From a virus, in the IMG/VR virus record IMGVR_UViG_3300040856_000084, positions 1-38,437 of that record: a DNA stretch of 38,437 nucleotides; one strand, 5' to 3'. The position numbers and the translations under genes are program-made. Below are positions 1-38,437 of this stretch, one piece after another; position 1 is the first letter of the stretch, and each line of letters opens with the position of its first letter. The notes under the pieces are model-generated. The model saw only the letters and a list, made by a program, of their open reading frames with translations. It was not told the origin of the DNA and ran no database searches.

Positions 1-439
1 ATCCATTACCAGTGCCGGTGCTGTTGGTAACGCTAATTGAAAAGTTTCCTCCTCCGCCTCCGCCAGATGCCGTTACTGTAGTAATTCCTGTTCCAGATAT
101 AGACGAATCACTACCAGTTGAACCTGCGTCTCCTGTAGCTGTAGCACTTGCTCCAGCACCTACAGTAATTGTGTAAACATTTCCTTCTACTAACCCAAAA
201 CCAGAAGCAGTTCTGTATCCGCCAGCACCACCACCAGCCCCATGATAAGTGCCGCCACCGCCTGCGCCACCACCAGCAAGAACTAAATATTCAATTTCAG
301 CAGTAACAGCAACTCCGGGCCATTTTTGTTTTCCTATAAATGTAGTAGCTTCTTGAACGCTCCAAACACCACTAGCCGCGCTACTTGTTGGCGTTACTTT
401 AGTTGAAGAAATAATATTGCCTTGATGACGGCTAGACAT
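1..439 (-). CDS. Glycine-rich tail fibre/adhesin, N-terminal part (cut by window edge)
   Basis: The start codon is the ATG read leftward from 439; the frame stays open to base 1, giving the first 146 residues. The complete copy is at 35810-36784, where the protein is described. This copy differs from the complete one at two residues: a Gln-to-Asp change from two substitutions in one codon (128 and 130) and a Glu-to-Gly change (195). The start overlaps the stop of the 432-794 gene by 8 bases. Confidence 0.85.
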   Translation of the reverse strand, partial: MSSRHQGNIISSTKVTPTSSAASGVWSVQEATTFIGKQKWPGVAVTAEIEYLVLAGGGAGGGGTYHGAGGGAGGYRTASGFGLVEGNVYTITVGAGASATATGDAGSTGSDSSISGTGITTVTASGGGGGGNFSISVTNSTGTGNG

Positions 440-794
440 TTACTTGATCCCAGCTAGTTGTTTCTTCATTCCACTCATACATATTGCCATCATCAGGTCT
501 TGTAGTAGGGGCTTCCCATTGACACGTTGTTTCATTTAAAACCCAGCTTGCGTATGGCTTAGGCGGTATAAAAGCATCACGACCACTATCGTATATAAAC
601 CCAATGCCTGCAAAATTCTTTCGTATATTGTTGTTGTAGCTGGTCTGTTTCCATGTGCCACCAAACAATGTGTTACAAAAAGATATTCCAAGAGACTCTT
701 GCTCATCACCATTTTCATCAAGCAGTTCTGGATTAGCTATAACAACTACCCGTAACACCTCGTTGTTTTCATTTAATTCTGCAAAGTGTGCCAT
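432..794 (-). CDS. Conserved fibre-associated structural protein, 120 aa
   Basis: A 120-residue acidic protein with many Trp, Asn and Glu residues. I recognise the type from marine phages, where similar short proteins lie among tail-fibre genes, but no biochemical role is established that I can name. It sits between two paralogous polyglycine fibre genes. Its ATG at 794 shares a base with the stop of the 794-1732 gene (TAATG), and its stop overlaps the start of the next gene by 8 bases, so translation is probably coupled. A tail-fibre accessory or assembly role is inference from position. An identical copy lies at 36777-37139 because of the terminal redundancy. Confidence 0.75.
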   Translation of the reverse strand: MAHFAELNENNEVLRVVVIANPELLDENGDEQESLGISFCNTLFGGTWKQTSYNNNIRKNFAGIGFIYDSGRDAFIPPKPYASWVLNETTCQWEAPTTRPDDGNMYEWNEETTSWDQVNV

Positions 795-1732
795 TAGAAC
801 GTAATACTCCCTGATCCGGTAAATGTATAAATATTATAACTACCATCTGTAGTTGTCGTCGGTGAACCTGTTGTAGCGGCGGCTGTAGCTAAAGTTCTAA
901 TAATTACAACACCCGAACCTCCAGCGCCTCCGCTTATTGTAGTTGGGTAGCCACCACCGCCACCTCCACCACCGGTGTTAGCAGTTCCTGAGCCAGCGGC
1001 AACAGTACCTGTGCTACCAACACCGCCTCCACCAGCGCCGGCATTACCGGGGTTATGACCAAGGCCACCCCAACAACCACCGCCTCCGCCGCCTGCTCTT
1101 GTTACAGATGAGCCAGTAATTGAAGATGCACGACCTGCGCCGCCATTACCTCCTCTTGTCGAGCTTGCCGCACCAGCAAGGCCATCAGGGTCATTACCAG
1201 CGCCGCCGCCAGCGCCTCCCGGCCCATTTTTAACAACTCCCTTAGTGCCATTATTTCCTTCTGACGGTGTGTATCCGCCAGCGTTACCAGAACCCGCCGT
1301 AGCGGCATTATCAGACGCTCCACCACCAGAGCCTCCGTCACCGCCGTTTTCTTCTGTACCACCACTATACGAGCCACCTCCACCGCCGCCGCTAGAAGAC
1401 GCAGAATTAAATGAGCTGTCAGTTCCGTTTGAGCCTCTAGTGCTTGTGTTTACTCCAGCCGCACCTCCTGAGCCTACTGTGACAGTGTAAGCAACGCCTG
1501 ACGAGAGCGTTTGGTTAGTAAACTCACGATAACCGCCAGCGCCTGCTCCAGCGGCAATTTGAGTGCCACCACCGCCACCGCCAGCAATAATTAGGTAATC
1601 TACAACTGGCGGATTTCCAGGCCACCCAGATTTATTTTGAGAGTGGGTAGCTAAAGCCCAAACACCACTAAAAACCTTTGGGACTTCTTCTAAACCGTTA
1701 AAACCAATAAAACCGCCTTTATCTTTAGCCAC
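794..1732 (-). CDS. Polyglycine-rich tail fibre/adhesin, 312 aa
   Basis: A 312-residue protein dominated by glycine runs (about residues 45-285) broken by short Ser/Asn/Thr stretches. Such stretches are known from phage receptor-binding adhesins, for example the T4-like S16 gp38, where they pack as polyglycine type II helices. The first 45 residues are not Gly-rich and include a VDYLIIAGG strand leading into the Gly domain. The last 40 residues (IIRT..., then a YNIYTFTGSGSITF end) are nearly the same as the end of the neighbouring fibre at 35810-36784, so the two are paralogs. No collagen-type Gly-X-Y periodicity is seen. Host-receptor binding is inferred. An identical copy lies at 37139-38077. 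Confidence 0.75.
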   Translation of the reverse strand: MAKDKGGFIGFNGLEEVPKVFSGVWALATHSQNKSGWPGNPPVVDYLIIAGGGGGGTQIAAGAGAGGYREFTNQTLSSGVAYTVTVGSGGAAGVNTSTRGSNGTDSSFNSASSSGGGGGGSYSGGTEENGGDGGSGGGASDNAATAGSGNAGGYTPSEGNNGTKGVVKNGPGGAGGGAGNDPDGLAGAASSTRGGNGGAGRASSITGSSVTRAGGGGGGCWGGLGHNPGNAGAGGGGVGSTGTVAAGSGTANTGGGGGGGGYPTTISGGAGGSGVVIIRTLATAAATTGSPTTTTDGSYNIYTFTGSGSITF

Positions 1733-1744
1733 GACTAGCTCCTA

Positions 1745-2119
1745 TTAGCTAATTTCTTCGTAACTTACGATAACTTCTAGGTCGTTTGCGGTTCCTGCCG
1801 TTACTGAAATAGACCGATCTTCTTCAAGATAAATTGCTGTATTTTTATCAACTACAACTAAAGAGGCATCAGCCGGTACTGAAACAGTAGAAACTAATGA
1901 ATATGCTGTTCCTCCTGCTGATGCGGCAGTGTGATAATCTACAGTCACATCGCAAGCGGCACTACCGTCAACATTAGCCACTTGGATCATGTTGATCTTA
2001 AATACCTTTCCGCTAGAAGCGGCATTACTAACAAGAGAAGTTGCGCTAGTAGTGGGTAGCGCAAGATAAGCTGTTTTACCCGTAATAGTGGATACATTTA
2101 CAATGTTTGGTGCCGCCAT
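1745..2119 (-). CDS. Small beta-rich structural protein, 124 aa
   Basis: A 124-residue Ala/Ser/Thr/Val-rich protein with alternating hydrophobic residues and few charges, as in a beta-sandwich virion protein. It resembles the protein at 10088-10435 in style (a VPSG/VPAD loop, AxDAxKAY-like or ADASLVVV strands), but I cannot show homology by eye. It lies between the ELNILDGV-repeat tail fibre and the polyglycine fibre, so a tail or decoration role is likely. The ATG at 2119 follows the stop region of the upstream gene at 2130 by 10 bases. A second, truncated copy runs off the window end at 38090-38437. Confidence 0.7.
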   Translation of the reverse strand: MAAPNIVNVSTITGKTAYLALPTTSATSLVSNAASSGKVFKINMIQVANVDGSAACDVTVDYHTAASAGGTAYSLVSTVSVPADASLVVVDKNTAIYLEEDRSISVTAGTANDLEVIVSYEEIS

Positions 2120-2129
2120 GTTTTAGCTC

Positions 2130-3434
2130 CTATCCGAATACAATAGCCATCGCAATGGCTTTACCAGTTCCAGCTTTTGAATCTAGCTGGGTTTGAATGT
2201 TAGATGTTACCCCGTCAACGTAATTTAACTCTGCTGTTGTGGCTGTAACACCGTCTAAGATGTTCAATTCAGCCGCTGTGGACGTAATTGCTGTACCACC
2301 AAGGGTTAGGGTGCCTGATACCGAAAGGCTCGACAGGGTGCCTACAGACGTAATCTGAGTCTGTGCGGCGTCAACCGATAGAGTGTTTGTCGTAAGGGTT
2401 AAGCCTGTGCCTGCTGTCAAAGCAGTCTTAGATACATCAATAGCCGCACTAGCGTTAACATCTGCATTGACAATCACGCCAGAACCAATAGCCGCTACGC
2501 CTGTATCAGCAATCGTAATGTCACCTGATACTACGTTGTCGATCCACTTAGACGTAGCAGTGTCGTAGAACAACAAAGCACCATCAGCCGGTGTTGTTAC
2601 ATTGGTGTCTGTTAGGTCGCTTAATGTAGTGGCTCCACCAGCTTGAGAATCAACATACGCCTTAATAGACTGCTGACTTGCCAATGCCGTCGCAGAGTTG
2701 CTAGTCATAGCGTCTTCATCTAAAAACGCTGTTACACCGTCTAAAACATTTAACTCACTTGCTGTAGATGTAACTCCGTCTAAGATATTTAATTCTGCTG
2801 TTGTTGCAGTAACACCATCAAGAATATTCAACTCAGCAGTTGTTGCTGTTACTCCGTCAAGAATGTTTAGCTCTGCGGCAGTAGATGTGATAGATACGCC
2901 ACCAATTTGCAAAGTTGTTGCATTTATTTCGCCCGACGCGCCATAAACTACAGACTTTGAATTAACAATAGTTCCTGCAACGGCGCCATCAAGAAGATTT
3001 ATTTCTGAAAATGTAGCAGTTACACCATCAAGAGTATTTAGCTCTGCTGTAGTCGCTGTAACGCCATCTAAGATATTTAACTCAGCGGCGGTAGATGTCA
3101 CGCCGTCTAAAATGTTAAGTTCTGCGGCTGTAGAAGTTATTGCTACGCCACCTAAAGTAAACGTGCTAGACGCAGATAAAGTAGTAAACGATCCTGCTGA
3201 TGCAGTAGACCCGCCTACAGTTGTTCCGTCAATGTTACCGCCGTTAATGTCAGCAGTAGGAATGGTAACTGTGCCAGTAAAAGTAGGGCTTTCTATATCA
3301 GACTTCGTAGCAATCGCAGTTGATATAGCGTTAAATTCAGTATCAAACTCTGAGCCACGGATAACCTTATTAGTGTCACCTGTAGGCAAAGAGTCCTTAG
3401 CAGTAAAGTTTGTTGACTTTGTGTAGTTGGACAT
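2130..3434 (-). CDS. Tail fibre protein with 14-residue ELNILDGVT repeats
   Basis: A 434-residue protein with a 14-residue repeat of the type (S/T)TAELNILDGVTA. Repeats occur in register at about residues 101, 115, 129 and 143, again at about 184, 198, 212 and 226, and once more near the C-terminus. This repeat is well known from trimeric phage tail fibres, especially in marine phages. The N-terminus (NYTKSTNFTAKDSLPTGD...) resembles virion-anchoring ends of such fibres. The gene is the first after the terminator that follows the major capsid gene, so it needs read-through or a separate promoter. A GGAAAG ribosome-binding site precedes the ATG at 3434. Confidence 0.85.
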   Translation of the reverse strand: MSNYTKSTNFTAKDSLPTGDTNKVIRGSEFDTEFNAISTAIATKSDIESPTFTGTVTIPTADINGGNIDGTTVGGSTASAGSFTTLSASSTFTLGGVAITSTAAELNILDGVTSTAAELNILDGVTATTAELNTLDGVTATFSEINLLDGAVAGTIVNSKSVVYGASGEINATTLQIGGVSITSTAAELNILDGVTATTAELNILDGVTATTAELNILDGVTSTASELNVLDGVTAFLDEDAMTSNSATALASQQSIKAYVDSQAGGATTLSDLTDTNVTTPADGALLFYDTATSKWIDNVVSGDITIADTGVAAIGSGVIVNADVNASAAIDVSKTALTAGTGLTLTTNTLSVDAAQTQITSVGTLSSLSVSGTLTLGGTAITSTAAELNILDGVTATTAELNYVDGVTSNIQTQLDSKAGTGKAIAMAIVFG

Positions 3435-3486
3435 AAGGCTTTCCTATCCGTTATCTTTTAGTTAACCGCCCTGTCATCAAGACGTT

Positions 3487-3515
3487 TAAATAAAAGGGGG
3501 CCATGAAGACCCCCC
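3487..3515 (-). terminator. Rho-independent terminator after the capsid gene
   Basis: Read leftward, a 7-bp stem (GGGGGTC paired with GGCCCCC, one G-T wobble, loop TTCAT; 3496-3514) is followed by TTTTATTTAAA. It begins 13 bases beyond the stop of the major capsid gene and precedes the tail fibre gene. A GC-rich hairpin plus T-run in the transcribed direction is the standard intrinsic terminator form. Confidence 0.85.
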
Positions 3516-3527
3516 AGAGAGAGTAGC

Positions 3528-4517
3528 TTACTCGTCAGCGATAGCGATGATAAAGCCAGCTTCGGGACGATAAGTCTCAACACCGTACAGCGTGTCAGAC
3601 GTAAACAGCGTAGACAGGTATTCCTGCTTGTACTGTGTCTGAGAGCGTACAGCCAGTTGCTCTGCCATTACCAAGGCATCCTTGTGGAAGAACAAGCAAC
3701 CACGAACGTCGATAGAACCGCCAGCGTTTTGAGCCGCAGTCTCCAAAGTAGGAGCGTTGCTAGAAACGTAAACGTCTACCCCGTACAAATTACCGATCAG
3801 ACCAGACTCAACGCCACGGCCACCAACAAAGTCGGAAGACACGTAACGATCAATGCCCATGATTGACTTACGAGCGGCAGGAGGAATTACGAGAACTCGT
3901 CCGTCCATTGGTACGTCAGCATCGTCCATGAGCTTGATAGCTTCGCGGAGAGCGAGATCAGTAAAGTTGTCACCAGTAGCAACGGTGTCAGCGGCAAAAG
4001 TAGCTAGGCCACTAGAAGCGTTGACGTAGTAAGAGTTGCTATTAATCCAGCTAGAGGCGTCACTTGGAGAAGCAGTACGAGTACCGTCACCAAAGCCAGT
4101 AGCGGCGTTAATCAAGTCAGTGTCAACTTGCAGAGCCAGTTGGTAACCAGCGTCTTCAGTGTAGAACTGTCGCAGAGAAGACAGAGCCTGTACTTCTACG
4201 ATGTCCTCAATCAGACGCGAGTACTCAAAGTGACGGTCTACAGTGACAGTCAACTCTGACTCAAGGTTAGCCTGAATGGTTACCGCAACAGCTTCTGACT
4301 TAGCGTTAGCTGATCCACGGACAGGCTTAGGAATGTGAATAACGTCACCCTTCTTGCCGGTCATAGACAGACGCTTGACAAGGGGAGCCATTTTCAGGTT
4401 CTTTTGGTAAGCGGCGATGATTTCATCGGACCAAATTTCGGGGATAAAAGTACCCGCCGCAGTTTTGTCTACTACAGCATTAGCTGTAAAATATGCACCA
4501 GAGGTTTCACCAGCCAT
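3528..4517 (-). CDS. Major capsid protein (HK97 fold, podoviral type)
   Basis: A 329-residue protein beginning MAGETSGAYFTANAVVDKTA and continuing through FIPEIWSDEIIAAYQKNL to GDVIHIPKP, an N-terminal pattern I recognise from major capsid proteins of marine podoviruses. The body has the mixed helix/strand pattern and length of HK97-fold shell proteins. It follows the scaffold gene by 23 bases, the usual order, and has a strong AAGGAG ribosome-binding site 7-8 bases before ATG at 4517. An intrinsic terminator follows the stop. Together with the promoter at 5882-5910 this marks a highly expressed capsid unit. Confidence 0.92.
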   Translation of the reverse strand: MAGETSGAYFTANAVVDKTAAGTFIPEIWSDEIIAAYQKNLKMAPLVKRLSMTGKKGDVIHIPKPVRGSANAKSEAVAVTIQANLESELTVTVDRHFEYSRLIEDIVEVQALSSLRQFYTEDAGYQLALQVDTDLINAATGFGDGTRTASPSDASSWINSNSYYVNASSGLATFAADTVATGDNFTDLALREAIKLMDDADVPMDGRVLVIPPAARKSIMGIDRYVSSDFVGGRGVESGLIGNLYGVDVYVSSNAPTLETAAQNAGGSIDVRGCLFFHKDALVMAEQLAVRSQTQYKQEYLSTLFTSDTLYGVETYRPEAGFIIAIADE

Positions 4518-4540
4518 TTTAATTCTCCTTAAAGGTTAGG

Positions 4541-5335
4541 CTAGCGTACACGACCCTCTGCGTATGCTTTCAGTAATTCGTCTGAAAGACTTTGGTAACG
4601 CTCTGGGTCTGTTCGCATAAGTTTAATAATGTCAGCACGACGATAAACTTTCTTGCGTGTTCCCTCCGCTGTTCCACGAGCGTTGCCTGTGCTGGCTGAC
4701 TTCAGGGTGTTCTTACGTGCCTGTTTTTCAACGTTGGCGGTCTGCTGTGCTACGCTTGCTCTCTCTTTCCAGAGACTGAACAATTCGTCAGCCGCATCGT
4801 AGTCGTACCCTTGGTCTGCTTGAACAAACAACTGTGTTCGGACTTTTGACCCCTTGATCCACTCAGCAAAACTACCGTCTTGCAGTATACTCTCCATATC
4901 AGGATGCTTGGATTTCAACTGTGCAAGTGTAGCCTGTTGTCTAGCCTGTTGTGTGTAGGCTTCTGCTTCCCTGATCTTAGGGTGGTTATCTATAGCTCTG
5001 TTAACAGCCGATTGTGGATCTACAAAGAAATCTACGTCATCGTCTTCTTGTTGCTGTTGTTGAGGTGCTTGTTGATTTGAGAGTTGTGTCTGGATGTAGT
5101 CATCAACGACCTTCCGTAACTCACCAACTTCCGTACTCTGTTTGCCTGAAAACTTCTCAAGCTCTTGGTGCATCTGTACAAGGTCTTCTACAGACTTACC
5201 ACGGTACTTTTCCGGTACTTCTGGTTCTTGAGGTTGTTCCTCTTCAGGAGTCTCAATAGAATTTGTGGCTAGTTCTTCAGTTGTTTCCGTTGGTTCTTCT
5301 TCAGGACGCTCATCAAGTAATTGTGCTCGTGACAT
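4541..5335 (-). CDS. Head scaffolding protein
   Basis: A 264-residue, strongly acidic, Glu/Gln-rich, largely helical protein with an extended N-terminal Glu/Pro/Thr stretch (about residues 8-45), a Gln-rich linker (about 85-97) and a basic C-terminal third. No catalytic motif is visible. Composition, length and position directly ahead of the major capsid gene are typical of podoviral scaffolding proteins, which direct procapsid assembly and then leave. It begins MSRAQLLDERPEEEP. It belongs to the unit transcribed from 5882-5910. Confidence 0.82.
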   Translation of the reverse strand: MSRAQLLDERPEEEPTETTEELATNSIETPEEEQPQEPEVPEKYRGKSVEDLVQMHQELEKFSGKQSTEVGELRKVVDDYIQTQLSNQQAPQQQQQEDDDVDFFVDPQSAVNRAIDNHPKIREAEAYTQQARQQATLAQLKSKHPDMESILQDGSFAEWIKGSKVRTQLFVQADQGYDYDAADELFSLWKERASVAQQTANVEKQARKNTLKSASTGNARGTAEGTRKKVYRRADIIKLMRTDPERYQSLSDELLKAYAEGRVR

Positions 5336-5373
5336 AATGTAAACTTACCCCGCCTATTATTAAGGTTATGGAG

Positions 5374-5409
5374 GATTAAAATGGGAAGTGACCTAGGACT
5401 AGGATTCCC
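5374..5409 (-). terminator. Weak leftward hairpin, possible attenuator
   Basis: Two nested inverted repeats (GGGAA 5383-5387 with TTCCC 5405-5409; CCTAG 5392-5396 with CTAGG 5399-5403) overlap the stop codon of the 5399-5620 gene. They are followed leftward by ATTTTAAT. The stem is only moderately GC-rich and the T-run is short, so partial termination or RNA processing ahead of the scaffold gene is more likely than full termination. Confidence 0.35.
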
Positions 5410-5620
5410 GACTAGATCGCCCAGCGTTCTCGTGTTCACGTACCCACTTCATGTGTCTGCCGGGGAAGTCCCCAGAAGACCCTTCAAGTATGTGTTGAGT
5501 TGCTGAAACGATTTTTGTAGCGTTGGCTCCACAACCGCACCTACTGGATGTGGTATTACCGTCTACAAATTCTTCAAAGATATGTCCGTTTGTACAGCGA
5601 AAATCAAATACTTTAATCAT
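5399..5620 (-). CDS. FmdB-like zinc-ribbon protein, 73 aa
   Basis: A 73-residue protein whose first 40 residues match the FmdB-type small zinc ribbon: Cys9, His13, then a Cys28-Gly-Cys30 knuckle, giving a CxxxH...CxC metal site. The C-terminal half (about 41-73) is polar and ends in Arg/Ser-rich sequence. FmdB-domain proteins are common in phages near capsid genes but their function is not established; transcription regulation has been suggested for cellular versions. The start ATG at 5620 overlaps the end of the preceding gene by 8 bases. Confidence 0.8.
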   Translation of the reverse strand: MIKVFDFRCTNGHIFEEFVDGNTTSSRCGCGANATKIVSATQHILEGSSGDFPGRHMKWVREHENAGRSSRES

Positions 5621-5861
5621 CGCTCTTTGTTAGCTCATCGTAGTTATTGTTAGTAGTTGTTTCAAAGTTGATAAGATAGGCGAGTACGTTGAGTTGTCCC
5701 TTACGCACAAACAAATCGTTTTCATCTTTGGTTGCTTCTACGCTGTTAATTACGACAGCATTTTGAGTAAGTTCTTCAATTAGCTGTTTCCAACCATCGG
5801 TTCTAAACAGGTCAAAGTACTTGTTGTAATATTGTTCAGTTTCTTGATCTAGTGAGGCCAT
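5613..5861 (-). CDS. Conserved small phage protein, 82 aa
   Basis: An acidic 82-residue helical protein (begins MASLDQETEQYYNKYFDLF) of a type I recognise from uncultured marine phages, where it lies next to the FmdB-like gene ahead of the capsid genes. No functional motif is visible. It is the first gene after the promoter at 5882-5910, so it leads the scaffold-capsid transcript. It may act in head assembly, but only position supports this. Confidence 0.75.
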   Translation of the reverse strand: MASLDQETEQYYNKYFDLFRTDGWKQLIEELTQNAVVINSVEATKDENDLFVRKGQLNVLAYLINFETTTNNNYDELTKSDD

Positions 5862-5881
5862 GCGGTTGTCTCTATATCCCT

Positions 5882-5910
5882 ATTATAACATATTTTTAAC
5901 TAAAAGTCAA
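5882..5910 (-). promoter_or_regulatory. Leftward sigma70-type promoter for capsid unit
   Basis: On the minus strand TTGACT (5910-5905), a 17-base spacer and TATAAT (5887-5882), with TGT just before the -10 (extended -10). The element is nearly the same, spacer included, as the promoter at 11406-11434. The flanks also match: ATAAATAAT followed by two bases precedes both. It lies 20 bases upstream of the 5861 start codon. Confidence 0.85.
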
Positions 5911-5930
5911 GTATTATTTATCGGTATTAT

Positions 5931-6035
5931 TTACTTTTTCTTTTTAGCCTTCTTTTTCATCTTAGCTTTGGCTTTTGCGGCGGCTTTGTAGCCCTCTTTT
6001 GTGTAAGGGTAGTGTTTTTTACCTACTTTTGGCAT
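5931..6035 (-). CDS. Very small Lys/Ala-rich basic protein, 34 aa
   Basis: ATG at 6035 through TAA at 5931 encodes 34 residues starting MPKVGKKHYPYTKEGYKAAA and ending in a Lys/Ala tail. The MPKVGKKHFPYT-type start is one I know from many podoviruses, usually beside the next gene here, so I regard it as real despite its size. It would bind nucleic acid or acidic proteins by charge, but the role is unknown. Its ATG overlaps the stop of the upstream gene by one base (TAATG), so translation is coupled. Confidence 0.75.
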   Translation of the reverse strand: MPKVGKKHYPYTKEGYKAAAKAKAKMKKKAKKKK

Positions 6036-6190
6036 TATTTACTCCTTTTGCGTTTTTTGGCTGTTTTAGCCGCTTTCTTAAAGGCACTAGCCGTAGGCGC
6101 ACCCTTAGATCCGGGTTTACGCATACGTTCGCCAGAGCCAGCCTTGATTCTCTTGCGCTTCTTGTGTATGTTCTCGTATAGTCCAGCCAT
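6035..6190 (-). CDS. Conserved small basic phage protein, 51 aa
   Basis: ATG at 6190 to TAA at 6037-6035, 51 residues, starting MAGLYENIHKKRKRIKAGSG and followed by ERMRKPGSKGAPT. This sequence is widely conserved in phages of many hosts and is usually annotated only as hypothetical. About one third of the residues are Lys or Arg. It lies between the DUF6321-like gene and the 34-residue gene, with overlapping or near-overlapping junctions on both sides. A role in DNA binding or in packaged DNA is possible but unproven. Confidence 0.85.
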   Translation of the reverse strand: MAGLYENIHKKRKRIKAGSGERMRKPGSKGAPTASAFKKAAKTAKKRKRSK

Positions 6191-6191
6191 A

Positions 6192-6473
6192 TCACCATTT
6201 CACCTTGTTTGCCCAATAAGCGGCGCTCATCTTTCCTTTAGCAATGTTCTTAGAGTGTCTAGCCTTAAAGGACTTACGCCTCGCCTTTTCTTTAGCAGTC
6301 TTCGGATCTTTTCCAGCACCACTGACTCCCTGTTGTCCAAATCGTATGGTCTTAACCTTGTCTCCCTCTTTAGCCACCACAACGTGTGACTTCGTGGGGT
6401 GATTAGGCGTCCTCTTTGGCTTGTTGTACCCGCTTACTCCCGCTCTTGCTAGTCTTGGGTCTTTCTTGCTCAT
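6192..6473 (-). CDS. Basic conserved phage protein (DUF6321-like), 93 aa
   Basis: A 93-residue basic protein beginning MSKKDPRLARAGVSGYNKPK with a conserved middle (HPTKSHVVVAKEGDKVKTIRFGQQG) and a Lys/Arg-rich C-terminal helix. I recognise the family as a widespread phage protein of unknown function (DUF6321 type; the name is from memory). It overlaps the end of the portal gene by 4 bases and precedes two further small basic proteins, making a set of three. Position between portal and scaffold suggests a head or DNA-related role. Confidence 0.8.
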   Translation of the reverse strand: MSKKDPRLARAGVSGYNKPKRTPNHPTKSHVVVAKEGDKVKTIRFGQQGVSGAGKDPKTAKEKARRKSFKARHSKNIAKGKMSAAYWANKVKW

Positions 6474-6594
6474 TGACCTTGGCCTCCAGTTGGTCCAGCT
6501 TGACTTGGAGTGTTTCCAATTTGTCGAACTGGTCTTTGAACGCTTGGTTGATTTGGTCTAGGAATTTGGTCATTTCCACTTGTGTCATTAGCAC
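6403..6594 (-). CDS. Coiled-coil protein overlapping portal 3' end, 63 aa
   Basis: GTG at 6594 opens a 63-residue frame with a Leu heptad pattern (residues 9-43, FLDQINQAFKDQFDKLETLQ onward) and a Lys/Ser-rich tail. It overlaps the last 125 bases of the portal gene and the first 71 of the DUF6321-like gene, both in other frames. An AGGAG sits 9 bases before the GTG. The amphipathic, non-random character of the product supports a real gene, possibly a portal-associated or assembly protein. The overlap on both sides is the main reason for doubt. Confidence 0.55.
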   Translation of the reverse strand: MLMTQVEMTKFLDQINQAFKDQFDKLETLQVKLDQLEAKVNEQERPKTSKSGSKRVQQAKEDA

Positions 6595-8512
6595 GAGATG
6601 TTGCTCCTCTAGATGCTTGGTTGTTTAGGTTTTTCTCTTTTAACGCCACTTCAGCAATCTTCAGCCTACGCTCAAACTCTTTGTCGTCGGCGTCACCTTC
6701 TCTGAGGTTTCGTGTGATTGCCTCAATCTTGTCAATCTCAAGCTCCTGTGGCGCAAGCTGTGAATCAACAGCGTACTTGGTAGCCCTAGCCTGAGACTCT
6801 GCGGCCTGACCCTGTAGAGCGGCAGTTTGCGCTTGCTGGAACTCAAGCTGTGCTTGTTGTGCCATTTGTGCCATCTGCTGTGCCTGTGGGTTAGGCTGTG
6901 AAGCCTGTTGCATTGCCGCAATAAGCTCCTCACGGTTACTGAGGTTCATGTTGTCAATGATGCTCTGGATCAGCACAGGGTACAGTGGGCTGTCTTGCTT
7001 CATAGTCTGCAAGAGTTGCACCAACTGTGTAACTTCGTACTCACGAGCGATGATACCCAGAGTACTCGTAGCGTTGAACTTGTAGTCAGCTACGGGGTAG
7101 TTCTCAGGGTCAAACTGCATGTACCGGTGTGCGGCTTTGGTTACAAACGGCAGTAAGAAAGACTGCTGGAAGTTTATAAGAGTGCGCTTATGCCGCTTAA
7201 TAATAGCACCAAGAGACATACTAATGCCAGCGGCAGTAGCTTCACCATTGACTTGTCCCGCAATGCCAGCGGAATCCACGGCTCCAGTTGCTTGTTGCAC
7301 CATCTGTTGAAGGCTAGCGGCTTGTGCAAAAGTGATTTGCCCCACTTGCCCAAAGTTGAAAGGTTGAAGTACTTCACGGGGATCTCCATTAGTTAGTATC
7401 ATCTTGCCGGGGCGCACTTCTGGTCTAGCGCCTCTGGGCAACCTAGTTGCGTCAATCGCCAGCATAGGATGAATAGTAAGTGACAGGGCGTCAATACGAG
7501 CCCTCAGTTCTGTGTCTAGTGCCTTCTGGCTGTTGTAGCCCTTCTCACACACTCCTCTGCCCCAGAAACGTCCGGGTACTACGTCCCAAGGAAACGCAAC
7601 AACAGGACGGTCTTGCATCATGTAGGGGTTGGCTTCTGCCTTCAAGAGCGTACCACCGTTGGCTACCACCACGATAGCCTCAACGTAACGTGAGTCTTCC
7701 TCTACGTCTACGTCTTCAGCCTCTAGCAACTCACGAGGCACTAAACCGTAGTACTTGGTCAGTCGTACCTTGTCATCGTTGTAGATCGTTAGGTCTTGGT
7801 CAGGCTCTAGGTCTGCGTCAGGTGCCGCTGATTCAATCAAGGCTTCTCTGTACACGCCTTGCTCCTGTAGTAGCTCTACGCTGTGCTTGGACACAAACTC
7901 GTCCACAGCAACACCCATAGCATCGTCAACGGACGTAGCCACAGGGTCAATCAGGAAGTTCTGAGGCAACACGGGCTTCAGCTTGACTACAACCCTGTCG
8001 GTGATGTTTACACCCACGGCAGTCAACTGTCCGTCCATGATCGGCTGTGTAGCCGGGGCCATTTCCTTGATCTCTTCCAGCGTGATCTCACCGATGCCTG
8101 TGCCAAACACTGCGGCATTAATGAGACACTCTGCTACAGCCTTACGTACCTTACAGGCTTCAAAGTCTTCAGCGAGCTTCTTGCGGAGGTACAGGATGTC
8201 CTGCTTGTCTTGGTCGTTGGTATCGTCGGAAATGTCAAACCACTTACCCCTGCCAAACGTGGCTTCCTCCAGCTCCGCTACGTTAGACTCTACAGCTTGC
8301 TGAAGCGCAGGAGAGATAATTCTAGAACGTTCCGATGCTCTTTCGGAGTCAGCAGGGTCCCATTGACCTCGCCATAACCTATAGTATTCTTCAAATTTTT
8401 CTTCGTAGTTTGACTCATAGTGATCTCTCCAGTTTTCACACTTGGTCATCACCCACTCTTCCAGAGACTCCTCTATCATCAGAGGATCTGGGCTGTAAAT
8501 ATCTTCTGCCAT
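6470..8512 (-). CDS. Portal protein (head-tail connector)
   Basis: A 680-residue protein of the long podoviral portal type: an acidic N-terminus with an EEWVMTKCENWRDHYESNYEEKFEEYYRLWRGQW stretch (residues about 18-52), RSRIISPALQQAVESNVAELEE near 63-85, and a Gln/Ala-rich helical region (about 545-600) before a disordered Pro/Gln/Gly tail. The portal forms the dodecameric DNA channel at the capsid vertex and docks the terminase. The order terminase, portal, scaffold, capsid supports the call. The start has an AAGGA site. It is separated from the large terminase only by a 30-residue membrane peptide gene. Confidence 0.9.
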   Translation of the reverse strand: MAEDIYSPDPLMIEESLEEWVMTKCENWRDHYESNYEEKFEEYYRLWRGQWDPADSERASERSRIISPALQQAVESNVAELEEATFGRGKWFDISDDTNDQDKQDILYLRKKLAEDFEACKVRKAVAECLINAAVFGTGIGEITLEEIKEMAPATQPIMDGQLTAVGVNITDRVVVKLKPVLPQNFLIDPVATSVDDAMGVAVDEFVSKHSVELLQEQGVYREALIESAAPDADLEPDQDLTIYNDDKVRLTKYYGLVPRELLEAEDVDVEEDSRYVEAIVVVANGGTLLKAEANPYMMQDRPVVAFPWDVVPGRFWGRGVCEKGYNSQKALDTELRARIDALSLTIHPMLAIDATRLPRGARPEVRPGKMILTNGDPREVLQPFNFGQVGQITFAQAASLQQMVQQATGAVDSAGIAGQVNGEATAAGISMSLGAIIKRHKRTLINFQQSFLLPFVTKAAHRYMQFDPENYPVADYKFNATSTLGIIAREYEVTQLVQLLQTMKQDSPLYPVLIQSIIDNMNLSNREELIAAMQQASQPNPQAQQMAQMAQQAQLEFQQAQTAALQGQAAESQARATKYAVDSQLAPQELEIDKIEAITRNLREGDADDKEFERRLKIAEVALKEKNLNNQASRGATSRANDTSGNDQIPRPNQPSVQRPVRQIGNTPSQAGPTGGQGQ

Positions 8513-8522
8513 CTTAGGTTCC

Positions 8523-8615
8523 TTAAATTACAGCAACAGAGTACCCTAGTGTAAAAAACACTACAGCACTGATTGCGTATATTCCGTAGGTATTGAACGG
8601 TCTAAAAACTTTCAT
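8523..8615 (-). CDS. Tiny single-pass membrane peptide, 30 aa
   Basis: ATG at 8615 shares one base with the terminase stop (TAATG) and ends at TAA 8525-8523, giving 30 residues. Residues 12-30 (IYAISAVVFFTLGYSVAVI) form one hydrophobic helix after a short basic N-terminus. A CAGGAT ribosome-binding site lies a few bases upstream inside the terminase end. It fills exactly the gap between terminase and portal, which supports it being real. It could be a membrane or lysis-timing peptide; nothing in the sequence says which. Confidence 0.55.
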   Translation of the reverse strand: MKVFRPFNTYGIYAISAVVFFTLGYSVAVI

Positions 8616-9865
8616 TAATATCCTGCTACTACGTCTAGTATCTCGTGGTCGTCTATTTCAAAGTCGTAACTGTACGCTACCTTAGCTAACTGATCTATGT
8701 ACGCTAAAGCGTCAATTAAGTCATCGTGTGTTAGTGCGTCAGGAAACTGAAAGAGTTGGTCCAAGAACCTACTGTTCCACTCTCCTTTACTCAAGGTTAC
8801 AAACCCGTTCTCAAAACGCCCCTGTAGCGCCCACATCACCCTGTCAGTCTTCTTTTTGTTACCGTGAGTTAGTTCTTCTACCCTGAAGAACTGCCCGTAG
8901 CGTTTCATTAGGTCCATCAGAGGACTCATTACGGCTTGCTTTGCGATTCCTCGTTCAATACCAACGCTAATGGGTCTGTAGTCTCTAACGGCCTGAAATA
9001 TCTTGGCGGCAGTCTCGTTAAGCTCCCACCGCCCATGTATAATGTTATCAACGTACCAACCATCAGTACCAACTTTAACGACAGCGATTGCGGTTTCATC
9101 TAATTTAGTGTTCTTCGTCCGTTTCTTGTTTACGTCCTCAAAGCCAGCCAAGTCAACAGCGATGTAGTAGTCTCCTTCCTCTGGCTCTTCTCCGAACTTG
9201 ACCCAATCTTCTTTGAACATTTCTGAGCCTCTGGCTTCAAACGAGGCCATGAACTCTTGTCTAAAGGCGTAACTTGACATTGACTTTTTTGCCATGTCAA
9301 TTTCGTCTGGGTCCAAGATTGGATTGTCGTAGCTGGTGAAATGCCAGCCCCTGTAAGTCTCATCGTCGCCTAGCTCTGCGTACTTGTACAGTTCGTAAAA
9401 GTGGTTCCTGCCCATAGGCGTACCTATGAACAACGCCTGACCCTTTTGGTCAGCTAGTGCTGGACGGAGGATTTGCTCCCATACGTCAGGCTTCATGTCT
9501 GCGTACTCGTCCATCACGAGAAACTTCAAGGACACACCACGCATTGTCTCTGGCCTGTCGGCTCCTTTGAGACTAATCGTGGCCCCGTTGACCAGCCTGA
9601 TCTGGAGGTTGTTGATGTGACTTCCAGATATAACAGGGTGTCCTAGCTCCAACAAGGTCTGCCACATGATGTCACGGGCTTGTCCCTGCGTAGGCGCAAC
9701 GTAAAAAACGTGCCCTTTGTCGGACTGTAGGGCGTTGATAATCAACATCCACGCGGCCAGACGGGACTTCCCTGTCCTTCGCCCAGCGGCTACTACCTTG
9801 AACCGTGTTGGATCAGAGTAGACCTCTTGTTGCCACGGTAGCAGTTGTACGTTTAGATCAGTCAA
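8615..9865 (-). CDS. Terminase large subunit
   Basis: A 416-residue packaging motor. The ATPase part has a Walker A (AGRRTGKS, residues 27-34), a Walker B (FLVMDE, 115-120) and an FIGTP coupling motif (146-150). The C-terminal RNase H-like nuclease has its first acidic residue in AVDLAG (Asp238) and late acidic residues in HDDLIDAL (381-385). It translocates DNA through the portal and cuts concatemers. Length is near the short end for the family. The ATG at 9865 lies within the last 8 bases of the glutaredoxin-like gene, so the two are coupled. Confidence 0.95.
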   Translation of the reverse strand: MTDLNVQLLPWQQEVYSDPTRFKVVAAGRRTGKSRLAAWMLIINALQSDKGHVFYVAPTQGQARDIMWQTLLELGHPVISGSHINNLQIRLVNGATISLKGADRPETMRGVSLKFLVMDEYADMKPDVWEQILRPALADQKGQALFIGTPMGRNHFYELYKYAELGDDETYRGWHFTSYDNPILDPDEIDMAKKSMSSYAFRQEFMASFEARGSEMFKEDWVKFGEEPEEGDYYIAVDLAGFEDVNKKRTKNTKLDETAIAVVKVGTDGWYVDNIIHGRWELNETAAKIFQAVRDYRPISVGIERGIAKQAVMSPLMDLMKRYGQFFRVEELTHGNKKKTDRVMWALQGRFENGFVTLSKGEWNSRFLDQLFQFPDALTHDDLIDALAYIDQLAKVAYSYDFEIDDHEILDVVAGY

Positions 9866-10085
9866 CTAACTGTAAACTCTTGAGTGCTTCTGTGAAGTCC
9901 TTTGACCCACCAAAGTGGTAAAACACCTGTGGTATAGATCGTTTACCTGTCATCGTTTCTACTAAGTCCCAACCGGCTTGACCCGGAGGTATCTCTACGT
10001 ACTTGTACTCCATGTTGAGTTCTTTTAAGGTTTTCTTAGTTCTTCTGCAAGCAGGACACCAATCAGCACCCAGAAAAGTAATCAT
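9858..10085 (-). CDS. Glutaredoxin/thioredoxin-like redox protein, 75 aa
   Basis: A 75-residue glutaredoxin-sized protein with a CPAC dithiol (Cys10, Cys13) after a beta strand and a cis-Pro motif SIPQV (Pro52), the two hallmarks of the fold. Such proteins return reducing power to ribonucleotide reductase. The phage encodes a class II reductase with a C-terminal redox Cys pair, so this is a plausible partner, though it sits in the late arm far from it. It overlaps the terminase start by 8 bases. A virion or capsid-maturation redox role is an alternative given its late location. Confidence 0.85.
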   Translation of the reverse strand: MITFLGADWCPACRRTKKTLKELNMEYKYVEIPPGQAGWDLVETMTGKRSIPQVFYHFGGSKDFTEALKSLQLVD

Positions 10086-10087
10086 TT

Positions 10088-10435
10088 TTATGCACCGTTA
10101 AAGTTTACAAATACTGCTGGTTGTTCCAACAAGTCAAACGTTACAACAAACTCCATGTCTCCAGCGGCAGTTGTGTACGCTTTGATAGCGTCACCAGCTT
10201 GAAGGACAAACACACCGTCAGTTAGCAAGATGTACTCCTTAGATGACACGTTACCTCCACCTAAGATGTCTATACGAGTTGTATCTGCTTTAGATACGTA
10301 GATACCAGCACCGTTAGTAGAGCCACCTAAGTTACTGACAAAGAGCATGTTCCAGTGTGCTACGTACCCGCTAGGTACAGTAACGATAGTAGACTCGTCT
10401 GTGGTGGTTACGTTAGCGTTCTTGGTGTATAACAT
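10088..10435 (-). CDS. Beta-rich structural protein, 115 aa
   Basis: A 115-residue protein with a low charge count and strong alternation of beta-branched and Gly/Asn residues (VTVPSGYVAHWNMLFVSNLGG type). It resembles small virion decoration or tail proteins. I chose ATG at 10435, which overlaps the stop of the endolysin gene as TAATG; a TTG at 10447 would add four residues but has no better ribosome-binding site. It sits between endolysin and glutaredoxin-like genes in the late arm. I do not recognise a named family. Confidence 0.65.
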   Translation of the reverse strand: MLYTKNANVTTTDESTIVTVPSGYVAHWNMLFVSNLGGSTNGAGIYVSKADTTRIDILGGGNVSSKEYILLTDGVFVLQAGDAIKAYTTAAGDMEFVVTFDLLEQPAVFVNFNGA

Positions 10436-10776
10436 TAGTAAACCCAAATCACCGGGGCAGAACCCCGTGTATCTACGTGAATAAAGTCACTAGCGACGCC
10501 AATCCCAGCGAAACCCATTGCCAAAGCCTCTCTTATTATCGTGTACCGGTGGGCAGAGTTAGTTATTTTTATGTCTGCCGCTATGCCTTGCGCGTGAGTT
10601 CCGGGTACATCTTTCTTTGCTTCTATCGGGTGCTGGGGTGACCTGTAGCCACTAGTGATAACAAACGGAAAACCACATCTGTCCCTCAGTTCATCTACCA
10701 TTTCCATGAACTCAGGCTCCATGTGGTTCTCACCTGTGTGTTGACAGTCGAACTCGTCTACTGTGAAGTATCTCAA
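10435..10776 (-). CDS. M15-type zinc peptidase, likely endolysin
   Basis: A 113-residue single-domain peptidase of the M15 (D-Ala-D-Ala carboxypeptidase-like) family. Zinc ligands fit HAQGIAADI (His61, Asp68) and HVD (His100, with Asp102), and the substrate Arg lies in TSGYRS (Arg45). Family members cut cross-linked stem peptides of peptidoglycan and serve as phage endolysins. There is no signal peptide, so a holin is needed; a candidate is at 34744-35121. The start overlaps the stop of the small upstream gene by 4 bases (ATGA). No cell-wall-binding domain is present, as is usual for Gram-negative hosts. Confidence 0.9.
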   Translation of the reverse strand: MRYFTVDEFDCQHTGENHMEPEFMEMVDELRDRCGFPFVITSGYRSPQHPIEAKKDVPGTHAQGIAADIKITNSAHRYTIIREALAMGFAGIGVASDFIHVDTRGSAPVIWVY

Positions 10777-10937
10777 GACGCTTTGGCCCTCAAGTACTCA
10801 AAGAACAGGGTAGATTGCTCTTCTGCACCATCAATCAACGAGTTCGCCTTCGATTGTACTACTCTCTGGATAGCTAGAATCAACTGTTGCGCCTCCAACC
10901 CCAGTGATATTAATCTGGATCGCACTTCGTCCTCCAT
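10773..10937 (-). CDS. Small helical protein overlapping the TerS-like gene, 54 aa
   Basis: ATG at 10937 has an AGGAGG site 8 bases upstream, a textbook spacing, and the frame ends in an ATGA overlap with the endolysin start. The 54-residue product (MEDEVRSRLISLGLEAQQLI...) is amphipathic and helical. It overlaps the last 107 bases of the 10831-11262 gene in another frame. Strong ribosome-binding site plus coupled stop support a real gene. It has no recognised motif; a terminase or lysis accessory role is only positional guesswork. Confidence 0.65.
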   Translation of the reverse strand: MEDEVRSRLISLGLEAQQLILAIQRVVQSKANSLIDGAEEQSTLFFEYLRAKAS

Positions 10938-11262
10938 CTTTGGTGACCTCCTTCTCAAATGCACCTACAGGTAGTATTCTGTCCATCACCAGCTTCCATG
11001 CGGCCGCTTGGTTCTTGTGGTCGTGGTCCAGTGCGGCCTCAAATATTGTCTCTAGGACTCTAGCTGACTTGGGACTCGCTAGCATACGAGCTTTGTACTC
11101 GTTAATTATAGCGGCGTCACCCTTTGGACGCCCACGGACCCCTCTGCCGCCCTTAGATTTAGCTGATATTTCTTTCTTTTTCGGTCTACCCCTAGACCTC
11201 TTACGTAGATTTATCTCTTTTCTAGCCTCTGCTTGGGCTTCTAGGGTGTCATCTGCTGACAT
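10831..11262 (-). CDS. Putative terminase small subunit, AT-hook-like N-terminus
   Basis: A 143-residue protein, first in the leftward arm, with a basic N-terminus carrying two AT-hook-like GRP segments (SRGRPKKKE about residues 23-31; VRGRPKGD about 42-49), a helical middle (INEYKARMLASPKSARVLE) and a polar tail. I recognise the layout from marine podoviruses, where it is called small terminase or DNA-binding protein. A small terminase recognises phage DNA and recruits the large subunit. The canonical pairing with the large terminase is loose here, since four genes lie between. An alternative is a late-gene DNA-binding regulator. Confidence 0.55.
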   Translation of the reverse strand: MSADDTLEAQAEARKEINLRKRSRGRPKKKEISAKSKGGRGVRGRPKGDAAIINEYKARMLASPKSARVLETIFEAALDHDHKNQAAAWKLVMDRILPVGAFEKEVTKDGGRSAIQINITGVGGATVDSSYPESSTIEGELVD

Positions 11263-11342
11263 TCTCCTGTTTCCTTGTGTTTAACGCTAGTTCGCATGAG
11301 TCCCTCACCTAAGATGTTACAGATGGAGGGATCTATACGAAC

Positions 11343-11363
11343 GGTTTAGTTGTTAACTAAGCC
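11343..11363 (-). other. Leader hairpin in the leftward late transcript
   Basis: GGTTTAGTT (11343-11351) and AACTAAGCC (11355-11363) form a 9-bp stem with one G-T wobble and a 3-base loop, in the untranslated leader between the promoter at 11406-11434 and the gene starting at 11262. No T-run follows leftward, so it is not a normal terminator. It may protect the 5' end of the transcript or be cut by RNase III. Confidence 0.45.
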
Positions 11364-11405
11364 CCAACATCTGATCTACTAAATACATCCTAGTATCTGC
11401 CTATT

Positions 11406-11434
11406 ATTATACCATATTTTTACTCAAAAGTCAA
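11406..11434 (-). promoter_or_regulatory. Main leftward sigma70-type promoter
   Basis: Minus strand: TTGACT (11434-11429), 17-base spacer, TATAAT (11411-11406), with TGG before the -10 (extended -10). It is nearly identical to the promoter at 5882-5910, including the AT-rich spacer. Transcription would start near 11399 and run through the small-terminase candidate, endolysin, terminase and portal. Confidence 0.88.
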
Positions 11435-11506
11435 GCATTATTTATAGTAAATAAGTCACAAGTTACACTTAGGGACACCATATTTACACTTGTGGCCCCG
11501 CCCTGA

Positions 11507-11530
11507 GTAAATCACGAGGTAAATCAGGAG
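11507..11530. repeat. 12-base tandem repeat
   Basis: GTAAATCACGAG (11507-11518) is followed directly by GTAAATCAGGAG (11519-11530), one mismatch. It lies next to an AT-rich tract in the intergenic region and may be a protein-binding iteron pair. Confidence 0.55.
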
Positions 11531-11702
11531 GTTGTACACGAGTCATAATCACTGTTTTTTACCTATTTTTTAGCTGATTTGACTCTTTTGGGTGCTTGAG
11601 TAGCTACAACAATAATTAACACAGGTCAACCCCCTCCCCCCGTGTCAAAACTCAGGCCATCCCATGATACCACAGGATCAACACGATTGCAAGGATAAAC
11701 AT

Positions 11703-11716
11703 TGGTATTATTCACA
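11703..11716 (+). repeat. TGGTAWTATTCACA repeat, copy 1
   Basis: TGGTATTATTCACA. The last nine bases, TTATTCACA, fit the bacterial DnaA-box consensus TTWTNCACA exactly. The first nine also look like an extended -10 (TGG + TATTAT), so it could be a promoter element instead of, or as well as, a DnaA site. An ATTGCAA lies 11 bases upstream of the GG, as in copy 3 (12 bases). Confidence 0.6.
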
Positions 11717-11745
11717 AGGCACTAGGGGTTGACACGAGGCGCAGA

Positions 11746-11780
11746 CTGTGGTAGTCACGAGGCCCGAAGTCCTACCACAG
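11746..11780. repeat. 9-bp perfect inverted repeat, 17-base loop
   Basis: CTGTGGTAG (11746-11754) and CTACCACAG (11772-11780) are exact reverse complements around 17 bases. No T-run follows on either side, so this is more like a dimeric protein site or a structured RNA/ssDNA element than a terminator. Confidence 0.6.
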
Positions 11781-11790
11781 ATGACACGGG

Positions 11791-11818
11791 TTGTCAAGTG
11801 TTTTGACACTGGTAATAT
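11791..11818 (+). promoter_or_regulatory. Candidate rightward promoter
   Basis: TTGTCA (11791-11796), a 16-base spacer and TAATAT (11813-11818) preceded by TGG (extended -10). The -10 is part of repeat copy 2, so a protein bound to that repeat would block this promoter. It points to the early gene arm, whose first start codon is at 12085. Confidence 0.45.
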
Positions 11819-11823
11819 TCACA
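11810..11823 (+). repeat. TGGTAWTATTCACA repeat, copy 2
   Basis: TGGTAATATTCACA. ATATTCACA matches the DnaA-box consensus at 8 of 9 positions. The repeat is in the same orientation as the other copies and contains the -10 of the 11791-11818 promoter candidate. Confidence 0.6.
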
Positions 11824-11924
11824 GGTGATTGTGGGTTGACAAGTGTGTGGACCTGTGTTGGACCCTCTGGCTAACCGCAAGCATACTCAGCACAAGATGT
11901 CAAGCGTTAAATTCATGTGACCTT

Positions 11925-11933
11925 TTATACACA
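11925..11933 (+). other. DnaA-box-like site TTATACACA
   Basis: TTATACACA fits the consensus TTWTNCACA exactly and has the same orientation as the three TGGTAWTATTCACA repeats around it. A single 9-mer is weak evidence on its own; the clustering in one short intergenic region is what makes it notable. Confidence 0.45.
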
Positions 11934-11983
11934 CGCGCACACGCGAGTAACACAAATCCCAGGGAATTGCAATAGTCCAAACG

Positions 11984-11997
11984 TGGTAATATTCACA
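11984..11997 (+). repeat. TGGTAWTATTCACA repeat, copy 3
   Basis: TGGTAATATTCACA, identical to copy 2, with ATTGCAA 12 bases upstream of the GG. It lies just before the candidate early promoter at 12009-12036, a place where bound protein could repress or activate it. Confidence 0.6.
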
Positions 11998-12008
11998 CGA
12001 AAGAATAC

Positions 12009-12036
12009 TTGCACACTCACGAGATACCTGTACAAT
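12009..12036 (+). promoter_or_regulatory. Candidate early rightward promoter
   Basis: TTGCAC (12009-12014), a 16-base spacer and TACAAT (12031-12036). The -10 matches consensus at 5 of 6, the -35 only partly. A start near 12043 gives a leader of about 42 bases to the first early gene. It is the closest promoter-like sequence to the early arm. Confidence 0.45.
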
Positions 12037-12084
12037 GGGAACCATATCAAGGTAATCAACGTTAACTATATAGAGGGTAATCAC

Positions 12085-12264
12085 ATGGCTTTAACTATTG
12101 ACCAATTCCACCCAGCGACTCACCGCTATATTGTGTGGCTAATTGAGCCTAGCGGCCGTCGGTGCTGCGCCCATAGCTTCACAACCTTGGAAGATGCCGA
12201 AAGCTACGGGATAGCACAGATTGACGGTAAAGCGTGGTCACATTATGAGATCATTAAACGATAG
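12085..12264 (+). CDS. First early gene, unknown small protein, 59 aa
   Basis: ATG at 12085 follows a GAGGG site 7 bases upstream. The 59-residue product (MALTIDQFHPATHRYIVWLI...) reads like a compact alpha/beta domain: an aromatic strand, Arg/Cys pair (RRCCAH), an LEDAESYG helix and a final strand. I do not recognise a family. As the first gene of the rightward arm it is a candidate host-takeover protein. The frame is open further upstream to 11917 but that extension lacks a ribosome-binding site and would cover the promoter. Confidence 0.65.
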   Translation: MALTIDQFHPATHRYIVWLIEPSGRRCCAHSFTTLEDAESYGIAQIDGKAWSHYEIIKR

Positions 12265-12278
12265 AGGAGGGTTGTTTT

Positions 12279-12329
12279 ACTGGTGGGCATCTGCTACGGT
12301 GTCCACTGGTAAGCCAACACACTGGCTTA
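12279..12329 (+). ncRNA. Structured RNA cassette, copy 1 (conserved-loop hairpin)
   Basis: An 11-bp stem (12279-12289 with 12300-12310; three or so G-U wobbles) encloses the 10-base loop TCTGCTACGG. A second hairpin follows directly (TAAGCCA 12310-12316, loop ACACAC, TGGCTTA 12323-12329). AAACCAAACGAGGG (12341-12354) then supplies the ribosome-binding site for the gene at 12363. Stem 1 and loop reappear at 12570-12593 with compensating base changes. It lies in the leader of one small gene and downstream of another; there is no T-run, so simple termination is unlikely. Confidence 0.6.
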
Positions 12330-12362
12330 ACTTGAAACCTAAACCAAACGAGGGTAATACTC

Positions 12363-12554
12363 ATGGATAACGTAACACGTAAGACAGTATTCGGTCGGTC
12401 TGTAATCATTCGCAAGCGAGTACTTAAGCGTAAGCCTATCGGCTACTCTAGCGGCTCATGCTTCCACAAGCTAGACGCTGGTTACTGGTCGCTGTACGTG
12501 AGCCTACGCAAGCCACAGCGCAAGATAGGATTTGGTAAAATTACCGATAAATAA
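12363..12554 (+). CDS. Small basic early protein, 63 aa
   Basis: ATG at 12363 with GAGGG 8 bases upstream. The 63-residue product is rich in Lys, Arg, Ser and Gly (RKRVLKRKPIGYSSGS), with a C-terminal KPQRKIGFGKI stretch. It has no recognised motif. It could bind nucleic acid by charge. It is bracketed by the two copies of the hairpin cassette, upstream at 12279-12329 and downstream at 12562-12601. Confidence 0.6.
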   Translation: MDNVTRKTVFGRSVIIRKRVLKRKPIGYSSGSCFHKLDAGYWSLYVSLRKPQRKIGFGKITDK

Positions 12555-12561
12555 CACTTGT

Positions 12562-12601
12562 GTTTAACAATGGGCATCTGATACGGTGCCCATGATTAAA
12601 C
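12562..12601 (+). ncRNA. Structured RNA cassette, copy 2 (conserved-loop hairpin)
   Basis: ATGGGCA (12570-12576) and TGCCCAT (12587-12593) form a perfect 7-bp stem around TCTGATACGG. After a 2-by-2 internal loop (CA/GA) an outer stem GTTTAA (12562-12567) pairs with TTAAAC (12596-12601). Loop identity with copy 1 is 9 of 10. The outermost pair of the inner stem is A-T here and G-C in copy 1, and a G-U in copy 1 is G-C here, so pairing is kept while bases change. AAACCAAAAGAGGG (12613-12626) follows, as in copy 1, ahead of the 12634 start. Confidence 0.65.
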
Positions 12602-12633
12602 GCAACACACACAAACCAAAAGAGGGAAACAAC

Positions 12634-12828
12634 ATGAAACATTGGGAAATTGACAGCGACCAACACGGCCATGTACGTATTGAGTGGAACGAAGGCGCAA
12701 CATTCAATCTGCAAACGCCCATTGGTGGCGAGTGGGTAGACTTCCACTGCTTTACCTGCTACGGTATCACTGAGGATCACGAGGCGCTAGAGACTGCGCT
12801 TGAAATACTAGAGGAGATGGCACAATGA
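12634..12828 (+). CDS. Small acidic early protein, 64 aa
   Basis: ATG at 12634 with GAGGG 7 bases upstream, immediately after hairpin cassette copy 2. The 64-residue acidic protein (MKHWEIDSDQHGHVRIEWNE...) has a beta-rich first half with Trp and His residues and a Glu/Leu helix at the end (EALETALEILEEMAQ). I do not recognise a named family. Its stop overlaps the next start as ATGA, so it is coupled to the DUF8033-like gene. A longer reading from 12586 lacks a ribosome-binding site and would translate the hairpin. Confidence 0.65.
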   Translation: MKHWEIDSDQHGHVRIEWNEGATFNLQTPIGGEWVDFHCFTCYGITEDHEALETALEILEEMAQ

Positions 12829-13058
12829 AACTACGACAGATTGCAAGCAACATGACAGAAGTGACCACAGAGAAAGGACAGATCCTGTTCTCATACGAGA
12901 CACCAGTGGCGGCACTACTGGCCGACGACGATAACGGTGACACAGTGGTTAAGACTAGCCACAAGTGGAGCCAAACCACCAGCCGACATATTAACAAGTG
13001 GCTTGACGGTTTAACAGCGGCAGAGCGACCGCAAGCATTCTTTGACAATTTAGTATAA
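12825..13058 (+). CDS. Small conserved phage protein (DUF8033-like), 77 aa
   Basis: A 77-residue protein with the recognisable pattern MKLRQIASNMTEV...ILFSYETPVA...KTSHKWSQTTSRHINKWL. This small protein is frequent in phages of diverse hosts; I recall it as DUF8033, function unknown. The conserved Ser-x-x-Thr-x-x-His-Ile-x-x-Trp segment near the C-terminus is the best identifier. It is coupled to the preceding gene by ATGA and followed by a strong AAGGAGG site for the next gene. Confidence 0.75.
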   Translation: MKLRQIASNMTEVTTEKGQILFSYETPVAALLADDDNGDTVVKTSHKWSQTTSRHINKWLDGLTAAERPQAFFDNLV

Positions 13059-13070
13059 GGAGGCGTAACG

Positions 13071-13277
13071 ATGTATTGGGATAGGTTTGACATTTGCGAG
13101 GCATACCACGCTTTCGCCACAGACTACCACGGCGGTCAGTGGTCGCCAGAGTACGCCATACTAGGCAGACTGCAACGCATGGGGTATCGTGCGGGTTTCG
13201 GTGGCGTGACATACGACGCATTGACAGAGAACGGTAAATCAATATATGATAACTTGGTCAGCAAACTAGAAAGATAA
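13071..13277 (+). CDS. Small conserved phage protein, 68 aa
   Basis: ATG at 13071 with an AAGGAGG site 7 bases upstream. The 68-residue product begins MYWDRFDICEAYHAFATDYH and ends in a LTENGKSIYDNL helix. Proteins with a WDRFDI-EA-Y-F start and a Gly-rich middle are common companions of DUF8033-type genes in phages, with no known function. The pairing of the two here repeats that neighbourhood. I see no catalytic motif. Confidence 0.7.
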   Translation: MYWDRFDICEAYHAFATDYHGGQWSPEYAILGRLQRMGYRAGFGGVTYDALTENGKSIYDNLVSKLER

Positions 13278-13289
13278 GGAGAGCGCACA

Positions 13290-13430
13290 ATGCCAGAGAC
13301 AATCGGAGAGCACATCAGCGCACTAATCGCTACGGTAGCACTTGTATTTGTGCTGGGAATCGTGGGAGAATTGGAACTACGGGACATTGAACACGTTCAA
13401 CAAAAACAGCAGGAGCATAGACAGCGATGA
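13290..13430 (+). CDS. Small membrane peptide, 46 aa
   Basis: ATG at 13290 follows AAGGAGAG with good spacing; TGA ends at 13430 and overlaps the next start (ATGA). The 46-residue product has one hydrophobic helix (about residues 8-27, HISALIATVALVFVLGIVG) and a charged Gln/His/Arg-rich C-terminus. It is a single-pass membrane protein of the kind often made early by phages to alter the host envelope or block superinfection; the actual role is unknown. Confidence 0.65.
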   Translation: MPETIGEHISALIATVALVFVLGIVGELELRDIEHVQQKQQEHRQR

Positions 13431-13669
13431 GCAGACGATACGGACAACACCAGACACCAGTACAGGTGGACTGCGAGTGGGCGACACTGGACGTAGTGAT
13501 ACACTGGGAGTTGACTTGCGACGATTATCAGGATCTGATCACGATTGACAAGATCACAGTAGGCGACAAAGATTTGCGGGAGGGGTGGAACATAGACTAC
13601 TTTGAGAGTATAATATGGGACGAGGTGTTAGCGGGTGCTGACTACCACTGGACAGACCACGGGGACTAG
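13427..13669 (+). CDS. Small acidic early protein, 80 aa
   Basis: An 80-residue acidic protein rich in Asp and Trp (CEWATLDVVIHWELTCDDYQ, then IDKITVGDKDL and a Trp/Asp-rich C-terminus). It has a beta-strand character and is coupled to the upstream membrane peptide by ATGA. The composition recalls small DNA-mimic or inhibitor proteins, but this is only a composition argument. No family recognised. Confidence 0.6.
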   Translation: MSRRYGQHQTPVQVDCEWATLDVVIHWELTCDDYQDLITIDKITVGDKDLREGWNIDYFESIIWDEVLAGADYHWTDHGD

Positions 13670-13672
13670 AGC

Positions 13673-13864
13673 ATGACAAGCCAAGTATTGAAGCTAAAAG
13701 TAAAAGCATCTAGGGCTTACAGAGAACTGAACAGTGCCGCACGGTATACTCAGTACTGCGATAAGATAGACAAGCGAGGTATTGTTGATATAATAGCAGT
13801 AGAGGACTGCGAAAGAATACTACAGCAGTTAAAAGAGATACACGAACAGCAAATGGAGTTATAG
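13673..13864 (+). CDS. Small helical early protein, 63 aa
   Basis: A 63-residue, mostly helical protein (MTSQVLKLKVKASRAYRELN..., ending in an ERILQQLKEIHEQQMEL coiled-coil-like helix). The start at 13673 lies 4 bases after the previous stop. Its 3' half contains a strong promoter-like sequence (13767-13794). No function recognised. Confidence 0.6.
   Translation: MTSQVLKLKVKASRAYRELNSAARYTQYCDKIDKRGIVDIIAVEDCERILQQLKEIHEQQMEL
13767..13794 (+). promoter_or_regulatory. Candidate internal promoter
   Basis: TAGACA (13767-13772), a 16-base spacer and a perfect TATAAT (13789-13794) with TGA just before it (extended -10). It lies inside the 13673-13864 gene, 83 bases ahead of the 13877 gene, which it would drive separately from the earlier small genes. 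Confidence 0.5.
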
Positions 13865-13876
13865 AGGGGAAACAAC

Positions 13877-14350
13877 GTGAACATATTTTACCTTGACCGT
13901 GACCCATACGAGGCCGCTAGGCTACAGTGTGACCGTCACGTAGTCAAAATGATACTAGAGACAGCACAACTACTCTCTACAGCACACAACGAGCTAGATG
14001 GTGGACAGATTGCGTACAAGTCTACGCACAAAAATCACCCGTCTGCGGTATGGGTGCGCCAGAGTCGCCATAACTACAGATGGCTTAGGAGGCATCTAGA
14101 GGCCCTAGGAGACGAGTACACCCGACGCTATGGTAAGGTACACGCTACCATCCAAAAGCACTCAGAGACGCTCCTGTGGCCTCCTAACAACATTCCTGAC
14201 GGTGGTTTCACTGATCCACCGCAGTGTATGCCAGATGAGTGCAAGAATAGTGATCCAGTAGTCGCTTATATGACGTACTACAACTACAAAGCAGACGATT
14301 GGGACGCCAGAGGTATCCCTATGAAATGGTACGGACGGGAGGCAGTCTAG
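13877..14350 (+). CDS. Pyrimidine-dimer glycosylase-like (Pyr_excise) conserved protein
   Basis: GTG at 13877 after an AGGGGAAA site. The 157-residue product begins MNIFYLDRDPYEAARLQCDR and continues HVVKMILETAQLLSTAH, a pattern frequent in phages and often assigned to the pyrimidine-dimer DNA glycosylase (Pyr_excise, T4 DenV-related) family. Later motifs include HPSAVWVRQSRHNYRWL (about 54-70) and a C-terminal YYNYKADDW...PMKWYGRE stretch. A DNA-repair role in sunlit water would fit, but the catalytic N-terminal Thr/Glu pair of DenV is not obvious, so enzymatic activity is uncertain. Confidence 0.6.
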   Translation: MNIFYLDRDPYEAARLQCDRHVVKMILETAQLLSTAHNELDGGQIAYKSTHKNHPSAVWVRQSRHNYRWLRRHLEALGDEYTRRYGKVHATIQKHSETLLWPPNNIPDGGFTDPPQCMPDECKNSDPVVAYMTYYNYKADDWDARGIPMKWYGREAV

Positions 14351-14466
14351 TGTTACTACCAGTGTTGGCCCTAGTGGTTTGGTTTACGTACATTGAAGTT
14401 GAACACCCCAACAGGGTAAACGAGTGTCCCTACGTTGAGGAGCTATGTGAGCAGGAGGCAAAGTGA
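14350..14466 (+). CDS. Small membrane-anchored peptide with two cysteines, 38 aa
   Basis: GTG at 14350 shares a base with the previous stop; GGGAGG sits 8 bases upstream. The 38-residue product has an N-terminal hydrophobic segment (MLLPVLALVVWFTYI) and an acidic tail with two Cys (CPYVEELC). It reads as a signal anchor with an outward-facing disulfide-capable tail. It lies in a run of three tightly overlapping tiny genes. Function unknown. Confidence 0.55.
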   Translation: MLLPVLALVVWFTYIEVEHPNRVNECPYVEELCEQEAK

Positions 14467-14531
14467 TCTGGTGGTTTATAATAGCGATGACAGTTTATTT
14501 TATCATTACAGTGTTAACAGGAGACAATTAG
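14463..14531 (+). CDS. Tiny transmembrane peptide, 22 aa
   Basis: GTG at 14463 overlaps the previous stop (GTGA) and has an AGGAGG site 5 bases upstream; TAG at 14529-14531 is followed without a gap by the next ATG at 14532. The 22 residues (MIWWFIIAMTVYFIITVLTG plus DN) are almost wholly hydrophobic, enough for one membrane span. The perfect fit between neighbours and the strong site support it; size is the doubt. Confidence 0.5.
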   Translation: MIWWFIIAMTVYFIITVLTGDN

Positions 14532-14735
14532 ATGGACGAATACGACTACCCAGAACCAGACCTGACACAACAGCAGATGATACAGGATTTGTCAGAGTAC
14601 GAGCTAGGCTTTATAGACTTTGCTAGCGTGGTTTCCATTGCTCGCACAGCGATACGTGAGAAGTACAGTGCGATGCCCTACAACGAGCTAGTGAGGGCAT
14701 ACGGACAAATCTTTGGACCGGAGGACAACGGATGA
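14532..14735 (+). CDS. Small acidic early protein, 67 aa
   Basis: ATG at 14532 directly follows the previous stop; the stop overlaps the next start as ATGA. The 67-residue product is acidic with a Tyr/Asp/Pro-rich N-terminus (MDEYDYPEPDLTQQQMIQDL) and a helical rest (FIDFASVVSIARTAIREKYS). An AGGAGA site lies about 7 bases upstream. No known family recognised. Confidence 0.65.
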   Translation: MDEYDYPEPDLTQQQMIQDLSEYELGFIDFASVVSIARTAIREKYSAMPYNELVRAYGQIFGPEDNG

Positions 14736-14965
14736 GATGCAAGGCGTGTGACGTTATCTTGGATGACGCTGAAGTAGTCAAAAAGGATTCATCAGGGGTT
14801 TACTACGATCTGTGTACGGACTGTTTGACGGTATCCATTGCTACGCACTGGGAACTAGAAAACATGGAGTCAATAGATATTGATGGTAATATTGCACAGG
14901 ATGAAATCTTGACATTACAGGAAAGCTATGATAATATATACTTAAGTATATCTAGAGATGATTAA
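14732..14965 (+). CDS. Small zinc-ribbon protein, 77 aa
   Basis: A 77-residue protein with two Cys pairs, C3-x2-C6 and C28-x2-C31, typical of a treble-clef or zinc-ribbon fold (MRCKACDVIL... LCTDCLTVS), followed by an acidic tail. Phage zinc ribbons of this size are often nucleic-acid or RNA polymerase binders, which is inference here. Its 3' end contains the promoter at 14909-14937. It is coupled to the gene before it by ATGA. Confidence 0.7.
   Translation: MRCKACDVILDDAEVVKKDSSGVYYDLCTDCLTVSIATHWELENMESIDIDGNIAQDEILTLQESYDNIYLSISRDD
14909..14937 (+). promoter_or_regulatory. Strong candidate promoter for the replication block
   Basis: A perfect TTGACA (14909-14914), a 17-base spacer and TAATAT (14932-14937) with TGA just before it (extended -10). 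It lies in the end of the zinc-ribbon gene and would drive the 14983 gene, SSB, primase-helicase and polymerase. Consensus -35, ideal spacing and extended -10 together are unlikely by chance. Confidence 0.7.
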
Positions 14966-14982
14966 CTAAAGGATATATACTA

Positions 14983-15147
14983 ATGAATAATACTACAGGA
15001 GAAACTAAAGTAGGGAGGCGCTGGAATCCTGTAGCCAAACACGACCACAACAAGGGAGGTGTACACAAGGACAGGAAAAAAGATGCCAAAAAGTACCAGT
15101 CTAGAGGTAAACGGTTGACAAAACCTCTGAAACGTGAGATACTATAG
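14983..15147 (+). CDS. Small basic conserved protein, 54 aa
   Basis: ATG at 14983 to TAG at 15145-15147 encodes 54 residues, strongly basic, with RRWNPVAKHDHNKGGVHKDR and a Lys-rich continuation. The NPVAKH-K-GGVHKDRKK pattern is one I know from small genes next to replication genes in T7-like phages. The short leader (about 40 bases) from the promoter at 14909-14937 puts it first on the replication transcript. Likely nucleic-acid binding by charge; role unknown. Confidence 0.7.
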   Translation: MNNTTGETKVGRRWNPVAKHDHNKGGVHKDRKKDAKKYQSRGKRLTKPLKREIL

Positions 15148-15148
15148 G

Positions 15149-15176
15149 TGTACCTTCAGGTACAGTTAATGTTAAC
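15149..15176. repeat. Two abutting palindromes upstream of SSB
   Basis: TGTACCT-TC-AGGTACA (15149-15164) is followed immediately by GTTAA-TG-TTAAC (15165-15176). Both are perfect inverted repeats with 2-base centres. They sit in the 47-base gap before the SSB gene. There is no T-run, so they are more likely operators or RNA processing signals than a terminator. Confidence 0.55.
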
Positions 15177-15194
15177 AACGAGGATTATCTCATT

Positions 15195-15569
15195 ATGTCA
15201 AGTCAAGTTATTGAAGGAACGGTGAACTTCTCAAACGTCACCCAGCACGATGTGTTCAACGGTCAGGACACTGGTACGTTCAGCATGACCATCACCATGT
15301 CTGACGATGATGCGGCTACACTAGCGGCACAGGGCGTCAAGATCAAGGAGTACGAGGGCGCTAAACAGCGTAAGTTTAAGTCCAAGTACGCCATCAATAT
15401 GTACGATGCTGAAGGTGACCGGTACAACGGGGAGGTTCCGTACAACTCCCGTGTACGTCTGAAGTTTAAGACGGGTCCAGCGCACCCTGTGCATGGCACT
15501 CCAGTGTATCTGGAGGCTGTCAAGGTGCTAGAGGAAGCGGAAGTATCTGCTGAAGCGGCAGACTTCTAA
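15195..15569 (+). CDS. Single-stranded DNA-binding protein (T7 gp2.5-like)
   Basis: A 124-residue protein with a beta-rich OB-like body and an acidic C-terminal tail ending in Asp-Phe (EEAEVSAEAADF). An acidic tail with a terminal aromatic residue is the hallmark of gp2.5-type and other SSBs, through which polymerase and helicase are contacted. Basic and aromatic residues in the middle (KQRKFKSKYAINMYD) would bind DNA. It is about half the length of T7 gp2.5. It directly precedes primase-helicase with one base between stop and start. GAGG lies upstream of ATG 15195. Confidence 0.75.
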   Translation: MSSQVIEGTVNFSNVTQHDVFNGQDTGTFSMTITMSDDDAATLAAQGVKIKEYEGAKQRKFKSKYAINMYDAEGDRYNGEVPYNSRVRLKFKTGPAHPVHGTPVYLEAVKVLEEAEVSAEAADF

Positions 15570-15570
15570 A

Positions 15571-17187
15571 GTGAAACCTACTTTCTCACACAAAGAGGAG
15601 TGTCCTAAGTGTGGAAGTAGGGACAACGTGGCGGTCTACTCAGACGGTGGCCGTCACTGTTTCACCCCTAACTGTGGTTACCACGTATCAGGGACAGGAG
15701 CGCTTCAGGAGATGGATTCTGTGCAACCCGTATCTAACCTACGCATGAGTGGTGTTGTTGCTGAGATAAGCGACAGGAGGCTCTCACAGCGTACAGCACA
15801 GAAGTACCAAGTAACGGTTGACTACGCACCAGACGGCAAGATTGCTACCCACTACTACCCGTACTACGACAGAGACACGGGTGAACTGGTGGGGGCAAAG
15901 CAGAGGTTCGTAAGCAACAAACAGTTTGTGTGTTCAGGTAACATGACCAACGTAGGTCTGTTCGGACAGAAGCAGTGCCGTGGGTCCGGTAAGTACATCA
16001 CGATCACTGAGGGCGAGCTAGACGCTATGGCTGTCTACGAGATGTTCGGACAGAAGTACGACGTAGTGAGCCTACGATCAGGCGCTAGCGGTGCCGCAAG
16101 AGAGATCAAGCAGAACCTAGAGTGGTTGGAGGGCTACGACAACGTAGTGATCTGCTTTGATCAGGACAAGGCAGGAGACATAGCAGTAGATCAGGTCAAG
16201 CATCTGTTCAGTCCTAACAAGCTGAAGATATGCAAACTGCCCATGAAGGACGCTAGCGATATGCTGACGGCTAACAGGGTGCAGGAGTTTACACAGGCTT
16301 GGTGGGACGCAAAGGTGTACCGGCCTGATGGTATTGTCGCAGGGACGGACACATGGGACGCACTGGTAAACAAGAGACAGGTCCAGAGTATCCCGTACCC
16401 GTGGGAAGGACTCAATGAAATCACGAGAGGACACAGACCGTATGAACTGGTCACTATCACCAGCGGTAGTGGCATGGGAAAATCACAGTTTATCAGAGAA
16501 CTTGAGTACGACTTGCTCCAACGCACAGACGCAAACATCGGTGTACTTGCACTGGAGGAGGACGTTGCAACAACAGCTTTGGGAATCATGTCGGTGGCAT
16601 CATCTAGGCGGCTACACTTGGAGGAAGACACGCCTGTTGATCAGCTTAGACCGCATTGGGAAGCAACGATGGGATCTGGAAGGTACTACCTTTTTGATCA
16701 TTGGGGGTCAACGTCAGCGGATGAGTTACTATCACGAGTCAGGCACATGGCAAAGGCTTGCGACTGCCGGTACATCATCCTTGACCACCTGTCCATCGTC
16801 GTTTCTTCTCAAGAGAACGGAGATGAACGGAAAGCCATTGACGAGATCATGACAAAGCTACGCACACTGGTGGCAGAGACAGGGATCACGTTGTTCCTCG
16901 TGTCGCACCTGAAGCGTACCTCTGGCACAGCACACGAGGACGGAGGCAGGATCAGTCTACAGGATCTCAGGGGATCACAGTCCATAGCACAGTTGTCAGA
17001 CATCGTGATCGGCATGGAGCGTAACCAGCAACACGAGGACGAGGACGTAAGGAACACTACGTGCGTCAGGATTCTCAAGAACCGTTACGCAGGAGAGACA
17101 GGACCAGCGTGTTGGCTACGGTACGACAAGTTTACCGGACGTATCCACGAGTGTGCTAACCCTAATCCACCGGAGACTGAGTTTTGA
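15571..17187 (+). CDS. DNA primase-helicase (T7 gp4-like)
   Basis: A 538-residue bifunctional enzyme starting with GTG at 15571. The N-terminal zinc ribbon has Cys11, Cys14, Cys30 and Cys35; the TOPRIM primase core has TEGELDA (146-152) and FDQD (196-199). The RecA-like hexameric helicase has Walker A GSGMGKS (299-305), later a Walker B-like YIILDHLS and an RGSQSIAQLSD region. It unwinds DNA and lays primers at the fork for the adjacent polymerase. Length matches T7 gp4 (566). It is translationally adjacent to SSB. Confidence 0.95.
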   Translation: MKPTFSHKEECPKCGSRDNVAVYSDGGRHCFTPNCGYHVSGTGALQEMDSVQPVSNLRMSGVVAEISDRRLSQRTAQKYQVTVDYAPDGKIATHYYPYYDRDTGELVGAKQRFVSNKQFVCSGNMTNVGLFGQKQCRGSGKYITITEGELDAMAVYEMFGQKYDVVSLRSGASGAAREIKQNLEWLEGYDNVVICFDQDKAGDIAVDQVKHLFSPNKLKICKLPMKDASDMLTANRVQEFTQAWWDAKVYRPDGIVAGTDTWDALVNKRQVQSIPYPWEGLNEITRGHRPYELVTITSGSGMGKSQFIRELEYDLLQRTDANIGVLALEEDVATTALGIMSVASSRRLHLEEDTPVDQLRPHWEATMGSGRYYLFDHWGSTSADELLSRVRHMAKACDCRYIILDHLSIVVSSQENGDERKAIDEIMTKLRTLVAETGITLFLVSHLKRTSGTAHEDGGRISLQDLRGSQSIAQLSDIVIGMERNQQHEDEDVRNTTCVRILKNRYAGETGPACWLRYDKFTGRIHECANPNPPETEF

Positions 17188-17195
17188 GTGACGAT

Positions 17196-17486
17196 ATGTA
17201 CGCAGTGAGGGTTATTTTTGCTGAAGATGAGGTAGACATTGCCGTAGATAATTTCAATACTTACCCAGAGGCACTTAACTACCAGATACAGTACGCAAAG
17301 AAGCACAGGGACAATGAGTGTATTAGAACTGTGTACGTTAAAAAAGTAAGCCAAGATGAATTTACTCATAGGGTGTACCACCCTGAGTGGGAAATGACGT
17401 ATTTCATGGGAACTCAATTTGAATGTGAAATGTATCAAGCAGAACACGATGTAATGAGAACTACATTAGTTGTTGAAGAGGTTTAA
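17196..17486 (+). CDS. Unknown protein between primase-helicase and polymerase, 96 aa
   Basis: A 96-residue mixed alpha/beta protein (MYAVRVIFAEDEVDIAVDNF...) with many Tyr, Glu and Val. ATG at 17196 is the likely start; a TTG at 17184 overlapping the primase stop would add four residues. No known motif. The base composition and wording of its codons seem somewhat more AT-rich than those of its two large neighbours, so it may be a later insertion in the replication block. An AAGAGG at its 3' end serves the polymerase start. Confidence 0.65.
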   Translation: MYAVRVIFAEDEVDIAVDNFNTYPEALNYQIQYAKKHRDNECIRTVYVKKVSQDEFTHRVYHPEWEMTYFMGTQFECEMYQAEHDVMRTTLVVEEV

Positions 17487-17490
17487 GCTA

Positions 17491-19140
17491 GTGGCTAACC
17501 TAGTCTTTTGTGACATTGAAACTGACGGTCTGGACGCCAGTACCATATGGTGTGCCGTGTGCCGCAACAACGGAGTATCGGAGGTAATATGTAATGAACA
17601 AGATTTCAAAACGTATGTATCGGATCGCCCAGACACAAATTGGGTTTTCCACAATGGAATCGGTTATGACTTACCTATTCTGGATCGCATTTGGAATGTT
17701 AGTTTTGACCGGAGTAGGATCGTTGATACACTTGTCCTCTCTAGGCTAGCTGATCCAAGCCGGTCTGGTGGTCACTCTCTGCGGAACTGGGGCAATATCC
17801 TAGGCTTCCCAAAGGGCGATCACAGCGATTGGTCACAGCTTACACCAGCGATGATTGACTACTGCATCAGGGATACAGAAGTTACTGAGGCTGTGTACAA
17901 GCGTCTACAGGTGGAGCTATCTGACTTCTCTCAGGACAGCATTGATCTGGAGCATCAGGTGCAGTGGGTCATACAGCAACAGGAGCGCAACGGCTGGCTA
18001 CTTGATCAGAGACTGTGCCACATACTGTGTGCAAAGTTTAAGGAGAGAATGAATGTTATTGAAGAGGATCTACAGGCGATTTTCCCGCCGATTGTTGAGG
18101 AGCGATATTCAGAGAAAACTGGTAAACGACTTAAGGATAAGGTCACTGTATTCAACGTGGGTTCACGACAACAAGTGGCCGACAGGCTTACAGCTAAGGG
18201 TGCGATATGGACGGAACTCACTGCGACGGGCAAACCGGTTGTTGACGAGAAGACGCTTAAAGAGAATCATCATGTTCCCGAAGCGAAACAAGTACTGGAA
18301 TACCTCTTGCTCCAGAAAAGGTACGCACAGGTAAACTCTTGGTTAGAACACGTACAGGACGACGGCAGGGTACACGGCAGGGTCACTACTAACGGTGCTG
18401 TAACAGGACGTATGACGCACCAGAACCCAAACATGGCACAGGTTCCGTCAGTTAACTCTGAGTTTGGCAAGGAGTGTCGTGACTGTTGGATTGTACCAGA
18501 AGGACGGAGGCTAGTGGGCGTTGACGCTAGTGGACTAGAACTACGGATGCTCGCTCACTACATGGGCGACGAGGAGTTTACAGATGTCTTGCTTAGAGAC
18601 GACATTCACACCAGAAATCAAATTGCTTCTGGACTTGCAACAAGACCTCAAGCTAAGACTTTCATCTATGCTTTCCTCTACGGGGCAGGAGACGCCAAGA
18701 TTGGAAGCATCGTCGGAGGAACGGCAAAAGATGGCAATGCGCTTAGGACACGCTTTTTACGAAATACACCTTCTCTTGAAACTCTACGAGAACGAGTTGG
18801 ATCTGCTTCTAGGAAAGGATACCTCGTCGGATTGGACGGACGGAAACTCTGGGTCAGATCAGAGCATAGTGCACTGAACACGCTCTTGCAGTCTGCCGGT
18901 GCAATCATTATGAAGAAGGCTTTGGTCTTGCTTGATGACTACGCAACACAACACAACATTGACTACAAGTTTATAGGGAACATACACGATGAGATACAAT
19001 CGGAGGTGGCTACAGAACAAGCAGAGAAGTTCGGCTGGCTCGCAGTTGAGTGCATCAAGGCGGCTGGCATATCGTTTGACCTCAGATGCCCCCTTGACGG
19101 AGAGTACAAAGTTGGATCAACGTGGTCGGAGACACACTGA
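17491..19140 (+). CDS. Family A DNA polymerase with 3'-5' exonuclease (T7 gp5-like)
   Basis: About 549 residues from GTG 17491 (GAAGAGG 9 bases upstream). Exonuclease motifs: CDIETDGL (Asp8, Glu10), VFHNGIGYD, and YCIRDTEV. Polymerase motif A is VDASGLELRMLAHY (Asp345), motif B is KTFIYAFLYGAG (Lys389, Tyr393) and motif C is IHDE (about 499-501). The residue equivalent to E. coli Pol I Phe762 is Tyr, the state usual in virulent T7-like phages. It is some 150 residues shorter than T7 gp5, and I see no room for the thioredoxin-binding insertion. Its stop overlaps the next start (TGATG). Confidence 0.95.
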   Translation: MANLVFCDIETDGLDASTIWCAVCRNNGVSEVICNEQDFKTYVSDRPDTNWVFHNGIGYDLPILDRIWNVSFDRSRIVDTLVLSRLADPSRSGGHSLRNWGNILGFPKGDHSDWSQLTPAMIDYCIRDTEVTEAVYKRLQVELSDFSQDSIDLEHQVQWVIQQQERNGWLLDQRLCHILCAKFKERMNVIEEDLQAIFPPIVEERYSEKTGKRLKDKVTVFNVGSRQQVADRLTAKGAIWTELTATGKPVVDEKTLKENHHVPEAKQVLEYLLLQKRYAQVNSWLEHVQDDGRVHGRVTTNGAVTGRMTHQNPNMAQVPSVNSEFGKECRDCWIVPEGRRLVGVDASGLELRMLAHYMGDEEFTDVLLRDDIHTRNQIASGLATRPQAKTFIYAFLYGAGDAKIGSIVGGTAKDGNALRTRFLRNTPSLETLRERVGSASRKGYLVGLDGRKLWVRSEHSALNTLLQSAGAIIMKKALVLLDDYATQHNIDYKFIGNIHDEIQSEVATEQAEKFGWLAVECIKAAGISFDLRCPLDGEYKVGSTWSETH

Positions 19141-19472
19141 TGAGTTGGAACAAAGCGAAAAGCAATGAAGACGGTTCACGAGAAACTCCCATTAAAGACA
19201 GTCAATCAAGAAAAGGAGATTTAGCAGAGTACTACGCAGTTACTTGGCTTTGGGATAAAGGATACGAGGTTTTTAAAAACGCAAGCAGTTGTGGCCCTGT
19301 AGATATGATTGCTGTAAAAGACGGAAAGTCAACATTAATAGACGTAAAAACTTCAGATAGGTCTGGGAAGGTACAGGACAAGAGAACTAATGAGCAAGTT
19401 AAAATGGGAGTTGTTTTTCTTCTGTTTAACAAACAAACCCGTAAGTGTCGTTTTGTGGAGCATAAAACATGA
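19140..19472 (+). CDS. PD-(D/E)XK nuclease, small resolvase-like, 110 aa
   Basis: ATG at 19140 overlaps the polymerase stop; CGGAG is upstream. The 110-residue product has the endonuclease core: Glu30 in KGDLAEYYA, Asp55 in GPVDMIAV and the Asp68-Val-Lys70 pair in LIDVKT. Size and order fit small PD-(D/E)XK enzymes such as Holliday-junction resolvase-like or group I-intron endonuclease-like proteins. It is the first of three consecutive nuclease genes. Substrate unknown. Confidence 0.75.
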   Translation: MSWNKAKSNEDGSRETPIKDSQSRKGDLAEYYAVTWLWDKGYEVFKNASSCGPVDMIAVKDGKSTLIDVKTSDRSGKVQDKRTNEQVKMGVVFLLFNKQTRKCRFVEHKT

Positions 19473-20332
19473 ACAAACTTTACTCACTGGTAGACGACAT
19501 TTACAAAGTAGTGTCTACCAAAGAAGTACCAGAGGACGTTGATCTGTACGATGAGATTGACCGCTTTGGTGAGAATTGCAAGCGACTCATGGCAAACCTG
19601 TTCACAGAGAAGCGTGACGGACGTAAGCTACGTATGTCTAACATCGGGCGTGATGACCGTTACCTCTGGAACGTAGTGAATAACTCTGACGTAGAAGAGG
19701 AGATGACACCTAACACCTACGTCAAGTTTATGTACGGGCATCTAATCGAAGAGATGCTATTGTTTTTAACTAGACTATCAGGACACGAGGTGACCGATGA
19801 ACAGAAGAAGTGTGAGGTTCAGGGTATTACAGGCTCTATGGATTGCAAAATTGATGGTGTTGTCACAGATATTAAGTCTGTCTCGTCTTTTGGGTTTAAA
19901 AAATTCAAGGACGGAAGTTTGGCTTATGATGACCCGTTTGGATACGTTGCTCAAATTAAAGGGTACGCCCATTCGGAAGGTGAAACCAAGTTTGGTTGGC
20001 TAGCGATGGACAAACAGAACGGACACCTGACGTACCTCATGTACGACTCTGAGGACACACAGGCTCCCGTTCACGAAAAGATTGGCTACGACATAGAGGA
20101 GCACATTAAACGTGTAAAAAAGCTAGTGGAGCAACCGGAGCCGCCAGAGGTATGCCACGAAACCGTACCAGATGGCAAGAGTGGAAACAGAAAGCTCGCA
20201 GTCGGTTGTTCTTACTGTCCCTACAAATTTACCTGTTGGCCCGAAGTAAGAACCTTCATCTACTCAAGTGGTCCAAGATATTTAACAGAGGTGGTCAATG
20301 AGCCGAAGGTCACGGAAATCCAAGCTGGGTAA
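19469..20332 (+). CDS. Cas4/RecB-like exonuclease with C-terminal Cys cluster
   Basis: A 287-residue PD-(D/E)XK exonuclease: GHLIEE (His91), MDCKIDG (Asp125 region), TDIKS (Asp134, Lys136) and a QxxxY motif AQIKGYAHS (Gln162-Tyr166). Near the C-terminus GCSYCPYKFTC gives Cys247, Cys250 and Cys256, as in the 4Fe-4S cluster of Cas4 and AddB-type nucleases. In phages such enzymes replace T7 gp6 exonuclease in end resection and host DNA breakdown. It overlaps the preceding gene by 4 bases and the next by 35. No CRISPR array is present, so a CRISPR role is not implied. Confidence 0.85.
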   Translation: MNKLYSLVDDIYKVVSTKEVPEDVDLYDEIDRFGENCKRLMANLFTEKRDGRKLRMSNIGRDDRYLWNVVNNSDVEEEMTPNTYVKFMYGHLIEEMLLFLTRLSGHEVTDEQKKCEVQGITGSMDCKIDGVVTDIKSVSSFGFKKFKDGSLAYDDPFGYVAQIKGYAHSEGETKFGWLAMDKQNGHLTYLMYDSEDTQAPVHEKIGYDIEEHIKRVKKLVEQPEPPEVCHETVPDGKSGNRKLAVGCSYCPYKFTCWPEVRTFIYSSGPRYLTEVVNEPKVTEIQAG

Positions 20333-20708
20333 CTTTAGGTCGGAGTTTGAAAAAGATGTCGCAACGCAGTTACAACCATTTGGCTTTAGCTACGAGCCGT
20401 TTCAAATCCCGTACAGGATTGAACGAAAGTACACACCAGACTTTGTGTACGAACTCAACGGACGGACGTATCTCATTGAGTGCAAAGGATATTTTCGAGC
20501 AGGAGACACGCAGAAGTATAGAGCGATCTCTAAGTGTCTCCCAGAGACGCAAGAACTCATATTTGTACTGATGAAGCCTAATCAGAAAGTGAGTAAAAGT
20601 ACCAAACTTACTATGGCAGAATGGTGTGACAAGCACGAGATTTTATGGTATAATATAGATACACTTAAGGAGTTGGTTAGTTATGTCTCTGACACTAGAA
20701 GAAATTAA
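20298..20708 (+). CDS. Endonuclease I / Holliday junction resolvase (T7 gp3-like)
   Basis: A 136-residue protein that follows the T7 gp3 pattern: FRSEFEKDVATQL (Glu16), RKYTPDFVY (Asp48) and LIECKGYF (Glu61, Lys63), equal in spacing to T7 Glu20, Asp55, Glu65 and Lys67, then a KSTKLTMAEWCDKHGI-like end. It cuts branched DNA and resolves replication intermediates before packaging. The start lies 35 bases inside the preceding gene with GAGGTGG upstream. Its last third contains a strong promoter (20626-20654). Confidence 0.9.
   Translation: MSRRSRKSKLGNFRSEFEKDVATQLQPFGFSYEPFQIPYRIERKYTPDFVYELNGRTYLIECKGYFRAGDTQKYRAISKCLPETQELIFVLMKPNQKVSKSTKLTMAEWCDKHEILWYNIDTLKELVSYVSDTRRN
20626..20654 (+). 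promoter_or_regulatory. Strong candidate promoter for the nucleotide-metabolism block
   Basis: GTGACA (20626-20631), a 17-base spacer and a perfect TATAAT (20649-20654) preceded by TGG (extended -10). It lies within the endonuclease I gene, 29 bases before the 20683 start, and would drive the small genes, the reductase and the metalloprotease. Confidence 0.7.
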
Positions 20709-20865
20709 GGAACGGCTGTTGAGGTTATATGATCCTGACGATCTTCTGGAAGCCTTACAAATATCATCTGAAGAAATACTAGACAGATTTGAGGACAAAC
20801 TAATCAAAAAGATAGAGGCTTTTCACGAAGAACTAGAGGAAGAAGAGGGAGAGTATGCAGAATGA
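20683..20865 (+). CDS. Small acidic helical protein, 60 aa
   Basis: ATG at 20683 with GGAG about 9 bases upstream, overlapping the end of the endonuclease gene. The 60-residue product is Glu/Leu-rich and helical (LEEIKERLLRLYDPDDLLEAL..., acidic tail EELEEEEGEYAE). Similar small acidic proteins follow gp3-like genes in related phages; function unknown. It is first on the transcript from 20626-20654. Confidence 0.7.
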   Translation: MSLTLEEIKERLLRLYDPDDLLEALQISSEEILDRFEDKLIKKIEAFHEELEEEEGEYAE

Positions 20866-21202
20866 GTGGACTACTTATTTGGATAAACACGGTAACGTTA
20901 TGAATCACGGATCTTTAGACGAAGCTAAACCGGAGGAGTGGGACAGAGTGTCTAAGACATCTATAGGTAAACTGTATCACCCAAGCGACAACCACAATCC
21001 CGTGACACAACCCGATCACTACAACAAGGGAGCGATAGAGGCCATTGAAGCAATCAAGGCGTCCATGCACCCACAGGAGTACAAGGGGTATCTCAAGGGA
21101 AACTGCCTGAAGTACCTGTGGCGTTACGAGTACAAGAACGGTGTAGAGGACTTGCGGAAAGCCAAGGTCTACCTTGAGTGGTTGATCAAGGAGGTAGGCT
21201 AA
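20855..21202 (+). CDS. DUF3310-type protein (so-called nucleotide kinase)
   Basis: A 115-residue protein whose C-terminal half is the DUF3310 domain: PDHYNKGAIEAIEAIKA (about 52-68), then KGNCLKYLWRYEYKNGVEDL and KAKVYLEWL. This domain is very common in phages and often labelled nucleotide kinase, though no P-loop is visible and the activity is not established. The first 45 residues are a variable polar extension. It overlaps the preceding gene by 11 bases, and its stop is joined to the next start as TAATG. Confidence 0.85.
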   Translation: MQNEWTTYLDKHGNVMNHGSLDEAKPEEWDRVSKTSIGKLYHPSDNHNPVTQPDHYNKGAIEAIEAIKASMHPQEYKGYLKGNCLKYLWRYEYKNGVEDLRKAKVYLEWLIKEVG

Positions 21203-21462
21203 TGAAAGTAGTAGAAGGCAAGTTTGGTAACAAAGACGACGATAAAAAAGAGATTACTACGTCAGAGTTTCTATCAGCGTTTGTAGTCAAAGCACTACAA
21301 CACGAGGAGGAGGGACGAAAGGTAAAGGTGGCTGTTGTGATGTACGAAGACGGCGAGATGTTTGAAGTAGCGTCCAACGAGCAGTACCCTGATGGCGTTT
21401 ATATGCTTCTGCAAATGGCGGCACAGGCAATTATTAACGAAACACTAGGAGTGACAGAATGA
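21202..21462 (+). CDS. Unknown small protein, 86 aa
   Basis: ATG at 21202 (TAATG with the preceding stop) gives 86 residues beginning MKVVEGKFGNKDDDKKEITT. It has an N-terminal charged stretch, a helix (EFLSAFVVKALQHEEEG) and two strands ending in a helix rich in Ala and Met. Its stop overlaps the next start as ATGA. No recognised family. Confidence 0.7.
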   Translation: MKVVEGKFGNKDDDKKEITTSEFLSAFVVKALQHEEEGRKVKVAVVMYEDGEMFEVASNEQYPDGVYMLLQMAAQAIINETLGVTE

Positions 21463-21599
21463 AAGTGACAGACGTTACAATTAAAAAAGCATCCAACGGG
21501 TACATCTTGGATTGGTACGACAGCGACAGCAACACCACCATACACGCTACCTTTGAAGAAGCCGTAGCACAACTACAGGAAATCTTTGAGGAGGCATGA
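21459..21599 (+). CDS. Small unknown protein, 46 aa
   Basis: ATG at 21459 overlaps the preceding stop (ATGA); TGA ends at 21599. The 46-residue product (MKVTDVTIKKASNGYILDWY...) has two likely strands and one acidic helix (TFEEAVAQLQEIFEEA). Its end carries the GAGGAGG that serves as ribosome-binding site for the reductase, so the two are coupled. The pattern of a small beta-beta-alpha protein ahead of a large gene is common in phages. Confidence 0.65.
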   Translation: MKVTDVTIKKASNGYILDWYDSDSNTTIHATFEEAVAQLQEIFEEA

Positions 21600-23464
21600 T
21601 GGACGCATACCAACAGTACATACACAAGAGTCGCTACGCTAGGTACTTGCCAGAGGAGAAGCGTAGGGAGACTTGGGAAGAAACAGTCAGCCGGTACGTT
21701 AATTTCTGGGGCGACGATCTGCCAGAGACTGCGCGTAAGGAAGTGTACGAGGCTATCCACAGTCTAGACGTAATGCCTTCCATGCGAGCACTGATGACTG
21801 CTGGAGAAGCACTGGAGCGTGACAACGTAGCGGGGTTTAACTGTAGCTATCTGCCTATAGATCACCCCAAGGCGTTTGACGAACTAATGTACATACTGCT
21901 GTGCGGCACAGGTGTGGGCTTCAGTGTAGAGCGACAGTACGTACAGAAATTACCAGAGGTAGCGGAGACATTTCATGCAACCGATACAGTTATTAATGTG
22001 GCAGATTCGAAGATCGGATGGGCGAAATCGTTTAGGGAGTTGGTATCACTGCTGTATTCAGGTCAGATTCCCCAATGGGACACAAGCAGAGTTAGACCTT
22101 CAGGTGCCCCGCTTAAAGTTTTTGGAGGTAGAGCAAGTGGTCCAGAACCTCTGCTTGAACTATTCAGATTCACAGTTGAACTCTTTCAGGGAGCATCTGG
22201 CAGAAAACTTAGCTCCGTTGAGTGCCACGATCTTTGCTGTAAGATTGCTCAAATCGTCGTTGTCGGAGGAGTCAGACGATCAGCCCTCATCAGTCTCAGC
22301 AACCTCACAGACGACAGACTCCGACGTTGTAAACACGGACAGTGGTGGGTAGATAATCCCCAGCGGGGGCTGGCGAACAACTCTGCTTGCTACACAGAGA
22401 AACCAGACTTTGAGGCATTTCTAAATGAGTGGACCAGCCTATATGAATCCAGATCAGGAGAGCGAGGAGTATTTAGTAGAGTCGCAAGTCAGAAACAGGC
22501 TTCAAGAAATGAACGAAGAGATGCTACCTTTGATTTCGGAACTAATCCGTGTAGCGAAATCATCCTCAGACCCTACCAATTCTGCAATCTTTCAGAAGTT
22601 GTTGTTAGGCCACAGGATACACTCAACAGCCTCAAACGAAAGGTTCGGATTGCGACTATCCTTGGGACTCTTCAGGCTACCCTCACCAACTTCCGATACC
22701 TCAGAAATATTTGGAGAGTAAACACGGAAGAAGAAGCACTGCTGGGAGTATCTCTGACAGGTATCATGGATCACCCGTTGCTCTCAGGAAGAGGAGACAA
22801 GAATGAACTCAAGAAGTGGCTCAGAGCCATGCGACAAGAGGCAATCAAGGTCAACAAGGAGTGGGCTGATAAACTGGGAATACAAGCCTCTACAGCTATT
22901 ACTGCTGTTAAGCCTTCAGGCACTGTTAGTCAGTTGGTTGACAGCGCTAGTGGTATCCATCCTCGTTATTCTGCACAATACATACGACGAGTACGTGCAG
23001 ATGCTCGTGACCCACTTTGTGCCGTCCTAGAGGCCGCTGGTGTCCCTGTGGAGGACGATGTGATGTCCCCTAGTACTAGGGTATTCAGCTTCCCTATCGC
23101 CTCTCCAGAGGGCGCTGTGACAGCCTCAGAGATGGGTGCTATGGAGCAGTTGGAACTGTGGGAGATATATCAGGATGAGTGGTGTGAACACAAGCCGTCC
23201 ATGACTTGCTACTACCGTGACGAGGAGTTTCTTGAGGTGGGACAGTGGCTGTACAACAAGTTTGACAAGGTAAGTGGCATATCTTTCTTACCGTACTCAG
23301 ACCACACGTACCAACAGGCCCCGTATGAGCCGGTGGACAAGAAGACGTTCAATCAGTTGAAGAAGGACTTTCCTACAGAGATTGATTGGGACATCAACGA
23401 GGAGTCTGATATGACTGAGGGTAGTCAACAGTTGGCCTGTACCGGCAACAACTGTGAACTCTAA
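21599..23464 (+). CDS. Adenosylcobalamin-dependent (class II) ribonucleotide reductase
   Basis: About 621 residues; ATG 21599 has GAGGAGG at a better distance than ATG 21596. It matches the monomeric Lactobacillus-type triphosphate reductase: Cys82 in FNCSYL, then NPCSEIILRPYQFC with Cys318 (radical thiyl), Glu320 and Cys329, spaced as Cys408, Glu410 and Cys419 of that enzyme, and a C-terminal redox pair in ACTGNNCEL (Cys614, Cys619). It converts NTPs to dNTPs using vitamin B12 and needs no oxygen or second subunit. The host must supply B12. Its end overlaps the metalloprotease start by 11 bases. Confidence 0.93.
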   Translation: MDAYQQYIHKSRYARYLPEEKRRETWEETVSRYVNFWGDDLPETARKEVYEAIHSLDVMPSMRALMTAGEALERDNVAGFNCSYLPIDHPKAFDELMYILLCGTGVGFSVERQYVQKLPEVAETFHATDTVINVADSKIGWAKSFRELVSLLYSGQIPQWDTSRVRPSGAPLKVFGGRASGPEPLLELFRFTVELFQGASGRKLSSVECHDLCCKIAQIVVVGGVRRSALISLSNLTDDRLRRCKHGQWWVDNPQRGLANNSACYTEKPDFEAFLNEWTSLYESRSGERGVFSRVASQKQASRNERRDATFDFGTNPCSEIILRPYQFCNLSEVVVRPQDTLNSLKRKVRIATILGTLQATLTNFRYLRNIWRVNTEEEALLGVSLTGIMDHPLLSGRGDKNELKKWLRAMRQEAIKVNKEWADKLGIQASTAITAVKPSGTVSQLVDSASGIHPRYSAQYIRRVRADARDPLCAVLEAAGVPVEDDVMSPSTRVFSFPIASPEGAVTASEMGAMEQLELWEIYQDEWCEHKPSMTCYYRDEEFLEVGQWLYNKFDKVSGISFLPYSDHTYQQAPYEPVDKKTFNQLKKDFPTEIDWDINEESDMTEGSQQLACTGNNCEL

Positions 23465-24707
23465 GTTACTCCGGTACGCTCTAGTTGGGTTGCTCTTAGG
23501 AGCGCCCAACGCCTCTTCTGACACCCTGATTAGGTCTGGATGTTCTAAGGACTATCCGGGTGTCCAGTGGTCTATCTATGAGGACACAGGCGGTAACAGG
23601 TACGTAACCAAGGACCCAAGGTCACGTAAGTGTGGGTTCTCCCGTAAACTCAATCTGTCTCTGGTCAAGGAAGCTGGAGACAGGTTTGACCCTGTGGTTA
23701 TCTCTGTGGACTACAGAGACATGCTAGGCCGTGAGGAAGGCTGGGGCATGGTACACCACAGCACAACCAGAGGTACAGCCAAGAGGGTCGGGTGCTGTAC
23801 TGTGGAGGTGTACGGGGACGGGTCTACGGGTGACGGTGTGTTTACTCTTGGTGTTGAGCAGATACAGTTTAGGCTTGAGCCAGAACCTGTGTGTCCTACT
23901 GAGAGTAACCTAGACTGCCAAGGGTACGAACAGAGAGGGTCGTATCCGTTTATCTACTACGGTGAAGACGATGACCGTGTGGTTACGTGGGAGCTAGGTG
24001 TACTTATGTACGCCTCTCACGCTGAGTACGGAATAGATACACCGATAGAGTTGATGTACGAGTACCCTGAGATGTGGGACCAGTGGGAGGACAGGGTTCA
24101 GAAGTACAACGATGTGTACGAGAAGTCAGGTGTACACGTTAGGTACGAGCTAAAGGAACTGTGGTTAGCTCACTACCACACGTTGCACGACGTAGAGAAA
24201 CAGGCTAATCAACTCCCTGTGGACGTTGTACTGGCCTACGGTACGTCTTACGCAGATACCTGTGGTGTGGCTTACCCTAACCTGAGTTTCAACGAGGGAC
24301 AGCCACCGTCGTCCATGTCTAAGTGTGACATATACACTGACTTACACGAGATAGGACACTCAGTGGGTTTAGCACACGGACCAGAGAACCAGAGTAACCA
24401 GAAGTCAGGCTACATATTCCCTGAGTTTGGACACGGGTGGAACGATGTGTGCGGTAAGTACGACGACTTGATGTCATACGGTATCCACGGGGTGTTCCAC
24501 AGTAACTCTCTGTTGGTGTGTAACGAAGTGGTCAACACGACTGAGACAGCATCAGCAGGACACAGGCAGATCACTGACACTGCTTACGCTATCAACAGGG
24601 TTAGGTACAATGTGTCGCTAGTGAACGACGAGAGTTTTGACAGGAGGGGAGTCTTGAGGCCCGTGGCTACACAGGCCCGTAGACTGAGGGAGGTGATCGT
24701 GGATTAA
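23454..24707 (+). CDS. Secreted metzincin-type zinc metalloprotease, 417 aa
   Basis: GTG at 23454 opens a 417-residue protein with a signal peptide (about residues 1-22; KLLRYALVGLLLG then APNASS). The zinc site HEIGHSVGLAH (298-308) is a full HExxHxxGxxH metzincin motif, and LMSYG (Met340) 32 residues later is the Met-turn. About a dozen Cys are spread over the protein, which suggests disulfides in an oxidising compartment. It would be exported to the periplasm or outside. Targets could be host envelope proteins or tail-fibre maturation. It ends the rightward arm, overlapping the reductase gene at its start and the convergent 24704-24886 gene by 4 bases. Confidence 0.85.
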   Translation: MNSKLLRYALVGLLLGAPNASSDTLIRSGCSKDYPGVQWSIYEDTGGNRYVTKDPRSRKCGFSRKLNLSLVKEAGDRFDPVVISVDYRDMLGREEGWGMVHHSTTRGTAKRVGCCTVEVYGDGSTGDGVFTLGVEQIQFRLEPEPVCPTESNLDCQGYEQRGSYPFIYYGEDDDRVVTWELGVLMYASHAEYGIDTPIELMYEYPEMWDQWEDRVQKYNDVYEKSGVHVRYELKELWLAHYHTLHDVEKQANQLPVDVVLAYGTSYADTCGVAYPNLSFNEGQPPSSMSKCDIYTDLHEIGHSVGLAHGPENQSNQKSGYIFPEFGHGWNDVCGKYDDLMSYGIHGVFHSNSLLVCNEVVNTTETASAGHRQITDTAYAINRVRYNVSLVNDESFDRRGVLRPVATQARRLREVIVD

Positions 24708-24886
24708 CTGAAGAACAGGATAGAGTAACCTCTGTCTTGCTTGGCTACGTCCTCTGGCTTGTCTTTCGGGTCATGGGGCGTAGTCATTCCCATCTGTTGC
24801 ATCTTACGGATCTTTTCCTTTGACTTCTGACACATACTGTGGTAGTCGTGGGATGTGTAACTTACTGTGTGTTTATCGTCGCTCAT
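24704..24886 (-). CDS. Small basic protein at end of leftward arm, 60 aa
   Basis: ATG at 24886 overlaps the stop of the large preceding gene (ATGA), giving 60 residues rich in Lys, His, Asp and Met (MSDDKHTVSYTSHDYHSMCQ...). It is the last gene of the leftward arm and its stop overlaps the metalloprotease stop by 4 bases. No recognised motif; the coupling to the internal virion protein gene suggests a virion or late role. Confidence 0.6.
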   Translation of the reverse strand: MSDDKHTVSYTSHDYHSMCQKSKEKIRKMQQMGMTTPHDPKDKPEDVAKQDRGYSILFFS

Positions 24887-27204
24887 TGTTGTCCTCCTGT
24901 AAGTAAGCCTGTTCTACCAATGCTCCTAGACAGTATGTCTGCTGTTCGTCCTGTGGCGTCTGCTTGTAGCAAACGTTGGGTAGCCATCTGAGGTGCAGTT
25001 TGTCCTGCAATAGTTCTTTGAACTGCCGGACTAGCCATAGCTCTTCCTAAAAGACCGCCCGTAACAATAGAAGCCGCTTGAAACCCTGATCCAGCAACCG
25101 CCCCTAAAATACTAGTAGCGGCTAGAGTATGGAACCAGCTAGGATTCTGAGGGCTTCTAAGCCTTTTTAACTCATCTAGTTGAGACTTAAGCTGTTTTAC
25201 TTCAGCCTCTTTCGCCTTTTTCAAGGTTGTCTGTCTAGCAATGTCTTCTGCAAACTGAGGATTAGTCCTCAACTTAGCCTTTTTAGCGGCAATGTCGGTA
25301 TCAATGTTTTTAAGTTGTGTTTGTAGTTTATCTGAGTGTTCTTTAATTGTTTTCTCAACCATCATTGCTCGTGATTTAGCTAGGTTTGTTGCTCTTTTTG
25401 CTATAGCTTTTTCTGCGGATCTGAGATTTTGTTCTAAAACGTGAGCTTGCCTGACTAAAGGGCCTGTTCCATAGCGTTTGTCTAGGTTGTTATTATTTGA
25501 CGCCGCCGTAATCCAATCGCTTTCGTCAAACACTCCACGTTTAGTAGCGTTTGTTCGTGTACTTTCAATGGCATCCCGTAAAACTACAGTGCTTTTCCAG
25601 TTTCCTGCTTCTTTTTCAAACGCTTTAAGTTGCTTGTCCGTAAGTTGTTTTTTGATTATATCATCAATTTTTCCTTGGGCCATATAGTACGACTTTCGCA
25701 AAAGCGGATCACCAGCGTTAGCCGCTATAGTTCCTAATCGCCCACGGATTGCTGACAAAATATCACCGTCTATTCTTCCGCTAGCGTCTTTGAAAGTTTT
25801 CACTCCATTAATAACGTTCATAACATTTTTTTTAAAACCGGGAAGATCAGTAATAAGCGCCGTAAAAACAGGATCAGAAGAAATTCCTTCTGCAAGAGCT
25901 TTTTCAAACTCGTTTTTCTTAACCCTTATTTTTTTACCTTTAATCATGGAGTATCCTTTGTTGCTCCACAATTCGTCTAAGGCTCTCATGCGTTGACCTA
26001 TATCTTCAACAGCCAGAATTTTTTGAATATCAGAAACAGTAGCGGTTGCTGGCATAGCATTAGAAAACGCTTGGTTTCTAAAGTCAAAGCGCCTAGCCTT
26101 TAAAATTTTACTTACTTCAGACGTTGCTTTTAGTGTTATCTCGTCTAGCTTACTGCTTTTAAGAAGTTTTAACTTTTCTTGCAAAGGTATTATTGTGTTC
26201 GCAGATTCTTTGTTTTTAGCATCTTTTAACCTTTTAGCGTCGTTTTTCAAAGCCTCTGCCGCATCGTTCATAGCGTTTCTTTGGTCTTGTATTCTATTTG
26301 CGAGGTTTTCATCCATTTTTTTAGACATTTCTTTTTGAGCATCTAAAAATTCTTCAGCTTTTTCTACTATCTTTTTTTCTTGGGCTTTTACAACGCCTTT
26401 GCCACCAAAAGATGGCGCAACAATGTCTCTATAAAACGTATGTACAGCCCCCTCAACACCGTCGGGCTTGCTAGCCGCTAGCGTAATAGGAACAAAGTCT
26501 CCAGCATCGTCTACAAGATCACCTTCAACTCTTCTGCGTGTAAAAACATCTACAGTTTTTCCTCCTAATCCTAGACCTCCCCGAAGAATACCGTAACCCA
26601 CGAGACCCATACCGGCTCCTGTTCCCGCCCCCTCAAGTCTCTCGCCTTCTTTAGCCTCTCCAGCACCATAAATTGCACTTTCAGTAGCGACCCGGCCTCC
26701 TGTGATACCAGCTTGACCTAACCGTGTAGCGGCTACAGGCGCTCGTAAAATATTAACAGGAGATGCTATTGACCCAGCAACGTCAGCCGCCATCGCCGCC
26801 CCTGCTTGTCTTTCCTTAAATGCTTCTTGTTTTGCATCATATTCAGCACGGAGTTTGTCGTACTGCTCACGTACTGTTGTATCTATGCCGTATTGAGCAT
26901 AAGTACCAACAACAGGCATTGCGTTGATAACCGCAGAAGTCCACAAACCCATTTCGTCTCCCCAGCCTAGAGCCATGCTGGAGAAGAAACGCTGTGCGGC
27001 GGCAAGAGAATCTTCAGAAGACCAAGCAACTTGCTCAACTTCAGATTGTTCTATGCTTTTAGAATCAGTTTTTCTAGCGTTTTCTAATTCTTGTAAAATC
27101 CTTTGTTTTTCTTCTTCAGTTATTGAAGAAGCAGGATCTTCACTAGAAACATCATCTACATTTTGATCTTGTCTTCGCAAAGAATTTAAAATTAAATCAG
27201 ACAT
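24883..27204 (-). CDS. Large internal virion / DNA-ejection protein, 773 aa
   Basis: A 773-residue protein, Lys/Ala/Glu-rich with long coiled-coil stretches (about 265-345 and 590-690) and Gly/Ala-rich, weakly hydrophobic segments (about 130-215 and the C-terminal 690-760) that could form membrane-active helices. This layout is typical of podoviral internal core proteins (T7 gp15/gp16 class), which are ejected with the DNA and line a channel through the host envelope. No lytic transglycosylase motif is obvious. Codons look AT-richer than in the terminase or replication genes. Confidence 0.7.
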   Translation of the reverse strand: MSDLILNSLRRQDQNVDDVSSEDPASSITEEEKQRILQELENARKTDSKSIEQSEVEQVAWSSEDSLAAAQRFFSSMALGWGDEMGLWTSAVINAMPVVGTYAQYGIDTTVREQYDKLRAEYDAKQEAFKERQAGAAMAADVAGSIASPVNILRAPVAATRLGQAGITGGRVATESAIYGAGEAKEGERLEGAGTGAGMGLVGYGILRGGLGLGGKTVDVFTRRRVEGDLVDDAGDFVPITLAASKPDGVEGAVHTFYRDIVAPSFGGKGVVKAQEKKIVEKAEEFLDAQKEMSKKMDENLANRIQDQRNAMNDAAEALKNDAKRLKDAKNKESANTIIPLQEKLKLLKSSKLDEITLKATSEVSKILKARRFDFRNQAFSNAMPATATVSDIQKILAVEDIGQRMRALDELWSNKGYSMIKGKKIRVKKNEFEKALAEGISSDPVFTALITDLPGFKKNVMNVINGVKTFKDASGRIDGDILSAIRGRLGTIAANAGDPLLRKSYYMAQGKIDDIIKKQLTDKQLKAFEKEAGNWKSTVVLRDAIESTRTNATKRGVFDESDWITAASNNNNLDKRYGTGPLVRQAHVLEQNLRSAEKAIAKRATNLAKSRAMMVEKTIKEHSDKLQTQLKNIDTDIAAKKAKLRTNPQFAEDIARQTTLKKAKEAEVKQLKSQLDELKRLRSPQNPSWFHTLAATSILGAVAGSGFQAASIVTGGLLGRAMASPAVQRTIAGQTAPQMATQRLLQADATGRTADILSRSIGRTGLLTGGQQ

Positions 27205-27211
27205 TTTAACC

Positions 27212-28600
27212 TCAGTTAAAAGTTATATTGTTTTTTTCAACAAAAGAATCATATCTTTTCTGTTCGGCCTCTTGGTTTTCTAACAAATCCAAATAGCCTA
27301 TTCTGTCTTGTGTTTTGACAAATTCAATCAGTTCTTTTGCCGCCTGTGTGTTTCCACTTCTGTCTAATTCTCTCGCCTGTTGAAGATAAGAGTCTAATAC
27401 ACCAACTTCTGTGGCATTATCTTGGCGCAGAGCATCAACCTTTTTATTATACCCGTCTAAACTAACTTTTCTCTCGTAACCAAATGCCAAGGCGTCTCCA
27501 GTTTGCTCAATCCACCTGAGTTTACCGTCCATGTATTCTTTTTCCGCATCAGCTATTTTCTTCATGCCTCTAATATAAGCAATTCTGTCTTCAGGGCTTA
27601 GGTTTTTAGGATCAACACTAGCGTCTAAAGCTAGCTTAACGTCTCTATCAGAAGCTGGTCCTCTTGGAAGCAGGGCTATAGCGTTTTTCATACGTACTTC
27701 GTTTAAACGAGAACGGTGGACAGTTATTGCGTCGCCTAAACCAGCAACATCAGCAATAACAAAATCTCTAGCCATTCCTAAAACACCACCAACCTGTCCT
27801 TTTTCTCCTGCAATTTCTATTGTGTCGTTTAAGAGGTCAGAATATTTTATAGCCTCTGCCCCAGCCTCTCTTTGTTCTGATACAGTTTCTCTGTAAGCCG
27901 CTATTTCTGGATTTTTCCAATCATCTCTTCCACGAGGAGCATCTGCGTCTTCTCCTACTACTTCTCCAATTACTCTACGGTTTAAAAAGTTTCCTTGAGC
28001 GTCAAAAAACTCAACAACGCTTTGTAGTTTACCGTCCATTTTAATTTCTTTTTCTACTTTGTAGCCTTTAGCTTCGCTACCCTTCTTTTCTTTTTCTATT
28101 GACTCGTCCAGTATTTCCATAGCTCTTTCAGGAGATACTTTGTAACTTTTAGCTATTTCAAGATAACTCTGTCTTTTTAAATTACTACGTGAAATATCTT
28201 CTTCAGGAGACGCTTGCATCATTCTTGCCATGTTAAACAAGGCTAATTCACCCTTTTGTTGAAGAGCGGTCAAGTCTTTTTCTGCTTGGGTTTCTTGAAC
28301 ACCTGTCAAACGAACAGCTTCATCCACCAGCATTTTACCGATGCGTTGCATATTAACATCGGGGCTTGTCATCAGTTCCTGGCCCTTAACTCTCAAGGCA
28401 TTAGGGTCATTTTGGTTTGCCGCGAGAATCTGCTGGAACTGCTGTTGTATATTTTCAGCCTCACGCCCCTGCTTAATCGCCTGTCCACCACGAGTCAACA
28501 TACCGCCAATAGAGCCTCCTAGTTGTCCAAAAGCAGAACCAATCATCTGTCCTGCTGACAAGCCAGCTTGAGGTAATCCTGTGTTTATTCTAAAAGCCAT
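27212..28600 (-). CDS. Internal virion protein candidate, 462 aa
   Basis: A 462-residue, mainly helical protein with a Gly/Gln-rich N-terminus (FRINTGLPQAGLSAGQMIGS; about residues 3-60) and charged coiled-coil-like body, ending in polar sequence. No enzymatic motif seen. It lies between two other large Ala/Gln/Glu-rich virion genes, the usual arrangement for a three-protein internal core. The start is 12 bases downstream of the preceding stop with AGGAAAC upstream. Confidence 0.65.
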   Translation of the reverse strand: MAFRINTGLPQAGLSAGQMIGSAFGQLGGSIGGMLTRGGQAIKQGREAENIQQQFQQILAANQNDPNALRVKGQELMTSPDVNMQRIGKMLVDEAVRLTGVQETQAEKDLTALQQKGELALFNMARMMQASPEEDISRSNLKRQSYLEIAKSYKVSPERAMEILDESIEKEKKGSEAKGYKVEKEIKMDGKLQSVVEFFDAQGNFLNRRVIGEVVGEDADAPRGRDDWKNPEIAAYRETVSEQREAGAEAIKYSDLLNDTIEIAGEKGQVGGVLGMARDFVIADVAGLGDAITVHRSRLNEVRMKNAIALLPRGPASDRDVKLALDASVDPKNLSPEDRIAYIRGMKKIADAEKEYMDGKLRWIEQTGDALAFGYERKVSLDGYNKKVDALRQDNATEVGVLDSYLQQARELDRSGNTQAAKELIEFVKTQDRIGYLDLLENQEAEQKRYDSFVEKNNITFN

Positions 28601-28612
28601 TTCTGTTTCCTC

Positions 28613-29749
28613 TTATGGTTTCGTGAAGAATCCCTTAGCCCAATCATAAATATCAGTAAACAAACCAGTGTCACCCATTATGTTAGACAAACCAGTTCCT
28701 AAACCACCGACTAATCCAGTAGCTCCGCTGAACAGACCACTGTACAAGTTGGACAAACCGGCTTGTCTCTGTAGTTCTGCCTCAAGGTTAGCAATGTCAG
28801 TTTCCATTGCGTACTGACCGCCCTGCCTACGTGCAACGTCAGCCAAGCTAGCCACGTTGAGTGCAGGAGAGAACGCAGACAACATAGCCGCCTGTGGGAT
28901 ATAAGCTCCCTGAAGTGCGCCTAAGCCAATCTGTTGTTGTAACTGCTCTAACCCAAGTCCACCTGTCATTAGACCCATGCCGCCCTGCATTGCACCCATA
29001 GCCATTGCTTGCTGTGCGGCTTCTAGAGCCTGACGCTGGGTAGCAATGTTAGAGCCTAGCTGTCCGTAAGTAGCGCCAATGTCAGCCGCCTGTCTTTGCT
29101 CTTGCTGTGCTTGAGTTAGAGCCATAAGAGCCGCTTGATTCTGTGCAGACTCTTGTGCCTTAGCCAAAGCAAGTTGCTCTGGCGTACCGCCAAACATTGA
29201 CGTACGGACACCGCCTCTGCCTTGTGAAAACAGGCGTTCTTCCAGAGCTAGCCTCTGTCTCTCTTCTTCACCAAGCTGTGTAGCCCTGATACGGTCATAC
29301 ACTTCTTGTTCTCTAGCACCCATAGGCATACCGGCTTGACCCATGAACTGCTCACCTAGTCCAAACGCCTGTTGTGCCGCCGCTTGTTGACCAGCAAGGC
29401 CAAACGGAGATACGCCTAACTGCTGTTGACCCATGCCCAACAACTGTTGTCCAGCGGTATCTAGCTGACCAGCGCCAGCAGGAGTAGCACCAAACCTAGA
29501 GAGTGCTTGAGTCTCTAGTGCGCTCTGAATAGCCGCAGAAGTAGGATCTAGAGTATACTGAGTCCCTCCCGCTTGTGTGGCTTGAATCTTGCCCGTAGGA
29601 CCACTAACTGTAAACGGTTTAAACGCAATATCAGGAGCCTCAATATCAGTTATCTCGTCTGTATAAAGATTTTGTATCTTCGTGGGGAGGTTTGTATAAA
29701 GAGAAGAGGCAACATCCCCAATTATATCACCTAAAAATCCTAGTGCCAT
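28613..29749 (-). CDS. Ala/Gln/Gly-rich internal virion protein, 378 aa
   Basis: A 378-residue protein starting MALGFLGDIIGDVASSLYTN with an amphipathic N-terminus, then very Ala/Gln/Gly/Met-rich helices (about 80-300) and a hydrophobic Gly-rich C-terminal part (about 325-360, LFSGATGLVGGLGTGLSNI). Such composition is usual for ejected core proteins of podoviruses. It follows the tail tubular protein gene by 34 AT-rich bases. No catalytic site is seen. Confidence 0.7.
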   Translation of the reverse strand: MALGFLGDIIGDVASSLYTNLPTKIQNLYTDEITDIEAPDIAFKPFTVSGPTGKIQATQAGGTQYTLDPTSAAIQSALETQALSRFGATPAGAGQLDTAGQQLLGMGQQQLGVSPFGLAGQQAAAQQAFGLGEQFMGQAGMPMGAREQEVYDRIRATQLGEEERQRLALEERLFSQGRGGVRTSMFGGTPEQLALAKAQESAQNQAALMALTQAQQEQRQAADIGATYGQLGSNIATQRQALEAAQQAMAMGAMQGGMGLMTGGLGLEQLQQQIGLGALQGAYIPQAAMLSAFSPALNVASLADVARRQGGQYAMETDIANLEAELQRQAGLSNLYSGLFSGATGLVGGLGTGLSNIMGDTGLFTDIYDWAKGFFTKP

Positions 29750-29783
29750 TAGTAAGTACCTCTGTCTTTATTATAATTAATCA

Positions 29784-31307
29784 TCATAGCGTTTTACCTA
29801 TCAGTGCTAGTACATTCATTTCCTGTATGGACAGTGCGTAGCCGTTGATGTCTGTTTCAAGACCCACGCTGATTACTGAGCCGTAGCCTGTTGTGTTAAT
29901 AGAAGAACGACTAATGATTGTGCCTTCTTCTGAAAACTCTGCTACGTTGTACTCAGACTGCCCGTAGAATCCGGGTGTAGCACTGCTAGTTCTAAACGTG
30001 CTAGTGCTGGTTGCTGTTGAAAAGTCGTAAGACCACTTGAGAAATATGTCTGCGTTGTTGCCACCAATAATCGTAGGTCTAATCTTCTTCAACATCTTAA
30101 TCTTAGACGGGTCACCAAAGCTCAAGCCGGGGCTGTAGTAACGAAAACGATAAACACTACCGTTGTCAAAGTAGTTGTCGTAAGTTCCTACACCCGCTGT
30201 TGTGCCTATGTATATGTCTCCGTTTCTGTCCCTGTGAAAACTTTTAAAGTCTACACTAGGCCATCGTGTTACCCTGTACGCGCCGTTCTCCAGTGTGCCT
30301 CGCACATCAAAGCAGTACACGAGGTTGAGATCAGGAAAGCACAGAAGATAAAAATAGTTCTCAGGACTGTATACCGTACTAACCGACTCTGCTGTAGCCA
30401 AAGTGTTAGCAATCAGTTCCTGCTTGATGTTTCTGCTCAAGTCGGTAATGGGCAAGGACTTCTCTTGTATAGATCGTCCCAAGCTCCTAAGACCTGTCTG
30501 CGTCAAGAACAACAAGTCTGTTCCTATGTTCTGTACACTCTTTCTGTCTACACAGCCAACACCCGGAATAGTGTCCTGTATAGCCATTGTTGCAGGACTC
30601 TCTGCCCCACCGTAGACTAACGTGTTATGTTCACCAAAGACCACAAGTAAACCGTTGTGTGCCGCTATCGCTACAACCTTGTCAAATCCGTTAGGCCACG
30701 CCTTAGATACATCAATAGATCCGCTAGAACCACCAGAGAAGTCGTGTCCTATCAACAAGTCAGACCAGTAGATCGTGTTGTCGTCAGTAGCGTTACCTAC
30801 GCACCACACTCGTCCGTAAGCGCCGATAGCTTCGTTGGAGTACTGTGCAGAAGTTAAAGACGCACCAGATACACTGGACATCTTGGTAACTGCGCCTAGA
30901 CTGTTGCTGTACACAAGCGGCTCGTAGCCACGTTGGAAGAAATAAGCGTGATCGTTAAAGTTAAATATCTTCCAATCGTTAGCTGTAATTGTGTACGACC
31001 CCGGAGTTGCGTCAACCAGTGTAGTCGTACCTGTCATTATCTTGTTGTTGCCAGTACTAAAGATTACCTCGTTACCGGCGTTGTCGTAGAACTCGTGGAT
31101 GTTGTGGAGGTAGTCAGTACCTAGTACAGTCTTGGTTGTAGTTACAACAGCGTTACCCTTACGTGAAGCCAATCGTCCTCGTCTGTCAATAATAGCGTTG
31201 TCTGCGATCTCCGCAAAAGACGTATCTTGTGCAAGTGGAGAATCCTCTGTGTTGATCCCTTTGAACGCAGGAGCAACTAGGTTAATACTCTGTAGTGGCT
31301 GGGCCAT
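29784..31307 (-). CDS. Tail tubular protein B-like / tail nozzle protein, 507 aa
   Basis: A 507-residue beta-rich protein with the N-terminal signature NLVAPAFKGINTEDSPLAQD followed by FAEIADNAIIDRRGRLASRKG, a pattern I recognise from podoviral tail nozzle or stabilisation proteins. Repeated short blades with Trp/Asp/Gly loops fit a beta-propeller body. It joins the adaptor and fibres to close the tail tip. It lies 12 bases after the adaptor gene, the usual order. Confidence 0.75.
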   Translation of the reverse strand: MAQPLQSINLVAPAFKGINTEDSPLAQDTSFAEIADNAIIDRRGRLASRKGNAVVTTTKTVLGTDYLHNIHEFYDNAGNEVIFSTGNNKIMTGTTTLVDATPGSYTITANDWKIFNFNDHAYFFQRGYEPLVYSNSLGAVTKMSSVSGASLTSAQYSNEAIGAYGRVWCVGNATDDNTIYWSDLLIGHDFSGGSSGSIDVSKAWPNGFDKVVAIAAHNGLLVVFGEHNTLVYGGAESPATMAIQDTIPGVGCVDRKSVQNIGTDLLFLTQTGLRSLGRSIQEKSLPITDLSRNIKQELIANTLATAESVSTVYSPENYFYLLCFPDLNLVYCFDVRGTLENGAYRVTRWPSVDFKSFHRDRNGDIYIGTTAGVGTYDNYFDNGSVYRFRYYSPGLSFGDPSKIKMLKKIRPTIIGGNNADIFLKWSYDFSTATSTSTFRTSSATPGFYGQSEYNVAEFSEEGTIISRSSINTTGYGSVISVGLETDINGYALSIQEMNVLALIGKTL

Positions 31308-31318
31308 CTAGCGTCTCC

Positions 31319-31966
31319 CTACGGTGTATACCAAATAGTTTCTTCGGGGTGCTTCTGTGCGTCCAGAGCAATAGCGTCAGACAGGTACTTGTCAGCAATA
31401 GCAAAGTACTCTGGTGTTGACGTACCGCCTGTCTCCCCACGTTCACGAGCCAACAGAGCTACCGCCATGTGAATCACGGGCTGACTAGGAATAGCCAGCG
31501 TGTCAGAGTCAGAACTCAAGGCTACGTTCCTGATTACGCTCTTGACCTTCAAGGAGTAAACACCGTCAGGCTTAGGGTACACATCTATCTGTGCGTCACC
31601 AGAGCCGTCTATGCCACTAAACGTGTAGTACTCTGGCTTACCGGAAGCAGGGGTATTAACAAAAAACTTGTCGTCAAACCAAGTCTGTGGTCTGTACTCC
31701 ATCACGAGGTTAGAGGTATCGTTAATGATGTTCAGGATTTTGCCTTGGTCTTGGTAACCCGTGAGTGAGTACGTGTAGTCGTCAGCCGCCGTGGTAATCG
31801 TAAGAGTAGACCTAAGATTAGACCAATCCCAAGCGTTTTCTACAATTTGCTTTGCGTCGTTGATAAAGTCACCAACCATAGCACTGTACGTGTTAGCACT
31901 AACGGTTGTTACTGTGTCTTCTCTGAGACGCCTTAGTACGTTGTTTACTAGGTCTAAATACGTCAT
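31319..31966 (-). CDS. Head-tail adaptor / tail tubular protein A-like, 215 aa
   Basis: A 215-residue protein beginning MTYLDLVNNVLRRLREDTVT with an N-terminal helical pair and a central beta region (YRPQTWFDDKFFV, QIDVYPKPDGVYSLKVK), ending in a long helix bundle (VIHMAVALLARERGETG). This is the common form of podoviral adaptor (T7 gp11 / P22 gp4 class) that binds beneath the portal. Its start overlaps the stop of the 925-residue gene by 4 bases. Confidence 0.78.
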   Translation of the reverse strand: MTYLDLVNNVLRRLREDTVTTVSANTYSAMVGDFINDAKQIVENAWDWSNLRSTLTITTAADDYTYSLTGYQDQGKILNIINDTSNLVMEYRPQTWFDDKFFVNTPASGKPEYYTFSGIDGSGDAQIDVYPKPDGVYSLKVKSVIRNVALSSDSDTLAIPSQPVIHMAVALLARERGETGGTSTPEYFAIADKYLSDAIALDAQKHPEETIWYTP

Positions 31967-34740
31967 ACTTTAAATCCTGTCATCATGCCTCTTTTATTTT
32001 TAGGCAGAGCTTCTAACAAAAAGTCTCTTATAGGAAAACTTAAGGGTTGTTCTAACGACACTGCCGCTGTGATTGTTGGATCAAACATTCCCGGCTGTCC
32101 AGCAGGACTAAAGGAACCAAGTCCAGAGCTTCCAAACATTCCTCCACTACTGTCTCCACCACCGCCTCCATTATTAGGAGGAGGCACTACTATTTTTTCT
32201 TTACAGCAAGTGTCCCACAAAGCTCCAAGTTCTCCTTCGGGCCTAGGAGATTCACACTCAACTAACTTACAGTTATCTGAAGTTCCTCCATTGTTAGTAA
32301 CGGTAGTACTATCTGTACAGCATTTATCCCAAGTTACTCCAGCTTCTCCGTCTGGTCTAGGAGACTGACACTCAACTAAAGTACAATCAACTTTAGTTAC
32401 GTCACCGCTTATACAAAAAGAATGATTAGGAACTCTGTCTATTTCATTGCCAGAATCATCAAGCAAAGTTAAATCGTTTCCATCGCATTTAGTATTTGTA
32501 GGTAAGTCAGGACCAGCAACGCCTGTTATAATTAACAGCTGATTACAGTCGTTGTTTTCGTGTTCTGATGGTAAACTGCCGTCTGCACATTCGCTACAGT
32601 CGCTTTCAATAGTGGCGTTGTTCTTACACTCCGTAGTTCCAGTTGTTGTGATTGTAGTTGTCGCAACACAGACTAAAATACCTTCATCATTTTCTTGCAG
32701 TTTTCCATCTTTGCCGTCATCTGTTTTACAGTCATCACCCGCTTTACGAGTATCTCCTGTACCCCCTGTATCTCCAGTTCCATCAGTAGTCTTTGGCACA
32801 CACGTAAGGTTTCCTTGGCCGTCGTCCTGCAAAGTTCCATCTTCGTTAGTGTCTTCAGTTTTACAAGAGTCACCAGCTTTACGAGTATCTCCAGTGCCTC
32901 CTGTATCGCCGGTTCCATCAGTAGTCTTTGGCACACACGTAAGGTTTCCTTGGCCGTCGTCTTGGAGCGTTCCTTCTTTGTTATCGTCTGTTGTACAAGC
33001 GTCTCCAGCTTTTCCACCAGACCCATCTCCACCACCAGAGCCGTCACCGCCGCCGGTACCAGTACCTTTAAGTATACAGTCTCCGTTAGCATCAAAGACG
33101 CCCTGTGTTCCGTCTTCCATGTTACAAGGAGAACCGACGGTGTAAAAAATTTCATCAACACACATACCAGCTACGTCGTTCCACGTTTGACCGGCGGGAC
33201 ATACATCGGTTACAACAGCGACACAGATTCCAAATTCATCCGACTGATACCCGTCCAAACATCCACCGCAGTCTTCTTCTTTTGTAGCTCCTGAGACTTG
33301 TTGGCGGTTTACGTTAGCACAATTAAAGTCTTCAGCGCCGCCGCCGTCCCCTCCGTCACCTCCACCAGAAGAAGTTACAGTTACATTAGTTCCTCCCTCA
33401 GTTTCAAACGAACCTCCAGAAGACGAAGCTGTGCTATTCATCCAGTTATTGAGGGTTTCGTACCACTCATCAGGTATTTTATCTAAGTTGTTAGAAACCC
33501 AATCCCATATGACAGATCCTCCTCCTGCCATATTTTGAAAACCGGCATTAATAAAATCATTCCAACTGTCAAATGTTTCAATAGTGCCGTCGTACAAAGT
33601 AGCCGCTACGATTGTCTTTTTGATTCCGTTTTCATCAATAACATCTAAAACTTCTATTTCGTCATAAGATTCTGTAGCGTTTTCCCACCACTCTCCACCA
33701 GTAATATTTTGCTCTACAAACTGCTTAACTGCGCCACGGACGCCGCTTATTAAGCCGCCTTCTTGCCAAACACCGACTTCGTTAAACGTGCCGTTTATTG
33801 TTTTAAAAAGTTCTGAGTCTTCTGGAATTAATCCGTCTAAATCAAAGATACCGCCAGCTTTTGGACCTAAAACCATAGCCTCAATTAACTGACCAGCGGC
33901 CTCTGTCCCAGCACCAAACAACCCTGATTCAATCACAGAGTTTAAGTCTATATCACCGTTAGTAATACCCTGCTGTATTGCGTCAGCAACGCCATTAGCC
34001 ACGCCAGCAGTTAACAGTTGTGAACCGGGGCCAGAGTACGTTACTAAGCTGTTAGCTAAAAAATCTCCCCCTAGCTGGCCTAAAACAGACCCAACGATAG
34101 CTTTAGGATCTCCACCGCTAGTAACAGCGGAAGATAAAGCATTAATTGCTATTTGAGACTGTGTAGCCGATAGTCCGTTAATTAAACCTACTAGTTGGTT
34201 AGCGGCTCCTATTGTTACTCCAGCCAGCGCCAGACCTCTAATTGCTGGACCCCAGTTGTGATCGTCAACCTTAGCTGTCTTTACAAAACTAGAGCCGTTC
34301 CACTCAAACTTGTCACCATCTTTGTTGTACCAAGGGCCAGAGTTACCTGTGTACTTTTGGTACAGGGCGTACATTTGACCAGCCTGTGCTGAGTACCCTT
34401 TTTCTCCTTCAGCGGCCCCAGCTTGGATAATAGTATTTTCTAAAGCTCTGTCGTCCATCCCAGCTTCACGACCAAGTGTTGTTGGGTCAATCAGGGCTAC
34501 ACCTGTGTCCCACCAATCAGCCTTTAGCTGTCCTGCGTCAATTAAGTCTTGACGCTCGTTCATGTAAGCTAGGTAGTTGTCAAACGATCCAAATGCCGCC
34601 CTGAGTTGTCCGTTGTCAGACGCATTAAACTCTGACCGCAGTTGTGACTCTGTTAACTGCTTAGAAAAGTTACCCCAGTACAGATTACTAGCGTCACCTG
34701 TTTCACGCTGATTTGTGTAGTCATAAATACGGTCACCCAT
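31963..34740 (-). CDS. Large Cys-rich repeat virion protein, 925 aa
   Basis: A 925-residue protein. The N-terminal half (1-about 430) is a non-repetitive alpha/beta domain with Gly/Ala-rich hydrophobic segments (about 160-280). The second half is Cys-rich and low-complexity: CxxxDG...C modules, EGF-like in spacing, and a Gly/Asp/Thr-rich array of 45-residue repeats (GTLQDDGQGNLTCVPKTTDG type) encoded at about 32740-33005. The last part has PNNGGGGGDSSGGMFGSSG before a structured tail. It could be a tail spike, receptor-binding or host-adhesion protein; no enzymatic motif is visible. It sits between holin and adaptor genes. Confidence 0.7.
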   Translation of the reverse strand: MGDRIYDYTNQRETGDASNLYWGNFSKQLTESQLRSEFNASDNGQLRAAFGSFDNYLAYMNERQDLIDAGQLKADWWDTGVALIDPTTLGREAGMDDRALENTIIQAGAAEGEKGYSAQAGQMYALYQKYTGNSGPWYNKDGDKFEWNGSSFVKTAKVDDHNWGPAIRGLALAGVTIGAANQLVGLINGLSATQSQIAINALSSAVTSGGDPKAIVGSVLGQLGGDFLANSLVTYSGPGSQLLTAGVANGVADAIQQGITNGDIDLNSVIESGLFGAGTEAAGQLIEAMVLGPKAGGIFDLDGLIPEDSELFKTINGTFNEVGVWQEGGLISGVRGAVKQFVEQNITGGEWWENATESYDEIEVLDVIDENGIKKTIVAATLYDGTIETFDSWNDFINAGFQNMAGGGSVIWDWVSNNLDKIPDEWYETLNNWMNSTASSSGGSFETEGGTNVTVTSSGGGDGGDGGGAEDFNCANVNRQQVSGATKEEDCGGCLDGYQSDEFGICVAVVTDVCPAGQTWNDVAGMCVDEIFYTVGSPCNMEDGTQGVFDANGDCILKGTGTGGGDGSGGGDGSGGKAGDACTTDDNKEGTLQDDGQGNLTCVPKTTDGTGDTGGTGDTRKAGDSCKTEDTNEDGTLQDDGQGNLTCVPKTTDGTGDTGGTGDTRKAGDDCKTDDGKDGKLQENDEGILVCVATTTITTTGTTECKNNATIESDCSECADGSLPSEHENNDCNQLLIITGVAGPDLPTNTKCDGNDLTLLDDSGNEIDRVPNHSFCISGDVTKVDCTLVECQSPRPDGEAGVTWDKCCTDSTTVTNNGGTSDNCKLVECESPRPEGELGALWDTCCKEKIVVPPPNNGGGGGDSSGGMFGSSGLGSFSPAGQPGMFDPTITAAVSLEQPLSFPIRDFLLEALPKNKRGMMTGFKV
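32741..33005. repeat. 135-bp direct repeats inside the Cys-rich gene
   Basis: Two nearly identical 135-base units lie in tandem, for example the sequence starting GTTCCATCAGTAGTC at 32777 recurs at 32912. A more diverged third unit flanks them. The period equals 45 codons, so copy number can change without a frameshift. The units encode the Cys module plus an Asp/Gly/Thr linker. Confidence 0.8.
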
Positions 34741-34743
34741 AGG

Positions 34744-35121
34744 TTACTTACCGCCCTTCATCTTCATGAGCTTGTCAGCACCACGTATGCCAAAGCTGGC
34801 CGTAACTGCTACGTAAAGCAAGTATTGGTAGTAATCAGGTAGCTTGTCTAGCTCAACAAAGGCTAGCCCTACCCTCTGCATAATACTCAAGTCATCCATA
34901 GCAACTCCGTAACACACAGCCAACAGAGGCATTGACAGCACAACAGTGAACCACTCGTCTTTCCACGAGGTTGCACTAGCCGCCGCCATCTCTTGTTCCC
35001 ACGTAGCTGTGTTCTTAATGACTTCCATTTTAGCTACGTGTTTGGCTTGTGCCTGCTCGTGCCTGTTGTTAATCCAAGTCTTAGCAAGTCCAGCGATAGG
35101 TCCGATCAGTGCAGTCCACAT
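34744..35121 (-). CDS. Holin, gene-transfer-agent type (3 TM)
   Basis: A 125-residue protein with an N-terminal hydrophobic stretch (ALIGPIAGLAKTWI, about 4-17), a charged linker helix, then SWKDEW followed by two membrane helices (about 57-75 and 98-114) and a Lys-rich end. This matches the three-TM holin family first described from alphaproteobacterial gene transfer agents. It would permeabilise the inner membrane and release the M15 endolysin encoded at 10435-10776. Neighbouring membrane genes at 35125 and 35333 may help in lysis. Confidence 0.8.
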   Translation of the reverse strand: MWTALIGPIAGLAKTWINNRHEQAQAKHVAKMEVIKNTATWEQEMAAASATSWKDEWFTVVLSMPLLAVCYGVAMDDLSIMQRVGLAFVELDKLPDYYQYLLYVAVTASFGIRGADKLMKMKGGK

Positions 35122-35124
35122 ATC

Positions 35125-35340
35125 TTACTTCTCTTCTTCGTCTTCTTTTACAAACCTACCCTTAGCGTCACGCTTGCGTTTCTTCTCAAACAAGCCTTGG
35201 ACTGTATCGGTCTCCCAGATACGTATACCTACCCATACAATAGTAAACATGGCAGATATAGGCGGCAGGATTGCACTGATAGTGCCTAACATTGTACCTA
35301 CGCTCATTACATCAACAACTTGTTTTGCGGACTCATCCAT
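35125..35340 (-). CDS. Small membrane protein, holin-like, 71 aa
   Basis: ATG at 35340 (AAGGGG upstream) gives 71 residues: MDESAKQVVDVMS, one long hydrophobic region with a Pro-Pro kink (about 15-41) and a highly charged Lys/Arg/Glu C-terminus. Proteins with this shape occur in T7-like marine phages beside tail genes and are variously called holin or structural. ATG at 35361 would add seven residues but overlaps the previous gene more and lacks a good site. The start lies within the last bases of the upstream gene. Confidence 0.65.
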   Translation of the reverse strand: MDESAKQVVDVMSVGTMLGTISAILPPISAMFTIVWVGIRIWETDTVQGLFEKKRKRDAKGRFVKEDEEEK

Positions 35341-35809
35341 TACTAACCCCTTGTATAACACTTATGGTTGTCCAGATAATCCCAGCGGTGACCATTAGGC
35401 CCATAATAATTGCTGATACATCTAGCATACGTCTTTGCTTTCTTCGTTGCTTGTAGATCATTTGTTCACGTTTGGCTCTTATGTCACGACGCATCTGGAT
35501 CATTTCGTTGTACGTGTCTTGACCGTAAGAGTACATGATTAACTCTCTGATCTGCTTTTCTTGTTCCTCTATCTTCTTCTTTGCTATGACAGCGTTTAAC
35601 GCTTGTTGTTCTACTGACTCACCGTCAAACATCTTCTTAAATAACGGTGGGTTCTCTGCTTCCTTCTCTGCTTCACGTAAGTCAGAAACTAATCCGTACC
35701 ACTGGCCTAACTTCTGAGCTACGTGTTCTATCTCTGCTCCTTTGGATACAAGAACTTGTACGCCTTTGAACGCAGTAGACGCCATTGCTACCAGAGATAC
35801 AGGGTCCAT
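35333..35809 (-). CDS. Helical protein with C-terminal membrane anchor, 158 aa
   Basis: A 158-residue protein with a hydrophobic N-terminus (MDPVSLVAMASTAFKGVQVL), a long charged coiled-coil middle (about 45-125, Glu/Lys/Arg-rich) and a C-terminal transmembrane helix (about 133-152, IIMGLMVTAGIIWTTISVI). Similar proteins are frequent in podoviruses between fibre and lysis genes with no agreed function. A spanin-like or lysis-membrane role is possible, though anchor orientation (C-terminal) is unusual for an inner-membrane spanin. Confidence 0.65.
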   Translation of the reverse strand: MDPVSLVAMASTAFKGVQVLVSKGAEIEHVAQKLGQWYGLVSDLREAEKEAENPPLFKKMFDGESVEQQALNAVIAKKKIEEQEKQIRELIMYSYGQDTYNEMIQMRRDIRAKREQMIYKQRRKQRRMLDVSAIIMGLMVTAGIIWTTISVIQGVSNG

Positions 35810-36784
35810 TTAAAATGTAATACTTCCAGAGCCAGTAAACTTATAAATATTGTAACTACCATCGGTGCTTGTAGTTGGTGAGCCTGTTGTAGCTGTTGCT
35901 GTTTCTAAAGTTCTTATAATTACAACTCCTGAACCTCCCGCTCCTCCAAGGTAACTGGTGTGCGACGTTGCACCACCTCCACCGCCTCCTAAATTATTAG
36001 TTCCATTTCCACCGTTTGAGTTAGTACCGCCAGCACCACCTCCACCAGAGCCTCCAGCGGCCCCGCTAGTTTGATAAGCACCGCCTCCGCCACCACCACC
36101 GTATGTAACACTAGAGCCTGTTATGGAATTAGCAGTACCGTTTCCTCCCGCTCCAGCCGTCGTAGAAGACCCGTCTGTTCCTGCGGCTCCAGCACCACCA
36201 CCGCCTCCAGAGCCATAATTTGGTGCAGAATTATTTCCATCACCGCCATCATTACCTTCAGATGGACTGTATCCCCCTGCGTTTCCACTACCTGCAATGT
36301 TTCCTGTTCTTGCGCCACCACCTCCTGATCCGCCATCTTTTCCGTATCCATTACCAGTGCCGGTGCTGTTGGTAACGCTAATTGAAAAGTTTCCTCCTCC
36401 GCCTCCGCCAGATGCCGTTACTGTAGTAATTCCTGTTCCAGATATAGACGAATCACTACCAGTTGAACCTGCTTGTCCTGTAGCTGTAGCACTTGCTCCA
36501 GCACCTACAGTAATTGTGTAAACATTTCCTTCTACTAACTCAAAACCAGAAGCAGTTCTGTATCCGCCAGCACCACCACCAGCCCCATGATAAGTGCCGC
36601 CACCGCCTGCGCCACCACCAGCAAGAACTAAATATTCAATTTCAGCAGTAACAGCAACTCCGGGCCATTTTTGTTTTCCTATAAATGTAGTAGCTTCTTG
36701 AACGCTCCAAACACCACTAGCCGCGCTACTTGTTGGCGTTACTTTAGTTGAAGAAATAATATTGCCTTGATGACGGCTAGACAT
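35810..36784 (-). CDS. Polyglycine-rich tail fibre/adhesin, 324 aa (complete copy)
   Basis: A 324-residue paralog of the 794-1732 protein. After about 50 residues with VTAEIEYLVLAGGGAGG leading in, most of residues 53-285 are Gly runs with Ser/Asn/Thr spacers, then an IIRT... segment and a YNIYKFTGSGSITF end shared with the paralog. Polyglycine adhesins bind host surface receptors in several phages. The truncated copy at 1-439 carries two amino-acid differences, which may be population variants. A run of fibres next to the lysis genes and adaptor fits a tail module. Confidence 0.75.
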   Translation of the reverse strand: MSSRHQGNIISSTKVTPTSSAASGVWSVQEATTFIGKQKWPGVAVTAEIEYLVLAGGGAGGGGTYHGAGGGAGGYRTASGFELVEGNVYTITVGAGASATATGQAGSTGSDSSISGTGITTVTASGGGGGGNFSISVTNSTGTGNGYGKDGGSGGGGARTGNIAGSGNAGGYSPSEGNDGGDGNNSAPNYGSGGGGGAGAAGTDGSSTTAGAGGNGTANSITGSSVTYGGGGGGGAYQTSGAAGGSGGGGAGGTNSNGGNGTNNLGGGGGGATSHTSYLGGAGGSGVVIIRTLETATATTGSPTTSTDGSYNIYKFTGSGSITF

Positions 36785-37139
36785 TTACTTGATCCCAGCT
36801 AGTTGTTTCTTCATTCCACTCATACATATTGCCATCATCAGGTCTTGTAGTAGGGGCTTCCCATTGACACGTTGTTTCATTTAAAACCCAGCTTGCGTAT
36901 GGCTTAGGCGGTATAAAAGCATCACGACCACTATCGTATATAAACCCAATGCCTGCAAAATTCTTTCGTATATTGTTGTTGTAGCTGGTCTGTTTCCATG
37001 TGCCACCAAACAATGTGTTACAAAAAGATATTCCAAGAGACTCTTGCTCATCACCATTTTCATCAAGCAGTTCTGGATTAGCTATAACAACTACCCGTAA
37101 CACCTCGTTGTTTTCATTTAATTCTGCAAAGTGTGCCAT
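36777..37139 (-). CDS. Conserved fibre-associated protein, 120 aa (second copy of 432-794)
   Basis: Identical protein to the one at 432-794, present twice only because the window over-reads a circular genome. Here its full context is visible: it lies between polyglycine fibre 37139-38077 and polyglycine fibre 35810-36784, with an 8-base overlap on the latter and TAATG coupling with the former. Confidence 0.75.
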   Translation of the reverse strand: MAHFAELNENNEVLRVVVIANPELLDENGDEQESLGISFCNTLFGGTWKQTSYNNNIRKNFAGIGFIYDSGRDAFIPPKPYASWVLNETTCQWEAPTTRPDDGNMYEWNEETTSWDQVNV

Positions 37140-38077
37140 TAGAACGTAATACTCCCTGATCCGGTAAATGTATAAATATTATAACTACCATCTGTAGTTG
37201 TCGTCGGTGAACCTGTTGTAGCGGCGGCTGTAGCTAAAGTTCTAATAATTACAACACCCGAACCTCCAGCGCCTCCGCTTATTGTAGTTGGGTAGCCACC
37301 ACCGCCACCTCCACCACCGGTGTTAGCAGTTCCTGAGCCAGCGGCAACAGTACCTGTGCTACCAACACCGCCTCCACCAGCGCCGGCATTACCGGGGTTA
37401 TGACCAAGGCCACCCCAACAACCACCGCCTCCGCCGCCTGCTCTTGTTACAGATGAGCCAGTAATTGAAGATGCACGACCTGCGCCGCCATTACCTCCTC
37501 TTGTCGAGCTTGCCGCACCAGCAAGGCCATCAGGGTCATTACCAGCGCCGCCGCCAGCGCCTCCCGGCCCATTTTTAACAACTCCCTTAGTGCCATTATT
37601 TCCTTCTGACGGTGTGTATCCGCCAGCGTTACCAGAACCCGCCGTAGCGGCATTATCAGACGCTCCACCACCAGAGCCTCCGTCACCGCCGTTTTCTTCT
37701 GTACCACCACTATACGAGCCACCTCCACCGCCGCCGCTAGAAGACGCAGAATTAAATGAGCTGTCAGTTCCGTTTGAGCCTCTAGTGCTTGTGTTTACTC
37801 CAGCCGCACCTCCTGAGCCTACTGTGACAGTGTAAGCAACGCCTGACGAGAGCGTTTGGTTAGTAAACTCACGATAACCGCCAGCGCCTGCTCCAGCGGC
37901 AATTTGAGTGCCACCACCGCCACCGCCAGCAATAATTAGGTAATCTACAACTGGCGGATTTCCAGGCCACCCAGATTTATTTTGAGAGTGGGTAGCTAAA
38001 GCCCAAACACCACTAAAAACCTTTGGGACTTCTTCTAAACCGTTAAAACCAATAAAACCGCCTTTATCTTTAGCCAC
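37139..38077 (-). CDS. Polyglycine-rich tail fibre/adhesin, 312 aa (second copy of 794-1732)
   Basis: Identical to the gene at 794-1732; the same genomic locus seen twice. See that entry for domain layout. Its C-terminal 40 residues are close to those of the paralog at 35810-36784. Confidence 0.75.
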   Translation of the reverse strand: MAKDKGGFIGFNGLEEVPKVFSGVWALATHSQNKSGWPGNPPVVDYLIIAGGGGGGTQIAAGAGAGGYREFTNQTLSSGVAYTVTVGSGGAAGVNTSTRGSNGTDSSFNSASSSGGGGGGSYSGGTEENGGDGGSGGGASDNAATAGSGNAGGYTPSEGNNGTKGVVKNGPGGAGGGAGNDPDGLAGAASSTRGGNGGAGRASSITGSSVTRAGGGGGGCWGGLGHNPGNAGAGGGGVGSTGTVAAGSGTANTGGGGGGGGYPTTISGGAGGSGVVIIRTLATAAATTGSPTTTTDGSYNIYTFTGSGSITF

Positions 38078-38089
38078 GACTAGCTCCTA

Positions 38090-38437
38090 TTAGCTAATTT
38101 CTTCGTAACTTACGATAACTTCTAGGTCGTTTGCGGTTCCTGCCGTTACTGAAATAGACCGATCTTCTTCAAGATAAATTGCTGTATTTTTATCAACTAC
38201 AACTAAAGAGGCATCAGCCGGTACTGAAACAGTAGAAACTAATGAATATGCTGTTCCTCCTGCTGATGCGGCAGTGTGATAATCTACAGTCACATCGCAA
38301 GCGGCACTACCGTCAACATTAGCCACTTGGATCATGTTGATCTTAAATACCTTTCCGCTAGAAGCGGCATTACTAACAAGAGAAGTTGCGCTAGTAGTGG
38401 GTAGCGCAAGATAAGCTGTTTTACCCGTAATAGTGGA
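38090..38437 (-). CDS. Small beta-rich structural protein, truncated by window end (copy of 1745-2119)
   Basis: The C-terminal 115 or so codons of the gene complete at 1745-2119; its start lies beyond base 38437. An internal ATG at 38335 is not the true start, as the complete copy shows. Confidence 0.75.
   Translation of the reverse strand, partial: STITGKTAYLALPTTSATSLVSNAASSGKVFKINMIQVANVDGSAACDVTVDYHTAASAGGTAYSLVSTVSVPADASLVVVDKNTAIYLEEDRSISVTAGTANDLEVIVSYEEIS

Follow-up and report, generated by a model that had tools for sequence, protein, structure and literature searches.

The window analysed in this work is the whole 38,437-base stretch of an IMG/VR virus record, and it belongs to a phage. 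Among its genes are those for a primase/helicase, a DNA polymerase, a ribonucleotide reductase and a Cas4-type exonuclease; the best 25 matches listed for the DNA polymerase were all from Pelagibacter and Roseobacter phages, with identities of 40-47%. Open reading frames (ORFs) of equal length are present at both ends of the window (432-1732 and 36777-38077, offset by 36,345 bases), which suggests that the record overlaps itself, by terminal redundancy or circular assembly. The search for RNase III gave no match in the window record (its controls were detected in 8 of 14 cases). For a single-subunit RNA polymerase no match was found in the window phage either, and the same search did match in the T7, Vibrio and Bp7 records; thus, the host polymerase presumably transcribes the region described here.

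The locus of interest lies near the start of a rightward gene block, below repeated promoter-like stretches. The sequence TGGTAWTATTCACA was observed three times upstream of the early genes (11703-11716, 11810-11823 and 11984-11997), two of the copies being inside a 36-base repeat with TTGACA at its end; these copies are possible candidates for early promoters or operators. Three small genes follow on the + strand, at 12085-12264 (59 aa from the ATG at 12085), 12363-12554 (63 aa) and 12634-12828 (64 aa), none of them with a PHROG match. One hairpin, copy A, is located between the first and the second gene, and another, copy B, between the second and the third, both on the sense strand. Each hairpin starts 3-6 nt after a stop codon (6 nt in the case of the 59-aa gene), and from its end to the next ATG there are 28-44 nt. 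The ribosome-binding regions are AAACCAAACGAGGG after copy A (12341-12361, + strand) and AAACCAAAAGAGGG after copy B (12613-12632, + strand), and they precede the start codons at 12363 and 12634, respectively.

Structure of the two hairpins

Copy A (about 12271-12318, + strand) folds with outer pairs GUUG/CAAC, a lower stem UUAC/GUAA, a tandem wobble UG/UG and an upper stem GUGGGCAUC/GGUGUCCAC that carries the loop UGCUAC. Copy B (12558-12605, + strand) folds with a lower stem UUGUGUUUAA/UUAAACGCAA, a 2x2 internal loop CA/GA and an upper stem AUGGGCAUC/GGUGCCCAU with the loop UGAUAC. According to folding, both have about 18-20 pairs around the 2x2 position. A small second hairpin can form 3' of copy A, and the sequence that follows the hairpin differs in other copies of the family.

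The 21-base core GGGCATCTGNTACGGTGNCCA, with up to 3 mismatches, was found in the window only at 12285-12305 and 12572-12592, and in none of 100 shuffles. When the folding energies were compared with those of shuffled sequences, z was -5.0 for copy A and -7.2 for copy B with the hairpins alone, and -2.8 and -5.5 with about 100 nt of context. The full-length model of the family (R1) matches copy A at 12275-12314 and copy B at 12562-12601 (E 8.5e-10), both copies being among its own training sequences, and the upper-stem model (R2) matches them at 12283-12306 (29.4 bits) and 12570-12593 (28.9 bits).

An initial annotation of this DNA had proposed two structured hairpins, each followed by AAACCAAAMGAGGG and a start codon. 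The hairpins are real, as judged by a core match never seen in shuffles and by folds well below the shuffled energies, and AAACCAAAMGAGGG does follow both copies (12341-12354 and 12613-12626), ahead of the ATG codons. The extents then assigned, 12279-12310 and 12562-12601, were too short, and the 2x2 position splits each stem. Moreover, the 10-base loop described at that time, TCTGNTACGG, included two closing pairs (U.G and C-G), and the true loop is of 6 nt, UGNUAC. With up to one mismatch, TCTGNTACGG alone gave 13 matches in the window for 7.2 expected, and 3 of 100 shuffles gave as many. A possible third copy at 12755 was discarded, being a one-mismatch loop match within a gene where the 21-base core is absent at up to 3 mismatches.

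In that annotation the loop was recognised as no known riboswitch or terminator, in agreement with the Rfam search, which gave no match at the gathering score in the window or in 10 further loci, T7 among them; between 12200 and 12700 there was one weak match to an unrelated family (17.9 of 35 bits). Two other identities were put aside. Copy A can be read as a leader peptide (GTG...TAA), but in copy B this frame is interrupted by a stop, and the stems covary. N4-type hairpin promoters have a 3-base loop, and this identity was dropped for that reason.

A family of covarying hairpins

The searches yielded 113 copies with distinct flanks, in a viral collection that is redundant. The carriers are marine phages, Chaseviridae coliphages, one Aeromonas phage, one Vibrio phage, and Campylobacter phages and chromosomes. 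When viral contigs were scanned with the core, 42 loci were obtained, 19 with at least 5 further pairs (one of these, L008, was judged to be chance) and 23 with 0-1; a second scan, with the CA/GA form fixed, gave 26 loci, of which two (L048 and L050) look like chance. When copy B was compared by BLAST with named phages, ten records were retrieved at E 0.02-0.3, and the first three examined were Chaseviridae in which this structure recurs, with another loop, ahead of early genes in the neighbourhood of ssb. Model R1 was run over 43 records, chosen for having a copy, and it found 2-3 sense copies in each of seven Chaseviridae records and in Aeromonas phage phiA050, and 1-2 in marine contigs. Phage flopper, for which E. 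coli MG1655 is recorded as host, has three of the hairpins. Campylobacter phage CAM-P21 has two such hairpins, and further carriers are a Vibrio Autographiviridae phage, a Nitrincola contig, a Bacteroidota MAG contig and Campylobacter genome contigs. An origin in the host chromosome was rejected: the coliphage copy has no match in the E. coli genome, and copy B gave two poor plasmid matches.

Some other observations were made along these searches. A viral contig of 158 kb (L140) has hairpins at 2498-2520 and 3446-3468, each ahead of a small ORF. In several Chaseviridae records (L045 after 4428, L070 after 2041) a second conserved stretch, GACAAAGCTATTCCGTGGTTAGCAATGTC, is found just 5' of ssb; it seems able to form a hairpin of its own and is possibly a candidate ssb operator.

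In the alignment A2, from which six loci judged to be chance (L004, L008, L023, L030, L037 and L040) and then exact duplicates were left out, changes on both sides were observed at 10 of 15 pairs, and 94.6% of the cells pair, a percentage that is inflated here, as in the alignment A3, by the choice of hairpins with a pairing descriptor. Some alignment members also came from a scan that fixed base pair 8 of the upper stem as U.G. The free-pair scan avoids both selections: only the lower stem, the loop and three upper pairs were fixed (TTAACA, one G, CA, TG, one C, GATTAA), so that six upper-stem pairs were left free. All six were formed in 30 of 33 distinct viral matches, some of them from related phages, and in 4 of 37 distinct matches in bacterial genomes, the chance for one match being about 0.003. 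These four correspond to Campylobacter, Bacteroidota and Nitrincola loci, and the Nitrincola locus and an IMG/VR record (L104, L186) agree in length and position. The compensating stem changes reported between the two window copies are thus real and extend across many relatives; the additional homologs with covarying stems whose absence was to have counted against the element were looked for and found. The loop, which had been taken as the conserved part, belongs to the regions that vary most across the family.

Elsewhere, the descriptor hits have 9-11 upper and 4-12 lower pairs, some of them being shorter than the window copies, and in most copies the lower stem is UUAA/UUAA. When only the 8-base lower stem and the loop were fixed, the matches were mostly chance, and an upper stem of at least 9 bp was present in 5 of the 210 matches listed from newly fetched loci. 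Three loci of that scan (L194, L240 and L241) form a marine subgroup. They have GTTTAACA/GATTAAAC, their upper stem is of 11 bp (ATGGCCCCTTG or ATGGCCCTTTG), and their base pair 8 is C-G or U-A.

The upper stem shows preferred pairs. Over 60 distinct hairpins, base pair 8 is U.G in 46, U-A in 10 and C-G in 4, base pair 6 is C-G in 51, and the G-C at base pair 3 is conserved; where the scan left base pair 8 free, it was U.G in 26 of 30. Out of 64 distinct upper hairpins, 49 were taken into A3, with U.G at base pair 8 in 45; the remainder comprises four that resemble chance (L008, L023, one of L118, L157) and eleven that look real, mostly of Campylobacter type, for whose omission there was no good reason. 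The left-out hairpins include Campylobacter ones lacking the C-G/U.G signature, and if the eleven are counted in, the U.G tally is weakened and the confidence in the RNase III reading proposed below becomes slightly lower. A passive hairpin, which would shield the upstream message at its 3' end or insulate neighbouring genes with no specific protein partner, would fit a very stable fold placed right after stop codons; such a hairpin would need neither the preferred U.G and C-G at base pairs 8 and 6 nor a fixed CA/GA loop, and we regard this explanation as quite improbable.

Genomic context

An ORF stop was found at most 90 nt upstream in 103 of the 105 scored elements (median -6), compared with 48% of random positions. 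An ORF start was found at most 90 nt downstream in 93 of 105 (median 27), and in 33 of 105 on the opposite strand, the value of 60% for random positions making this a weak control. None of the 105 elements is spanned by an open frame. A Shine-Dalgarno-like sequence precedes the downstream ORF in 98 of 113 distinct elements. The 98 downstream proteins fall into 51 families, 34 of them singletons (BLAST E 1e-4), and therefore the element is not tied to one kind of gene, in agreement with the reuse ahead of unrelated small genes noted in the initial annotation. Within the window, the 63-aa protein has nine relatives (51-94% identity) that are encoded in other contigs after a hairpin of this kind, and the 64-aa protein is a singleton. 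In Vibrio phage 1.204.O (Autographiviridae), the element is located between the genes of the small and the large terminase.

Several copies per genome, next to unrelated genes, could also be the result of a hairpin that is mobile at the DNA level, or of an intrinsic terminator. However, no stem followed by a T-run was detected between 11500 and 13200, on the opposite strand the wobbles would become A.C mismatches, and the sequence varies with the pairing kept, so we consider it most improbable. An RNA antiterminator acting on the host RNA polymerase, similar to put or new, which was one of the functions first suggested for these hairpins, would be in line with the early position below promoter-like repeats and with a region presumably read by the host polymerase. 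The put RNA of phage HK022 binds the beta-prime zinc domain and is described in PMC9378689 as an RNA of about 70 nt with two stems that lies past the early promoters, whereas the element is one stem between genes, is also present in phages with their own polymerase, and has no terminator-like site beside it at 11500-13200 of the window; this role would be very surprising. As for the leader RNA proposed originally, a structured, covarying and repeated RNA holds, but a leader read through its loop does not agree with the variable loop and the intercistronic placement.

Relationship with the RNase III sites of T7

When the intercistronic stretches of T7 were folded, they showed the same upper stem as the new family. 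A model of the upper hairpin only, made from 49 T7-free sequences, was run on the T7 genome with filters off and gave 19 hits at E up to 10: eight on the sense strand at R-sites, two on their antisense, and nine elsewhere. The eight sense hits end at 5884 (rank 1, E 1.1e-4), 36853 (rank 2), 3135, 887, 6445, 18560 (with a 24-nt insert in the loop), 13889 and 1465. Adding 3 nt to the last seven gives what we take to be the cuts of R18.5, R1, R0.3, R1.3, R6.5, R4.7 and R0.5, where R0.5, R1 and R1.3 are names of T7 RNase III sites. R1.1 is cut at position 5887 (PMC8708148). In this way, the hit end plus 3 nt coincides with the RNase III cut in 8 of the ten sites known in T7 (PMC9135205), R3.8 and the weak R13 being those missed by the model in the T7 genome. 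In PMC5592923, R3.8, R4.7, R6.5 and R18.5 are given as strong sites and R13 as a weak one. Only R1.1 has a strong E-value, those of the other seven sites being weak (0.018-4.1), and the weight of the match is in the exact coincidence with known sites. At the sequence level, R1.1 (AAGGUCAUUC/GAGUGGCCUU) is nearly identical to the third Chaseviridae copy (GAGGUCAUUC/GAGUGGCCUC).

It should be noted that the upper-stem model is unspecific at weak scores, as seen in the 9 of 19 T7 hits off-site and also in the Vibrio phage and SP6. In the Vibrio phage it matches two terminator-like hairpins, one with 18.8 bits vs 18.3 for the phage's own element; these hits, at 16737 and 22047, have T-runs and were dropped as sites. 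In SP6 (L424) it also matches coding sequence, and it matches at 12236-12257 (E 0.0018) what is by sequence a T7-type site. This SP6 hairpin is intergenic and has the T7-type ACUC/UAUGA loop. Another SP6 hairpin, at 3333-3356 just 5' of the RNA polymerase gene, has a smaller and different internal loop and is a possible further variant.

The full model R1 gave no significant site in T7 (best 12.9 bits, E 3.7), and T7 was also unmatched in a separate search; this is due to the internal loop of T7, ACUC/UAUGA (4/5), which differs from CA/GA (2/2).

Proposed function

We propose, with a probability of about three in four, that each hairpin serves as a signal for RNase III processing between the genes of an early polycistronic transcript of the phage. 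The hairpins would form in the nascent phage mRNA, and the host RNase III would recognise the 9-10 bp upper stem, with its G-C at base pair 3, its C-G at base pair 6 and the frequent U.G at base pair 8. By the T7 geometry we infer that base pair 8 falls in the distal box, for which PMC11780869 describes a U-G enrichment with the E. coli and B. subtilis enzymes. The cut would fall at the 2x2 internal loop or next to it, some 3 nt beneath the upper stem, and is predicted between 12309 and 12310 in copy A and between 12596 and 12597 (GAU^UAA) in copy B, on the + strand. The downstream small genes would then each be released as a separate message, whose new 5' end would lie about 25-40 nt from the ribosome-binding site, and a hairpin would stay attached to the upstream message. 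Binding, cutting and any effect on stability or translation are expected by likeness to T7, whose early polycistronic RNA receives five RNase III cuts, R1.1 being cut at one bond (PMC4858673). A position nearly always between genes, before unrelated proteins, is what is expected for a processing site, and the stems of the window copies have the long two-part form of about 20 bp that belongs to such signals. Among the functions offered in the initial annotation, processing or stability of the message is favoured by this likeness.

On the other hand, UUAACA...GAUUAA is conserved more tightly than RNase III reportedly needs, and E. coli RNase III sites are described in PMC8708148 as having no strong consensus. 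This conservation of the CA/GA loop and the UUAA lower stem, together with a location ahead of ribosome-binding sites, would rather suit an RNA that RNase III, or another conserved host RNA-binding protein, binds without cutting, with the CA/GA loop as recognition site of a translational or stability switch. Nevertheless, the signature of the upper stem falls on sites where T7 RNA is cut, and the unrelated downstream genes make gene-specific control improbable, so we find such a switch unlikely.

A broader proposal, which we hold tentatively and with more doubt than confidence, is that a phage-wide element, UUAACA-[9-10 bp stem, often with U.G]-GAUUAA, may be a natural substrate of high specificity for RNase III, or be bound uncut, in unrelated phage families whose hosts are Gammaproteobacteria, Campylobacter and perhaps Bacteroidota, where the CA/GA mismatches would set the strand that is cut. 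A covarying family from many phages, in which the internal loop is fixed and certain pairs are preferred at positions 3, 6 and 8, amounts to a natural record of the features that RNase III may read, and with this element message processing can be annotated also in phages that lack a T7-like polymerase. No earlier report of it was found in the literature searched, which was of open licence, with most subscription papers outside it and part of the searches aimed at the element.

Comparison with known systems

Like the put RNA of HK022, the hairpins are structures of a phage early transcript that are present twice per genome. They differ in being a single stem between genes, while put has two adjacent stems in about 70 nt.

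In T-even phages, the "promoter early stem-loop" (PeSL) cassettes are small regulatory stem-loops repeated between unrelated early genes, an arrangement that the window hairpins share; in contrast, there is no terminator-like site at the window copies.

The closest likeness is with the R-sites of T7, which are also intercistronic, on the sense strand and with a small loop, and whose upper stem, GGNCAUY/RGUGNCC, has 9-10 bp and in many cases a U.G wobble. R18.5 follows the small terminase gene, as the element of Vibrio phage 1.204.O does. The T7 sites are cut by RNase III, whereas for the new family cleavage is a prediction from sequence. The new family also has a UUAA/UUAA lower stem in most copies, and its carriers include Campylobacter phages and chromosomes, as well as three marine records in which no RNA polymerase was matched. 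The internal loop, which in T7 is mostly ACUC/UAUGA (4/5), is CA/GA or UG/UG (2/2) in the new family, and the window copies, with UG/UG in copy A and CA/GA in copy B, do not have the loop of the T7 subtype. Because the loops differ and R1 fails on T7, we classify the element as a variant of the phage RNase III signal and not as a T7 subtype.
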